Positions 1 to 64,000 of a stretch of DNA of 64,000 nt are shown piece by piece. Position 1 is the stretch's first letter, and every line of letters begins with the position of its first letter. Under the pieces are notes generated by a model that saw nothing but the letters and a program-made list of their open reading frames with translations, searched no databases and was not told the origin of the DNA. Made by a program: the position numbers and the translations under genes. Source of the DNA: Bacteroidota bacterium (GTDB lineage: Bacteria; Bacteroidota; Bacteroidia; Chitinophagales; LD1); assembly GCA_947475165.1 (NCBI GenBank), contig CANJLD010000011.1:1-64000 (forward strand). Reading direction: 5' to 3'.

Positions 1-3
1 GGA

Positions 4-591
4 ATGAAGATTATTGAAATGAACTTTCTGCCCGATGTAGAAGTGCAATGCGAAAAGTGTTTCGGCAAACGCTACAACCGCGAAACGCTGGAAGTTCGTT
101 ACAAAGGAAAGTCCATCAGCGATGTGCTGAACATGACGGTGGAAGATTCATTGGAGTTCTTCGAAAGCATTCCATCCATTTATCCGAAACTGAAAACGCT
201 GAATGATGTGGGTCTTGGCTATTTACGATTAGGACAATCATCTACAACATTATCAGGTGGAGAAGCGCAACGCGTAAAACTTTCAGCAGAGCTTTCGAAA
301 AAAGACACCGGTAAAACGTTCTACATTCTCGATGAACCAACCACCGGTCTTCACTTTGAAGATATCCGCGTGCTTCTAGATGTATTGAACCGTTTGGTTG
401 AAAAAGGAAACACTGTTTTGGTTATCGAGCACAATCTTGATGTTATCAAAGTTGCCGACCACATTATTGATATCGGTCCCGAAGGCGGTTTCCGTGGGGG
501 CAATGTAATTGCAACCGGTACACCTGAAGAAGTAGCGCAATCGAAAGAGAGTTTTACTGCAAAGTATTTGCGGGAAGAGTTAGCTCTCTAA
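4..591 (+). CDS. uvrA: Excinuclease ABC subunit A, C-terminal fragment (5' end outside window)
   Basis: [16 protein letters not shown] zinc-finger region, [24 protein letters not shown] signature, [14 protein letters not shown] Walker [10 protein letters not shown]-terminus. Confidence 0.93.
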
Positions 592-1962
592 CATTTTTAA
601 AAGCAATTTTCCATACACCGCATAGCTTCCCAACTGGTAGCGTTGCAGCATCTCGTTTTCTTTCGCTGAAAGTTTTTTGCCTCGCTGTTTTTTTTCATAC
701 ATGGCTTTCGTCAACACATAGAAAAAGGGAAAATCGCTTTGCTTAATTCCGTAACCATGCGAGCGCAGATATTTAATGTGCTTGTTGCACATCTGCCCCG
801 CCAGTTTTTTTTGATTGGTGAGAAAGAAATAAGCGGTTTGCATATTCCGCAGTTCCACTTCATACTGAAAATATTTTCCCTTCGGATTTTTCTCGAAGCC
901 GAGTTGAATAAATTCAAAAGCCTGCTCATAATCTGCGCTGAACAGAAAATATTTGGCGTACGAAATAATATCGCGTGGCAGTAACACTTCGCGAAGGTGA
1001 GTTGCCGGAAGTGTTTGCTTCGAATCTAAAATCCGCTTCGCTTCATCTAAATGGTTTGTGATTAAGCAAACCTGCAAATATTTGGTGGCGTAATAACTGC
1101 CGTCCGGAAGTTTATCCGTTTGCGGCATTTTCATCCAGCGTTCAAAACTTTTGAATGATTCTTCAAACCTGCTGAGGTAATAAAGCAACTCTGCTTCCTT
1201 TAGTTCAATCCGCAAAATCTGTATTTGATTTTGCTCGCTCGTATATTTCTTAAGCACAACTAGAGCTTCGCGGGTAACCACTAAAGACTGTTCAAAATCT
1301 TCAATGGCGTTATTGAAATAAATTTTCAGCCAGTAATAAGCAAATGCCAGTTCTTCATTTGCTTCAGCCGGTAAAGGGCCTAATGCATCTATTTTCTTTT
1401 TTTGTTCCGTTTTCCTTTCTCTGATTAATGCGGCAGCAAATAGTTTGTCAATCTGCACGTACATCAACTTACATTCAATCAGTAATTTCGCATTCCGGTT
1501 TTTTTCAATTGCCAGATATTTATCTGCCAGCATGCGCAAAACATTTTCATCCTTGTGAATGATAGGCATGTTGAAATGAATAAAGTTGACGTTCGCTTTA
1601 TAGAATTCTGCCAATTGTTGTTTAGTAAAATTCTTCTCGGCAAAACTCATTTGCCTTTTCATTTCCTGATAGTAGTGTTTAGCGAAAGAAGAACGTTCAC
1701 TTAAAAATAAAAGCAGTTCAATATTGTTACTGCCGAACAAAAATTCGTAGCATTTAGAAAGAAGTTGTGAAGTAATTTTATCGAAGTGCGCAGATGAAAT
1801 TTTTAATATAGTTTCAATTTTCTTTCTATCAAAATACAATTGCGTTGCCTGTTGGTTCAATATAGCCCATACCTGCGCACTGTGCCCTTTCACAATAAGC
1901 GATTTCAGCTTTTGCTTATCTTTTTCCTGTAAGTGTTTTAAAAAGTCGAACAGCAGGTTCAT
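580..1962 (-). CDS. Hypothetical protein, probably helical/TPR-like
   Basis: 460-aa ORF, no recognised catalytic motif; 3' end overlaps the uvrA 3' end. Confidence 0.65.
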
Positions 1963-2110
1963 GTGTTAAACGTAATATTATTTCAGTTTCATCATTTGCA
2001 TGTTTTATGCCACAATTCAGAAAATATTGTAAATCATTCGCGGTATCTTACAACAATTTCAATATCTCCGCGTTAAAAATTATGTTTACCTCACTTAGCT
2101 CTGAACCGAG

Positions 2111-3778
2111 ATGACGAGATTGAAAAAATATTTAGTGTTAGGTGCAATTGTGACAGTTGCATTTGTTCCCATTGCGTTTACTACCAGCCCTTCGTATTTC
2201 GAAATCACGAAGAACCTCGACATCTTTACTACTTTATATAAGGAACTCAACACCTATTATGTTGATACGCTAAATCCCGAAAAATTGATGCATGCTGGTA
2301 TCAGCGAAATGCTGGAGTCGCTTGACCCTTACACTGATTATATTCCCGAAGAAGATATGGACGATTACCGTCAGCAGACCACCGGTAAGTATGGTGGCAT
2401 TGGCGCAGTGATTGGAACGCGTGGCGATTGGGTGGTGGTAACTGAACCGTACGAAGGTTTTCCTGCAGCGAAAATTGGTTTGCGTTCCGGTGATAAGATT
2501 ATTGAAGTTGATGGCAAAAGTGCAAAGACTTATCGCACCGACCAGGTAAGTGCTATGCTGAAAGGCAAACCGGGCACCGAAGTAAACGTAAAAATTAAAC
2601 GATTGCAGGCAGACGGAAGTGAAGCTGAAATGTCGGTGAAGATGGTGCGTGAAGAAATCAAGATTAAGAACGTACCTTATTTTGGGATGGTAGATGACCA
2701 TGTTGGTTATATACAACTTTCAAGTTTTACGGAGCGTGCCGGTGCCGAAGTGAAGAGCGCACTGCTCACGCTAGAATCGAAAGGCAAATTGAAGGGAGTG
2801 ATACTTGACTTGCGCGGCAACCCGGGCGGTTTGCTTAACGAAGCAATAAATGTAGCCAACGTTTTTGTCGACAAGAACATCGACATAGTTTTTACAAAGG
2901 GAAAAATTGACGAATGGAATAAAAATTTTCCTTCTTTAAATGACCCGGTTGATTTAAAGATACCGGTAGTAGTTCTTGCCGATGGCGGCTCCGCTTCAGC
3001 GGCAGAAATTGTTTCCGGTTCATTGCAGGATTTAGACCGTGCGGTTATTGTAGGGCAAAAAACTTTCGGAAAAGGTTTAGTGCAATCAACACGCTCGCTT
3101 CCGTTTAATGCTAAACTGAAGGTGACTACCGCCAAGTATTACATCCCATCCGGTCGTTGTATTCAGGCAATAAATTATGCCGAAAGAAATGCTGATGGCA
3201 GCGTAAAGAGAATTCCTGATTCACTGAAGGTGGCTTTCAAAACAAAGAAGAACGGAAGAACAGTTTACGATGGTGGCGGCATTGACCCCGATGTTTCTGT
3301 TGAGGCAGAGAAACTCACTCCTATTACTATCAGCCTGCTTACCAAAAACCTGATTGCAGATTATGCCAACGAGTATCGTGCTAAGCACGAAAAAATTGTT
3401 GGCGCAAAAGATTTTGTATTAACCGATGCTGACTATGCAGATTTTATGGCCTGGGTTGCAAAAAAGGATTACGAATACTCTACGCGAAGCGAAAAAATAT
3501 TGACTGACTTAAAGGCCTCAGCTGAAAAAGAGAAATACTTTGAAGCCATACAGGATGATTACGAGGCGATGAAAAAAACCATGATGCATGATAAACAGCA
3601 TGATCTGGAAAAGGGAAAAACACAAATCAAAAGCATGCTCGAAGAAGAAATTGTTGCTCGCTATTATCTGAACACCGGCAGAACCGAAGCCATGTTTAAG
3701 AGCGACAACAATTTGAAAGCAGCCATCGAAATCTTGAAGGACGAAAAAAGGATGAACGAAATTTTGTCGAAGAAATAA
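2111..3778 (+). CDS. S41 family C-terminal processing peptidase (PDZ + tail protease)
   Basis: PDZ region GDKIIEVDGKSAKTYRTDQV; GVILDLRGNPGGLLNEAINVA; Ser/Lys dyad regions DGGSASAAEIVSGSLQD and GQKTFGKGLVQ. Confidence 0.93.
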   Translation: MTRLKKYLVLGAIVTVAFVPIAFTTSPSYFEITKNLDIFTTLYKELNTYYVDTLNPEKLMHAGISEMLESLDPYTDYIPEEDMDDYRQQTTGKYGGIGAVIGTRGDWVVVTEPYEGFPAAKIGLRSGDKIIEVDGKSAKTYRTDQVSAMLKGKPGTEVNVKIKRLQADGSEAEMSVKMVREEIKIKNVPYFGMVDDHVGYIQLSSFTERAGAEVKSALLTLESKGKLKGVILDLRGNPGGLLNEAINVANVFVDKNIDIVFTKGKIDEWNKNFPSLNDPVDLKIPVVVLADGGSASAAEIVSGSLQDLDRAVIVGQKTFGKGLVQSTRSLPFNAKLKVTTAKYYIPSGRCIQAINYAERNADGSVKRIPDSLKVAFKTKKNGRTVYDGGGIDPDVSVEAEKLTPITISLLTKNLIADYANEYRAKHEKIVGAKDFVLTDADYADFMAWVAKKDYEYSTRSEKILTDLKASAEKEKYFEAIQDDYEAMKKTMMHDKQHDLEKGKTQIKSMLEEEIVARYYLNTGRTEAMFKSDNNLKAAIEILKDEKRMNEILSKK

Positions 3779-3808
3779 ACCCCTAAATCCCCTAAGGGGG
3801 ACTTGAAA
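3779..3808. repeat. C-rich palindromic intergenic element (CCCCTAAATCCCCTAAGGGGGACTT)
   Basis: CCCCTAAGGGG inverted repeat between the two S41 genes; resembles a motif often seen between Bacteroidota genes. Confidence 0.5.
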
Positions 3809-5476
3809 TGCAGAATGAAAAATAGAGTTATAAAAATTATTTCTGTTTTAGTTATCAGCATCGGCACCATGTCGTTTGCCGATAATTATTTTGAGATTTC
3901 GAAGAACCTCGATGTTTTTTCTGCGCTGTATAAAGAAGTGAATACTTATTATGTAGATGATGTAGAGCCTTCGAAGTTGATGCGCACCTGCATTGACGGC
4001 ATGCTGAAAACGCTTGACCCTTTCACTAATTATTTTTCCGGCTCACAAATTGAAAATGCAAAGATGCATCAGGGAGGAAAGTTTGGCGGAATTGGAGTGG
4101 AGATAGAAGTAATGAATAACTATCCGGTGATAATTTCTGTTGAACAAAATCAACCGGCAGATAAAAGCGGCATTCATGCCGGTGATGTGATTAAGAGTAT
4201 TGATGGCGAAAGCACATTGAAGAGAAAGAAAGATGAAGTAGAAAAGTTTTTAGTTGGGCAGCCGAAGTCAGCCGTTAGTGTTGAAGTTGAAAGAAAGGTA
4301 TCACTCACAGAAAGCAAGTCGTTTTATTTTACAGTAACACGCGAAGAAATTCAGGAAACCTCTGTTCCGTTTTACGGAATGATTACACCGGAAGTAGGTT
4401 GTATCAAACTCAAAATATTTAATGAAGGTGCGGGCAAAGATGTGAAGGCAGCCTTCGACAGTTTAAAGAAAGCCAACCCGAACATGAAGGGAGTTATTCT
4501 CGACCTGAGAAGCAACCCCGGTGGTTTGCTGAACGAAGCTGTAAACATTGTCAATGTTTTTGAAGACAAAGACAAATTAGTAGTTACCACCAAAGGAAAA
4601 GTGGATGAATGGAATAACAGTTTCAGAACATTGAACGATCCGAGCGATACAAAAATTCCGCTTGTGCTGATTACGAACTCTATGAGTGCATCAGCTTCCG
4701 AAATTGTTTCGGGAACTATGCAGGATTATGACCGTGGTGTGGTGATTGGTCAGCGCACATATGGCAAAGGATTGGTGCAGGTTACCAAACCGCTTTCATA
4801 TAACACGATGTTGAAAGTGACTACTGCTAAATATTATATCCCTACCGGTCGTTGTATTCAGGCATTGCTCTATGCAGAAAAAAATGCAGATGGAAGTGTG
4901 AAACGGATTCCCGATTCATTGAAGGTTGCTTTCAAAACGATCAATAGCGCGAGAACGGTTTACGATGGCGGTGGCGTTGACCCTGATGTGAAACTTGCTA
5001 AACCCGAGCACAGCAAAATTGCCGAAACACTTTACACCAAGAATTACATTTTTGATTTTGCTTCTGCTTACCGGTTAGCTCACGATACCATTGCTGATGC
5101 CGCAAAATTCAAACTGACCGAAAAAGATTTCAATGATTTTGTGGCGTATGTAAAAACCAAGGACTGCACTTACAAAACCGAAAGCGAAGAAAAATTAGAT
5201 GCGCTGAAAGAAGCTGCGAGTGAGGAAAAATATTTTGATGCGGTAAAAGACCAATACGAAGCCATCAAGCAAAAATTGAATCACGATAAAGAGCAAGACC
5301 TGATTAAGAACAAAGATGAAATCATTACCGTGCTTGAAAACGAAATTGCCGGACGTTATTATTATGCTTATGGCAAGGTGAAGAAGAGCTATCAGAATGA
5401 TGCCGAAGTGGCAAAGGCTATTGAACTGATAACTAACCCACAGCAGTATTCAGAAATTCTTTCTGCTAAAAAGTAA
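3803..5476 (+). CDS. S41 family C-terminal processing peptidase, tandem paralogue
   Basis: Same architecture as the preceding gene; NSMSASASEIVSGTMQD and GQRTYGKGLVQ retained; start may be the ATG at about 3815. Confidence 0.92.
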   Translation: MKCRMKNRVIKIISVLVISIGTMSFADNYFEISKNLDVFSALYKEVNTYYVDDVEPSKLMRTCIDGMLKTLDPFTNYFSGSQIENAKMHQGGKFGGIGVEIEVMNNYPVIISVEQNQPADKSGIHAGDVIKSIDGESTLKRKKDEVEKFLVGQPKSAVSVEVERKVSLTESKSFYFTVTREEIQETSVPFYGMITPEVGCIKLKIFNEGAGKDVKAAFDSLKKANPNMKGVILDLRSNPGGLLNEAVNIVNVFEDKDKLVVTTKGKVDEWNNSFRTLNDPSDTKIPLVLITNSMSASASEIVSGTMQDYDRGVVIGQRTYGKGLVQVTKPLSYNTMLKVTTAKYYIPTGRCIQALLYAEKNADGSVKRIPDSLKVAFKTINSARTVYDGGGVDPDVKLAKPEHSKIAETLYTKNYIFDFASAYRLAHDTIADAAKFKLTEKDFNDFVAYVKTKDCTYKTESEEKLDALKEAASEEKYFDAVKDQYEAIKQKLNHDKEQDLIKNKDEIITVLENEIAGRYYYAYGKVKKSYQNDAEVAKAIELITNPQQYSEILSAKK

Positions 5477-5487
5477 TCCGCGAAATT

Positions 5488-6345
5488 TTACTTCCCTTTA
5501 AACTCCACCGGAGTCATTCCTGTTTTCTGTTTAAAGAAATTAGTGAAGTGTGCTGCATCGGTAAAGTTGAGGTCGTAGGCTATTTGCTTGATAGGCTTGT
5601 TGCTGTATTTCAGTAAACGTTTTGCTTCCACCACCAAACGTGCATGAATAAATTCCAGCGCGGTGCGGCCGGTGTAGTTGCGGCAGAGTTCGTTTAATTG
5701 TTTGGGAGAAATACCAAGGCGCAAACTATAATCGGCAACGGAATGAATAGTTTTGTAATGCCGCTCCACTTCTTTTCTCAGCCGGATATAATCAAGCGAA
5801 TCATCTCCTGAATGGTTCAGTTGTGGCAATTGAAGCGCACTCATACATTTAGTGACGAACACTGAAAGCAAATCGAGTAGTAACGCGCCTTTGTTCTCAT
5901 TCTCGCTCTCGTATTCGTATTGTATAAGCTTAAGCAGACTGCTGAAAAAATCTTTATCGGTCTTGGTAATATTAAAGGCAGCCGCTTCGCCAGCATCCAT
6001 AAAGCTGAATAGGCGCATGAGCAGTTTGATGGTTTCTTCGCGCATTAAAAAAAACTCTTCGGTAAACATGAGTGCGTGCGCCAGAAATTTTTTGCCTCCA
6101 TGCAAAGCATGAATCTGTCCAGGCAATACCATGTGAATGCTGCCGGGTTTTATTTCCACTTCTTTAAAGTCGATAACATGCCGCCCTCTGCCTTCTAAAA
6201 AAATAAAAAGTGTCCAGTAACCGTGGCGGTGCTCTACATCCGGTACTTCAAAACTGGCTTCGGTGATGGTGACAAACTTAAAGTGAACATCACCGGCAGA
6301 AGAAAAGCGATGAACAGGGGCAACAGTTTCTTGCTTCTTGCTCAT
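5488..6345 (-). CDS. AraC family transcriptional regulator (cupin + HTH_18)
   Basis: LGISPKQLNELCRNYTGRTALEFIHARLVVEAKRLLKYSNKPIKQIAYDLNFTDAAHFTNFFKQKTGMTPVEFK. Confidence 0.9.
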   Translation of the reverse strand: MSKKQETVAPVHRFSSAGDVHFKFVTITEASFEVPDVEHRHGYWTLFIFLEGRGRHVIDFKEVEIKPGSIHMVLPGQIHALHGGKKFLAHALMFTEEFFLMREETIKLLMRLFSFMDAGEAAAFNITKTDKDFFSSLLKLIQYEYESENENKGALLLDLLSVFVTKCMSALQLPQLNHSGDDSLDYIRLRKEVERHYKTIHSVADYSLRLGISPKQLNELCRNYTGRTALEFIHARLVVEAKRLLKYSNKPIKQIAYDLNFTDAAHFTNFFKQKTGMTPVEFKGK

Positions 6346-6372
6346 CGCTTTTTATAAATAGATTGGTTGAAA

Positions 6373-8046
6373 TTATTTTACTACTACAAACTTCTTAACC
6401 GTTGTTCCGTTTTGCAAAGATGAAAACGAAATGCAATAGTTACCTGCTGCAAGGGTTGATACATCAACCGATGAAGTTTCTCCCTCCACAGTTTTCTGCA
6501 ACATCAGTTCGCCATTCACATTTGTAACTCGCACATTTGTTTCGCAGTAACCTGCATTACCTATTTTGAAATTCAACTGGCTTGATGTTGGGTTTGGAAA
6601 CAACTGCACTTCCGTTTTGGTTTCTACAGTTTTAATTCCGCTGGCTAAACCTTGTGGTTCGTAAATCCAAAGTTCTCTTCCGGCATCGTTAAAATTGGCA
6701 GGTATAATTACTTTATCTCCCCATACTTTAAAATCGAACACATCTATAATACCACAACCGGCTAACACATTAAACGGATGCTCTACGTTTGTGCTTATAG
6801 GCATAATAGAAAAAGTGCCTTCGGTAGTTCCGTTGCTTTCAACAAAAACCTGTTTGCCGGTGGCGGTATCGTAAGCGGCAAAGAAAATTTTGCCACCGGT
6901 GCCTACTAAAAAATCGGTTGAGGTAAAAAACGAATTCGGTATAGAGAAGTTAGTGAGGTTAAGCACGTGATGCGTAAAATCGCTCAGGTTAACCCAGTGA
7001 ATTTGCTGCGCGTTATCGCTCAAAAAATAAACTGCATTGTTGTAAAAACTTAAACTGCCCGATACATTAACAGTGGCTGACGAAGTAACAATTTGCGGAG
7101 CCGCATCGGTAGTTGACATTTTATAAAGATTGGTACCGGTCATGTTTGAAGCATAAAATATCAGTTGATTATTCGCCACCGTAACTCCTTGTGGGTAAGA
7201 ATTACCGCCCGTTACAATTTCAATATGCGTAAGTGTTCCGTTTATGTTGCCGTCATAAGAAAACAAATCGCTGCCTTGTCCGCTGATGGATGCTACCATA
7301 TAAAGTTTATTGTTAAACGCCAGTAGTTTGTCTACGCTTATAATAGATGCACTATCGCCTAAGTTAAATGCCAGTTCGGTGCCGGCTGTGGTGCCGTTGG
7401 TCATCCACAATTGCGGCTTGCCAAAATTGTTGGTTAAAATAAAATAGGCTTTGCCATTCACTTCGCAGTAACCTTGTGACGGATTGTAATTAGTAAGTGT
7501 AAGCAGCGATTCGGTACCGGCAACCGTTCCATCGGTACTCATTAAATCGGTAGCTGTGCAGAACAAAACCTTGTTGCCAAAGTTAGCCGCGCGTTGTGGC
7601 GAGAGTCCGTCATTCCAGTTTTGGTTAATGTCGCTTACTTTGATAGTGCCACCTGGTGTGCCATCGCTGGAGAATAAATCAAAATCCCAGTTGTTGTTAT
7701 CGCTGGCTATAAAGAGCAGGCGGTTGCCGGCTTTCATAATATTGCCTATTTGTGCCGAGCCGGTTGGGTTAATATCCTTTACCAGTTGCGTGCCGCCTTC
7801 TGTTCCATTGCTCGTCCACAGTTCTTCGTTGCCAAAAGTATCTTGTGCTACAAAATACAGCTTGCCGTTCAGTTCGGTCATACAACTCAGTTCGCCTGCG
7901 CCATAAATATGTTTGCTGCTATCGCTCCACACAAACTGCTCGGTTCCGTGTGCGGGGTTAATTTCAATCAGCGAAAAATTGCCTGTGCCGGTAGCGTTGC
8001 CTAGCAGCGCGACAGCCAGAAGTGTAAAGAGGAATGTAGTTTTCAT
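6373..8046 (-). CDS. ELWxxDGT-repeat protein with T9SS type A sorting domain
   Basis: Repeats such as NEELWTSNGTEGGTQLVKDINP; C-terminal FPNPTSSQLNFKIG...VKKFVVVK; start set to MKTTFLFTLLAVALLG signal peptide rather than the upstream in-frame ATG at 8145. Confidence 0.85.
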   Translation of the reverse strand: MKTTFLFTLLAVALLGNATGTGNFSLIEINPAHGTEQFVWSDSSKHIYGAGELSCMTELNGKLYFVAQDTFGNEELWTSNGTEGGTQLVKDINPTGSAQIGNIMKAGNRLLFIASDNNNWDFDLFSSDGTPGGTIKVSDINQNWNDGLSPQRAANFGNKVLFCTATDLMSTDGTVAGTESLLTLTNYNPSQGYCEVNGKAYFILTNNFGKPQLWMTNGTTAGTELAFNLGDSASIISVDKLLAFNNKLYMVASISGQGSDLFSYDGNINGTLTHIEIVTGGNSYPQGVTVANNQLIFYASNMTGTNLYKMSTTDAAPQIVTSSATVNVSGSLSFYNNAVYFLSDNAQQIHWVNLSDFTHHVLNLTNFSIPNSFFTSTDFLVGTGGKIFFAAYDTATGKQVFVESNGTTEGTFSIMPISTNVEHPFNVLAGCGIIDVFDFKVWGDKVIIPANFNDAGRELWIYEPQGLASGIKTVETKTEVQLFPNPTSSQLNFKIGNAGYCETNVRVTNVNGELMLQKTVEGETSSVDVSTLAAGNYCISFSSLQNGTTVKKFVVVK

Positions 8047-8147
8047 AATCTGTATTTTTTGTTGGCACAAAGAAACCGCAAGCGCAAGGTAAGGCATTGT
8101 AAATTCAGGACGAAATGTTGTAAGCGGTATTTTGCCTACAGGCAAAT

Positions 8148-9296
8148 CTAATCTGTAAGCGCGCTTGTAAATTCCACCAACAGCTTGAACAATTCTTCGT
8201 GTTTGTTTAATGGAAGTGTTTCGGCTTTATCGTAAACATCATGATAGGCCTGTATGCCGCCCATGGTGAAAAAGAAAAACGAAGGCACTCCGGCTTCGGT
8301 AAAAAAGTAGTGGTCGCTTATGGCTGCCTTGCCTCTTTGCGCCAATGTTTTCAAATAGCCTTTGCTATCATTAATTCTTCGCATGGCATTAAACTCTTCC
8401 ACAAACACGGTTGAGTTTACAATGGTAATTCCATCCTCACCGGTACCGGCAATATCGTTGTTCAGCAAAAAGCGAATCTTTTTCATATCAATAAGCGGAT
8501 GCTCGGTAAAATATTTGGAGCCTATGAGCCCCGGTTCCTCTCCGGAAAAAAGAATAAACGCAATGCTGTAACGCGAAGGATTTTTAGCGTAATACTTTGC
8601 AAGATTCATACACAAGGCAACACCGCTGGCGTTATCATTAGCACCGGGGAAATAAGTTTCGGTGCCCATGCCGCCAAGGTGGTCGTAGTGACCGGTGAAG
8701 ACAATAAACGAATCGGGCACGGCAGTTCCTTTTACGGTGGCGCAGATATTTACCGCATTAAATTTTTTGACGAAACTGCTTTCTACATTAATAGAATACC
8801 CCTGAGGCTTTTTGGTAACGCGTTTTTTGTCGAGCAGAATCAACGTGTATTCTTCTACTGCCGGTGCGCACTCCCAGGTAAGTTTATCTTTTAAAACAAA
8901 AAACACGCGGTTCTCGCGGTCGAAAAAAGTAACGCTGTCGCGCTGCTCCAGTTCGCCATAGCTTTTCACGCTTTTGCTTTCGGCAGAGATGATATAATCT
9001 TCACCAGGGATAAGCTTTTTTCCGTTAATGCTTACTTCCATCTTACCCGGAAATGTATTTACCGGATACGTAAACTTTTGAAAATAGCTTTCGCCTTTCA
9101 TGGGCTGCAAACCGAGTTTCTGAAACTGGTCTGCCAGAAAAATTGAAGCTTTCAGCATACCGTTATTAGTATAACCGCGCCCCCAAAACGATGGCGAGGC
9201 AAGCGTATCTACCAAATGCCGCGCGTAGGGAATATCCTGCGCCATTGCACCGGTGAACAAAAACAGAATGATTACTGCTGAGAATACCTTTTTCAT
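8148..9296 (-). CDS. M28 family metallopeptidase, secreted
   Basis: Signal peptide; FTGHYDHLGG, GANDNASGVALCMNLA, LFSGEEPGLIGSKYF, SDHYFF motifs. Confidence 0.9.
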   Translation of the reverse strand: MKKVFSAVIILFLFTGAMAQDIPYARHLVDTLASPSFWGRGYTNNGMLKASIFLADQFQKLGLQPMKGESYFQKFTYPVNTFPGKMEVSINGKKLIPGEDYIISAESKSVKSYGELEQRDSVTFFDRENRVFFVLKDKLTWECAPAVEEYTLILLDKKRVTKKPQGYSINVESSFVKKFNAVNICATVKGTAVPDSFIVFTGHYDHLGGMGTETYFPGANDNASGVALCMNLAKYYAKNPSRYSIAFILFSGEEPGLIGSKYFTEHPLIDMKKIRFLLNNDIAGTGEDGITIVNSTVFVEEFNAMRRINDSKGYLKTLAQRGKAAISDHYFFTEAGVPSFFFFTMGGIQAYHDVYDKAETLPLNKHEELFKLLVEFTSALTD

Positions 9297-9464
9297 GAAA
9301 TGAATGTATTAAAAAATGAATGTCGGTTTAACTCTTCCTGCTCCTCCAAACATTGATTTAGCCATTGCCGCATTAGTGTCCTTAATCCTTGGTTTGGAAG
9401 AAGCTTTCGGGGGCTGAAAGGTATTTTTGACCACTTAGTTTATGGTAAAAAACACCGTTCTAAG

Positions 9465-9682
9465 TAATTTCCGAGGTGGTTAATTAAGTTTCCGAGGCAG
9501 TAAAAGGGACAAACTACCCGAGGGAAGGCATGAACTAGCCATGGGAAGCCGCGTCCGAGCCGTTCGAAGTAACTTCCGAGCCGTGTGAAGGCATTTCCGA
9601 GCCATGGAAACCTGCGTCCTAGCCGTTCAAAGACATTTCCGAGGCGTTCGAAGCCATTTCCTAGGGGTGAAAAATGGCATTT
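9465..9682. repeat. Degenerate 21-bp period tandem array no. 1 (about 10 units)
   Basis: Anchor corresponding to (TT)CCGAG falls at 9471, 9492, 9513(actac), 9534(actag), 9555, 9576, 9597, 9618(cctag), 9639, 9660(cctag), all exactly 21 bp apart. Confidence 0.85.
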
Positions 9683-9830
9683 GTGCCGTGTTTTGCCTGT
9701 TTTTAATCATTTTCATCAATTTTTGAGAATTTTAAGGCTATGTAATTTCTCATCGAAATCAAGGTTCAGTTTAACAACTTTAGTTCTTTTTTCTTCCAAA
9801 AGAAAGATAACCGAACGCCCATTTTAAAAC

Positions 9831-9864
9831 AAAAAAGCCTTCCGAAAAAATCGGAAGGCTTTTC
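9831..9864. terminator. Rho-independent bidirectional terminator
   Basis: AAAAAAGCCTTCCGA-aaaaa-TCGGAAGGCTTTT hairpin just 3' of the TonB receptor gene. Confidence 0.85.
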
Positions 9865-9891
9865 ATTTAAGTCTTGGCTATAAAAGCCTTC

Positions 9892-12888
9892 TTAAGGAGA
9901 TACAGCGGGTTTCTTCTTCTTATAAAGTACGTCCGAGTCAAGGTCAACCAAAATAGAAGCATAAATCATCCGCCCAATACCCGGCCCGCCATACGCCTGA
10001 TAGTTGCGGTTAGATATGAGGTTGCTGCCGCCCAGTTTAAACGTGGTGTAAATGCTTTTCACGTTCCAGTTCACCTGCGCATCAAGCAGCGAGTAAGTTG
10101 GAATAGCACCGGTAAATTGCGGAGAGCCCTGGAACTCGAAACCCTGAATCCATTTATATGTAACATTAAATCCGAAGCCCTTTGCCTTGCCCAGTTTAAT
10201 ATCGCTGCCGCTAATGCCCACGTTGAATTTATGCTCCGGTGTGTTATAAGCCGGAATGATTGGGTCGGTAGAGCCCATCAAGTTTATTTTGTTCCAACTG
10301 TAATTTCCGTTAAGCGAATAATTGCGGATAAAGAAATAATTAAAGCCCACTGACACACCATAGGTAATAACCTGGTCGGGCGAGTTGGCTGCTACGCGGT
10401 AAATTTGCTTAGGCTGCCAGGTGGTTCCAATCTGTTGCAGGGTGGCACCAATCTGATAACCCAAAAAATATTTGTAGAAACTTACGTATGCGCTACCATC
10501 TAAATAAACCTTGTTGGCAAACACACCTTTGTATCCAATCTCTAAACTCTGCACACGCTCCGGCCGCACCTTCGGCACGTTAATGTAATGCAGAAGAGAA
10601 TCGGTAGGACTGGTGCTGTTCAAATATTCGCGAAGTGATTCTATGGTTGTTAGAGAATCGAAACCGTTCAGGTTGCCAATCAATATTGCACGACCCACAT
10701 TGTAATACAGATACTGGTCTTGCAAAGTAGGATTGCGGATAGCCGAAGCAAACGAAACGCGAATGGTGTGTTTGTTATCGTAAGAATAAACCAACGATGC
10801 AGCCGGTGTGGCTATTACCGGAAAATTTTGGTTCTTATCTACACGGCAGGTAGCGGTAACTATGAAAGAGTTTTTCTTAGCAGCACCAAGTTCAAATTTT
10901 TTCGACAGGCTTACATAGCCGCCCATCTCCCAATTACGGATAACCTTGCGGGTGTTGCCCAATATTTCAAAACTGTCTTTATGCACCAATGCTTTGTATT
11001 CATTCACTGTCAGGTTCTGAATATTTCCGTCATTTATTTTCTGCACTTTGTAATGCGTAATGGTATCGCTGAAAACCGTTCCGCGCGATTCGGGCAAATA
11101 CATCCTGAAACTGGCACCGGTGATGATATCCATAAAAGGTTTCTCGGCTGTTTTCAGCTTAGGCGTAAAATGATACTCGCCCTGCACATGCACCAGCTTC
11201 GATTTATCGTAAAACAAAGTGCCGCCCTGTTCAAAAGCGGTGCGCGAAACAATATCGTTGAACACAGAATCATAGCGCGCAGTACCGGGCACTAGATAAG
11301 CCTCTCCGCCAAACAAACCGGTGGCTGTATCGGCATAGTTGCGCGCCATCTGGTGCCAAAGCACCAGCGAATCGTGGTATTGGTCAAGAATAGAATTAGC
11401 TACTGCGTTTACCGAATCGTATTGGTATATCCAGGCAAAAGAATTGGTGTTCGGGAAGCCCGGTAAGGCACGCACACGGGCAGCCGGTGGTGTTACACCC
11501 GGCACCGTGTTCTGGTTCCAGTAAGCCGAATAATAACTTCTCCATTGCTCATCGTTCTTGGCATACTGCTGCAGCTTTAAACTAGTAAATACAGCATCGT
11601 AAGAGTCGCCCGAATTTTCAAGAGTAGTATAAGCGCGGATAAAAAATTTATCGGGCTGCGAAATCTCCAGCTTGGCCTGCTGAAAGGTAAGTCCCTTTAA
11701 ACTGTACCTGTTATCGCCCTGGTAAACCGTGGTACCCGTTCCGAAATTGTAAGCCGCTTTTATTTCAATCTTGTCGGTAATCTTATAATGCAGTGCCGCA
11801 TTGGCTTTAATGTTGCGCACATTATAATTTACCACATCCTTCTCCTGATAACCGGTTCTAAAAAATTGTTTCAAACCCGGTGACACGCGATTGAAATAAG
11901 CATTGTCATAATTGTTTGCATCCTTCGAAACCAGTTCATCACCATAAGTATTCACCGCATCGTAACCACCGGGGTTGGTAGACGGCTTCCACGAATTGGT
12001 AGCAGCATCGGTGTTATTCGCTACCCAGTCGTTTGCCCGCAGGTAGCTGAAGTTTACTTTAAACGCAAACTTATCGGTACCGGCTTTGTTCTTAAAAGCT
12101 TTGGCATAGCGTATTGCCCCTTCAAACAAATTGCGCTCCCCTCCTTTTACAAACACCGTTAGCCCGTTGTAGAAAAAAGGATTCTTGGTTTGCATATTGA
12201 TGACACCATTAAACGCATTCGGGCCATACATAGAAGAAGAAGCCCCCACAATCAAATCCACTTTCTGAATATCAATTTCGGTAGCACCGGCAAAATTCCC
12301 CACGCTGAAGTTCAGACCCGGGGCTTGGTTATCGGCACCATCTAATAATTGCAAAGAGCGCACCGGTGAAGTAGAATTAAACCCGCGCGTATTAATAATA
12401 ACAAAGCCGAGCGATGCGGCTGTCATATCCACTCCTTTCAATCCGCCCAACCCTTCGTAAAAAGTTGAAGAAGCTGTTTGTTTAATAGCCTGCAGTCCCA
12501 TGCTCTCCACCGTAAGCGGACTTTCTTTTTGCTTTTGCGTAATGCGCGAATCCACCACTTCTACATCCTTCAAAACCTTTTCTTCCGAAACAAGCTTAAT
12601 AGTAAACGTGCGCTTTAAATCTGCTTCTGTTTTAATTTCAATATCCTGAATGGTGTAGCCGATGTACGAAAATGAAAGAGTGAAAGGTGGCTGCTGCGTA
12701 ATCTTCAGCACAAACTTTCCATCAAAATCTGTAGCGGCACCGGTGCTGGTACCTTTTACAGCAACGGTAGCACCTATCAGTGCCTCACCGGTTTGCTTAT
12801 CCAGCAGTATGCCCGAAATTTCCTGCGAAAAAATGAGAGAAGTAAAAAGTAAACTCTGAAAAAGAGTAAGTAGAATTTTTTTCATCAC
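9892..12888 (-). CDS. TonB-dependent receptor with CarboxypepD-like N-terminal domain and plug
   Basis: ISGILLDKQTGEALIGATVAVKGTSTGAATDFDGKF; plug GVDMTAASLGFVIINTRGFN, GASSSMYGPNAFNGVINMQTKNP; C-terminal beta-barrel. Confidence 0.93.
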   Translation of the reverse strand: MMKKILLTLFQSLLFTSLIFSQEISGILLDKQTGEALIGATVAVKGTSTGAATDFDGKFVLKITQQPPFTLSFSYIGYTIQDIEIKTEADLKRTFTIKLVSEEKVLKDVEVVDSRITQKQKESPLTVESMGLQAIKQTASSTFYEGLGGLKGVDMTAASLGFVIINTRGFNSTSPVRSLQLLDGADNQAPGLNFSVGNFAGATEIDIQKVDLIVGASSSMYGPNAFNGVINMQTKNPFFYNGLTVFVKGGERNLFEGAIRYAKAFKNKAGTDKFAFKVNFSYLRANDWVANNTDAATNSWKPSTNPGGYDAVNTYGDELVSKDANNYDNAYFNRVSPGLKQFFRTGYQEKDVVNYNVRNIKANAALHYKITDKIEIKAAYNFGTGTTVYQGDNRYSLKGLTFQQAKLEISQPDKFFIRAYTTLENSGDSYDAVFTSLKLQQYAKNDEQWRSYYSAYWNQNTVPGVTPPAARVRALPGFPNTNSFAWIYQYDSVNAVANSILDQYHDSLVLWHQMARNYADTATGLFGGEAYLVPGTARYDSVFNDIVSRTAFEQGGTLFYDKSKLVHVQGEYHFTPKLKTAEKPFMDIITGASFRMYLPESRGTVFSDTITHYKVQKINDGNIQNLTVNEYKALVHKDSFEILGNTRKVIRNWEMGGYVSLSKKFELGAAKKNSFIVTATCRVDKNQNFPVIATPAASLVYSYDNKHTIRVSFASAIRNPTLQDQYLYYNVGRAILIGNLNGFDSLTTIESLREYLNSTSPTDSLLHYINVPKVRPERVQSLEIGYKGVFANKVYLDGSAYVSFYKYFLGYQIGATLQQIGTTWQPKQIYRVAANSPDQVITYGVSVGFNYFFIRNYSLNGNYSWNKINLMGSTDPIIPAYNTPEHKFNVGISGSDIKLGKAKGFGFNVTYKWIQGFEFQGSPQFTGAIPTYSLLDAQVNWNVKSIYTTFKLGGSNLISNRNYQAYGGPGIGRMIYASILVDLDSDVLYKKKKPAVSP

Positions 12889-12952
12889 TGTTCAAACCTT
12901 TCGTTAAATCTAAGGTAGCGATAATAAGGAATGAAATGTAAACCGAAAAACA

Positions 12953-14212
12953 TCAGTAGAAAACTATCCGCTCCACTTTGCTCAGCGAGTTCCGCAAATC
13001 GGAAATACGAACCAGATAAATTCCCGCACCCAGTTCCTGTTTCAAAATGCTTTGGGAAGATTTGGCAACAACAAATTTTCTCGCCAGCAATTTTCCTTCC
13101 ACCGAAAAAACATCAGCGGTCAAATCATTATCGTAATGCGAAAAAATATTTATCACCTCATCACTCGGGTTCGGAAATACCGAAACAGGAATTTCATTCA
13201 CCACATCATCCACTCCTGAAATCAAAGCGGAATCGCACACCACATTTTGATAAAGAAAATCGCGCACAATCCAAACGGTAGAATCCATATAAGCAGAAGC
13301 CGGTGGCAAAAACGGAATAGGTAAAATATAAGGCACATGGTCAGCCCCCTGAAAAAGATACAATGAATGAGGCAGATTCATCTGGCCTAAGCGGTTTTTA
13401 ATATCGCCACCGCCAAACAATAAACTCTCCGGATGGGTAGAGGCATAAACACTATCAAAATAACACGAAACCGTAGCATCTGCTGTTCCATGCACACCAA
13501 CCAAAATGGGGTCACCGGGCATAATCCAAACCGTATCAGCTATGCCACCGCATAAATCAATTACCCCTTTCACCTTGCTCGCATAACCAAGGTTACCACT
13601 ATTACCTTCCGGTCCGCCTAATGAATCTAAAGCCGGGCGCGCCCAGTCCGGTTCAGAACGAGAAAGTGTATCCTCTTTGCCGTAAGCATAATTCAGGGCA
13701 ATAAACGCACCGGCTGAACTTCCGCCAATAAAAATCTGATTAGTGTCAATGCGGAAAGTGTTAGTGGTTTGCGCGTCTTTATAAAAATAGCGCACAGCAG
13801 CCTTCATATCCTGCACACCGCGCATCAGGGCTTTAAACTGGTTGGTATCGCAATCGCTGCCGCCTTCAAAACCTAAGCGGTAATCAATTGAAGCACACAC
13901 ATAGCCTCGCTTAGAGAAATTATCACACAACTGAATAATGTCAGGACTTAAACGGGTACCCGCAGTAAAGCTTCCCGGAAAAGCAAACAGCAAAAGCGGA
14001 CGGTGCGCAAAATTATCACCGGTGGGTTGGTAGATGTCCATCTTCAAATCGACATACGAGCTGTCAAACTGCATGGCATTGCCAAAGGTTACAGTGCTGG
14101 TACTTTGCGCAAAAATTTTGTCGTAGTAGCGACCGTTGTTACACTGTGCTTGTAAATCAGAAAAGAAGAAAACGAAAAACGAGAGACAGAGAACGGGGTA
14201 GATTTTTCTCAT
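12953..14212 (-). CDS. Secreted alpha/beta hydrolase (esterase-like) with T9SS sorting domain
   Basis: IFIGGSSAGAFIALNYAYG nucleophile-elbow-like motif; C-terminal VSVFPNPSDEVINIFSHYDNDLTADVFSVEGKLLARK... Confidence 0.8.
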   Translation of the reverse strand: MRKIYPVLCLSFFVFFFSDLQAQCNNGRYYDKIFAQSTSTVTFGNAMQFDSSYVDLKMDIYQPTGDNFAHRPLLLFAFPGSFTAGTRLSPDIIQLCDNFSKRGYVCASIDYRLGFEGGSDCDTNQFKALMRGVQDMKAAVRYFYKDAQTTNTFRIDTNQIFIGGSSAGAFIALNYAYGKEDTLSRSEPDWARPALDSLGGPEGNSGNLGYASKVKGVIDLCGGIADTVWIMPGDPILVGVHGTADATVSCYFDSVYASTHPESLLFGGGDIKNRLGQMNLPHSLYLFQGADHVPYILPIPFLPPASAYMDSTVWIVRDFLYQNVVCDSALISGVDDVVNEIPVSVFPNPSDEVINIFSHYDNDLTADVFSVEGKLLARKFVVAKSSQSILKQELGAGIYLVRISDLRNSLSKVERIVFY

Positions 14213-14290
14213 ACGTTATATTTTTTGTAAAACGAAAAGTAGGGAAAAGAAATTGAAATACTGAAATGAAATAAAGCAGAAAGAAGTTTA

Positions 14291-15280
14291 CTAAAAAGCA
14301 GAAGCCGAGTTTTGTTTCACCTGTGCTAAAATCCACTGGTAGGTTTTTTCTATCCCTTTACGCAAAGCGTAATCGGGTTGCCAGCCGAGCTTTTCATAAA
14401 TAAGTTTGTTGTCAGAATTTCTTCCACGCACTCCGGTTGGGCCGGGAATATTTTTAATGGAAATTTTCTTGCCTGAAATTTCAATAATCATTCGTGCCAA
14501 ATCATTTATCGAAATCATTTCTTCCGAACCAATATTCACTGGACCGGCAAAATCGCTTTCCATCAATCTTGTAACACCTTCCAAACATTCGTCAATAAAC
14601 AAAAACGACCGGGTTTGATTTCCATCGCCCCAAATTTCTATTTCACCACCATCCTTCGCTTCTGCTACTTTTCTACACAAAGCTGCCGGAGCTTTTTCTT
14701 TACCATCGTTGTAATTACACTCAGGCCCAAACACATTATGCAGACGCGCTACCCGGACCGGTAAACCATGGTTGCGTATAAACGATAAATACAACCGCTC
14801 ACTAAATAATTTTTCCCAACCATACTCACTATCCGGGCTTGCAGGATAAGCAGATTCTTCACTGCACAACGGATTATTGGAGTCAACTTGATTATGCAAA
14901 GGATAAATACAGGCAGAGGAGGAATAGAAAACTCGTTCCACTTTCGCCTCCTTACAACCACTTAAAATATTGAGATTGATAAGCGCGGAATTATACATCA
15001 CATCCGCATCGTTTTCACCGGTAAAAATATATCCGGCACCACCCATATCAGCGGCCAATTGATAAACCTGAGAATATTTTCGATTGAATATTTTTTGGCA
15101 GAATTCCTGATTGCGCAAGTCTCCAATCACAAAATCATCAGCTACACTCTTTCCAAACTCGGGAAATTTTAAATCTACTCCGCGCACCCAAAAGCCTTCT
15201 CGTTTTAATCGCTCCACCAAATGACTCCCGATAAAGCCACCTGCACCACAAACTAAAATCTCTTTATTATCCTTCATCAT
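14291..15280 (-). CDS. NAD-dependent epimerase/dehydratase, GDP-mannose 3,5-epimerase-like
   Basis: GAGGFIGSHLVERL; QLAADMGGAGYIFTGENDADVMYNSALINLNIL; FYSSSACIYP; GWEKLFSERL; NVFGPECNYNDGKEKAPAALCRKV. Confidence 0.88.
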   Translation of the reverse strand: MMKDNKEILVCGAGGFIGSHLVERLKREGFWVRGVDLKFPEFGKSVADDFVIGDLRNQEFCQKIFNRKYSQVYQLAADMGGAGYIFTGENDADVMYNSALINLNILSGCKEAKVERVFYSSSACIYPLHNQVDSNNPLCSEESAYPASPDSEYGWEKLFSERLYLSFIRNHGLPVRVARLHNVFGPECNYNDGKEKAPAALCRKVAEAKDGGEIEIWGDGNQTRSFLFIDECLEGVTRLMESDFAGPVNIGSEEMISINDLARMIIEISGKKISIKNIPGPTGVRGRNSDNKLIYEKLGWQPDYALRKGIEKTYQWILAQVKQNSASAF

Positions 15281-15302
15281 AAATTTTCAATCCGTTAAAA
15301 AT

Positions 15303-15341
15303 AAAAAAGTCGCAGTGATGAGGTTCATCACTGCGACTTAA
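15303..15341 (-). terminator. Rho-independent terminator of the giant T9SS gene
   Basis: AAGTCGCAGTGATGA-ggt-TCATCACTGCGACTT, perfect stem followed by a T-rich tract on the minus strand. Confidence 0.88.
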
Positions 15342-15361
15342 ATTCAACCAATTTCTATTTC

Positions 15362-18300
15362 TTACTTAGTCAATACTACTTTCTTAGTATAAACCTCATT
15401 AGCCGAAGAAACAATAGCGGTGTAAGTTCCCGAAGCAAGTTTGTTCAGGTCGAAGGTAATAGTGTTGCCTCCCTTGTTTAACAGGTGGCTGCTTTCCATT
15501 ACTTTTTGCCCTACTACATTGTAGAACGTTACCGTAATATCCTGGTCTTTCGTTGCAGTTACTATCAAACTTGTCTTGTCCATCGTTGGATTCGGAACAA
15601 AGTCTTTTACGCTGAACGTAACGTCTCCATTCAGTTGCGCGCTTACAATGTCGGTGTATTCAAATGCTCCGTCATTGTCTACTTGTTTTAAGCGGTAGTA
15701 GTAAACTATACCTGCCGTAACGTTCATATCGTTGTAGCTGTAATCGTTTTGTGTAGTCGCATTGTCGTGACCATTTACAAATCCAATCTGTGCCCAGGTT
15801 TGCCCATCTACACTGCGCTCAACCTGGAAGCCATCGTTGTTTATTTCGAGTGCTGTTGCCCATGTTAATTGAATAAAGGCGTTGTTAATAGGATTCGCTT
15901 CAAGGAATATCATTTGAACCGGTAGTGGCATCGATTGTCCGCTTCCGTGTAACCAGAATTCCGAAAATTCTGTTACCGACATTTCTACATAGTGGGCAGC
16001 AGTTCCTCCATAAATGGTATTAAATCCTGTGGGAACGCGAGTCAGTGCTGTATTACCCGGCAGTGTTAACGCATCACCAAACAAACGGTAGATACCCCCA
16101 TTTTGTGCCGGCAAGTTGTTCGAATAATCTCCATCCTCTGTAGCCAATTGACCGGTTGGTGCAGTATACTTAGTTACAAATAAATCTGCTATTCCTGTTA
16201 CATCATCCTCGGTTGAACAGCCAACATCCCAGTTGCTTGAACCACCCACACCGTATGTTTCGGTAATCAAATCACTTAACTCTGTTTGAGTAAAGAATAA
16301 GCGAACCTTAGCTTTTGGTGCATAGCCGTTCACCGGTGGTGCATTGCTTGTAGTTACTACAAAGTGACGCTCCATAGGGCGCATTGGAACCTGATAGCAG
16401 CTACCATTGCTCCAACTGCTGTTCAATACAACCGGTTCGTTATCGTTGCGATACATTGACACCGTTACTAAGCCTAAATCGTTGGTAGCTGCATTGATTG
16501 CCAATATCGCATCGTTGTTGCCATCGCGGTAAGTAACCCATTTATTATAACCAAAGTCATAACAATTTTTAGTGGTGGATGCGGTGCCTGGTCCTGTCCA
16601 AGTGCTTAGAGCAAGGTCACTTGGAAGACCGCTAGGAACCGATACATTGAACGAGCCTCCGGCTGTGCAACCTACCAAATCCGTAACCGGATAGGTAACA
16701 GTTGAGCCATCAAGTTGCTCGTATACTTGCGAAGTTGCGCTTACTACTCCTACTAAATCTGTAACAGGGAATGAGTATGGTGGTGTTCCTCCACCCGCAC
16801 CTACCAATACATAGTAGTTAACGGTTGCTGTATTAAAGTCATCGGTTGACATGTTTAAGCAATCATCTGGCACAGCTGTTTGTGTTAAAGCCGGGTCGTA
16901 AATTACCTGCACAGGGTCGCTTGCCGAAGCACATACACCAGTAGATGCTGTCCATTGCAAGATATAAGTACCGGTTGCAGTGGCAGTTGCAGTGGCAGTT
17001 GGTGTATTGCTATTTGCACTAGAGAAAGTTATCGTGCCAGGTCCGCTAGATTGAGTCCATGTTCCCACTCCAGAACTTGGAGCAGTTCCTGATAAGGCTA
17101 CAGATAAACTTCCGCAGGCTAATTTATCAGCACCTCCAGCCGGAGCACCCGGTTGGTTATCTACAGTAATAACTACTGTTTTAGGAGTACAAGCACCGTT
17201 TGTAGCTGTAATAGTTACTGCTTGGTTCGCACTTGGGTTCGACACGTTAGGTGGATTAAAGCTGGTATTAATTCCTGGTGTTGTTACAGAACCAGCATTT
17301 GCAGACCATACCGTTGCCGTTACATCTCCGTTCACAGCAAAGTTGGTAGCAGTTTCGCAGATTGTTGTGGCAGCAGTAGATATGCTGTTATCATTATCCA
17401 CTCTTACCGTCCTTGTTACCGGAGTACAAGTACCATTTGTAGCTGTAATAACTGTGGTAGCATTTTGTGTTGGCAAGCCAAGGTTAACCGGTGTAACTAC
17501 TCCGTTTGTTGCCGGTGTTCCAACAGTAGCTGTAGCAGGTGTTCCGCTTGACCATACTGTTCCGTTTACATCACCTGTAAACATTGTTGTTGCTCCTGCT
17601 GCATCACATAGACCGTAAGTTCCTGCTGCTTCTGCAATGGTATTTTGGTTATCTACCAGAACAGTAATTGATTTAGCTACACAGGCCCCGTTAGTTGCTG
17701 TAACTGTAATGCTCGATTGTGCTGTTGGAGTTGCTACATTACCCGGAGTAAGGGTAGTATTTTGTGTAGGACCAGTAACCGCAGTTCCGGTCAATGATGA
17801 AGTAAATGTCCAAGTCACGGTGCTTACATCACCATTTACAGTAAGTGTTGAACCATCACATACGGCTGTATTATTAGCAGTAGTAATGGTGTTATCGTTA
17901 TAGTTGGTAACAGTTCTTGATACTTCACACACACCGTTAGATGCTGTGATTACTGTAGGTGTGCTTTGAGTAGGGGTAGCTATGTTAGCAGGAGTATATG
18001 TAGAAGTGGCTCCTGCTGAATTTGACATAGAACCTGTTCCTGAGAAAACACTCCATTGTGTAGCAGATACTGAGCTGGTAAACGGCACGGTACTATTATC
18101 GCAAACCGAAGGGTTAGTTGCCGGTGTTAATGTAAATGCTTTGTAAACTGTAACAGTAGCTGCATCACCACAACCTGACGGACCATTAGTAAGGGTTAAC
18201 GTATAGTTTTGTGAAGAACTGGCCGGTGTTGGCGCTGTCCATGAATAGCCCGGAATTGGGTAAGGGCCACCTGTAACTCCTGTTCCACTCATGGTTACCC

Positions 18301-21300
18301 CGTTTACATCAGAGCCAAGCGTTATAATTGAACCCGAACATTGGTTACCAATACCGTTTCCAACTCCTAATGCAACATCGTAAAGTTGTGCCTTATTATA
18401 TACAGTAACGTTAAAGTCTGTAGGGCAAGTAACATTAGTTGCGCGTATTACTACTGCAGAAGTTTGAGTAGGTGTAGCTATATTTCCAGGTGTATATTGA
18501 CCATTAACTGCTCCTATACTTCCTGTTCCCGAAAATACAGACCATGTTACCCCACTAACGCTGGAGTTATACTGCACATTAATATCCTGGTCACAAATAC
18601 TTGATGAGCCGGTAACTACTGTTGTCTGGTTATAATTTACAACTATATCGGCAGCAGTATTACAACCGGCTGAAACATTCGTAATTGTCCAACGGAAAGT
18701 ATAAGAACCGTAAGTAGTAACCGTGGCAGTTGCTCCTGGTGTATTAATAGTCGGGTTCCAGGTAACACTACCCGGACCACTAACAACTGACCATGCTCCT
18801 GTGCCTATTGCGTTAGGTGTATTACCACCCAAGGCAGAAGAAGTTAAAGTATTGCAAGGTGCCGTTTGAGGCGTAGCCCCTACAGTAGCCTGCTCTACAT
18901 AATTTACAGTAATGTCTGCGCTACTTGCCGGGCAAGTTCCGTTGGCAGGGAAAGACCAACGAAGTACATATGTACCATAACCTCCTGTAGCGGTAAAGGT
19001 GGAACTACCGCTATTGGCGTTGCTGAAAGTTCCGGTACCTCCGCTCACTATAGTCCAGGTAGCTGTTCCTGTAGCTATGGCATTGCCGCCTAAAGCCAAA
19101 CTTACCAAGGTACCGCATCTATATTGTGTTGCACCTACTGTAGCTGTGCCCGGGTTTTGATATGAGTTTATAATTACATCATCTGAACTTCCAGCACATG
19201 TTCCGTTAGTCGGGAAGGTCCATCTGAGGGTAATAGCACCGTAAGATGTAGGAGTAAAGGTTGAGGTAGCCAGGTTGGCATTACTGAATGTTCCTGTACC
19301 TCCGCTTACTACCGTCCACGTTGCTGCATTTGGTCCCGCAATAGCATTACCCGCTAAGGTTACTGCTGCTAATGCACAAGTGTTTTGGTCGCCTCCGGCT
19401 GCTGCTGTGCCAGGGTTTTGATATGAGTTTATAATTACATCATCTGAACTTCCTGCACAACTTCCGTTTTGCGGGAAGGTCCATCTGAGTGTAATAGCAC
19501 CGTAAGATGTAGGAGTAAATGTTGAGGTAGCCAGGTTGGCATTACTGAATGTTCCCGTACCTCCGCTTACTACCGTCCACGTTGCTGCATTTGGTCCTGC
19601 AATGGCATTACCCGCTAAGGTTACTGCTGCTAATGCACAAGTGTTTTGGTCGCCTCCGGCTGCTGCTGTGCCAGGGTTTTGATAGGAGTTTATAATTACA
19701 TCATCTGAACTTCCTACACAACTTCCGTTTGTCGGGAAGGTCCATCTGAGTGTAATAGCACCGTAAGATGTAGGTGTAAAGGTTGAGGTAGCTAGGTTGG
19801 CATTACTGAATGTTCCTGTACCTCCGCTTATTACTGTCCATGTTGCTGTGCCTACTGCTATGGCATTACCCGCTAAGGTTACTGCTGCTAATGCACAACT
19901 GTTTTGGTCGCCTCCGGCTGCTGCTGTACCCGGGGCCTGATATGAGTTTATTATTACATCATCCGAACTTCCAGCACATGTTCCGTTTGCAGGGAAGGTC
20001 CATCTGAGGGTAATAGCACCGTAAGATGTAGGTGTAAAGGTTGATGTAGCAAGGTTGGCATTACTGAATGTTCCTGTGCCTCCGCTTACCACCGACCAGG
20101 TGCCTGTGCCTACTGCTATGGCATTACCCGCTAAGGTTACTGCTGCCAATGCACAAGTGTTTTGGTCGCCTCCGGCTGCTGCTGTGCCCGGGCTTTGATA
20201 TGAGTTTATAATTACATCATCTGAACTTCCTGCACAACTTCCGTTAGCCGGGAAGGTCCATCTGAGGGTAATTGCTCCGTAAGATGTAGGTGTAAAGTTT
20301 GTAGTAGGACTGTTAGCATTTGCAAATGTTCCTGTACCCCCACTTACTACCGACCAAGTGCCTGTGCCTGCAGCTATGGCATTGCCGGTCATGGCTACTG
20401 CAGCTAAAGCGCAGGTATTCTTGTCTGCTCCCGCTGCGGCTGTGCCCGGGTTTTGATACACTACTATAGTTGCATTATCATCACCTTTTACCGCCATATT
20501 TGTCATACTTCCGTTAACTGTGTAAATTGACATATCGGGTACATAAACCGTAGAGGTTGGAACTACCGTACTGGTATAGAACGTAGTTCCGTTTTTCATA
20601 TAGTCAATTCTATTGGTTGATGGATTCCAATACACCCGAAACACATCACTTGTAGTATACGCTACGCCAGGGCAAGAAGGACTACCTCCGTTTTCATAAA
20701 TACACGATGTTCCGAAATTGAGATACATGGCGTAGTCAATACTATTGTAGTTGTAATCGGGGTCGCTGGCATCAAGTCCAAACATCATATAAGCGCTGGT
20801 GGTTCCTGCTCTGGCTTCTATATAACCTCCCGGACCAATACGGGCTGTTCCGCCCGAGCCACCATCCCAACCATCTCCAACACCATTACCGGCTACCTTT
20901 TGAATAGTACCGAGTGCGGTAGAAGTAACGTTTGAGTTCATATTCACGAACCCGAGCGTAGCGGCTGTCCCAGTGTTAACTGCCGAGAAACAACCACTGC
21001 CATCTACCACGCTTCTGCGGTAATAATTAGTACCTACAGTATTAGGCGGAGTATAAGCAGCCAGGTTAGTTGTTCCCGAAGCTGTACCAAAAGTTGAGTT
21101 ATCTGTTGACGACTGCCAGGTATAAGTATAAGCGCTGTTTCCGCCTTGTGCTACACCTAAACTTGTAAGGGCAGCGGGGCTCGATGTATTACAAAGGGTT
21201 TGGTCGGCCGATGTAGCTCCTGCACCAATAGGTGGTGTAACGGTAACCGTAATGGCATTGCTTGTCCAACCGGCTCCGCAACCCGCGCCTCCGGTAATAT

Positions 21301-22261
21301 AAGCCTGATAAGTTCGTGTAGAATAGATAGCCCCCGGACTATATGAGGTTGCGGTAGTACCGCTATATACGTAACCCCCTGTACTTGGTGCACTGGTACC
21401 CGGTTTCCAATACCAATCAATGGTATTAGAGCCGTTACCACCGCTTGGAGCCGCGGTTAAAGTACCGGCTGCTGCACCGGGACAAATAGTTCCTGCCCCG
21501 CCTGTAATACTACCGGCTGACCAAGCTGGATAAACTGTTTTAGTTATATAAGCAGTGCTCCACCCTGCAAAACAACCAGAGTTACCTGTTGGGTAAAAAT
21601 AGCAGTTCCATGACCTGGTTACTGAAGTAGGAGTAACAACAGCTCCGTTATTTCCTACAATAGTACCAGCATAAATATACCCGCCTGCACTAGGGTTAGC
21701 TGTACCATCCACATAATACCAATCAAAAGTAAAAGCAGATACGTTTCCGTTAAACCCGGTTGCATAGATAGCTGACTGAGTAGCACCGGAACAAACAGTT
21801 TCCGCGCCTGACATAGCGTTTGGTACCGTAAAGTTAGTTCTAACGGAGAGAACTGCAGAAGTAGCACCAGCCTGCCACCCAGGGCAGGCGCTGTTATTTT
21901 GCACCACCACAAAGTTTCCATTCGCGTTGCTCGACCGCGAGGTCCAAGCCACTGCGGTATTACCATTGGTTTGTGCAGTCCAACCCGGCTGGTCATCATA
22001 AACAGTTAAATGTTTGGCAATATTGGTAGAAGCATAATACGGCCAACCGTTCACCCCATTAAAGTGCTGATACGCTCCGTTACCCATACCACTTCTGGTA
22101 AATTCTGTGTTATTACAGGGTATAGTTTGCGGTGTTGCACCGGGGTGATAGACCCATCCACAATTCTGCGCGTTTACCTGATTTGAAAACACCATCAGCA
22201 ACATAAGAACCGTTGCCGTTAAAAATGTTTTGGCAGATGTTGAGGTAAAAAATTTATTCAT
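15362..22261 (-). CDS. Giant (2299 aa) repetitive secreted surface protein with T9SS sorting domain
   Basis: Signal peptide; multiple ~86-aa NPGTAAAGGDQNTCALAAVTLAGNAIA...DDVIINSYQ repeats; several VITATNGTCTPVTRTV.. repeats; C-terminal DFVPNPTMDKTSLIV...KKVVLTK. Confidence 0.9.
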   Translation of the reverse strand: MNKFFTSTSAKTFLTATVLMLLMVFSNQVNAQNCGWVYHPGATPQTIPCNNTEFTRSGMGNGAYQHFNGVNGWPYYASTNIAKHLTVYDDQPGWTAQTNGNTAVAWTSRSSNANGNFVVVQNNSACPGWQAGATSAVLSVRTNFTVPNAMSGAETVCSGATQSAIYATGFNGNVSAFTFDWYYVDGTANPSAGGYIYAGTIVGNNGAVVTPTSVTRSWNCYFYPTGNSGCFAGWSTAYITKTVYPAWSAGSITGGAGTICPGAAAGTLTAAPSGGNGSNTIDWYWKPGTSAPSTGGYVYSGTTATSYSPGAIYSTRTYQAYITGGAGCGAGWTSNAITVTVTPPIGAGATSADQTLCNTSSPAALTSLGVAQGGNSAYTYTWQSSTDNSTFGTASGTTNLAAYTPPNTVGTNYYRRSVVDGSGCFSAVNTGTAATLGFVNMNSNVTSTALGTIQKVAGNGVGDGWDGGSGGTARIGPGGYIEARAGTTSAYMMFGLDASDPDYNYNSIDYAMYLNFGTSCIYENGGSPSCPGVAYTTSDVFRVYWNPSTNRIDYMKNGTTFYTSTVVPTSTVYVPDMSIYTVNGSMTNMAVKGDDNATIVVYQNPGTAAAGADKNTCALAAVAMTGNAIAAGTGTWSVVSGGTGTFANANSPTTNFTPTSYGAITLRWTFPANGSCAGSSDDVIINSYQSPGTAAAGGDQNTCALAAVTLAGNAIAVGTGTWSVVSGGTGTFSNANLATSTFTPTSYGAITLRWTFPANGTCAGSSDDVIINSYQAPGTAAAGGDQNSCALAAVTLAGNAIAVGTATWTVISGGTGTFSNANLATSTFTPTSYGAITLRWTFPTNGSCVGSSDDVIINSYQNPGTAAAGGDQNTCALAAVTLAGNAIAGPNAATWTVVSGGTGTFSNANLATSTFTPTSYGAITLRWTFPQNGSCAGSSDDVIINSYQNPGTAAAGGDQNTCALAAVTLAGNAIAGPNAATWTVVSGGTGTFSNANLATSTFTPTSYGAITLRWTFPTNGTCAGSSDDVIINSYQNPGTATVGATQYRCGTLVSLALGGNAIATGTATWTIVSGGTGTFSNANSGSSTFTATGGYGTYVLRWSFPANGTCPASSADITVNYVEQATVGATPQTAPCNTLTSSALGGNTPNAIGTGAWSVVSGPGSVTWNPTINTPGATATVTTYGSYTFRWTITNVSAGCNTAADIVVNYNQTTVVTGSSSICDQDINVQYNSSVSGVTWSVFSGTGSIGAVNGQYTPGNIATPTQTSAVVIRATNVTCPTDFNVTVYNKAQLYDVALGVGNGIGNQCSGSIITLGSDVNGVTMSGTGVTGGPYPIPGYSWTAPTPASSSQNYTLTLTNGPSGCGDAATVTVYKAFTLTPATNPSVCDNSTVPFTSSVSATQWSVFSGTGSMSNSAGATSTYTPANIATPTQSTPTVITASNGVCEVSRTVTNYNDNTITTANNTAVCDGSTLTVNGDVSTVTWTFTSSLTGTAVTGPTQNTTLTPGNVATPTAQSSITVTATNGACVAKSITVLVDNQNTIAEAAGTYGLCDAAGATTMFTGDVNGTVWSSGTPATATVGTPATNGVVTPVNLGLPTQNATTVITATNGTCTPVTRTVRVDNDNSISTAATTICETATNFAVNGDVTATVWSANAGSVTTPGINTSFNPPNVSNPSANQAVTITATNGACTPKTVVITVDNQPGAPAGGADKLACGSLSVALSGTAPSSGVGTWTQSSGPGTITFSSANSNTPTATATATATGTYILQWTASTGVCASASDPVQVIYDPALTQTAVPDDCLNMSTDDFNTATVNYYVLVGAGGGTPPYSFPVTDLVGVVSATSQVYEQLDGSTVTYPVTDLVGCTAGGSFNVSVPSGLPSDLALSTWTGPGTASTTKNCYDFGYNKWVTYRDGNNDAILAINAATNDLGLVTVSMYRNDNEPVVLNSSWSNGSCYQVPMRPMERHFVVTTSNAPPVNGYAPKAKVRLFFTQTELSDLITETYGVGGSSNWDVGCSTEDDVTGIADLFVTKYTAPTGQLATEDGDYSNNLPAQNGGIYRLFGDALTLPGNTALTRVPTGFNTIYGGTAAHYVEMSVTEFSEFWLHGSGQSMPLPVQMIFLEANPINNAFIQLTWATALEINNDGFQVERSVDGQTWAQIGFVNGHDNATTQNDYSYNDMNVTAGIVYYYRLKQVDNDGAFEYTDIVSAQLNGDVTFSVKDFVPNPTMDKTSLIVTATKDQDITVTFYNVVGQKVMESSHLLNKGGNTITFDLNKLASGTYTAIVSSANEVYTKKVVLTK
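19164..20457 (-). repeat. In-gene tandem repeat, 258/261-bp units (about 5 highly similar copies)
   Basis: gagtttata landmark at 19164, 19425, 19686, 19944, 20202 (spacings 261, 261, 258, 258). Confidence 0.85.
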
Positions 22262-22663
22262 AAAATACTGGTTTTAATGTTTGGAACTCTAAATTATTCT
22301 TTATTTTTAAATAAACAGTGTTACTAAAATACGTAAACAAAAAAGTTTTGTCAAGCTGAACTTGACAAATACAATGCCTGTTTTGTTAAATAGTGAAAAA
22401 AACCTGTAACTAATTGACTTTTAATGGCAAGTATTTTGGGTATTGTTACCTTACGGGTGCTTTGAAAGGGCTTGTGGCTGTTTAATAATACAGGCATATT
22501 GATAAGTTTTGGACAGTATTTTTTACCTGTTTGGTGTATTTAAACGCAAAAAATAGAAAAGGGTTTACTCCGCTTGTTTTTTACATAAAATCAGGCGGCA
22601 CATACAACAGCGCTTTGCCGCTTTTTTAAGAAGCGGAACTTTTATTTTCTGTTGCCTAAAAAT

Positions 22664-23503
22664 TTAATGCAATAACTGTGTCTTGGTATCGAGTAGCTTG
22701 AAGTTGATAGCCGCGGCAATGGTTTCTAAAACAGAAGGGTCTTTTATGCCTACGCCTGTAATTCTAATTACAGAAGTACCGGCATACATGGCAAATTCCG
22801 CCTGGCCGGTTTCTTTACTATAAGCCATATAAGCGCGGTTTCCGTTCACCGTTCTTTCAAGTGCTACGTTTGCAGGAAACGTCAATATTTTGAGGTTATC
22901 TTCGCTGGGGTTGTATATCGCGCCAATGGCGTCAGCAAATTCAAGGCAGTTGGAGATAGAGATGGTTATTTTTGGTTGCTTGGCTTGCACCACACGCATA
23001 TTAAACTGTTGCTTAATATTGGCGAGCTCCGGAACTCCCGGGGGTGATGGCGGGGTTGGTCTCGGGTCCCAAATAGTATCATACCTAAGGTGTTGCCCTT
23101 GGGGGAAATAAATACGTACCATATAATAGAGTGTGGGATTAGGTATGGTATAAATGAAAACTTCTTTTTCAAGTTCTTGGTTGTAAGTCATTTCCCAGCC
23201 GGCTATTTTTTGAGGAAGTGCTTTCTCAATTTCCTGCCCCCATAATTTATTCACCTCTGCTCTTACATCTAAAAGACTGTGCATGGCGGATAGGTATTGT
23301 GTATCACTAATTTCCTGCAAAGCAGTAGTTATTAATTTTTCGATACGCTTAACGGAACCTTTAGGATCAGGAATAGTTTTTTGAACGGTATCGTTTGCTG
23401 TTTTTAGCAGCACGGGCCCAGAGCCTTGAGGGGTAGGTTGCGCACCAGAAATAAAGTATGCCGTAAAAAGGAAACAGAAGGCGAGGGCTTTTGCTTTGGT
23501 CAT
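22664..23503 (-). CDS. Hypothetical secreted protein
   Basis: 279-aa ORF with signal-peptide-like N-terminus; no recognised domain. Confidence 0.6.
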   Translation of the reverse strand: MTKAKALAFCFLFTAYFISGAQPTPQGSGPVLLKTANDTVQKTIPDPKGSVKRIEKLITTALQEISDTQYLSAMHSLLDVRAEVNKLWGQEIEKALPQKIAGWEMTYNQELEKEVFIYTIPNPTLYYMVRIYFPQGQHLRYDTIWDPRPTPPSPPGVPELANIKQQFNMRVVQAKQPKITISISNCLEFADAIGAIYNPSEDNLKILTFPANVALERTVNGNRAYMAYSKETGQAEFAMYAGTSVIRITGVGIKDPSVLETIAAAINFKLLDTKTQLLH

Positions 23504-23784
23504 TATTAGCGTTGTTTATGTTGAAAGCAAAAATAAAATAATTGACATGAACTTTGGTGACAGTTGGTTTTTCGGGGCTTTTAAAATGCACAGGCACCGG
23601 TGCATAAGCCGGGTATTTTCCACAAAGGCTAAAAAACAATAAACAGGGTCTTTGGTGCCGCAAAAATTATTCCAACCGGGCTAATTTTCTGATTTTCAAA
23701 AGGTTGGAAACGGGTTCGATTTTCCACCGGTTAGTTAACCCGCCCTGTGCATTGCGTGTGCATTGCATTTTACCTGTATAAAAC

Positions 23785-24360
23785 ATGGTTTTGTGTGCTA
23801 TAAATTTGCGCCATTATTTAACCCGCCTTAACCCTGCTAATGCAGAAAAGGCATTAAAACAAAAGTCTATGGGTAATCTTTTAAGCAACCGTGTTTCGCA
23901 GGTAATTTCGCCTGCTGACCAAACTGCCACTATCGGGCATTTAACTGCGATAGAAACACTTTTTCCATGGCTGGTAGGTTTAAATACTACTGAGCGCAAA
24001 ACCATACCGAAGATTGATTCGGTGAACCGCGATTTTGTGGCGGACGCCCAGAACATTATTGCGAATAATCCAGATTTTTTTCCTGCGTATTTCAACGCGG
24101 CTGAACTGGATAAGGATTTTGAATTGTATAACGTGCTGGATGAAATTATTCCGGTGGCAGAGAGAGTGCTTGAAAAACTGAAAGACACGCAAATGCTGGC
24201 AGGCAGCGAGGCGTATATTTCGGCACTAACGGCTTACCGGTTGCTGCAAAGCGCAGCCGGTGACGGTGTACCGGGAACTGATGTTTTGTATGACCGCTTA
24301 AAGGCGCGTTTCGAAAATCAGGGCGGTCCGGGAGCGCCTGAACCTCCGGTAACGCCTTAG
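23785..24360 (+). CDS. Uncharacterised helical protein adjacent to array 2
   Basis: Probable start at 23869 (MGNLLSNRVSQVIS...); ...LVGLNTTERKTIPKIDSVNRDFVADAQNIIANNPDFFPAYFNAAELDKDFELYNVLDEIIPVAERVLEKLKDTQMLAGSEAYISALTAYRLLQSAAGDGVPGTDVLYDRLKARF. Confidence 0.7.
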   Translation: MVLCAINLRHYLTRLNPANAEKALKQKSMGNLLSNRVSQVISPADQTATIGHLTAIETLFPWLVGLNTTERKTIPKIDSVNRDFVADAQNIIANNPDFFPAYFNAAELDKDFELYNVLDEIIPVAERVLEKLKDTQMLAGSEAYISALTAYRLLQSAAGDGVPGTDVLYDRLKARFENQGGPGAPEPPVTP

Positions 24361-24369
24361 CAAAAAGGC

Positions 24370-24650
24370 AAGCCGGTTCAGGTTTTACACGAGCCCGTTC
24401 ACCAAAAAGGTGGGCGGGCTCGCTTTTTAGGTGAACCCGGTTAGGATTTTAGATGAGCGGGCTTACCTCCGGCCTAAGCCCGTTTACCTTTTTGGTTAGC
24501 CCGTTAACAATTGAGGTGAGCGCACTCACCTTTCAGGTAAACCGGGTTTGGGTTTTAGGTAAACGCGTTTGCTTTTTAGGTGAACCGGCCTACCTTTTTG
24601 GTGAGCCAGTTCACCTCAGAGGTGGGGGGCCCCCACCCTATGGGGTGGGG
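24370..24650. repeat. ~21-bp period array of sequence-diverse palindromes, array no. 2 (about 13 units)
   Basis: Dyad centres read by hand at about 24374.5, 24395.5, 24416.5, 24438, 24459.5, 24480.5, 24501.5, 24522.5, 24544, 24565.5, 24586.5, 24607.5, 24629; e.g. AGGTGAGcgcaCTCACCT, GTTAgcccgtTAAC, AAACCgGGTTT, AAACGCGTTT, GGTGAgccagtTCACC, GGTGGGGGgCCCCCACC. Confidence 0.85.
24389..24427 (+). terminator. Rho-independent terminator of the 23785-24360 gene, embedded in the first units of array 2
   Basis: CGAGCCCG-tt-CACC-aaaaa-GGTG-gg-CGGGCTCG followed by CTTTTT. Confidence 0.75.
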
Positions 24651-24708
24651 TAAATGCTCATTTTAACAGAAAAATGAGGGTTTTAAGGGGTTTTAAGAAT
24701 TTAGCGGA

Positions 24709-25938
24709 CTATTGTGGTTTAGTTACCGGTACCCCCATTGCCGGAATTTCTTTTTGCAGTTTGGCTTCTACCCAGTCCCAAACCTCCCAGCCTTTTTTGC
24801 CAAAGTGGTGAAAGATATGAATAAAGGCTGGGGTGTATTGTGTATCAAAGGCATCATCGGTAATAAATTCGCGGTCTTCGCTTATTATCAGTCGGGGGTT
24901 ACTGAAGTCTGCAATAAAGTTAAACTGCTTGCTTATAACCGGTGCGTTTTGCAAGCCAAATTGCCAGGCGGTGGCTATCAGGGTTCCCTGGTCGCGGGTT
25001 TTCCAATGGGGGTCGTTAAAAATTTCGAGGGTTTTTAAATGCCAGGCTTGCATAAAGGGGTGGCTGCTATCGTCAAACAAAAACACCCCGCCATTCCAGT
25101 GTTGCCATTTTTCGCCTTTTACCTGAATGTTGAATTTTTGGGCAATGGCTTCTTTTAAATGGTTGCAATCGAGCTGGTGCACATCGTTACCGGTGGGGCT
25201 TATCCATCTGCGTTTTACAAAGTTCCAGCGCCAGTTGGTGTTTTGTTCAATTTGCTTAATGGTGTTTTCGGAAAGGTCGAACAGAATGGGGTTGTGCATG
25301 GTATCGTACCAAATGCGTTTCGTTTTATCGAAATAGGTGTTTTCATCGAGCCGCAAAATTTTGCCGCTGAGCAAATACTGCGAAGCAAATTTTGCATACC
25401 GTAACCGGTTGCGCTTTATCAGTTCAAATTTTTTCTTCAGTTCGCGCTGTTTCTTTAATAAATGCGGATTAGTTACCTGCTCGCTATTATCAAACCGGTT
25501 GAGCATTTCTTCGAGGGTGTTCCACTCTGCCTGGTTTTTTTCGAGGCAACCGCAGTTAACCGCGTAGGGGCTAAACTGGTGCATTTGGCAATGGTCAACG
25601 GCAAAAGTGATAATGCCGGTTTTGTGTTTAAAAATATCGTTCACCCGGTTGTTGAGTGCTACTACATCGGTATCTAAATAGCAGTACAGGTTGCCGGCTG
25701 GTAAAATATTATGCAAACCGGTTTTAAGATAAATACTGGCCTGGTGGTAGTCGAAATTTTCGGGTGTGCGCACATCAATAATATTTTCGTGCTGCACCGG
25801 TATTTCATTTCTAGTGGTATCGGTAACTACCAAAATTTGGTGGGTAGAAAAATGGCGAAGCGCGCGCAACGAATAGTGCAGTGTTTCTACATGCTCTTTG
25901 CCACCGCATACCACAAAAACAAATTTGCTCTTTTCCAT
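24709..25938 (-). CDS. Putative glycosyltransferase (DxD-type)
   Basis: AGNLYCYLDTDVVALNNRVNDIF (DTD), HWNGGVFLFDDSSHPFMQAWH, DQGTLIATAW, reminiscent of nucleotide-sugar transferases. Confidence 0.7.
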   Translation of the reverse strand: MEKSKFVFVVCGGKEHVETLHYSLRALRHFSTHQILVVTDTTRNEIPVQHENIIDVRTPENFDYHQASIYLKTGLHNILPAGNLYCYLDTDVVALNNRVNDIFKHKTGIITFAVDHCQMHQFSPYAVNCGCLEKNQAEWNTLEEMLNRFDNSEQVTNPHLLKKQRELKKKFELIKRNRLRYAKFASQYLLSGKILRLDENTYFDKTKRIWYDTMHNPILFDLSENTIKQIEQNTNWRWNFVKRRWISPTGNDVHQLDCNHLKEAIAQKFNIQVKGEKWQHWNGGVFLFDDSSHPFMQAWHLKTLEIFNDPHWKTRDQGTLIATAWQFGLQNAPVISKQFNFIADFSNPRLIISEDREFITDDAFDTQYTPAFIHIFHHFGKKGWEVWDWVEAKLQKEIPAMGVPVTKPQ

Positions 25939-25944
25939 TTGCCG

Positions 25945-27033
25945 TTACGAGTAATAGTAAATTCTTAAAAACACTAAGTGTTTCAGGTCGTTAAAAAAAT
26001 AAGCGGCACCGGTAACCGGTTTAGGAAGCAATCCGAACTCAAGCATTTGCTGCCCCAGTACCGACCGGTACCGGAAATCGTTTTTATCAATATCGCGGCT
26101 GCGCCATTCTTCGTTCATCCAGTGAATAAAATAGTACTGCTCGGGAATGGGGTCGTTGCCCACTACGTAACCTACAATCCGGTTCCAGTCATCATGATTG
26201 CTGATGTAGGGGTAAACATATTGCTGCAAATTATTTTCAAAAACATATTTGTTTAAAATTTCGATAGGCTTGTGCCAGTCGGTATTGTTTTCGTTTACCT
26301 CTGCCGCTGCTTCGGTATAGCACGCCAGCATGAGTTTGGAGTGCACCGGTGCTTTCATTACATTACCTACCAGCTCTAAATGATGGTGCTTGCGAAAAAA
26401 ATAGGGCACCGAAAAGTTGAGGGGCTTAAGGCAGGTTACATCCATATCGGTCCACCAGCCGCCTTTATCGTAAAGTAATTTGTAGCGAAAAATATCGGAG
26501 AACCCCGAAACGCTTCCTTTACCATGCCCGTATTTATTAATGTTGTTATAACGGAACACTGTTTCGCGCGGTAAAATTTCGTTGGCGTCTTCTATTACCA
26601 CACCTTCGGGCAAATCGTTCAGCAGTTTTTCGTAGGTCCAAAGGTGAAAGATGTGCCCCTGCTTAATAAAGGAATGCAGGGTAAGTAATTCTATTTTAGA
26701 AAGTGTGTTGCCAATCCAAAGCCCGTTTACATGCAGGTTATCGGCTGTAAGTGTGCCTTCAATAAAAATATGGTCGCTTATTTTTTCGCTCAGGGCGGCA
26801 GCCGTTTCATTTTGCTTTTGGTTTTTACCGGTTAGGTAAAGTTCATACTCCGCCTCGCTCAGCCTGCGCGCCTGCCGGTCGGTTTGCAGTAAAAAAATTC
26901 TGCGGAAAAAATAAATGGTATAGTTAATTACCAGCCTGGTGTTGCTCCAGATAATAACCACCAGCCGCGAAAAAAAATGGCGGCAAACCCTTACCAACAC
27001 AAGCGCATATCTGCTAACCGGAAAAAATTTCAT
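25945..27033 (-). CDS. Glycosyltransferase with DXD sugar-binding motif (capsular/GT32-like)
   Basis: FSDIFRYKLLYDKGGWWTDMDVTCLKPL; GLWIGNTLSKIELLTLHSFIKQGHIFHLWTYE; true start may be downstream. Confidence 0.8.
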   Translation of the reverse strand: MKFFPVSRYALVLVRVCRHFFSRLVVIIWSNTRLVINYTIYFFRRIFLLQTDRQARRLSEAEYELYLTGKNQKQNETAAALSEKISDHIFIEGTLTADNLHVNGLWIGNTLSKIELLTLHSFIKQGHIFHLWTYEKLLNDLPEGVVIEDANEILPRETVFRYNNINKYGHGKGSVSGFSDIFRYKLLYDKGGWWTDMDVTCLKPLNFSVPYFFRKHHHLELVGNVMKAPVHSKLMLACYTEAAAEVNENNTDWHKPIEILNKYVFENNLQQYVYPYISNHDDWNRIVGYVVGNDPIPEQYYFIHWMNEEWRSRDIDKNDFRYRSVLGQQMLEFGLLPKPVTGAAYFFNDLKHLVFLRIYYYS

Positions 27034-27264
27034 TCGGATTTAAAAATACAATTTAGTAATACCAATAAAGATAGTGGAGGCAGAACGCTTCCGCAAAGTT
27101 TTTCTCACTTGAAGCAAATCTATCCTATCGCCTATAATTTCAAAAACCAGCGGCTTGTATCTATACCTGATAAAGAGCCCGCTACACAAAGCGCAATGCG
27201 TTTTTTTTACAAAGCGGAGTATGTGCATGGAAACCATTTATACAAAACAACCGTAATAGGAGAT

Positions 27265-28137
27265 ATGAAAAACAAATTAAACCTCGTAATCGCTATTACC
27301 GCTTTGATGGCTGTCTTCTTTCTTAACTCATGTAAAAAAGAAGAATTAGGTTCGTCATCTGCCGATTCGAAAAAACAAGCGGAAACATTTACTAAAGCTA
27401 CCAATGCCACAGTAAAAGACATGCAGTACCTTATGAATGCACAAAACATGGCGTTAGGGGTAATACAGCAGATTAACGGAACATTTAAAACATCGGGCGA
27501 TGGTTTTGGAAACGAGGAATTTCCATGCGCCACACTTACGCAGGATACTCTTTCATCGCCACGTTGGGCACTTATTGATTTAGGTGCAGGCTGCCAAAGT
27601 GCATCTTCTGGCGAGTTTCAAAGCGGCAGTATTTATATAGAATATACCAACCCTGACCTTGATGGGCAGCCCGGTGACTATATCCGCATAACAGTTACCA
27701 ATTTTATTACCGATACAGATACCACCAACGGCATTATACTGTTTACATACAACGGTCTTAATGGCAATGGCAACCGCGTAGTTCATGCTTCTACTAACAT
27801 TACTACCGGAAACAAGCTTGACGAAATACAATTCACGGGCATAAACGATTTTGATATAGAAGCTATACAGGACACTACCGGTGGAAACAGCCTTTACAAT
27901 TTGTCTATTACCGGCTCAGGCAGTGGCAACACTTCAGACGGGCTATCGTTTACTCAAACTGTTACTACTCCTCTTAATTGGTCGCTTAATCAATGCGAGT
28001 TTTTTGTAAGCGGCATTCTTGATATTCAAACGCAAGGCCAACCGGATAAACAAGTCAACTTTGGAACCGGTGCCTGCGATAACCAGGCAATAGTTAGAGA
28101 AAGCGGAACCAGCTACCCTATTACACTTGTTAACTAA
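27265..28137 (+). CDS. Lipoprotein, hypothetical
   Basis: MKNKLNLVIAITALMAVFFLNSCKKEE lipobox-like N-terminus; in-frame start at 27265 preferred over 26977. Confidence 0.75.
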   Translation: MKNKLNLVIAITALMAVFFLNSCKKEELGSSSADSKKQAETFTKATNATVKDMQYLMNAQNMALGVIQQINGTFKTSGDGFGNEEFPCATLTQDTLSSPRWALIDLGAGCQSASSGEFQSGSIYIEYTNPDLDGQPGDYIRITVTNFITDTDTTNGIILFTYNGLNGNGNRVVHASTNITTGNKLDEIQFTGINDFDIEAIQDTTGGNSLYNLSITGSGSGNTSDGLSFTQTVTTPLNWSLNQCEFFVSGILDIQTQGQPDKQVNFGTGACDNQAIVRESGTSYPITLVN

Positions 28138-28154
28138 AGATTCTATCCTAAAAT

Positions 28155-28192
28155 AAAAAAGCCGGTTGCCCTAATAGGTAACCGGCTTTTTT
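28155..28192 (+). terminator. Rho-independent terminator
   Basis: AAAAAAGCCGGTTgCC...GGtAACCGGCTTTTTT. Confidence 0.88.
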
Positions 28193-28250
28193 ATTTCTGT
28201 GCCCGGTAGAAATTTTCAGGCTTTTCGGGTTGACGTTTTAAAAAATATAC

Positions 28251-29333
28251 TTATTGGAAAGACGTAAGAGTTTCCGCCACTACTTTTACCTCTGCTGTTG
28301 TTATACCGGCAAACATGGGTAGCGAAAAAATTTGTGGTGCATACCTCCCCGCAACCGGAAAAGAATTTGAAGAAGGAACCACTTCATTCAGCATAAACGG
28401 ATAATGAATACCGAAACCAATTTCACTCTTATTGAAAAGCTCAATGAGCGCATCTCTCCTTTCTGTTTTAATTACATACAAATGATACACATGCTTTGCG
28501 CCTTCCGTTTCAACGGGCAATTGTATTCCGTAAATATTGTTTAGCTGCTCCGTATAAATTTTTGCAGCTGCCCTTCGCTGTTCATTCCATTCGTCTAAGT
28601 ATTTCAGTTTTACCGAGAGCACAGCAGCCTGCAATTCATCTAAACGGCTGTTTCTGCCTACATAGCTTATTTTATTTTTTGTTTCCTGCCCGCAATTGCC
28701 GAGTGCTTTTATTTTTTGCGCAAGTACACCGTCATTAGTAGTTACACAACCACCATCACCAAGTGCTCCCAAATTTTTACTTGGGTAAAAACTAAAACAG
28801 GCGGCATTGCCAAAACTTCCCACGCGCTTTCCTTTGTATTCTGCACCATGCGCTTGTGCACAATCTTCTATTACCAATAAATTATTTTTTTGCGCCAACT
28901 CCATTATCTCTTTCATCCGGCATGGGTGACCATACAAATGCACCGGTATAATGGCTTTTGTTTTTGAAGTTATTGCGGCTTGAATAGAGGCAGGGTTAAT
29001 TGTAAACTCATCATTTAAAGTATCAACCGGTACCGGTACTGCTCCAAGCCTGGCAACAGCCGAAGCGGTAGACACCCAAGTATGCACCGGTACAATTACT
29101 TCATCACCAGTGCCAATGCCAAGGGCTTCTAAAGCTGATTCTAAAGCATCTGTTCCATTAGCACTCCCCACACAATATTTAGTGCCTATGTAGTTTGCAA
29201 ATTCAGATTCAAACTGTTCAACGTATTTGCCGAGAATAAACGAACTGCTGTTCAGCACTTCATTTACCACCACATTTATTTCGTGTTTTAGTGGTTCGTG
29301 AATACGTTGCAAATCAACAAAGGGGACTTTCAT
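28251..29333 (-). CDS. DegT/DnrJ/EryC1/StrS family sugar aminotransferase
   Basis: [83 protein letters not shown]. Confidence 0.95.
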
Positions 29334-29383
29334 TCTAAATATTTGTTGCTAATGTAGCGCGAGTAAGATATTTTTCCGCACAA

Positions 29384-30208
29384 ATGAAACTTGGCTTAGC
29401 ACAATTATTAGTAGAAGGCACCGAACCTCAGCGTAATTTTGAGCGCGCAGAAAAGCTGATTGCCCAAGCTGCCGAACAAAAATGCGATATCGTTTTACTT
29501 CCCGAAACGATAGATTTTGCGTGGACACACCCCGATGCATTGAAAGAAGCACAACCGGTGCCCGGAAAATTCAGCGATGTGTTTTGTGCATTAGCAAGAA
29601 AATATAATCTCTGGATTTGCGTAGGGCTTACCGAGAAAGCAGAAAGCTGCAATTACAATACTTCGTTATTAATAAACCGGAACGGAGTGATTATTGGCAA
29701 GCATCGAAAAATAAATTTACTCACCGTTGAGTTTCCGTATTACGAAGTAGGCTCTTCGCTAAATGTTTACGATACAGAGTTCGGGAAAATAGGTTTAAAT
29801 ATTTGTGCCGATAATTATCTCGATTCGCTGCACATTGGTCATGCTCTTGCGCGTATGGGCGCACAACTTATTCTTGCACCATCATCATGGACGGTAGATT
29901 TTTCGATTACCGAAGCCGAAGACCCTTACCGCGATAAATGGGTTAAACCACTACGCACATTAGCTACCTTATATGATTTGGTAATTGCCAGTGCCACCAG
30001 CGTAGGCTACATAGTTGGCGGACCTTATGAAGGAAAGAAAATGGTGGGCTGCTCATTATGCGTAGGCAAACAGGGAGTTATTGCACAAGGTATGATGAAC
30101 GAATTTGCCGGTGAATTAGTAGTAGCAGAGTTTAACTTACCGGTGCGCACAGAAAAAGGAACAGAAATAGGAGCAATGCTGCAACAGAAAGGGTATAAGT
30201 TTGATTAA
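29384..30208 (+). CDS. Carbon-nitrogen hydrolase (nitrilase superfamily)
   Basis: Glu-Lys-Cys triad regions LLPETIDF, IGKHRKINLL, GLNICADNYL. Confidence 0.92.
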   Translation: MKLGLAQLLVEGTEPQRNFERAEKLIAQAAEQKCDIVLLPETIDFAWTHPDALKEAQPVPGKFSDVFCALARKYNLWICVGLTEKAESCNYNTSLLINRNGVIIGKHRKINLLTVEFPYYEVGSSLNVYDTEFGKIGLNICADNYLDSLHIGHALARMGAQLILAPSSWTVDFSITEAEDPYRDKWVKPLRTLATLYDLVIASATSVGYIVGGPYEGKKMVGCSLCVGKQGVIAQGMMNEFAGELVVAEFNLPVRTEKGTEIGAMLQQKGYKFD

Positions 30209-31395
30209 TGGTAATTGTAAACGGCATACAAAAAAATATTTCTTATCAGCGGTGTACCCGTTGCATAAGCGACAGTACTTGCCCCGGAATAACATTCGAT
30301 GTCAAAGGAGTTTGCAGTTTTTGTTTTTTGCACGATAAATGGGTGAAGATGTATCCGAACGATGAACGGGGCAATGTTCCGCTTCAAGCCATGATTCAAA
30401 CCATGAAACGCGATGGGAAAGATAAAAAGTATGATTGCGTAATTGGCATTAGCGGAGGAAGAGACAGCACTTATGTATTGCACCTTACCGTAAAAAAATA
30501 TGGCTTGCGTCCGCTTGCCGTACACTTTAACGATGGCTTTGATAACCCGGTGGGTGGTGAGAACATGGTGAATATTACTAAAAAATTAGGCGTAGAGCTG
30601 CGCACCATCACCAGCGATTGGCGCGAAGCAAAAGATTTAAAAATTTCTTTTTTAAAAGCATCGGTACCGGAACTGAATGAAGGAACCGATGTAGGCATTG
30701 CTGCTTCCTGTTACGGAGTGGCGTGCAAGGAAAAAATTAAACATGTTATTTACGGACAGTCGTTTCGCACCGAAGGAGTAAAGCCTGTTTCGTGGGCCTA
30801 TATGGTGGGTGATTATTTGAATGATGTTCAAAATAAATTCGGCACTGTAAAATTACGCAAGTGGGAACCGGAGAACCCCAATTATCATTTAGGCTGGAAA
30901 GAACTTTTTTATTACTCATTTATACAAGGCATTAAAGCGTACTCACCTTTGTATTACGAAAACTATGTGCGCAAAGAAGCCGAAGAAATAATTAAGGCAG
31001 AATACAATTGGGTATATCCGGGAGCACATTACTTTGATGATTTGTATTGGGCACTAATTACCTATGTTCATCGCGTAAAGTTTAATATTGATTTTCGCTT
31101 GAATGCTTATTCTGCGCTTATACGCGATGGACAAATGGAAAGAGAAATTGCTTTAGAAGCCGTAAAGAAACCTTATGTAATGGAAGACCCGCGCATAATT
31201 GATTTATGTTTAAAACGCTTGAGCATTACGCGCGAAGATTTTGACCGGTGGGTTCAACTTCCACCAAAAACTTTTCATGATTATAACACCGGTTACGAGT
31301 TGATGAAATTTTTACGACCGGGTATTAAGCTGGCAACCAAGTTGGGTATGTTCCCCGAAATTGTATACGATAAATATTTTCTCTGTGGCGAATAA
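30208..31395 (+). CDS. N-acetyl sugar amidotransferase (WbpG/WbuX/PseA-like PP-loop enzyme)
   Basis: RCTRCISDSTCPGITFDVKGVCSFC Cys motif; PP-loop IGISGGRDSTYVLHL. Confidence 0.9.
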   Translation: MVIVNGIQKNISYQRCTRCISDSTCPGITFDVKGVCSFCFLHDKWVKMYPNDERGNVPLQAMIQTMKRDGKDKKYDCVIGISGGRDSTYVLHLTVKKYGLRPLAVHFNDGFDNPVGGENMVNITKKLGVELRTITSDWREAKDLKISFLKASVPELNEGTDVGIAASCYGVACKEKIKHVIYGQSFRTEGVKPVSWAYMVGDYLNDVQNKFGTVKLRKWEPENPNYHLGWKELFYYSFIQGIKAYSPLYYENYVRKEAEEIIKAEYNWVYPGAHYFDDLYWALITYVHRVKFNIDFRLNAYSALIRDGQMEREIALEAVKKPYVMEDPRIIDLCLKRLSITREDFDRWVQLPPKTFHDYNTGYELMKFLRPGIKLATKLGMFPEIVYDKYFLCGE

Positions 31396-33019
31396 TTTCT
31401 ACGTATTGGGAATTAATGGCGGTGTGCGTCCGGGCTATCAGGATGTGAGTGCAGTGCTACTCAGGAACGGAGAATTGGTTGCTGCAGTTGAAGAAGAAAG
31501 ACTGAATAGAATTAAATTTTCGGCTGGTCAATTACCTGTGCTATCCGTACAAGAAGTATTAAAAATTGCAGTCATAGGCATATATGATGTTTCAGTTGTT
31601 GCCTATCACGGTAGCACCTGGCAATTATCTATTGAAAGTGTATTGAAATCACATTTCGAAAATTATTTTGGCTTTTGTCCGCAAATAAAGCGTTATCACC
31701 ACCATGATTGTCATGCTGCCAGTACATTTTATTCTTCGGGCTTTGAAGAGGCTTTAGTTATAACCGTTGACGGTTCCGGTGACGGTATTAGCACACGAAT
31801 TGGCGTTGGTGATAAAAACGGAATCAGAACGATTCGGGAATTTGCACGCCCACAGAGTTTAGGAATTTTTTATTCCATGATTACTCAGCTCTGCGGCTTT
31901 ACCCGCGATGCCGATGAATATAAACTGATGGGGCTTGCCGCTTACGGCAATGCATCGGCTTTTGATTTAAGCGAAATACTTTACACCACACCCGAAGGAT
32001 ATTTTTTCGACACCGGTTTTATGGTTGATATTATCCCCGGGCAATCATCGCCAAGCCGATACGAAATGTTGTTCAATAAAAAGCTGACAGATAAGTTAGG
32101 ACTTAAACGCAGAACTTCTGCCGGTATAGAACAGCCGTATAAAGATTTGGCAGCATCAGCACAACAACAATTAGAAAAAATACTCACGCACTTAGTAAAA
32201 ACTTATGTGCAGCAAACAGGCATTAAAAAAGTATGTATGGCTGGTGGCGTAGCATTGAACTGCCTTGCCAATCAAAAAATTGAAGCCCTTGATGAAGTAG
32301 AGGCACTCTACATTCAACCGGCATCTTCCGATTCAGGTATTTCGTTGGGTGCAGCTTATCTCGCAAGCGTTGAACACGGTTTTTCTATCAAAAAAATGAC
32401 GCATGTATTTTACGGCAATTCATTTACCGATGCAGAAATTGAGTTGGCTTTGCAAAACTGCGGTGTCAATTATACACGCTCAGAAAATATTATTGAAGAA
32501 GTGGCAACTGCATTAGCGGGAAATAAAGTAGTGAGTTGGTTTCAGGACAGAATGGAATTTGGTCCGCGGGCGTTGGGCAGCAGAAGTATCTTGGCTAATG
32601 CATCGACAGAAAATATTCAGTCCATTGTAAATCAAAAAGTAAAATTCCGCGAAGGGTTTCGTCCGTTTGGTGCATCGGTTTTAGAGGAAGATTTTCATAC
32701 TTATTTTAATGCCAAGGGCGCTACTGCCCCTTTTATGACAAAAGTGTTTGACGTAAAACCGGAACATCAAACCTTGCTGAAAGGAGTAACCCATGCCGAT
32801 GGCACTTGCCGCGTGCAAACAGTAAATTCAGCGCAACACAAAAAATATTTTGAATTGCTTTCTTCTTTTAAACAAAGAACCGGCACCGGTGTATTGCTAA
32901 ACACCAGTTTTAATTTAAATCACGAACCTATTGTTTGTACACCGCGACAAGCCATTGCCAGTTTTTTTGCCAGCGGCTTAGATGTTTTAGCTATTGGCAA
33001 CTTTACACTTCAAAAATAA
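31385..33019 (+). CDS. Carbamoyltransferase (NodU/CmcH family)
   Basis: VLGINGGVRPGYQDVSAVLLRNGELVAAVEEERLNRIKF; HHDCHAASTFYSSGF; VDGSGDG; MAGGVALNCLANQKI; FQDRMEFGPRALGSRSILA; probable GTG start at 31385. Confidence 0.93.
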   Translation: MANNFYVLGINGGVRPGYQDVSAVLLRNGELVAAVEEERLNRIKFSAGQLPVLSVQEVLKIAVIGIYDVSVVAYHGSTWQLSIESVLKSHFENYFGFCPQIKRYHHHDCHAASTFYSSGFEEALVITVDGSGDGISTRIGVGDKNGIRTIREFARPQSLGIFYSMITQLCGFTRDADEYKLMGLAAYGNASAFDLSEILYTTPEGYFFDTGFMVDIIPGQSSPSRYEMLFNKKLTDKLGLKRRTSAGIEQPYKDLAASAQQQLEKILTHLVKTYVQQTGIKKVCMAGGVALNCLANQKIEALDEVEALYIQPASSDSGISLGAAYLASVEHGFSIKKMTHVFYGNSFTDAEIELALQNCGVNYTRSENIIEEVATALAGNKVVSWFQDRMEFGPRALGSRSILANASTENIQSIVNQKVKFREGFRPFGASVLEEDFHTYFNAKGATAPFMTKVFDVKPEHQTLLKGVTHADGTCRVQTVNSAQHKKYFELLSSFKQRTGTGVLLNTSFNLNHEPIVCTPRQAIASFFASGLDVLAIGNFTLQK

Positions 33020-33069
33020 GTTCACTGCTTTTTTTACCGCTGTGAGTTGCTATAATTTTAAAGCAATGC

Positions 33070-35892
33070 CTACTTGCTTATAGTTTGAAGCAGTTGTCGG
33101 GGACCTGGATTCTCGGGGTTCATTTGAATAGCTCGGTTTAGGTAGTATGTAGCACTATCCGCCATATTCATGTTTATATAGGTTCGCCCTATATTCATAT
33201 AGCCATCAATATAGTTGGGCACCAAACGAATACCCTCCTTATTTACAGCAACAGATTTGTCGTACTCTTTTAATTGATAATAAATAAAGCTCAGCTTGTC
33301 ATATCCTAATGATTCTGTTGAACGAACGCTAATCACATGTTCAAAATATGGAATTGCGTCCTTCAGTTTTCCCTGAGAAAAATATAATTCACCTATGTAC
33401 CGGTGAACCTCACTGAACGAGGTATCAATAGTTAATGCTTGTTTAAAAGCAAGAATAGCACTATCTGGTAAACTTAGAGATGTATACACTCGACCAATAT
33501 CATAAGCCACATTAAAGAAATGCGGATAAATTTCAAGCGCTTTTTTAAAGTGTCCCAATGCCTCCTTTTCCAAATTTGTCTTTTCTAATACATCTTGTTC
33601 TTTTTCTGAATGCTGCATAAGATGCAATGCTAAAAGATTATGAGCCTGAGCCGAGCTATTTACATAATCAATATCATGTCGAAACAAGGTAAGATCGTCT
33701 TTCCAATCCAGATTTCGGGAGAAGGTAAGTAACGAGTAACTGCAGAGCACTCCAATAAAAATATATGCGAAAGATTTGGGCAATTTTGAAAATGTCAGCT
33801 TCTCTAGGCTGCCCATTAAAAAAGCAGAACTAATTTTACTGTGTTTTATTAAAAAAGCAACGAAAACCATACTCCACCCTAATGAGGGCAAAAGAAGGTA
33901 CCTATCCGCCACAACACCTGGAACCGGTACAAAAAATCCCGAAAATTGAGCTACTGAAAGCAGATAGACAATTAATCCAAATGCCACAATAGAATTTGAT
34001 TTTGAAAACCCAATTGCCGCTAGTAAAATTGTTAGATGCAATAACAAGAAAACAATTGACGAAGCACTCTGTAACTCTGTAGGTTTTATAAACGCGAACC
34101 CGTAATAAAATGATTGAGGATGAGGAAAAATTGTTTTTTGAAGGTAGAACCCTGCGCTTGCCAAAGCCGTTCCTATTCTGATACTAAGGGGCGAGGTATT
34201 CGTTACGGGAACCTCCACAAAGCTTATCGGGCGATCTGTTTCGGTTTTTACAACCGCGTTAGCTATGCTTCCGTAATCTTTAATTGCAACATTTGATATA
34301 GCAGCACTGTAGTTGTACTCCTTCGAAAAAATTCCGAAGGCGACTATTATAAAGATGAACAGGCATGTATTGAAATATTTCACAATAACTTTCCATGAAT
34401 TTTTTCCACTTAATACCGCAATAACAGCAATAAAATTTACCATGAACGTAAAATCTAAAGAATCTAATTTGTGCTTTCCTGAACCAGCTATTATTGTAAT
34501 AGCAATAAGAATGGCCAAAACAACTATTGACGCTAATAGCATTCTGCGACCTATTGCCAATCGGCTAAAAAGGAAAATAAAAAAATTTACAAAAATATCG
34601 CCACTATCCTCCCTAACCGAACCACTGCTAAAATGATTGGCAACAAAAAAAACTAAAAGCAATGCCGGGATTCTAAGAGAGTGACGCCCCCAGAAAAATA
34701 TGCAGAAAAGGAAAGCATAAGATATATTTAATAGGGCCGCTATATTCAAATCTGTAGCAAAATTATCTTTTAAATAAACCCTTATTTCTATAGCCATAAA
34801 AAGAGATGACAATAACAAACCCAAACTCCAAAAGTCAATCTTTTTATATCTGAGATATTGAGCTACTATAAGAATCGCGGGTATTAACGCGAGTGTTTTC
34901 CAAGTATACATACAAACCTGCATATAAAAATATAATACAACAGCCGTGGGAATTATACTATAAACCGAACTTAGGTTGAACTCGCTATACCAAGGCTTTA
35001 GTCCAGAAAAAGGCACTTCAACATCTATTGGTTCTGTTTGTTTGTTTCTTAGAGAAATTAGCATATCCGAAATCGACAGTCCCTTTATTACTAAATATGT
35101 TGTTGTTATTCCGGCAATCTGCAACAACGCCAGCCAGAATTTATACCAGGGTGCTATTGCACCCAAGCTCATATACATAACAAGAGTCAGGAGTGTTGTT
35201 AGCATAAAAACAAAAATGAGCCTGGCTTCTGTAAAAAAAATTACAGCTAATGGTATGAAGAAGACAAACGGCAAAAATGTTTTTTTACATAACATGGCCA
35301 TAAGAAAAAGAATAGCCGCTGCAGGAATATACCACCAGCTTTTTTTACGTGCCCCTACAATTCCCACCCAACAAGAAAGTAGACAGAAAAGTAATCCCAA
35401 AATTTCATCTCTGTTTTTAATACTGCAAACCACTTCGGAGTGCGATGGGTGCGCGCAAAACAGCAAAGTTATACAGAGCGCAACAAATGGAGTGACAACC
35501 CCGCCAATAACAATCAGTAACTTAAACAAACCATAACAAAGAAAAGCATACAGTAAGCAGTTTGCCAAATGACCTATGAATACATTATCGCCAAATAATG
35601 AATGCTCAATTGCAAATGTAGCTATTGGAACAGGCCGGTATTCATAAGCATAACCCGCTTCATCCTGATAATATGGTGAGGAGAAAATTTCCGGAATGGC
35701 TGTTATTCCTTTAGACGTTAGCCGATGATTTCGTGTAACCAGTTCATCGTCCATGTTATAGCCGTTGAGCAAACTGTTGCTATAAAGCAGCAACGCAAAA
35801 GCTACAATTATTAATTCATAAAAATATTTACTATAAAACGGATGGGTAGCTGCCGGTTTTGTTTTAGTTTTTTTACCTGTAGCGTTTGCCAT
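33070..35892 (-). CDS. Polytopic membrane protein with C-terminal TPRs, TMTC/GT-C-like
   Basis: N-terminal YNMDDELVTRNHRLTSKGITAIPEIFSSPYY...YEYRPVPIATFAIEHSLFGDNVFIGHLANCLLY; many TM segments; C-terminal TPR units (e.g. AHNLLALHLMQHS.., GYMNIGRTYINMNMADSATYYLNRAI). Confidence 0.8.
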   Translation of the reverse strand: MANATGKKTKTKPAATHPFYSKYFYELIIVAFALLLYSNSLLNGYNMDDELVTRNHRLTSKGITAIPEIFSSPYYQDEAGYAYEYRPVPIATFAIEHSLFGDNVFIGHLANCLLYAFLCYGLFKLLIVIGGVVTPFVALCITLLFCAHPSHSEVVCSIKNRDEILGLLFCLLSCWVGIVGARKKSWWYIPAAAILFLMAMLCKKTFLPFVFFIPLAVIFFTEARLIFVFMLTTLLTLVMYMSLGAIAPWYKFWLALLQIAGITTTYLVIKGLSISDMLISLRNKQTEPIDVEVPFSGLKPWYSEFNLSSVYSIIPTAVVLYFYMQVCMYTWKTLALIPAILIVAQYLRYKKIDFWSLGLLLSSLFMAIEIRVYLKDNFATDLNIAALLNISYAFLFCIFFWGRHSLRIPALLLVFFVANHFSSGSVREDSGDIFVNFFIFLFSRLAIGRRMLLASIVVLAILIAITIIAGSGKHKLDSLDFTFMVNFIAVIAVLSGKNSWKVIVKYFNTCLFIFIIVAFGIFSKEYNYSAAISNVAIKDYGSIANAVVKTETDRPISFVEVPVTNTSPLSIRIGTALASAGFYLQKTIFPHPQSFYYGFAFIKPTELQSASSIVFLLLHLTILLAAIGFSKSNSIVAFGLIVYLLSVAQFSGFFVPVPGVVADRYLLLPSLGWSMVFVAFLIKHSKISSAFLMGSLEKLTFSKLPKSFAYIFIGVLCSYSLLTFSRNLDWKDDLTLFRHDIDYVNSSAQAHNLLALHLMQHSEKEQDVLEKTNLEKEALGHFKKALEIYPHFFNVAYDIGRVYTSLSLPDSAILAFKQALTIDTSFSEVHRYIGELYFSQGKLKDAIPYFEHVISVRSTESLGYDKLSFIYYQLKEYDKSVAVNKEGIRLVPNYIDGYMNIGRTYINMNMADSATYYLNRAIQMNPENPGPRQLLQTISK

Positions 35893-36056
35893 ATAACAAT
35901 ATTAATAGGATTTGCCTACTTCTGCCAGCCAGAAATATCAATTGATGTACTCCGCCTTTTCAATTTTTATTCCCAGATATAACCATGTTATAGAATTAGA
36001 AAATTGTAACAGTACCGCAGAATTGTTGAATATAATACCTGATAAAGAAGTAAAAG

Positions 36057-36875
36057 TTATTTCTGCAACATCCTTTCCACTTCTTCAAATTCCAAGACAG
36101 GAGGGTTGTATAAAAACTCCTCTAACAACGGATACTTATTACCCGGATCGCCAAACTCTTTTTCGAAAAAAAACCGGAACGGAACGGCAAATACTTTTAG
36201 CTGAGATTTCTGTTGATTATAGTAATAGAACTGTAATTGATATTCGGGATGCAAAACACCAAAATGAACCACCGGTCGTGAATCTTGCGATTGATTAACA
36301 TGAGAACCGTGCAATGTTTTATCCAGATAGATTACCAGATCTCCGGGATTACAATCTACCGTTTGGGCCAACGAAAAAAGTTGCGATTGCATAAGTTCAT
36401 ACGGCCACTCGCAAAACATAGGCAGAACATAGTCAAAAACCCGGTTGCTTCCTTTTAAAACAAACAATGCACCATTATTAAATGAGGTAGTAACTAAAGG
36501 AATCCAAATATTGCGGTATTGAAATTTATTTTCATCTGTTATGCTAAAATCTCTATGTAATGCACAGGTACTATTTGCATTGCAGTTTTTTGACATATAG
36601 GTGGCAACAGGTGCACAATAGCTTTCAAAAATTGAAGCTAATGGCACTTCAAGAACCCCTAAAATTTTTTCGCTTATCTGTAATCCGGTTTCAGCATTCG
36701 TATCATACAAACTATTCCACATGCCTTTTTCCTCGATTGAACGGGGATGGTGTTGCTTATAAAGTTGAGCCAACTCATTTACTTTGGCTTCGTCTATAAA
36801 ATTTCTGATTATTATAAAGCCGTTCTCCGAAAGTTCTGCTTCCAATTGTTTGTCAACCAATACGGCCGTTTTCAT
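36057..36875 (-). CDS. Phytanoyl-CoA dioxygenase (PhyH)-like Fe/2OG oxygenase
   Basis: ALHRDFSITDENKFQYRNIWIPLV (HxD); GDLVIYLDKTLHGSHVNQSQDSRPVVHFG (distal His/Arg); start set to MKTAVLVDKQ. Confidence 0.82.
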   Translation of the reverse strand: MKTAVLVDKQLEAELSENGFIIIRNFIDEAKVNELAQLYKQHHPRSIEEKGMWNSLYDTNAETGLQISEKILGVLEVPLASIFESYCAPVATYMSKNCNANSTCALHRDFSITDENKFQYRNIWIPLVTTSFNNGALFVLKGSNRVFDYVLPMFCEWPYELMQSQLFSLAQTVDCNPGDLVIYLDKTLHGSHVNQSQDSRPVVHFGVLHPEYQLQFYYYNQQKSQLKVFAVPFRFFFEKEFGDPGNKYPLLEEFLYNPPVLEFEEVERMLQK

Positions 36876-37122
36876 AACTAAAATTTTTATTGTAATTCTT
36901 ATAAAAAAACGAATCTCTTTACAAATTCGAATTAAAATGAATTTTCTGTTAAACCAAAAATTAATGCTTTTGAGGCTCAAAAAATGTTGGTTATTAATTC
37001 CCCATCAGTCTTCTTTAAACTTTGAAAATTTGCGAAATTGGAGAAAATTTTATAGATAAATTTGTATGTTTTACACTGCTTAAATAATTATCTATGCAAA
37101 TAATTAATAAACTAAAGCCCAA

Positions 37123-37977
37123 TTGTTGCCAAAAATGGGGATGAAAATAAGTGATCAAACAAAACCTGCAAGTGTAGTTAATGCCGGAAAAGACAGTGTG
37201 ATTCAATACTTAACAGCTGTGTGGAAATACCGAAATTTAATTTATGTTTTTGCCTATCAGGAATTTAAATTACAGTATGCACAAACCCGGCTGTATTTTC
37301 TTTGGATGATTTTGCGCCCGCTTATGGTGCTTGGGCTTTTCACCTTTATTTTTGACCGTTTAATTCATTTGCCAGGTGTTAACTATCCCTATCCCTTATT
37401 TGCCCTAAGCGGCATACTAATTTGGAACAGTTTTAGCTTTATGGTCAACAACGCGGGCAACGTAATTCTAGCTAACCAACAACTAGTCAGAAAAATGTAT
37501 TTCCCCAGAATTATTCTCGTCTTTTCGAAAATGATAGTAGGCTTGGCCGAAACTGTTGTAACCATATTGCTCATATTACTATTAGCTATACTGATAAAAT
37601 TTCCACTGCGTTTTGAAATTCTTTTGCTTCCTCTTTTCATTTTTGCCAATTTAATTGTCGGGCTGGCCATAGCTATCTGGTTAAATGCGCTCACCATTCG
37701 CTTTCGTGATCTTCATCAGATTACACCCACCCTGGTTGGTTTTCTGGTTTGGCTTACACCGGTATTTTATCCAACCAGTTTAATTCCGGCAAATTACTCC
37801 TTCTTCATCTATCTCAATCCAATTGCCGGAGTTATACAAGGTTGCAGGTGGGCCATTTTAGGCGATTCACTTCCCAGCCTGTTCTTTCTGCCTTCTTTTG
37901 CTTTTTTTATTGTTTTATTATTTTTCGGATTACTGTTTTTTATCAGTGCCGAATCTGATTTAGCCGATTATATTTAA
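37123..37977 (+). CDS. ABC-2 type polysaccharide export permease (Wzm/TagG-like)
   Basis: YRNLIYVFAYQEFKLQYAQTRLYFLWMILRPLMVLGLFTFIFDRL; C-terminal FFISAESDLADYI; ATG alternative at 37135. Confidence 0.88.
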   Translation: MLPKMGMKISDQTKPASVVNAGKDSVIQYLTAVWKYRNLIYVFAYQEFKLQYAQTRLYFLWMILRPLMVLGLFTFIFDRLIHLPGVNYPYPLFALSGILIWNSFSFMVNNAGNVILANQQLVRKMYFPRIILVFSKMIVGLAETVVTILLILLLAILIKFPLRFEILLLPLFIFANLIVGLAIAIWLNALTIRFRDLHQITPTLVGFLVWLTPVFYPTSLIPANYSFFIYLNPIAGVIQGCRWAILGDSLPSLFFLPSFAFFIVLLFFGLLFFISAESDLADYI

Positions 37978-38016
37978 CCCGTAATTTTACATCTTACCGG
38001 TCAAATTTATTCAACC

Positions 38017-38937
38017 TTGAAACCCAGTATTTTTAAAGACACAGCCCTGCAAACTCAATTTGACCGCGATGGTTATGTGGTGATGGATTTTATTACCCGC
38101 GAGCAAGCGGATAAGATTTCCAAAAAATTCCATGATTTACATCCCGATTTGCCAAAAGGTTTTTATTCAGCCGCTTACAACCCCGATGAACAATTTAAGG
38201 AAGAAATTTTTGCGTACACCGAAAAAATATTTCAACCTGTATTAGATAAAAATTTTGAAAACTTTAAAAAATTAGGGAGCACCTTTTTGTGCAAATCTCC
38301 AGGCGAAGAGGGCAGAAAAGGTGTTCATCAGGATTGGACAGTAGTTGATGAATCAAAATTTTATTCCTGCACTATTTGGGTTCCTTTAGTAGATACAAAT
38401 GAGGAAAACGGGACTATACGTGTAATACCAGGCAGTCATCTGTTTTTTGATCATTACAGAAGCAATAACATACCGATTACTTATAAAGATAGTATAGATT
38501 TACTCTGGAATAATATGGATAGCATTTCTATGAAAGTCGGCCAGGCGTTCATACTAAACCACGCTGTAATACATGGTTCGTCTCCTAACACAACAAACAA
38601 GGAGAGGTTAGTAGTTGCTTATGGCATTGCACCAAAAGAAGCAAAGTTGCTGTTTTATTATAAAAACCCGGGCGACAACACAGATAAAATTGAAAAATTT
38701 GAGATGCCTGATGATTTTTTTCAACGTTACTACAATGCTCCCGAACGACCGCTCTTTGGCAATGCTGTTGATGAATTTAACTATGCCATAAAGGCTACAG
38801 ATGCTACTACAATTCACCAGCATCTTCGCAAAGAAAAAATTAAAAGAGGAAGATTTGCCGAATCCAATGATACTGTGGTTTTTGAGAAACCTTCTCCTTT
38901 AAAAATCATTCAAAAAATTTTAAACAAAATCTTCTGA
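38017..38937 (+). CDS. PhyH-like Fe/2OG oxygenase
   Basis: GVHQDWTVVDESKFYSCTIWVPLVDTNEENGTIRVIPGSH; AFILNHAVIHGSSPNTTNKERLVVAYG; TTG start. Confidence 0.88.
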   Translation: MKPSIFKDTALQTQFDRDGYVVMDFITREQADKISKKFHDLHPDLPKGFYSAAYNPDEQFKEEIFAYTEKIFQPVLDKNFENFKKLGSTFLCKSPGEEGRKGVHQDWTVVDESKFYSCTIWVPLVDTNEENGTIRVIPGSHLFFDHYRSNNIPITYKDSIDLLWNNMDSISMKVGQAFILNHAVIHGSSPNTTNKERLVVAYGIAPKEAKLLFYYKNPGDNTDKIEKFEMPDDFFQRYYNAPERPLFGNAVDEFNYAIKATDATTIHQHLRKEKIKRGRFAESNDTVVFEKPSPLKIIQKILNKIF

Positions 38938-39663
38938 TTGCCGAAGCATTTTAAAATGGAAGATAAACGGACGATTCATTCTCTTACCATCAGCATTCCT
39001 GCTTATAACGATAGCCAATCGCTCGTTAAACTGGTGGAGGAATCTGAATATTTGTGTCAGCAGTTGGCTATTCCATTTCAAATTCTTATTATAAATGATG
39101 GCAGCGACGATAACACGCTGGATATGGCAAATCAACTGGCACAAAAATATGGCAATATTCAGGTGGTGAGTCATGAAAAAAATATGGGATTTGGCGAAAC
39201 TCTTAAAAAAGTATTCATGCTGCCCAAAACAGAATGGGTTCTTTTCCTGCCTGGCGATAATCAGTTTCCGGTTTCCAATCTTTTAAATTTTGTAGAAATT
39301 AAAGACAACTACGATTACATTCTCGGATTTCGCAAAGAACGGAAAGACACGGCTAACCGTAAATTATATTCCTTGTTTTACAACCTGATGGTTTCCCTGC
39401 TATCGGGATATAAGGTAAATGATGTAAACAGCATTGTCTTTTACCGTTCAAAAATTTTTGAAACATTTCAATTGGAAGGAGAAAGTGCGTTTGTGCACGC
39501 AGAATTTTTTATACGCTCCTCTATGGCCGGTTTCCGGATTACCGAAATGGAAGTTTTACATCAGGAGCGCGAATTCGGATTTGGTTCCGGTGGCAATTTG
39601 AGGATGGCACTCAATACATTCAAAGAACTATTTCTTTATATTGCAGGAAATAAGCTGAGGTGA
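38938..39663 (+). CDS. Family 2 glycosyltransferase
   Basis: LTISIPAYNDSQSLVKLVEESE...ILIINDGSDDNTLDMANQLAQKY; LFLPGDNQFP; likely ATG start at 38956. Confidence 0.9.
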   Translation: MPKHFKMEDKRTIHSLTISIPAYNDSQSLVKLVEESEYLCQQLAIPFQILIINDGSDDNTLDMANQLAQKYGNIQVVSHEKNMGFGETLKKVFMLPKTEWVLFLPGDNQFPVSNLLNFVEIKDNYDYILGFRKERKDTANRKLYSLFYNLMVSLLSGYKVNDVNSIVFYRSKIFETFQLEGESAFVHAEFFIRSSMAGFRITEMEVLHQEREFGFGSGGNLRMALNTFKELFLYIAGNKLR

Positions 39664-40067
39664 ATATTACAATAGAAAAATGTCCTGCTTTTCATGATAA
39701 ACGAGGCGATTTAATACAATTCGTAACCGACCGGTTGTTACAAAAAAGCGGGGTTTCGTTCGGGCAGATATACTTACTCACCTTTAACGGAAAGAATATC
39801 GTTCGCGGAAATCATTATCATAATCACTCCAGCGAAATGTTTTGTTTGATTTCGGGAAGTGTTGAAATGCATTTTGCAGATGTAGCCTCCGGAGAGAAAA
39901 TGCAACGGATTTTTACGGCCGATGACAATGAATTTTTCAGGGTGGCGATAGGAGAAAAAATTGCACATGCCATAAAAAGCATTTCGGAGTTTGCGGTGAT
40001 GGTTAGCTTTAGTTCAAAGGAGTTTGATGTGAATGAAACAGATAAAATTCAATACCGCTTGCTTTAA
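39660..40067 (+). CDS. Cupin protein, WxcM/FdtA-like sugar biosynthesis domain
   Basis: DKRGDLIQFVTD...GQIYLLTFNGKNIVRGNHYHNHSSEMFCLISGSVEMHFAD; GTG start overlaps the upstream stop. Confidence 0.75.
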   Translation: MNITIEKCPAFHDKRGDLIQFVTDRLLQKSGVSFGQIYLLTFNGKNIVRGNHYHNHSSEMFCLISGSVEMHFADVASGEKMQRIFTADDNEFFRVAIGEKIAHAIKSISEFAVMVSFSSKEFDVNETDKIQYRLL

Positions 40068-40175
40068 AACAAGAATTATTGTGGTTCCGGAAACAACAAA
40101 AACCACCGATGTTTTTTACATTAGTCATTTAAAAGCGCATACTCGCATATAATTTTAACGGAGCATTGAAATCGT

Positions 40176-40997
40176 TTGTTAGTGATAAAAATAAGCTACT
40201 TTAATAGTGAGTGTGAAAAAATTTCAAAGAGCTGTGATTTGGAGTTTGGCAAAAACCAATTGCCGCTAACCGCACTGAACAACTTACTTTGTAACAATGC
40301 CGAATTAAATAAAAATGGCTTTGGAAAGTTTCCGGTGTTGAGCAAGTCAACCTTCGCTTCACTAAAAAAATGTATTGAGCAAATTATTATTCAGCAACTT
40401 TCGGCTTACCAGAAAATTTCTCCCGATTTTGAACTTAGCCAGTATCATAATTTTCTGGAGAGTGAGGAAAATCATTATAAAATTTCAACCTGGGCATTGG
40501 AGTATAAAGAAATAGGAGATGTGTTTTTTGAAATTAAAAAGGATGTAGAAGATTTACTTGGGTTGAAACTAAAGGTAAAAACCATTAACCACCGTGACAA
40601 AGAAGGCGAATACATTGGATTCAGAATTATAAGACCAATGAAAAATGACCACAATCCTTTTCACCGCGATGCTTGGATTCCTTATTGGAGAGACACTGTA
40701 AATGTGTGGTTGCCCCTTTGCGGCTTTGAAGACGGAAACAGTTTGCAGATTATACCCAAAAGCCATCAATGGCGCGATGATCAGATTTTAAAAACAAAGG
40801 CAGGTGTAGAAATTGAAGGGAAAAAATATCACGTATCAGCAGCTATTGGTGCGGTAAATGAGTTTACCATTGAAACCCCGCTTTTAAATTACGGAGAAGG
40901 GTTGGTATTTTCGCCCTATCTGATACACGGCAACGGAGTAAACAGGAAAGATAATACCACGCGGGTTTCGCTGGAGTTTAGGTTTTGCAGGGAGTAA
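40176..40997 (+). CDS. PhyH-like Fe/2OG oxygenase, divergent
   Basis: PFHRDAWIPYWRDTVNVWLPLCGFEDGNSLQIIPKSH; GLVFSPYLIHGNGVNRKDNTTRVSLEFRF. Confidence 0.75.
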   Translation: MLVIKISYFNSECEKISKSCDLEFGKNQLPLTALNNLLCNNAELNKNGFGKFPVLSKSTFASLKKCIEQIIIQQLSAYQKISPDFELSQYHNFLESEENHYKISTWALEYKEIGDVFFEIKKDVEDLLGLKLKVKTINHRDKEGEYIGFRIIRPMKNDHNPFHRDAWIPYWRDTVNVWLPLCGFEDGNSLQIIPKSHQWRDDQILKTKAGVEIEGKKYHVSAAIGAVNEFTIETPLLNYGEGLVFSPYLIHGNGVNRKDNTTRVSLEFRFCRE

Positions 40998-41083
40998 ATA
41001 ATAATGAGCAGTATTGTCAGGGCAACTTGTTAGATTCACCAATAATTTGGATTTTTTTGTCGTGTTAAATTTATTTCGTAAAA

Positions 41084-42715
41084 ATGGCTAAGGTAACCTT
41101 TGCAGCATTGGGTACAGAACAATTGGGCATTAGTATGCTTTCGGCTATTGCCAAAAGGAACGGCCACGAAGTGGGTTTGGCATTTTCTGCTTCTCTTTTT
41201 CACGACCGCTTTAATCTTGAAATGCCCTGGCTTTCGCCTTATTTTGACGATACTCATGAGGTAATGAATGCCATTAAAGAGCAACAACCCGATATATTGG
41301 CGTTTTCGCCCCTTACTTCTACTTACCAATGGGCATTGGGTATTGCTACTAAAGCCAAAGAACTAAACCCCGGTATTAAAACGGTTTTTGGCGGGGTGCA
41401 CGCTTCGGCTGTACCGCATTTGCTTTTAAAACGCCCGGTTATAGATTATGTGGTGGTAGGCGAAGGCGATGTGGCGTTTCCTAAAATTATTCAGTCGGTG
41501 CAAAACCCGGATGATACTACGCCTATTGTGAACACTAAATTTAAAGCAAAAGACGGCCGTATTATCAGTGGCATACAAAGCGGGTTTATTCAGGACCTTG
41601 ATTCGCTGCCGTTTGCCGATAAACCACTTTGGGAAGACCATGTGCGCTTAGGCGACCTGTATTTAACCATGGCTTCGCGCGGATGCCCTTACCGGTGTTC
41701 GTTCTGTTTCAATAATTTTTTTGCCAAGTTGCCGGAAGAAAAATCGGGCAAGTATGTTCGGTTGCGCAGCCCCGAGCACATGATGGCGGAATTAAAAATT
41801 GCTCAAAAACGATATAAGTTAGAGGTGGTGGATTTTCAGGATGATGTGTTTACTACCAGCAAAAAATGGCTGCAGGATTTTTTATACCTTTATAAAAAAG
41901 AAATTAATAAGCCGTTTCAAATTCTTACGCACCCGCGTTATATGGATGAAGATATTGCCAAATGGCTGAGCAATGCCGGTTGTGTGTGGGTGCAGATGGG
42001 CGTACAATCAATGGATGAGGGATTTAAGAAAGGTTCGCTCATGCGCTATGAACGTAGCGAAGATGTAAGTGCAGCTATTGACGCCATGAACAAGTATAAG
42101 ATGCGGGTGAAGGTAGATCATATGTTTGGCTTGCCCGATGAACCGGTGATAGCGCAGGAAAATGCACGCACTCTGTATGCCCATGGCGGCACTAAACGTA
42201 TTAACACTTTTTGGACCTGCTTTTTGCCAGGCACCGAAATGATGACTGAAGCCGTTACAAAAGGAAGAATTACCGAGGAGCAGGCGCAAAAAATAAATGA
42301 AGGCGAAGACTTTTTCTTTTTCCGCAATACGGAAAATATAAAAGACGAGAAGCTGATGAATCTTTATAAAGCCTATGAAGTTATTTTCCGCATTATGCCG
42401 GTGCTGCCAAAATATCTGCGCACTCATCTTCGTCCGCAGCATATTCAAAAAATTCCTTCTTTTTTAATTCGTCCGTTATCTATGCTCAGCGATTTGGCCA
42501 CCGGTTTATTGATGCGTAACCCCGAGTTTACATCATATGCCAGGCACAATTTGTTTCACCTTAAAAAATTTATGCTGCGCAAACTGGGTATACGAAAAGT
42601 TACCGGCAGCAGGGTGATAGAGAACATACCTTTTAATGAACCAGTAGCAAAGCAATATACAGACACCCACAAAATGGCTCCCATTGATTTTGCAGAAAAT
42701 GCAGGAGCTGCATAG
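41084..42715 (+). CDS. B12-binding domain radical SAM protein
   Basis: GGVHASAVPHLLL..DYVVVGEGD B12-binding-like domain; ASRGCPYRCSFC radical SAM CxxxCxxC. Confidence 0.93.
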   Translation: MAKVTFAALGTEQLGISMLSAIAKRNGHEVGLAFSASLFHDRFNLEMPWLSPYFDDTHEVMNAIKEQQPDILAFSPLTSTYQWALGIATKAKELNPGIKTVFGGVHASAVPHLLLKRPVIDYVVVGEGDVAFPKIIQSVQNPDDTTPIVNTKFKAKDGRIISGIQSGFIQDLDSLPFADKPLWEDHVRLGDLYLTMASRGCPYRCSFCFNNFFAKLPEEKSGKYVRLRSPEHMMAELKIAQKRYKLEVVDFQDDVFTTSKKWLQDFLYLYKKEINKPFQILTHPRYMDEDIAKWLSNAGCVWVQMGVQSMDEGFKKGSLMRYERSEDVSAAIDAMNKYKMRVKVDHMFGLPDEPVIAQENARTLYAHGGTKRINTFWTCFLPGTEMMTEAVTKGRITEEQAQKINEGEDFFFFRNTENIKDEKLMNLYKAYEVIFRIMPVLPKYLRTHLRPQHIQKIPSFLIRPLSMLSDLATGLLMRNPEFTSYARHNLFHLKKFMLRKLGIRKVTGSRVIENIPFNEPVAKQYTDTHKMAPIDFAENAGAA

Positions 42716-42767
42716 GCGGCAACGGTTCAAAAAAATTTTACGGAAATGACAGAGAGTCAGCTTACCT

Positions 42768-44519
42768 TCATTTAGCAAGAGCGGAAGTATCGTTCTTAAC
42801 CAGCACATCGCGCAATTCAAACAAATTCATTTCGGTGGTATTAAGGCAGGGGCTTACCGGAAAGTCTGCCGGTTTGGTAAACTCAATTTGCTGATGGTGC
42901 ACAATATTCATATACCGGTGGGTAAGGTCATATCTATCGGCATCGCCCATGTATAATGCCTTTTTATCGGCCAGCCATTGAAAAAAATCCGTTGGCCGGG
43001 TAGGGTCGCAATTACATTCTTTGCCAAGGTAGTTTAGGTAATCTGGGCTAAGCGAATACGTAAACACATCGAACATGATATAGGTGTTGCGGCTATACGT
43101 TTTATTGAAAATTGAAAAGCTTTGGTTTAAAAGATAGATGTTGCTGAGCGTGCAAACTATAAGCCGGTTAGCGTACGTGTTTTCTATTTGCGCTATGGCG
43201 CTTTCGTAGCACTTGGTATCGGCAGCCAGTTTATCGTTATTGGCTTTATAGTTTACAATGGTTTGGCCGGTTGCCACAAGCAGAAACAAAACGCCTGCGG
43301 CTAATAGCAGTTTGTGCCCCTGCCATACAGCCGCTAAATTAATGGCGGTAAAAAAGTAAACGGTGGTAATTAAAAGAGCCATTAACTGAAGGCTTAGAAA
43401 GTGCCGCTCACCCACCAGGCGGCCATTAAAATCTACCAGATATATAATTACGAATACGGCCAGCTGAAACAGTATTATTTTAAAAACAGTGCCACCCGTG
43501 CCCGTCTTAAAACAACAAAACACCAGCAGGGTTAAAACAAAACACAGCAAAAAAACATAATGCTTATAAAACAACAAGGTATGCCAAAACACTTTGGCGC
43601 CATGGTCAGGGCTTAGGTTAATACCAGGCAATAACAAACTTCGGATATACTCAGGGGTCATGGTATTAATATCGAACTGCAGGCCCATCATGGCAGCCTC
43701 GTATTTAACTGAATCTACTGCGGTTTTCATTTGGGCAAGAGGCACCACTCTTCTATCCATTATTTTGTATTCAATTTCGGGCTCCACTTTTTTTACATAC
43801 ATATCGGTATTTGCCCAGTCAATGGCGAAGGCGGTAAAAAGCGCGGTGGTAACCAGCGCGGGAAACAACATGCGCGTAAGCAGTTGTTTTAGCTTAAAAT
43901 TATAGATAAGAAACCCGGTGCCTACCAGCAAAATCATACCGGGGCCGCTTTCCGGGCGTATTAATAACCCCAACATAAAAAGGGCTGTATTTACCACTAT
44001 GCCCTTGCGGCTAATGGTGTTTGTAAATAACAGATTAAATAAACCAAGCCCGCAAAAAAGAAGCGAAAAGCGGGTGTGCGAAATGGAGATAATGTTTTCT
44101 GCAAAAAACAGCGCGAACAATAACTGAACGGCAGTTATTACCCCCCGGTGCTGATGCCTGGCCAGCATACTGTTTTTAATGCTTCGCAAAAACAGATACA
44201 GCGATAAAAAGGCAAAGCCCATAAACGATACGCCTATCCAGTTATACTTAGGCAGGCGGATGTAAAGATACTGGTAAACATTGCCAAGCCCCAGCAGCCC
44301 GTTATAGTAATAATCGATATGCGGATAGTTGCTGAACTGCCCCGAGGGAAGATTGAAATAGGAGAAGGCACCATAATCATCTGCCACCAGTGTAAAGCAG
44401 GCCAGGGCTATGGCAAACGACAGCAACGATATAGCAAATTCTGCCACCCGCTCTTTATAAAAAATGCGCATAAACGGGTGCGCTGCCAAGCGGTGAGAAA
44501 AATTGTTTTTACTATCCAT
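42768..44519 (-). CDS. Polytopic membrane protein (GT-C-like), unknown function
   Basis: Multiple hydrophobic segments; start placed at MDSKNNFSHRL because ATG (44517-44519) overlaps the upstream TAA by 1 nt. Confidence 0.7.
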   Translation of the reverse strand: MDSKNNFSHRLAAHPFMRIFYKERVAEFAISLLSFAIALACFTLVADDYGAFSYFNLPSGQFSNYPHIDYYYNGLLGLGNVYQYLYIRLPKYNWIGVSFMGFAFLSLYLFLRSIKNSMLARHQHRGVITAVQLLFALFFAENIISISHTRFSLLFCGLGLFNLLFTNTISRKGIVVNTALFMLGLLIRPESGPGMILLVGTGFLIYNFKLKQLLTRMLFPALVTTALFTAFAIDWANTDMYVKKVEPEIEYKIMDRRVVPLAQMKTAVDSVKYEAAMMGLQFDINTMTPEYIRSLLLPGINLSPDHGAKVFWHTLLFYKHYVFLLCFVLTLLVFCCFKTGTGGTVFKIILFQLAVFVIIYLVDFNGRLVGERHFLSLQLMALLITTVYFFTAINLAAVWQGHKLLLAAGVLFLLVATGQTIVNYKANNDKLAADTKCYESAIAQIENTYANRLIVCTLSNIYLLNQSFSIFNKTYSRNTYIMFDVFTYSLSPDYLNYLGKECNCDPTRPTDFFQWLADKKALYMGDADRYDLTHRYMNIVHHQQIEFTKPADFPVSPCLNTTEMNLFELRDVLVKNDTSALAK

Positions 44520-45298
44520 TACAAAAATTTTACGCGCTGCTGAACGGGCAAATACACCCGCCAGCCCAAAGCTATACAAAAGCACAGGGCATTAGCCGCC
44601 CAATCGGGCAGGTGTTCGAGCACATGGAAACGTTTTTCTAAATAATTATACGATTGCGCGCCCAGCAGTTTGGTGCAAACCGTCATTTTTGATTGCTCCA
44701 TAAACGCAGGAACAAAATCTACCACCAAAACATACCGTTTATTGTCGGTTTTGTTCCATGCACCGTGTAAATAGGCTTCGGTAAACAGGGTTAGGTCGCC
44801 TTCTTTCCAGCCCTGCTCCTCATCGCCCACACGTACTCCGCATTCGGGTAATGTACCTGGTATTACTAAGCCAAGGTGCGCGCGTACAATGCCGTTGGTA
44901 TCGCCATAATGTGGCAAAATAGTGGTGTGTGGCGAAAGCACACTAATAACTACAAACGAACAATCGGGTATTTGGTCAATTATCGATGTGGTTACGGGAA
45001 ATTTTTTCCGGTTCTTATGAAACTTAATAGAGAAATTGAGCAGGAAAATATTGCTCCAGTCTACGCCTTCAATTTGCGGGGCTACATAGGGGTTACTGTC
45101 GAGCCCCTTAATGGCTCCGTGCTGTTTTTCATACTGCAGAATTTCATCTCTGATGGCTTGCCAGTTATCGGTTAACGGTTTAAGCTCCGGAAACCATTCG
45201 GGCGTAAAAAATTTGGGAAGTGAGCCGCGGTATCTTTCCTGGCGTTTCATAGCCACCAGTGGTTCGCGCTGCGGAAAGGCGGTTTGGGCTTGGCTCAT
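44519..45298 (-). CDS. LpxO/aspartyl-asparaginyl beta-hydroxylase family oxygenase, paralogue 1
   Basis: WFPELKPLTDNWQAIRDEI; LPHYGDTNGIVRAHLGLVIPGTLPECGVRVGDEEQGWKEGDLTLFTEAYLHGAWNKTDNKRYVLVVDFV. Confidence 0.85.
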   Translation of the reverse strand: MSQAQTAFPQREPLVAMKRQERYRGSLPKFFTPEWFPELKPLTDNWQAIRDEILQYEKQHGAIKGLDSNPYVAPQIEGVDWSNIFLLNFSIKFHKNRKKFPVTTSIIDQIPDCSFVVISVLSPHTTILPHYGDTNGIVRAHLGLVIPGTLPECGVRVGDEEQGWKEGDLTLFTEAYLHGAWNKTDNKRYVLVVDFVPAFMEQSKMTVCTKLLGAQSYNYLEKRFHVLEHLPDWAANALCFCIALGWRVYLPVQQRVKFL

Positions 45299-45416
45299 AA
45301 AAATTTATTACCACTTTTTTTGAAAGCATGAAATTATGAAAACCGAAAATGTGTGCAAATGACCAAACTCCGGCAATTACCTTTATTCCAAAAAAAATTA
45401 ACCTCGGGAGTTTTTT

Positions 45417-45965
45417 TTAATTCTTACAGGCAATATTGAAATCGAATTTTTTATTATCGAACGAAGGCTTGCTGATAGGGGTAAAAATTTTCACTTCAAA
45501 CAATTCCTTTTTTTCGGCACAGTAAAATACCTGATAAAAACAGTAATAATAGTTGTCGCTTGGGTCGCAATTACCATAAATTAGATTGCGCGTGGCTAAC
45601 AGTTGATAGGTAAGGCTTACGTTAGCAGTGTCTTCAACCGGTTTTGGAACTAATGCTTCAGGACATCCAATGGTGCTTGAAAGTACCCCCGGATATGGTG
45701 ATGGCTGGTCTTTAAACATAGCGCCAAGAAAAAACTTCCGGTCGTCTACCAGTTTCTTTGCCTTCTCTCTGGTCATATTAAAATAGTGCTTTACCTGCAA
45801 CACATCTTCTGCGGCTGTATATTCGGTAAGGTCATACTTTTCGGTATGCCCGGTACCGGTAATTTTTAAAGGTAAAGTGTAGTTGATGGCAAATGGCAGC
45901 CCGTTATTATTTTGTGCGGTGGCGATAAGCCCGGAAAGAAAGAATACCACAGTAAGAAGTCTCAT
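45417..45965 (-). CDS. Hypothetical secreted protein
   Basis: Signal peptide MRLLTVVFFLSGLIATAQ; no recognised domain. Confidence 0.6.
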   Translation of the reverse strand: MRLLTVVFFLSGLIATAQNNNGLPFAINYTLPLKITGTGHTEKYDLTEYTAAEDVLQVKHYFNMTREKAKKLVDDRKFFLGAMFKDQPSPYPGVLSSTIGCPEALVPKPVEDTANVSLTYQLLATRNLIYGNCDPSDNYYYCFYQVFYCAEKKELFEVKIFTPISKPSFDNKKFDFNIACKN

Positions 45966-45999
45966 AAATTAAAACGGGTTACATAAATTTCAAAAATCA

Positions 46000-48645
46000 T
46001 TATTTCATTGCCGGCAGTATTTTTTTTGCAATATCTAAACTTATCCGCTTTGCGCGATAAAAAGAAATAGGGAGGTTCATTTCGCCCTTTTTTTCAGGAG
46101 AAATGTATTCCCAAACAATGGCCTTTTCAGGGGTTACTTCAAAAATTCTACCCCCTTTTGATTTTTCACCTGTAGCTACACATATAAGTGTATTGCCATT
46201 AGTCAAACGTTGTGCACTTCCCAAACCATTTGCCTGTATTGACTCTTTAGGATTGGCCGTATATTCCCAAATTTTATTATTGGTTACGGGGTCGTATTCG
46301 GTAATACTTACCCATTTTCTGTCTGGCGGGTCAGGGCTTGGATTTTTCGGAGGAATTAGCTGTTGCAGATATTGCAGACAGATTTTTTCTTCTGCCGAGC
46401 GCCATACACTACCAGGTGTGCTGTTCTGAAATACAAGGATACTTCCGGCAGCGGTAAGCAAAGGGGTATGCAATGAGGTTCTTTCGGGAAGGTAGCCAAC
46501 CCATTCAATTTTTTTGCTGCCGGTATCCAGAACTCCATAGCAGGAGTAAGGATTAAAGCTAAGCAGAAGATTCCCCTTTCTAAATGCCGGTATTTTTCCA
46601 GAGACATTGTTTTGAGAGAGTACCTGAATAGAGTTGAAGTGGGTAAATTCAAAGCTACAGGAAGTATCACCGAAAATATGTGTAAGGAATCGTTTAGGGT
46701 CTTGAGCAATATATTCTTCCGCCCCTTTAGCGGGATTGTATGGATTAAGTAGGTTACTTAAGTAAGCAGATTTTGAAATTACAGAAATGAATTCTTCCAA
46801 GTGGTCATAAACGCACCATTCGTAGATAAGAATACCCTCAGCGGAATATTTTCTTATTACATCAAACTGAATATTTAAGCCCATAAATTTGTGCAAATCG
46901 TGGGTGAGAAGATAAATGGAACCGCTGTCATCTGTTGTAATTTCGTGGTGGGCACCAGCGTTCACTTTCCATTGAATATTCATATCAGCATCCAGTTTTA
47001 TTAAGTCAGGGCCTATTTCGCCCAACAGGGTACCATCTTTCATTACGGTTGTAAAACCCAAAGGGAGTCTTGCCAGTGCTTTCCCATTCATGTCTATTAC
47101 TGTGGTTCGGGTGGCTTCGTCAAGAAGGGTAATACCATTTTCGGCTTTTGTGCTACCGTAATTACTGAACCTGTTGTTATCATTCAATAAACCAGAATCA
47201 ACAACAATTGGGGGCAACTCTGTGGAGGATAGTATTTCTTGGGCCAGTTCAAAACTAATTCGCTTTGCCCGGTAAAAAGCAAGGGGCGTACCTTTTTCGG
47301 GGTTGTTTTCCAAAGAAGCATAGCTCCACACAGTTTTTTTATCAGGCGTAACCTCAAAAACCAATCCTCCTTTATCAACTGTGGCAACACATACAAGCGT
47401 ATTTCCGTTGGGCAGGCGTTGGGCATTTCCTAAGCCGGGCGCCTTGAGCGATTCTTTTGGGGTAGCCGTATACTCCCACACCATAGCACCGGTAACCGGG
47501 TCATACTCATTAATACTTACCCAATTTCTCGACTCGGGTGCAGGAGCCGGATTTTTAGGAGGTATTCTTTTGTATAGATATGGCAGGCAATCATCATGTT
47601 TCTTATCGGTCCATAAGCTGGTACTGTCTGTACTGTTTTGAAAAACAAGAATGGTTCCTGCAGGAGTTAACAGAGGTGTGTGCAGGGTGGTTCTTTCCGG
47701 AAGATAACCGGCCCATTCAATTTTCCCAGTGGCTGTATCTAAAATTCCGTAACAGGAATACGGATTTAAACTGAGCAGCAGGTTGCCTTTTTTAAATGCC
47801 GGTATTTTTTTTGAAACCGCATTTTCGGGAAGCACCTGAATAGAATTTAAATGTGTAAACTCAAAAGCAGTATCCGGATTAACCGGATTGAGATGCCAGA
47901 AAAAACGGGCAGGGTCTTGTGCAATATATTCGGCAACGCCTTTTTTCGGGTCGTAAGGGTTATGCAGATTACTTAGCGTAGCCGACTTTGAAATAATTGA
48001 AACAATTTCTTTCAGATGGTCGAAAACATGCCATTCATAAATTAAGTCACCATCCGGAGAATATATTTTCAGCATATCAAAGTACATATTCAAACCCATA
48101 AAAGTGTGATACTCGCGGGAGAGCAGGTAAATTGCTCCGTTTTCATCGGTTGTAATTTCGTGATGTGGTGCAACAAAGATGTGCATCAGCAAATCCAAAT
48201 TAGGGTCAAACTTTATCATATCACCGTATGCTGCACCAATCATGTTGCCGTCAGGCAATACATGTGTGAGACCAAACGGGAACTTTGCCAGCACCTTCCC
48301 CTGCATATCTACCAATACGCTTCTGGTTATGCCGTCAACGAGCGTAACTCCGTTGTATGATTTAATACTGTCGTAATAGCGGACACCGCCAGGCGAAGAT
48401 ACATTGGTGGTAAGCCAAATTGAATCGGCAACTTTAAAGCTATCTATGTCAGGATTACCCGGAAGTACCTGAGCAACATCAATATGCTGAGGAGCAATCT
48501 CATTTGCGGCCCGAAAAGAAACATATACAAAACGAGGCAAATCTGCCATTGGCGGATGTGGCTCATAACAATTTACTACCCCTATCTGCGAATAAAGAGG
48601 CGATGTAAAAAGGCAAATAGCTAATACAAAAAACAGGTTTCTCAT
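46000..48645 (-). CDS. Arylsulfotransferase (ASST)-like secreted protein, internally duplicated
   Basis: Two homologous halves each with APHHEITTDENGAIYLL / AGAHHEITTDDSGSIYLL, FEFTHLNSIQVL, KGNLLLSxNPYSCYG, PERTxLHTPLLT. Confidence 0.75.
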   Translation of the reverse strand: MRNLFFVLAICLFTSPLYSQIGVVNCYEPHPPMADLPRFVYVSFRAANEIAPQHIDVAQVLPGNPDIDSFKVADSIWLTTNVSSPGGVRYYDSIKSYNGVTLVDGITRSVLVDMQGKVLAKFPFGLTHVLPDGNMIGAAYGDMIKFDPNLDLLMHIFVAPHHEITTDENGAIYLLSREYHTFMGLNMYFDMLKIYSPDGDLIYEWHVFDHLKEIVSIISKSATLSNLHNPYDPKKGVAEYIAQDPARFFWHLNPVNPDTAFEFTHLNSIQVLPENAVSKKIPAFKKGNLLLSLNPYSCYGILDTATGKIEWAGYLPERTTLHTPLLTPAGTILVFQNSTDSTSLWTDKKHDDCLPYLYKRIPPKNPAPAPESRNWVSINEYDPVTGAMVWEYTATPKESLKAPGLGNAQRLPNGNTLVCVATVDKGGLVFEVTPDKKTVWSYASLENNPEKGTPLAFYRAKRISFELAQEILSSTELPPIVVDSGLLNDNNRFSNYGSTKAENGITLLDEATRTTVIDMNGKALARLPLGFTTVMKDGTLLGEIGPDLIKLDADMNIQWKVNAGAHHEITTDDSGSIYLLTHDLHKFMGLNIQFDVIRKYSAEGILIYEWCVYDHLEEFISVISKSAYLSNLLNPYNPAKGAEEYIAQDPKRFLTHIFGDTSCSFEFTHFNSIQVLSQNNVSGKIPAFRKGNLLLSFNPYSCYGVLDTGSKKIEWVGYLPERTSLHTPLLTAAGSILVFQNSTPGSVWRSAEEKICLQYLQQLIPPKNPSPDPPDRKWVSITEYDPVTNNKIWEYTANPKESIQANGLGSAQRLTNGNTLICVATGEKSKGGRIFEVTPEKAIVWEYISPEKKGEMNLPISFYRAKRISLDIAKKILPAMK

Positions 48646-50621
48646 TGAAATACTTTCTCAATCGGCTTGCCTTCTACATAAGCAGGTATTTCCATACCCA
48701 TTAGTTTAAGAATGGTTGGCAACTGGTCTATATGTTTGATGTTTGCACGGAGGGTAACGCCTTTTTTTACCCCCTTACCCATTATTACAAAAGGAGTCCA
48801 CATACCCTTTACGGTATCGCCTAATATAGCTTGCTTATAACCGGTTATTAGCGGGGTGGTGAAAATTTCCATTTGCGGAGTAAACTCTTCATAAAAACCA
48901 AAACCGGGTTTGTTGGAAATTATCAGGTCGCCTACGCGGTCTTTGGGCAGGTCCAAGAATTGTTCGGCATCTTCCCATTTGGTAACCGAGGTAATTGGGT
49001 ACTCTCCTTTGTCGGTTTTAAGTTCGCGCAGCAGTTTGGCAATATCATCGCGCAGTTTTTCGTATTCCGGACCCGAGGCGCGGTGCCAGTTGCTGTCTAA
49101 GCCGGCAGGGTTCAGATAGATGCCATCCATCTTTAAATAAATGGCCTTTGATTGCGCATAATCAATAACCGGCTCACCGGAAATAATGTTGAGGTTAAAT
49201 TTGAGATAGCCGTTTTTGGCTAAAAGGTTATTGACCATAATAGAGGTATTGAGCGGACAGGCACCGTGGTCTGAACTGAATACAACCAGGGTGTTGCTAT
49301 CTACATTGGCAAGTATTTGCCCGAGCATACTATCTATTTGCAGGTACATGCCTTTTACTTCGCCCCATAGTTTGTCGCGCTCTTTGTTGTTTACCGAGTC
49401 GTATCGGGTGCTGGCAGGGTCTACATAGCCAAGCCACCAGCGGCTGGTAAGCATTTGGTTGGGAGAATAAATATCGTGTATCACTACATCGGGGTGGTAT
49501 TTCTTCATCATAAACCCGATGGCTTTTTTGTGCCAGTCGAACGACATTTTCATTTCGTGCTGAAACACACCCTTGTCTTCGTTAAAGAAAATAAGCTGAG
49601 GCGGATAATTATCCGGATAATCTACCAGGGGACCCACGCCTTCGGTAAATTCTTTGGCGGCTTCTTCGGGCATGGTAAGCGAAGAGTTGAGGTTATTATA
49701 AAGTATACGTATACGGAAGTACCCATCGTTATCTAACTTAATTACCGTTGGCATCAGGTTCGATTCCAGCGGGTGATTGTCGAACGATACGTTGCAGGGC
49801 GTCCAGTTACCCCATTCGCCTTGCTTAAGGTCGGCAATCACTGTTTTTTTATCGAACGAAAAAAGAATGTGGTTGTAGTTTACTTTTTGGTCATCAGTGT
49901 TATCATAGATATAGCCGTAAAGCGTAAGCCCGTAAGCATTCATCAAAATTTCGGTAGCGGGGCTGTAGGTTTTTACATCTACGCTCCAGTCTTTAGGTTC
50001 GGTAATGCCTATATACTGCGCCAGCTTAGGCCCGTTAAAGAACAGGCGCACACTACGACCCTGCTTAAACTGCCGTTCGTTATCGGTTTGTTTTTCGAAA
50101 ATAAGCGAGTAGGTTTCTGCTCCCCAGCCGCCCCAGCGTCCGCGCATTACCATACCCTTGGTTATTTCGGGCGGGGTAGAGCCGGGCACCGAAAGCACTA
50201 CGGTTTTCTTTCCTGCTTTTTCCATCATGCTCCAGATAGCGGGCACTTTGCGCGCACTGGAGCGAAAGCCGCCTACCGATACTTTAGAAAGCGGGAAGCC
50301 TTCGGTATGCATGGGTCCGTCTGCCACTCCGTTTACTCTAGGGGTGCAACCGGTTAGCAAGGCAGCAAAGTTTACCGGTGTATGGGTAGGAAATACCGGT
50401 ACCGAGTAGCCGTGGGTACCGTGGTCCATCATATATTTAAGGTTAGGCAGGTAACCCTTTTTTGCCCATTCGTACATTTTAAACAAATCGGGCTCGGCAC
50501 GCACGCCATCGGGTATAAACCAGTATAGTTTGGTAGGCTGGTTACCGGCAGGCTGCTGCGCAAAGGTGTTACCGGCCGCTAATAGCAACAGGGCAACAAG
50601 GCAAAGGGTATATTTTTTCAT
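48642..50621 (-). CDS. Type I phosphodiesterase/nucleotide pyrophosphatase-like alkaline phosphatase superfamily protein
   Basis: PDGVRAEPDLFKMYEWAKKGYLPNLKYMMDHGTHGYSVPVFPTHTPVNFAALLTG; VVFSSDHGACPLNTSIMVN; 4-nt overlap with the downstream ASST-like gene. Confidence 0.9.
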   Translation of the reverse strand: MKKYTLCLVALLLLAAGNTFAQQPAGNQPTKLYWFIPDGVRAEPDLFKMYEWAKKGYLPNLKYMMDHGTHGYSVPVFPTHTPVNFAALLTGCTPRVNGVADGPMHTEGFPLSKVSVGGFRSSARKVPAIWSMMEKAGKKTVVLSVPGSTPPEITKGMVMRGRWGGWGAETYSLIFEKQTDNERQFKQGRSVRLFFNGPKLAQYIGITEPKDWSVDVKTYSPATEILMNAYGLTLYGYIYDNTDDQKVNYNHILFSFDKKTVIADLKQGEWGNWTPCNVSFDNHPLESNLMPTVIKLDNDGYFRIRILYNNLNSSLTMPEEAAKEFTEGVGPLVDYPDNYPPQLIFFNEDKGVFQHEMKMSFDWHKKAIGFMMKKYHPDVVIHDIYSPNQMLTSRWWLGYVDPASTRYDSVNNKERDKLWGEVKGMYLQIDSMLGQILANVDSNTLVVFSSDHGACPLNTSIMVNNLLAKNGYLKFNLNIISGEPVIDYAQSKAIYLKMDGIYLNPAGLDSNWHRASGPEYEKLRDDIAKLLRELKTDKGEYPITSVTKWEDAEQFLDLPKDRVGDLIISNKPGFGFYEEFTPQMEIFTTPLITGYKQAILGDTVKGMWTPFVIMGKGVKKGVTLRANIKHIDQLPTILKLMGMEIPAYVEGKPIEKVFQ

Positions 50622-50664
50622 AATCAGGAAAGGGTTGATTTGATGAATGGAAAATAAATAATTT

Positions 50665-51930
50665 TTAAGGCCGGTAAATCATGCCTATGGTTATTACCGG
50701 TTGCTTGGTTTTAACCACATACTCCACACCGGCTGTGGCGCTAAACTGTTTTACATTGTAAAAGTAGCCGAGCAAAAAGCCGCCTTGTTTGGTCAGGGTT
50801 TTAGACGCTTCAGCATACGTGTAAATAAATTCAACCCCTATAAAGATAGGGTCCAGCAGCGGGTGTTTGGTTTTTAAAAATTCAACCGGGTTAACTACTA
50901 ACTGTGCGTAGCCGTTGTAATTTTTGTTGGGCAGCACAAAATTTTCGAGGCGGAAATTAACCATGTGCCCCATTTCCCAGGTGTTCAGTTTCCGGTTCCA
51001 GTTAATAACCATTGCCGGGTTTGCTAAAAAGCCCAGCGGGTTGCCGTACTCTAAACCGGTAGGCCCCATGTTGCGGCCCAGGCGGGCGGCATGGCTCAAA
51101 AAGCCTCCATCGAAACCGAGCGTGGCGTTTACCCAAAGGTACCGCGCACCCGTAAACCTGCCTGTATTATTATCAATATAAAGCGCATCGAACACCGGTC
51201 GGTATTTAGCTCCTTCTTTTGGCGACATAATAGCCAGACCGGTGCGGAACTGGGTAAAGGCATAACCCCCCGTTACCATAAAGGTAGGGTGGTAAATAGC
51301 GGCATAACCTCCGGGGCGAATAAGGTCGAGGGTATTGATGCTGCCGTTGGTTAGCGGGGTTACCTGTGCGCTTACAATAAACGACCATTTCTTAATGGTT
51401 TTGCGGAACCCTATTTTACCCCAATAGTTAATGCTTTTTTTAGTGATGCCTAACTGATACGCACCTCCTCCGTAAGTTAAACCAAAGGCATGGCGGTGTT
51501 CTATCTGCACATCCCAAAAGGCGGCTGCGGGGGTGGGCATGTGGTAGTTAGCTCCTATAATTAAATCGCCTTTGTATTTAGTAAACGAAAGCGGGCGGAA
51601 CCAGGCCCCGCCATAATGCACCACACCGGTGGTATCGCCTTTGTAAACCGTACCGAAACCGGCTTTTAAACTTTTGCTCCAAAAGAAGGCATTGGCATTG
51701 GTGTATTTCTCTTTAAAGGTGGTTATAAAATCTACTTTGGCGGGGCCGAAGTTTTTGGCAAAACACTGCGCACGCTTTATGGCGGCAGAATCTGCCTGGC
51801 TATAGCCGGCCTGAAAACAGAAAAAGAACAGCGCGACTAAAAGTGCGCGCAAAATTGGTGAAGTCCTAATGTTCTTTGCAGGGTAAAAGTTTAAAATCAT
51901 AAGCTTGGGTTTTTTGGTTTGTGTAAACAA
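50665..51930 (-). CDS. Putative outer membrane beta-barrel protein
   Basis: Signal-like N-terminus (start may be 51900), alternating beta-type pattern, C-terminal aromatic/Arg-rich end VEYVVKTKQPVITIGMIYRP. Confidence 0.55.
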   Translation of the reverse strand: MFTQTKKPKLMILNFYPAKNIRTSPILRALLVALFFFCFQAGYSQADSAAIKRAQCFAKNFGPAKVDFITTFKEKYTNANAFFWSKSLKAGFGTVYKGDTTGVVHYGGAWFRPLSFTKYKGDLIIGANYHMPTPAAAFWDVQIEHRHAFGLTYGGGAYQLGITKKSINYWGKIGFRKTIKKWSFIVSAQVTPLTNGSINTLDLIRPGGYAAIYHPTFMVTGGYAFTQFRTGLAIMSPKEGAKYRPVFDALYIDNNTGRFTGARYLWVNATLGFDGGFLSHAARLGRNMGPTGLEYGNPLGFLANPAMVINWNRKLNTWEMGHMVNFRLENFVLPNKNYNGYAQLVVNPVEFLKTKHPLLDPIFIGVEFIYTYAEASKTLTKQGGFLLGYFYNVKQFSATAGVEYVVKTKQPVITIGMIYRP

Positions 51931-52181
51931 TTTTAGAGAAAATTTTTGCCACGCTAATGCATTTAGTCCACAAACCGTAGGCGCGGTGTCTGTTTTTAAA
52001 TATGAGTTAGCCCACCCTTTAAGGGCAAAACAGACGGTTGATTGAATTTACCGGCCTCTCTCCCCCGCAAAGTCTTCCCCCAAAAAAAACTCCCCTAAAG
52101 TACCTCCAATAAATTTTGATACTATATTTACTACAAGTTGCAGGCTTAGTAATTATTTTATTCTCTCTAAAACTCTGACCT

Positions 52182-54542
52182 ATGAAAAAAAATTTCCTCT
52201 TCTTCTCCGTTTTACTCGTTTTTTTAATCAACCCCGCAAAGGCTCAACTTGTACAGTTGCCCGTTAACACCACGGGTTCTTATGAAGACCCACACAGTTT
52301 TGTAAACATGGGTGGCCTTACCTATTTTATTGGTTATAACAATAATATCGGCTACGAGCTGTTTAAAACCGATGGCTCGCTGGCAGGTACGGTGATGGTA
52401 AGTCAAATATATTCCGGTAACGGCAGCAGTTTTAACGGCACCGGTTCAAATGAGTCGAATCTTACTGTGTTTAATAACCACCTTTACTTTTTTGCAAACG
52501 ACAGTGCGCACGGTTTCGAACTATGGAAAAGCGATGGCACTTCCGGTGGCACGGCTATGGTAAAAGATATTTACCCCGGCACCAATGGAAGCACTACGAC
52601 CTACGAAATAACGGCAAGCGCCAATGCCCTATATTTTTTTGCCAAAGATAGTGCGGGTGCCAGCCATTATGGTATTTGGACCAGCGATGGCACATCGGCA
52701 GGAACCACCATGCTTAAAGTAGCCACCAGCAGCAATTCGGTAATTTTTGCCGATAGCAACCTGGTTTATTTTGATGCCAATTTAGGCGGCACCGGTGACG
52801 AGCTTTGTGTAAGCGATGGTACCGTTGGCGGAACAGTTACGCTAAAAGATATTAACTCAGGAACTAACGGCAGTTCGCCTAAAGGGTTTATAAAACTGGG
52901 CAATAAAATTGTTTTTACAGCCACCGCTGCCAATGGCTCAGAGCCTTACATTACCGATGGCACAGGTCCGGGTACGGTACTGCTGAAGGATATTAATGTT
53001 TATGGAAACGGAAACGCTACTCCTTCGGGCTTCAGTAGGTTCAACGGCAATAAAGTTCTTTTTTATGCCAACGATTCTATACACGGTACAGAGCCGTGGA
53101 TTACTGACGGTACCTCAGGCGGCACCCAACTGTTGTACGATGTAGTAGCCGGTACCACCGGCTCAAGCGCCACTGGGTTTATAGAGTTTAACGGCAAAGC
53201 GTATTTCAGTCCGGGCTCATGTTGGGTAAGCGATGGTACCACCGGTGGCACTCATCAGTTTATGAATGCTTATACTTCGCCTTATACTTCTTTCAAGGTG
53301 CTTGCGGGCAGGGTGTATTTTATTGCCAGAAATAGCAACAGCAGCCAGAATATCTGGTCAACCACTACCGGCTCCGATACTATTAAGCACACTACTTACA
53401 CTGCACCACAAATTTCTTTTCCCATATTATTTGCCGGCAACAATGTTTTGTACGTGGTATTTAAAAATACCTTTGGCGATAAGACCCTTTGGAAACTGGA
53501 CTTAGGTATATGCTCACCGGCAGCCACAATACAAGGCAACGTGCCGCTCACCTGCGACCAACACGGCATTACCCTTACCACCGGCAGTTATACTAATTAC
53601 ACCTGGTCAACCGGTGCCACCACATCGCAGCTTAATGTAAGTGCAGCCGGTACGTACACCGTTACCGTGCAGGATACCGGTATTGGATGCACCTCTTCGG
53701 CTACCGTAAATGTTACCCAGTTAACCACTATAGCAACGCCCGCTATATGCGGAGTAACCGTAGACAGCCTGACGGGCAGGAACCAGATTATCTGGAACAA
53801 GCACAACGCAGCCTTTTCAAAAACCCTGTTCCGCCTTGAAAGAGAAACCGGCATCAATCAATTTACTTTAGTGGCAGACATACCTTACGATTCGCTGAGT
53901 GCTTATATAGATACGGTGGCTAATCCTATGGTTAACAGTTCGCGTTACCGGCTTACACTTTTAGATAGCTGCGGAAATATTTCTGCAGCAAGTACAGTAA
54001 ACGAAACGGTTCACTTGTCGCAAAACGTTGGTATAGGCGGTGAGGTAAACCTTATTTGGAATGCTTACGCAGGCAACAGCTACTCGCAGGTAGTGGCGCA
54101 GCGCAGTGTAAACGGTGGTGCGTGGACAGACCTGTCGGTGTTATCGGGCAACGTGGTTTCGTATTCCGATTTAACTCCGCCAACCGGCACCCTTAATTAT
54201 CAGATAGCCGTACTCTTAGATTCAACCTGCACCCCTACCCGCTCGGTGTTTAGTGTATATTCTAACCGGGTTGCTTTAGTTACCACCGGCATTAGCGAAA
54301 CCACCGGTACCGGTCAAATGCTTGTTCTGCCTAATCCTGTTTCATCGGTACTGCGTATTCAATTGCCCGAAACCATCCGCACCGGTAGTATCATTATTAC
54401 CGACCTTACCGGAAGAACCATCCGCACATTACCGGTAAATGCTTTGCAGTTAACCGAAGATGTAACTGCACTTGCCGGTGGTGTTTATATTATCCGCCAC
54501 AGTTTGCAGGCAGTAAAGGCGCAATACTTTTTAAAACAGTAA
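52182..54542 (+). CDS. ELWxxDGT-repeat secreted protein with T9SS sorting domain
   Basis: HGFELWKSDGTSGGTAMVKDIYPGTNGS and sibling repeats; C-terminal LPNPVSSVLRIQLPE. Confidence 0.88.
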   Translation: MKKNFLFFSVLLVFLINPAKAQLVQLPVNTTGSYEDPHSFVNMGGLTYFIGYNNNIGYELFKTDGSLAGTVMVSQIYSGNGSSFNGTGSNESNLTVFNNHLYFFANDSAHGFELWKSDGTSGGTAMVKDIYPGTNGSTTTYEITASANALYFFAKDSAGASHYGIWTSDGTSAGTTMLKVATSSNSVIFADSNLVYFDANLGGTGDELCVSDGTVGGTVTLKDINSGTNGSSPKGFIKLGNKIVFTATAANGSEPYITDGTGPGTVLLKDINVYGNGNATPSGFSRFNGNKVLFYANDSIHGTEPWITDGTSGGTQLLYDVVAGTTGSSATGFIEFNGKAYFSPGSCWVSDGTTGGTHQFMNAYTSPYTSFKVLAGRVYFIARNSNSSQNIWSTTTGSDTIKHTTYTAPQISFPILFAGNNVLYVVFKNTFGDKTLWKLDLGICSPAATIQGNVPLTCDQHGITLTTGSYTNYTWSTGATTSQLNVSAAGTYTVTVQDTGIGCTSSATVNVTQLTTIATPAICGVTVDSLTGRNQIIWNKHNAAFSKTLFRLERETGINQFTLVADIPYDSLSAYIDTVANPMVNSSRYRLTLLDSCGNISAASTVNETVHLSQNVGIGGEVNLIWNAYAGNSYSQVVAQRSVNGGAWTDLSVLSGNVVSYSDLTPPTGTLNYQIAVLLDSTCTPTRSVFSVYSNRVALVTTGISETTGTGQMLVLPNPVSSVLRIQLPETIRTGSIIITDLTGRTIRTLPVNALQLTEDVTALAGGVYIIRHSLQAVKAQYFLKQ

Positions 54543-54593
54543 TACACCTTCTTCCAAAAACAAGGCTTATATCCCGAGTATCATACCTCACCT

Positions 54594-55502
54594 ATGGAGA
54601 AAAAAATCCGCCCGCTCATTTTTATCTTCCTGTGTTTATTTACCGGTACCGGTTCAGCACAAATAACCCCGCTTGGTTCAGTACCCAGCGGAGGAAACAA
54701 TATTGCCAGTGCCATTTTGCTGCACAGTGCCGGTGAAAAACTACTGGTAATTAATGGCAATAATATTGGCCTGTACAATACCGATTTAAGCGTGTACCAA
54801 AACATTACCATACCCGCCTTAGGCGGCTGGCTGGGCAGTGTGTATTATGTAACGGATAATCTGCTGGACAGCGATACGTCTACCATTGAATACGTAACCA
54901 CACATTATTACACCTCATCGCAATGGGGAGGAAGCAGCAGCATGTTACAATACCGCGACAGCATTGTAACGCGGGTAATAGACGAAACCGGCAGCATACT
55001 TTTTGAACGGCAAATGCAAATACCGGTTACCTCCGGCCTTACTCCTAACGGTTATCCCGGTGGCTTTATAGCACCGGCTGACAGTGCTTCGGTTATGTGG
55101 CTGTACGGAGCCTACGCTTTAGCGAATAATATAGTGCATGATACTACTGCGTGGTTCTACCGCTTACCGGGCCGGTTACAGGTGCCTTGCTGTTGTTCGG
55201 GCGACCTGCTTTACAGCGGCCTGGAAGGAAATATTGCATCGGGCATGGGGGCTATGTTTCAGGTTAATCCGAACCCTTTCAGCAGCGAAATTAAACTTGA
55301 ATACCGGTTACCCGAAGGCGAGCGGCTGGGGCGCATTACCGTGTTTGATATAGAAGGCAGGCTTATAAAACGGTTTGAAGTAAGCAGCGACTTTAGTTTT
55401 GTATTACTAAAAACCGATGAGCTTGCCAAAGGAACCTACCTTTACGAACTATCGGCATCCGGTGGTTTTATTTCCGGCCGCAAGGCAGTTAAAGTGGAAT
55501 AG
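54594..55502 (+). CDS. Secreted protein with T9SS sorting domain
   Basis: Signal peptide; C-terminal QVNPNPFSSEIKLEYRLPEGERLGRITVFDIEGRLIKRF. Confidence 0.75.
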   Translation: MEKKIRPLIFIFLCLFTGTGSAQITPLGSVPSGGNNIASAILLHSAGEKLLVINGNNIGLYNTDLSVYQNITIPALGGWLGSVYYVTDNLLDSDTSTIEYVTTHYYTSSQWGGSSSMLQYRDSIVTRVIDETGSILFERQMQIPVTSGLTPNGYPGGFIAPADSASVMWLYGAYALANNIVHDTTAWFYRLPGRLQVPCCCSGDLLYSGLEGNIASGMGAMFQVNPNPFSSEIKLEYRLPEGERLGRITVFDIEGRLIKRFEVSSDFSFVLLKTDELAKGTYLYELSASGGFISGRKAVKVE

Positions 55503-55574
55503 AAATCACTTTCGGGCAAAACAGGTTCCCTCAAAGCCAGAGCCCCTGTGGCAACAAAGGTGAGTTCCCGTTTT

Positions 55575-55838
55575 TCAGCTATTCAACTCCCTGTCACACA
55601 CCTCATCCCAAATTTCGCCCAGCGCCATTTCCATCAGCACCCAGGGTTTAACTTCCTGGTGTATACATATCCTCAAATAAGTTGTCATCTCGCAATTGGC
55701 GGCAGAGGTCTCAATTAAACTGTAACGGTTTTGGGTAAGCCCTGCTTTGAGGGCAAAATCGCGTTGAATGGGATAGAGCTTTTCGCGCAGCGGCCGGAAT
55801 AAGTCAAACAGCCTGCGGATTGCGTTTGAGAGGGTCAT
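55575..55838 (-). CDS. Small hypothetical protein, weakly HTH(XRE)-like, adjacent to array 3
   Basis: MTLSNAIRRLFDLFRPLREKLYPIQRDFALKAGLTQNRYSLIETSAANCEMTTYLRICIHQEVKPWVLMEMALGEI; start at 55838 preferred over 55931. Confidence 0.5.
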   Translation of the reverse strand: MTLSNAIRRLFDLFRPLREKLYPIQRDFALKAGLTQNRYSLIETSAANCEMTTYLRICIHQEVKPWVLMEMALGEIWDEVCDRELNS

Positions 55839-55941
55839 GGTGTAGTTTTTATTGATGAAAAATAAAACTTTTTTGCTTTTAACAATAATCCATTTTAAGG
55901 TGGACAAAGTAGTTTTTACCCTCCCTACCATTGCTAATCGT

Positions 55942-56335
55942 TTTTTGAAAAAGGAAACAGGGCTAACGACATCGTTAGGTGCATTCCCGAAATCGTGAAC
56001 AGGGCTAACGACCTAAGGAGGCGCATTTCCGAAAAAGGAAACAGGCCTCCTAAAGTTAGGAGATGCATTTCCGAAAAAGGAAACAGAGCTAACGACATCG
56101 TCAGGCGCATTTCCGAAAAAGGAAACAGGGCTAACGACATCGTCAGGCGCATTTCCGAAAAAGGAAACAGGGCTAACGACATCGTCAGACGCATTTCCGA
56201 AAAAGGAAACAGGGCTAACGACATCGTCAGACGCATTTCCGAAAAAGGAAACAGGGCTAACGACATCGTCAGGCGCATTTCCGAAAAAGGAAACAGGGCT
56301 AACGACATCGTCAGGCGCATTTCCGAAAAAGTATG
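55942..56335. repeat. 21-bp phased palindrome array no. 3; alternating A/B palindromes giving a 42-bp higher-order unit (about 19 palindrome positions)
   Basis: A = TTTCCgaaaaaGGAAA centres at 56033.5, 56075.5, 56117.5 ... 56327.5; B = ACGAcaTCGT centre 55970.5 and every 42 bp in the homogenised part; variants TTCcCGAaaTCGtGAA (55991.5) and CTCCTAaagtTAGGAG (56054.5). Confidence 0.92.
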
Positions 56336-56366
56336 TAATTATTTATTCACCATAAAACCAAAAACC

Positions 56367-57329
56367 ATGATTGAATTAATGAAGTATTTCCGCATTCTGT
56401 TTTTAAGCTCTAAAATCAGCCGCGAGCGGCTGAAAGACTTCACCGAAAGCCATATTCTTAACCTTACGGCACACAACCCCGGTGGTATTTTTACCGCCAT
56501 ACTTACCGCTGTTACCACCGCCTACAACAATTACTATGGCGACCTAAGCAGCGAAGCCGTAAACCTGGCGGTGCAGGAAGGCAAAACCATAGCCATGAAC
56601 GAAAGCCGCGTGGCGCTCGAAAAACAATTGAGCGATAACGAAAAGCTGGTGGCCTATACCTACCGCAACGATAAAAACACCTACGAAGAATTCTATCCGC
56701 TTGGTATTACTGAATACAATCAAGCCGACCTGGGCACCTTCGACACTATTACCGAGCGTTATAAGACGGTGCTCGCCAGCCATGCCGGTGATTTTACTGC
56801 CGGCTTTGTAACCGATTACAACACCGCCCGCGCCACTTTTAAAACCAACCGCGATGCGCAGGTAACCGCCATAGGCAATGTAACCAACGAGCGCAGCGAT
56901 ATGAACACCACCCGCCCCGCGCTGGCGCAACAGTTAACCACCAACCTGCTTACCATTGCCCTGCAATACCTGGGCGATGAAAGCAAAAGCGATGTATATT
57001 TTAACCAGGCCATACTAAATGCCGCCTTTAACGAAAGCCAAACCAAGGTAGAAACCACCATAGACCCCGGGCAAACCATGAATGTATTCGATAATATTAC
57101 CAAGCCCGAAGTGCAACTGATGGTAGAAAACACAGGCACAGAAGTGCTTTACCTGCACTTTATGGCAACCGACACCACACCGGTACCGGTGGGTGAAGAT
57201 ACCGCCATACAACCCGGTGAAGTGCGCGGTGCCAACGCAGGCGAAGCCGGCTGGACCAACGCTACCAGATATTTAAACATTACCAACCCCAGCGGAGGCA
57301 TAGGCAGTTTTAGTGTAGAGAAAGTATAA
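56367..57329 (+). CDS. Uncharacterised protein directly downstream of array 3
   Basis: MIELMKYFRILFLSSKISRERLKDFTESHILNLTAHNPGGIFTAILTAVTTAYNNYYGDL...; helical N-terminal part and beta-like C-terminal part; ATG at 56367 chosen over the ORF running through the repeats. Confidence 0.75.
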   Translation: MIELMKYFRILFLSSKISRERLKDFTESHILNLTAHNPGGIFTAILTAVTTAYNNYYGDLSSEAVNLAVQEGKTIAMNESRVALEKQLSDNEKLVAYTYRNDKNTYEEFYPLGITEYNQADLGTFDTITERYKTVLASHAGDFTAGFVTDYNTARATFKTNRDAQVTAIGNVTNERSDMNTTRPALAQQLTTNLLTIALQYLGDESKSDVYFNQAILNAAFNESQTKVETTIDPGQTMNVFDNITKPEVQLMVENTGTEVLYLHFMATDTTPVPVGEDTAIQPGEVRGANAGEAGWTNATRYLNITNPSGGIGSFSVEKV

Positions 57330-57333
57330 AAAC

Positions 57334-57371
57334 AAAAACCTCCGGTGCTATAAACGCACCGAAGGTTTTTT
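57334..57371. terminator. Rho-independent bidirectional terminator
   Basis: AAAACCTcCGGTGC-tataaac-GCACCGaAGGTTTTTT hairpin. Confidence 0.85.
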
Positions 57372-57391
57372 AAACTATACAAACAGAAAAT

Positions 57392-57910
57392 TTACCGCGT
57401 AAACTTTAGCGTAATTCTTTCGCCCGGGTCTTTATCTTCATTAGCCCGAACTTCTAAATGTTTAGCATCAAGCAAGGTAACGGTTAACTGGGTTTTGTCA
57501 TCGCCAAAATCAATCAGCACATGGGTTTTATCCATCCATTTATAAGTAGCTTTTTGCAAGTTGCCGCCTTCGCCATCAATAGGTAAAAAAATCTGCACTT
57601 CGGCAGTTCCGTCAGCATTAAACTTAAACGAACTCGAATCAATTTGCCGGCACTGTATGTAAGTGGCTTTAACCAGTTCAAGCGAATCTTTTTCGGCCAG
57701 CAGATATTCTTTTGCCAGTGAGGTAACGGCTTTAACCCGCTGCGTTACGGTTTGCAGCTGGTGGTCGGCATCAATAGTAAAATCGGGCGTTGAAAAATAA
57801 CGCAGGTTCCAGATACCGGTTAATAATTTGGTATCTATTTTTTGAGCAAATGCCGGAAACAACAACATGCTTGCGGCAATAAAGAGAAAGTATTTTTTCA
57901 TCATAAGCAC
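57392..57910 (-). CDS. Hypothetical secreted protein (lipocalin-like/DUF)
   Basis: Signal peptide MLMMKKYFLFIAASMLLFPAFAQ; KLLTGIWNLRYF. Confidence 0.6.
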   Translation of the reverse strand: MLMMKKYFLFIAASMLLFPAFAQKIDTKLLTGIWNLRYFSTPDFTIDADHQLQTVTQRVKAVTSLAKEYLLAEKDSLELVKATYIQCRQIDSSSFKFNADGTAEVQIFLPIDGEGGNLQKATYKWMDKTHVLIDFGDDKTQLTVTLLDAKHLEVRANEDKDPGERITLKFTR

Positions 57911-57972
57911 GAAGATAAAAGTATTTTTTTAAGCAGTTAAGTTTTTGAACCCCATATTTAGGAGCAAAGCAT

Positions 57973-58731
57973 TTAAGGTAGCCGGAACCGGTTTTGCAGC
58001 GGCAGATACAAATACCAAAACGAGCTGAATAAAAAGTGAGCCGCCTGAATAAGCGGCATAGGCAGTTTTTTTAATCCGGGGTTTTTAACGTAAAAATATT
58101 TGAGCGATAAGCCACCCAATGCCTTGGCACAAACCAAATGGCTTTGGCTCGCATACTCGGGGCGCACAATATCAAACACCAGCACAAACCTCCGCTGGTC
58201 ACTGTTGTTCCAAACATTGTGGTAGTGGGCATCGCTAAACATAAGCACCTTGCCTTCTTCCCAACCTCGTTCTTCGGTGCCCACGCGCACACCGCACACG
58301 GGGTACGGTGCCGGTATTTTTAAACCCAGGTGGCACCGGATGGTAGTATTTGTTTCGCCATTATGCGGCAATACTTTCGACATGGGCTCTAAAACCGTAA
58401 TGCCCGCGAAAGTTAAATTGGGAATAGATTTCAGCAGCGAAAAAGTTTTGGGATACCGGTCGCAGTTTTTATGCTTTTGCCAGCCAAAGTTTAAAAAATA
58501 AAGGTTCTTCCACGCATCGGGCGATGAAAGATAGGGCGGGTTAATATTCACCACATCAATCTCCTCTTCGCTGGTGAGCAGGCCCATTACTTCGTTGCGG
58601 ATGATTTGCCAGTTAGCTTCCAGTTGTCCTATTGCAGGAAAATCTTTTGCCTCATAAAAAAAATCGTGGTGACCGGTGTAGGGCTCTTCCTTAAGAAAAT
58701 AGAATTGTTCTTCTATGGTAGTAGTTGGCAT
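57973..58731 (-). CDS. LpxO/aspartyl-asparaginyl beta-hydroxylase family oxygenase, paralogue 2
   Basis: DFPAIGQLEANWQIIRNEVM; LPHNGETNTTIRCHLGLKIPAPYPVCGVRVGTEERGWEEGKVLMFSDAHYHNVWNNSDQRRFVLVFDIV. Confidence 0.85.
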   Translation of the reverse strand: MPTTTIEEQFYFLKEEPYTGHHDFFYEAKDFPAIGQLEANWQIIRNEVMGLLTSEEEIDVVNINPPYLSSPDAWKNLYFLNFGWQKHKNCDRYPKTFSLLKSIPNLTFAGITVLEPMSKVLPHNGETNTTIRCHLGLKIPAPYPVCGVRVGTEERGWEEGKVLMFSDAHYHNVWNNSDQRRFVLVFDIVRPEYASQSHLVCAKALGGLSLKYFYVKNPGLKKLPMPLIQAAHFLFSSFWYLYLPLQNRFRLP

Positions 58732-58745
58732 GGGATATTAAGCGT

Positions 58746-60293
58746 TCAGGCAAACGATTCTGCCGGCATTTCGCTGCGGGGTATAACTTTAATTTTAGAG
58801 CGTTTAATTAATTCTCCCAACGCCATCTCTGCCCGCGAGTCGTACCGGCTGGTCCATAAGTTGCGCACCGTTTTAACCAACCGCGTGGGATGAAAAATAA
58901 AGTTAGAAGTATAAAACACAGCCAGGTAACTCATCAGATAAAACCGCAGGGCATATTTATTAATGTGCGTGTTGTAAAAGAAATTATTGAAGAACGTATC
59001 CACATAAATTATCTGATAAAAATAGGCATCGTTATCCATATCTATTTTGCCTTCTTTCAGCAGCATTTCAAAAAGCGCACTGCCGGGGTAAGGCGAAAAT
59101 ACCGAAGGTGCCATATCGTTTACTCCATACCAGCTTGCCTTTACCAAAAACCAAAGTGTTTGCCATACGTTGTGGTGTTTCTCACCGGGGAAACCGATAA
59201 TCACATTTATTTTAATGTTCATCTTCTCCTCGGTTGAATAGGCAATAGACTGAAGCATTTTTGGCAATGAAACTTTTTTCTTGATCAGTTTCAGAATCTC
59301 CACCGAGCCGCTTTCGGGCGCGTAAGTAATATTTCGGCAACCCGAAGCATACAGGTAATGCGCCACTTCGCGGTCTATTACCTCTGACCGGGTACCGGCA
59401 GGTATCTGCCACGTAATATCCAGCTGGCGTTTCATTACTTCTTTGGCAAATTCAACAATCCATGCTTTTTGAATAATAGCGGTAAGGTCATAAAAATCGA
59501 AATTGCGGATATCAAATTTCTGGTTGAAATGTTCCATTTCGTTTACCACATCCTGCGGGCTGCGCATAAAATAGCGCGTGCCCCACATTTGCGGGCTGCT
59601 GCAAAAAGTGCACTCATACGGGCAACCCCGCGTAGCCATTAAGGGCACAGAATATACATCTCTGTCAACCCCGTAAATAATGCCGTGCTTCTTGTATTTA
59701 TCCAGCGGAAACAAGTCCCAGGCAGGCCATGCCACTGTTTCTACTTCGCGTATGCGGGTGCGTGCCTTGTTGCGCACCGGTACATTATCGGCATTGCGGT
59801 AAACAATCCCTTCTATTTCTGAAAGAGGGCTGCCTGTTTCAATAGCCTTTACCACCTCTACCACCGCTTCTTCGCCCTCGCCTCTTATGCAAACATGCAG
59901 GTGGCGGGTTTGCTCAATACACATTTCAGGGGCGGCTGTTAAATGTTCGCCACCGGCTATAATAGTAGCTTGCGGAAAGCGGCTGCCTAAGTAATCAATC
60001 AATATGCGGTTATGCAGCCAGTTGCCGCTAAACATCAAACTCATCCCAATCACCTTAGTATCGGGGTGAATGAGTTTGGCAATTTCCACTTCGGTAATAC
60101 CGTTTAAAACAATATCGTTATTAAACTGAATATATTGATTAGGCGCCTCCGCCAGCGAATCTATTACCTGTATAGTATGCCCTTCGCGCTGCAGTGCCCC
60201 AGCCACAAACGCCAACCCCAGCGATGGAGAAGGCTTCATGGTTGCGCTCATGGGTTTCATTAAGCGCGGAGGATTGATTAGGCAAATCTTCAT
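58746..60293 (-). CDS. B12-binding domain radical SAM protein (BchE/HpnJ-like architecture)
   Basis: PSLGLAFVAGALQREGHTIQVID; IAGGEHLTAAPEMC..CIRGEGEEAVVEV; MATRGCPYECTFCSSP. Confidence 0.93.
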   Translation of the reverse strand: MKICLINPPRLMKPMSATMKPSPSLGLAFVAGALQREGHTIQVIDSLAEAPNQYIQFNNDIVLNGITEVEIAKLIHPDTKVIGMSLMFSGNWLHNRILIDYLGSRFPQATIIAGGEHLTAAPEMCIEQTRHLHVCIRGEGEEAVVEVVKAIETGSPLSEIEGIVYRNADNVPVRNKARTRIREVETVAWPAWDLFPLDKYKKHGIIYGVDRDVYSVPLMATRGCPYECTFCSSPQMWGTRYFMRSPQDVVNEMEHFNQKFDIRNFDFYDLTAIIQKAWIVEFAKEVMKRQLDITWQIPAGTRSEVIDREVAHYLYASGCRNITYAPESGSVEILKLIKKKVSLPKMLQSIAYSTEEKMNIKINVIIGFPGEKHHNVWQTLWFLVKASWYGVNDMAPSVFSPYPGSALFEMLLKEGKIDMDNDAYFYQIIYVDTFFNNFFYNTHINKYALRFYLMSYLAVFYTSNFIFHPTRLVKTVRNLWTSRYDSRAEMALGELIKRSKIKVIPRSEMPAESFA

Positions 60294-60475
60294 AAGACTA
60301 TATTTTCTGTAGCCTCAACGAAAATAAAAAAACATTTACGTTATCACTCAATAGCCCGATATTAAACTGCTGCTTAGTTATAGGTTACCACCATTGCTTT
60401 TAAATTTGATTGCCCCGCAAAACCGGTGGTTATACAAGCAGTAAGCAAATGTTTTAGTTTATTATTAATATTACG

Positions 60476-61519
60476 TTGCAAAGAAAAGAGGCATTCAAAA
60501 ACACACAAACAAATAATAGTATGAAGCCCAATAACATGACAACCACACACTGGTGGAAATACAATGCGCTGTTTTTTGCCGAGCATATTTTAGGTGATAA
60601 GTGGTACCCGAAAGTTTTCGGCAATACCGAAAAAAAACTTTACAAAGCTATTGACGAATACATCACCAACAATCCGGTACCCGATGAATTCAAAATAATA
60701 GAACTGCAAAAAGGAGAATATACCGACCCTATTAAAAACCCGCACCAGCCCATTGTTTTTCGCGGTGCTGCAAGCCACTGGTCATGCATGGGCAAATGGA
60801 CCTTCGATTACTTTGCCGAAAAACATGGCGATGATGAAGTAACACTGGTGAACAACCCCGGCTTAATTAAAGATACCGACCAGGCGTATGATGTAGTTAA
60901 GTTCCGCGATTACATAGCCAACATGCGCAAAGGTTCAAAACGATATTTAAAATTTTCGCGCATTGTAGATGAGCTGTCTGAGCTGCGAAACGATTTTGAT
61001 TACACCTGGCTGCGCAAGTTTCGCCCCAAAGGCGCGCAAAACGATTTGAACTATTTTTTCATGGGCGGTAAAAACACCATGACTCCTATTCACGATGGTT
61101 TTGCCGAAACTATTTTTGTGCAGATAGAAGGAACCAAGAAATGGGTTTTCTACCCCACCAATCACCGGTTGTTTATTGGCGTTCGCCCGCGCAGATACAA
61201 TTATTTCTACAGCGATGTTGACCCGTATAATCTCAACGACCCTAAGTTTCCGTTGCTCAAGCACGCTAAGCGCCATGAGATTTTATTACACCCCGGAGAT
61301 GTGCTGTTTTTCCCTTCCTTAGTATGGCACCAGGTAGAAAACGTAACCGATAGTATAGGAGTGGCTTACAAATTTGCCACACTCAAAGCGGGCTTTACTT
61401 CTTCAAAAATGTTATTCCTCTGTTTCTTATTAGCTACTAAACCGTGGCTGATTAATACACTGCTGCCCTGGAAAGCAGATATACTGCAATATAAAAAACC
61501 GAAAAATGCCAATGCTTAG
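60476..61519 (+). CDS. JmjC/cupin_8-like Fe/2OG oxygenase
   Basis: PIVFRGAASHWSCMGKWTFDYF; GGKNTMTPIHDGFAETIFVQIEGTKKWVFYP (HxD); HPGDVLFFPSLVWHQVENV (distal His); probable start 60521. Confidence 0.85.
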   Translation: MQRKEAFKNTQTNNSMKPNNMTTTHWWKYNALFFAEHILGDKWYPKVFGNTEKKLYKAIDEYITNNPVPDEFKIIELQKGEYTDPIKNPHQPIVFRGAASHWSCMGKWTFDYFAEKHGDDEVTLVNNPGLIKDTDQAYDVVKFRDYIANMRKGSKRYLKFSRIVDELSELRNDFDYTWLRKFRPKGAQNDLNYFFMGGKNTMTPIHDGFAETIFVQIEGTKKWVFYPTNHRLFIGVRPRRYNYFYSDVDPYNLNDPKFPLLKHAKRHEILLHPGDVLFFPSLVWHQVENVTDSIGVAYKFATLKAGFTSSKMLFLCFLLATKPWLINTLLPWKADILQYKKPKNANA

Positions 61520-61592
61520 TTCAGTCAATTTCATTTTTTAATTATTTTTCAAACATCTTCGCACATAACACCATTCAAGAAATGTATTCAGC

Positions 61593-63053
61593 ATGAGAGC
61601 TACGATAATTAGCCCCATTTATGTAAGAGATTCTGATTATTACGACCTTGGAACAGCCGCAATAGCCACGGCTATTTCAGCTACAAAGAGGCATCAGGCA
61701 TCGGTCATTGATTTCGCTTTTGTCTGGAGCCAATGGGAAGAGCATGTAAAAAAACATCTGCTCAAATTTAAGCCGCAATTAATTGGCATTTCTACTTACT
61801 CACCTAAAATGCCGCTGGTGCTCAATGTTGCCCGGCTTTGTAAGGAAGTTTTACCCGGTGTAAAAATAGTTTTGGGCGGGCATCATGCATCGTTAGATAC
61901 TTTAGAAACCCTGAAACAGGATTGTATTGATTTTGTAGTGGTAGGCGAGGGAGAGAATACAATTCTGCAATTGCTGGATACCATAGAGGATAATCCAGGG
62001 AAAGGTTACCACAATATACCCTTTCTGGCATTTAAGGAAGGCGATAAATTTATTGAAAATCCTTTGGGGAAATTACCAACCGCAAAAGAGCTAACCGAGT
62101 TTCCCTTTAATGACTGGACACTTTGGGAACACCACGAAAAGTCCATATTTCATTCAGGCTACCTGCCGGTTATTGGTGTAAGGGGTTGCCCGTATAAATG
62201 TTCGTTTTGCTCTTCGCCTATTTTGGCTGAGCGGCTTTCAGGAACCGGTCCGTTTGTAAGGCAGAAGAGTGCGCTGAGAACAGCTCAGGAAGTTGCCTGG
62301 CAATGGGAGAGACATCAGAAACATGGTCTCAGATACATCATGTTCTACGACCAGAATTTTTTAATAAGTGCCAAATGGCTCGAAGATTTCTGCACCGAAT
62401 ATCGCAGACTTGATATGCATGAAAAATTGCCTTTCTCCTGCTATTCACGTCTTGACCATTTAACTAAAGAAAAACTGGATATGGCAAAAGCTGCCGGCTG
62501 TATTCAATTAAGAGTGGGTATAGAATCTGGCAATCAGGAAGTAAGAGATAAACTGCTCAACAAAGAATTGTCGCAGGAAATGTTGATTGAAAAAATGAAA
62601 CTGCTTAACGATTCAGGAATTAATTCGTTGGGGTATTTCATCATTGGCAATCCTAAAGAAACGTATGCGCAAGCCTATGAAAGTTTTAAAGTAGCCAAAG
62701 AGCTCAAATTGAACAGAGCCGCCTTCTTCTTCCTTACTCCGCTTTACAATATACCCTTACAAAAAGACGTAAAAGTTAACTTCTTAGAAATGGACCGGTC
62801 GTTAGGATTTGCTTTCCCAAGTACAGTTACGGAAGGGCTTAGTGGATTCTCGAAAATATTGTTGATACTTCTGTTTTATAGGGCAAACGGATGGTTCCTG
62901 CTCAAAAATCTATTTACCCAGTTGCGCAAACGGGGTATCTCTTTCTTACTGAACTTCCCTGGGTATTATAGGATTGCAAGGTCAGATGGTTTTGATTTTG
63001 AGCAATCGCTGCTTCAATACGCCTATTATCACGGTGATTCTTTCTTGTATTAA
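61593..63053 (+). CDS. B12-binding domain radical SAM protein
   Basis: LGGHHASLDTLETL..DFVVVGEGENTILQLL; GVRGCPYKCSFCSSP. Confidence 0.93.
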   Translation: MRATIISPIYVRDSDYYDLGTAAIATAISATKRHQASVIDFAFVWSQWEEHVKKHLLKFKPQLIGISTYSPKMPLVLNVARLCKEVLPGVKIVLGGHHASLDTLETLKQDCIDFVVVGEGENTILQLLDTIEDNPGKGYHNIPFLAFKEGDKFIENPLGKLPTAKELTEFPFNDWTLWEHHEKSIFHSGYLPVIGVRGCPYKCSFCSSPILAERLSGTGPFVRQKSALRTAQEVAWQWERHQKHGLRYIMFYDQNFLISAKWLEDFCTEYRRLDMHEKLPFSCYSRLDHLTKEKLDMAKAAGCIQLRVGIESGNQEVRDKLLNKELSQEMLIEKMKLLNDSGINSLGYFIIGNPKETYAQAYESFKVAKELKLNRAAFFFLTPLYNIPLQKDVKVNFLEMDRSLGFAFPSTVTEGLSGFSKILLILLFYRANGWFLLKNLFTQLRKRGISFLLNFPGYYRIARSDGFDFEQSLLQYAYYHGDSFLY

Positions 63054-63832
63054 AGAAACCCCAACTTAATTTTCCGCTGAATGGGCAGAAGCACACGCCA
63101 TAAAGTTGAAAAAGCAAAACAAAGCGAGCGAACTACAAACTCCGGAAGATGTTTGAAGAACCCTATTCTTTTATAAAGAAATATATACGTCTGGCTACCC
63201 AGGGTTTTTGCACAAATTTCTACCTGCTTATCTTCCAAAACCTTGGCAACAAAATCAACAATTAGCACATACCTTTTTTTATCTGAACGGCTCCATACAC
63301 TGTGTTGCTGAACAATGGTAAAGAACAATAACTCTCCATCAGCCCATCCTTTTACTTCGTTCCCAACCTTCATGGCAATAGTGGGGTAAGGATCCGGAAC
63401 AATTAAGCCCAGATGCGCTCTGATAACCCCGTTAGTATCGCCAAAGTGAGGCTTAATTTCTGTATGCGGAGACAATACGCTGATAGTAACTGTAGTAATA
63501 CTGGGAATTTGATCGGTTAGTTTGGTAAGCATCGGAAACTTTTTCCGGTTCTTATGAAACAAAACCATGTAGCTCATTAAATTAATCGTACTCCAATCGT
63601 TACCGGTTACCGCAGCCGGTGAGTAAGAACCCATGCCGGTTATTACGCCCCGTTCTTTTTCATACGCTAATATTTCATCTCGTATAGCTTCCCAGTTTTC
63701 TTTCAAAAGGTTAAGCTCGGGGAACCATTCGTTAGGATAGTAGCTGGGCAAACTACCGTAATACTCCTCTTTTGGTGGTCTCAAATACACTATTTCCTCC
63801 CCCTTGGGCCATGTAAATTGCTGATCAGACAT
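63050..63832 (-). CDS. LpxO/aspartyl-asparaginyl beta-hydroxylase family oxygenase, paralogue 3
   Basis: EWFPELNLLKENWEAIRDEILAYEKERG; IKPHFGDTNGVIRAHLGLIVPDPYPTIAMKVGNEVKGWADGELLFFTIVQQHSVWSRSDKKRYVLIVDFV. Confidence 0.85.
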   Translation of the reverse strand: MSDQQFTWPKGEEIVYLRPPKEEYYGSLPSYYPNEWFPELNLLKENWEAIRDEILAYEKERGVITGMGSYSPAAVTGNDWSTINLMSYMVLFHKNRKKFPMLTKLTDQIPSITTVTISVLSPHTEIKPHFGDTNGVIRAHLGLIVPDPYPTIAMKVGNEVKGWADGELLFFTIVQQHSVWSRSDKKRYVLIVDFVAKVLEDKQVEICAKTLGSQTYIFLYKRIGFFKHLPEFVVRSLCFAFSTLWRVLLPIQRKIKLGFL

Positions 63833-64000
63833 AGAAGAAAATTTATGATGTTACGTTGATTAATCAGGTAATTACGAATGTACTAATCCGTTTTTAAATT
63901 TTTCGTTTTTGTTCAAGGAACAGAATAGGGATGTTATATATCCTGTTTGCCTTTTATACCCCCTATTACAAATTTCTTATCCCATAACATATACCGGAAA

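Follow-up and report, generated by a model that had tools for sequence, protein, structure and literature searches.

Organization of the locus

The window, that is, the whole 64-kb stretch of DNA that was analyzed, carries three arrays of short tandem units, and the one considered here lies between the gene for an orphan protein, P0001, and a convergent 409-aa open reading frame (Table 1). Alignment of P0001 with its relatives suggested a start at 23869, which would give a protein of 163 aa in place of the listed length. Of the 18 genomes in the genus, 15 carry relatives of the 409-aa open reading frame, for which Pfam gave no assignment above the cut-off. A separate array, at 55947, lies between a small XRE-like open reading frame and a second orphan gene. 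The window also encodes a long surface-type protein with internal repeats.

Table 1 Features of the window, with positions counted from its first nucleotide
Feature	Position	Strand	Description
Third array	9537..9661	.	21/63-bp tandem repeat; little dyad symmetry; neither HTH nor P0001 neighbor
Surface-type protein	15362-22261	-	2299 aa; five 258-bp (86-aa) repeats at 19143-20458
P0001	23785..24360	+	Gene for an orphan all-alpha protein (listed length 191 aa); stop codon abuts the 24361-24645 array
Phased array	24361..24645	.	About 12-13 imperfect palindromes, consensus AGGTRARCCSGYTYACCT, T-rich or A-rich spacers
Last unit and adjoining inverted repeat	24618..24654	.	GGTGGGG..CCCCACC; distal array end
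409-aa ORF	24709..25938	-	Convergent, flanks the array opposite P0001; not in the conserved cassette
Small XRE-like ORF	55575..55931	-	Recognized by eye, no Pfam match; 5′ end abuts the 55947 array
Second phased array	55947..56331	.	18 centers, chain score 40.6; each 42-bp unit holds two unlike dyads at 21-bp spacing
320-aa orphan ORF	56367..57329	+	Faces away from the XRE-like ORF, with the 55947 array between them

Geometry of the 24361-24645 array

An earlier note on this DNA had described about 13 palindromes with symmetry centers locked at 21 or 21.5 bp, and this geometry was confirmed. Twelve dyad centers were located, at 24395.5, 24416.5, 24438, 24459.5, 24480.5, 24501.5, 24522.5, 24544, 24565.5, 24586.5, 24607.5, and 24629, each step between neighboring centers being 21 or 21.5 bp, and one extra weak center was present at 24374.5. 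With a chain-of-dyads score, in which palindrome log-odds are chained at a fixed spacing, the array reached 36.6, compared to 13.0-15.2 for four dinucleotide shuffles of the whole window and 18.1 for another shuffle run. Scanning the period from 16 to 31.5 gave 36.4 at 21 and 21.5 only; the neighboring period of 22 scored 16.1, and the best value beyond that was 18.5 at 31.5. When the 21 columns were permuted, a control that preserves periodicity but not the dyad, the observed score of 38.3 was never reached (mean 6.1).

The units are diverged copies of one degenerate consensus separated by T-rich or A-rich spacer, and to TRF a portion of the array was an ordinary 21-bp tandem repeat, so that the description of the arms as not being copies of each other was not confirmed as worded. 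The companion claim, that both arms of a unit change together, fared better by one control than by the other. Pairing between the arms was found in 70 cells, compared to 62.1 ± 3.6 when the 3′ letters were shuffled, a value matched by 2.5% of shuffles, whereas the proportion of cases in which a change on one side was accompanied by a change in its partner was 0.565 in the true register and 0.435-0.593 in slid registers. When 25 arrays were pooled, the covariation excess was clear by letter shuffle and small by the slid-register control (0.533 vs 0.46-0.48), with these pooled figures inflated by the picking of the register for pairing and the tandem units non-independent in both tests. Arm covariation inside the 24361-24645 array is suggestive only.

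The P0001 family and its downstream arrays

P0001 matched no family in Pfam, NCBIfam, or PADLOC, and its AlphaFold2 model, which is all-alpha (pLDDT 87), gave no fold match in the PDB and no match to a DNA-binding fold or family. Membership in a known family or fold was rejected on these results, and a phage origin was rejected because IMG/VR contigs contained no P0001 relative. A scan of the genome collection recovered 79 relatives, mainly from Flavobacteriia, Chitinophagia, and Bacteroidia, a set biased to close relatives by the tighter alignment (A2) used in the scan. Relatives were also present in records labeled Planctomycetaceae, Akkermansia, Leptolyngbya, and Bdellovibrio (L183-L187, L163), labels that may reflect binning errors.

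Phased dyads are concentrated downstream of these genes. Of the 74 regions of 900 bp examined downstream, 23 had a dyad chain score of at least 18, compared to 2 of 492 other windows from the same loci and none of 74 shuffles, an enrichment with an odds ratio of 110 (p = 4e-20). The 51 loci under this threshold include some with a plain 21/22-bp repeat, and downstream autocorrelation at P0001 loci peaked only at lags of 21, 22, 42, and 44 and slightly at 43. The P0001 paralogue in the source genome also precedes an array, one of different sequence. At the contig ends L040:1-139 and L045:1-115 (G080), 21-bp tandem repeats were seen upstream, not downstream, of P0001-family genes.

An intrinsic terminator was predicted between the stop codon of the P0001-family gene and the array at 26 of 43 loci, compared to 4 in shuffles, and the Bacteroidota -7 element TAnnTTTG was found 3′ of the array at 14 loci, a count made without a shuffle control. 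The window locus has no terminator between P0001 and the array. Mismatches within dyads were G-T in 69 cases and A-C in 82 (p = 0.33), giving no wobble excess. Taken together, the terminators of the family and the equal mismatch classes indicate a DNA element lying outside the P0001 transcript.

A gene identical to P0001 (100%) was observed on a contig of a same-genus MAG (L031 / L109, G001:C226) that ends inside the gene, before the array. The best relative of the 409-aa protein in that genome is only 68% identical, suggesting either a mis-binned contig or recent transfer.

A small HTH regulator adjoins many arrays

Besides P0001, the commonest partner of the arrays is HTH-CC, an XRE-type helix-turn-helix protein of ~120 aa that matches HTH_3 weakly and ends in a coiled coil. 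Its AF2 model comprises an XRE-type domain and a 43-residue C-terminal helix, and the Foldseek neighbors of this model include SinR, C.Esp1396I, C.AhdI, and HipB (probability 0.99-1.00, best E 0.007). The gene order P0001, array, HTH-CC was found at 25 of the 79 P0001 loci and again in genomes of the same order as the source (L216, L226, L240); with the terminators described above, the cassette in many genomes reads P0001, terminator, array, HTH-CC. Nearly all arrays at HTH-CC genes of the source order are without P0001.

The position of the arrays relative to HTH-CC is consistent. The source genome encodes nine HTH-CC paralogues, and the strongest upstream lag was 21 or 42 for all nine, with TRF reporting a 21-bp array upstream of eight. 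In a 30-locus set from the source genome and its relatives, the best upstream lag was 21 or 42 at 23 loci (p = 7e-27 for a chance of 2/51). None of the six plain, more distantly related XRE genes that the set included (L217-L221, L227) had a best upstream lag of 21 or 42. For Flavobacteriaceae HTH-CC loci, a best lag of 21, 22, or 42-44 was found upstream in 24 of 25 cases, compared to downstream in 6 of 25. At these loci (23/30 and 24/25), the arrays span roughly -340 to -50 bp relative to the HTH-CC start codon; that of the Flavobacterium locus L152 is close to perfect. HTH-CC loci as a class encode an XRE-fold regulator next to the sites, with the sites at the promoter of that regulator.

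The 24361-24645 array has no adjacent HTH-CC gene, and no excess of its 6-mers was found in the arrays of the HTH group that accompanies P0001 in sister genomes.

Array sequence follows the recognition helix

Array k-mer similarity was compared across 21 dereplicated Flavobacteriaceae loci. With P0001 identity held constant, array similarity correlated with the HTH recognition helix (partial r = 0.47, Mantel p = 0.001), while with the recognition helix held constant it did not correlate with P0001 (r = -0.03), the correlation being partly confounded by descent. Within the source genus, the arrays of one HTH group share 34.5 same-strand 7-mers, compared to 8.4 between groups (p = 7e-13) and to 5.6 on the opposite strand within a group, a pattern to which common descent likewise contributes.

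By their same-strand bias, many HTH-linked arrays have a direction. In the source genome, several of the arrays linked to an HTH gene are direct repeats whose dyad symmetry does not exceed the column-permuted control, so one dimer per palindrome cannot explain everything. The constant feature is the 21/22-bp phase, with dyad symmetry typical of P0001-linked arrays and optional elsewhere. The earlier note had suggested a scaffold for a dimeric, sequence-relaxed DNA-binding protein; a phased scaffold for dimers is the part of that suggestion that we favor, and "sequence-relaxed" is probably wrong because the array sequence tracks the recognition helix and is common to orthologues of one HTH group.

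Arrays elsewhere in the genome

In 464 kb of the source genome, non-coding tandem repeats with a period above 9 bp were nearly all of period 21, 42, or 63, with a few exceptions at 14, 25, 32, and 41. A stricter threshold applied to lags of 13-33 returned 11 stretches at lag 21, one each at 18 and 27, and no others. These densities rest on that 464 kb and on smaller samples of other genomes. In another clade the period is 22. Within the genus, no lag-21 stretch was found in 337 kb from genomes without HTH-CC, compared to 13 in 664 kb from HTH-CC-rich genomes (p = 0.005), a comparison of small samples in which 11 of the 13 stretches come from the source genome.

The arrays occur among convergent, divergent, and co-directional genes alike, and a role as transcription terminators was rejected on this ground. 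Their sequences mostly differ between loci of the source genome, and some families recur: the 55947 array shares sequence with two orphan loci, and the 24361-24645 array does so with a dispersed orphan array (C2:183222). Many arrays of the source genome have neither HTH-CC nor P0001 adjacent.

Short tandem repeats of 7 bp, and also of 14 and 28 bp, were frequent (L069, L071, L074, L089, L090, L094, L097); 7 divides 21. One four-part locus, composed of a MAIPxLNPY protein, a 21/42-bp array, a 215-aa orphan protein, and an XRE HTH, is duplicated at L069:9218-11697 and L098:8022-10384, with flanks 83-93% identical.

A phased operator row as the preferred explanation

The 24361-24645 array is one of a family of 21/22-bp arrays that adjoin an HTH regulator and a small orphan protein in many Bacteroidota. 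Across these bacteria, the arrays are most likely long rows of docking sites for such a regulator, and we consider that the 24361-24645 array is probably a phased operator row for the small dimeric HTH-CC protein. Each 21- or 22-bp unit would be the site of a single HTH-CC dimer. Since a unit spans two helical turns, all dimers would be aligned along one side of the DNA, where 10-16 of them could join in one cooperative nucleoprotein patch of ~250 bp beside the HTH-CC promoter. We infer that the protein dimerizes, binds the units, forms this patch cooperatively, and regulates its own gene. At the window locus, loss of the HTH-CC gene may have left a paralogue to act in trans, or the array may now be an orphan; P0001 would typically be the cassette's passenger or effector gene.

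If this explanation is right, a widespread arrangement has gone unannotated, in which a small regulator is joined by a long row of its sites in helical phase and by an orphan protein family. The many HTH-array pairs of differing specificity, often several per genome, would then provide a data set on the co-evolution of helix and operator, and a good part of the minisatellites of the source genome would be explained. A bolder form of the idea, which we regard as unlikely, is that the arrays belong to a new class of nucleoprotein element in which phased arrays with their own code, matching HTH-CC readers, and the P0001 cassette make up orthogonal chromosome-organizing or silencing systems within one genome, with orphan arrays of matching code serving as extra docking sites through which each HTH-CC protein gathers distant loci.

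It is unlikely that the arrays are neutral or selfish minisatellites that, like BrickBuilt of Porphyromonas gingivalis, grow and shrink by slippage and spread as short repeats, the unit and its dyads being products of mutation (for instance by hairpin-templated slippage) and not of selection. Such an origin would accommodate the concerted similarity of the tandem units, the tandem repeats of 7 and 14 bp also present in the genome, the recurrence of families at several loci, and the many arrays that lack an HTH neighbor. It is harder to reconcile with a period confined to 21 bp in one genome and to 22 bp in a second clade, with a fixed array position (immediately 5′ of the genes of one regulator family and 3′ of those of one orphan family in distant bacteria), or with arrays that share no leader, tail, or terminal inverted repeats, and the same-genus genomes without HTH-CC are also without arrays in the samples.

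A centromere-like or chromosome-organizing function, with HTH-CC or P0001 coating and bridging local and dispersed arrays, appears improbable. Rows of 10-18 contiguous sites and the coiled-coil tail of the HTH protein are what such a function might call for, orphan arrays share sequence both with the HTH-linked 55947 array and with the P0001 array, and the parS of pSM19035 requires at least four contiguous sites (heptads) for ParA activation (PMC9499535). However, no ParA-like or TubZ-like partner was recognized among the array neighbors inspected, nine HTH-CC paralogues per genome with different arrays and a patchy distribution argue against it, and for arrays at the HTH-CC promoter autoregulation is the simpler fit.

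That P0001 itself binds the array, with HTH-CC incidental, is quite improbable: P0001 is the constant neighbor at loci without HTH, including L183-L185 (labeled Planctomycetaceae) and L186 (Akkermansia), but array sequence fails to track it once the HTH is held constant, it is missing from nearly all HTH-CC arrays of the source order, and it has no recognized DNA-binding fold. Transcription of the array as a string of RNA hairpins, in a 3′ UTR or a separate RNA (the earlier note had proposed hairpins in RNA or single-stranded DNA), is highly improbable despite the palindromic units and an array that begins at the P0001 stop codon, and was rejected on the terminators, the mismatch symmetry, and a search of Rfam in which no family matched the arrays at the gathering score and a single L20_leader match fell far below it.

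Comparison with known systems

A search of the open-access literature found no paper describing such 21/22-bp arrays. Like REP/BIME elements and CRISPR, the arrays are repeated extragenic palindromes or regular arrays. Unlike REP/BIME, which is one conserved, dispersed palindrome family, their consensus differs at most loci, and unlike CRISPR, with identical repeats, unique spacers, and cas genes, their repeats are contiguous, without variable spacers; no cas-like open reading frame was recognized by eye in the window. The 24361-24645 array is, in agreement with the earlier note, neither a REP/BIME or CRISPR element nor a simple VNTR.

Another repeat family of a Bacteroidota genome, BrickBuilt of Porphyromonas gingivalis, is a minisatellite-MITE composed of intergenic 23-nt tandem arrays at many loci, without spacers (PMC4596501). 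The present arrays are likewise intergenic, spacer-free, and found at many loci of one genome, but BrickBuilt is a single sequence family with leader and tail, whereas here there are many families, of 21/22 bp, tied to HTH-CC genes. In the 40-bp flanks of the arrays, exact inverted matches did not exceed 9 bp and no sequence was common, the exceptions being one duplicated locus and a few neighbors that were paralogous or similar in part. Membership in BrickBuilt or another MITE group was rejected, given that no terminal inverted repeat, leader, or tail was found.

In the omega2/parS and TubR/tubC systems, arrays of sites on plasmids are coated and bridged. A contiguous array of short sites beside a small DNA-binding protein is common to the present loci and to omega2 / ParB-pSM parS of pSM19035. 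The plasmid system has 7-bp sites, an RHH fold, and a ParA partner, whereas the present arrays have units of 21/22 bp, an HTH_3-like protein, no ParA seen, and a chromosomal location.

Tandem palindromic sites at the regulator's own promoter are found for lambda OR, C.Esp1396I, SinR, and HipB. Because no HTH-CC gene adjoins it, the 24361-24645 array is classed as working like such tandem XRE operators, not as a proven member. HTH-CC loci resemble the tandem XRE/Cro-C1 operators in having a regulator of the same fold class with tandem sites at its promoter, and they differ from the known examples, which have few sites, in their 10-18 contiguous sites with strict 21 or 22 bp phasing, the coiled-coil tail of the regulator, the many arrays per genome, and the orphan partner protein.
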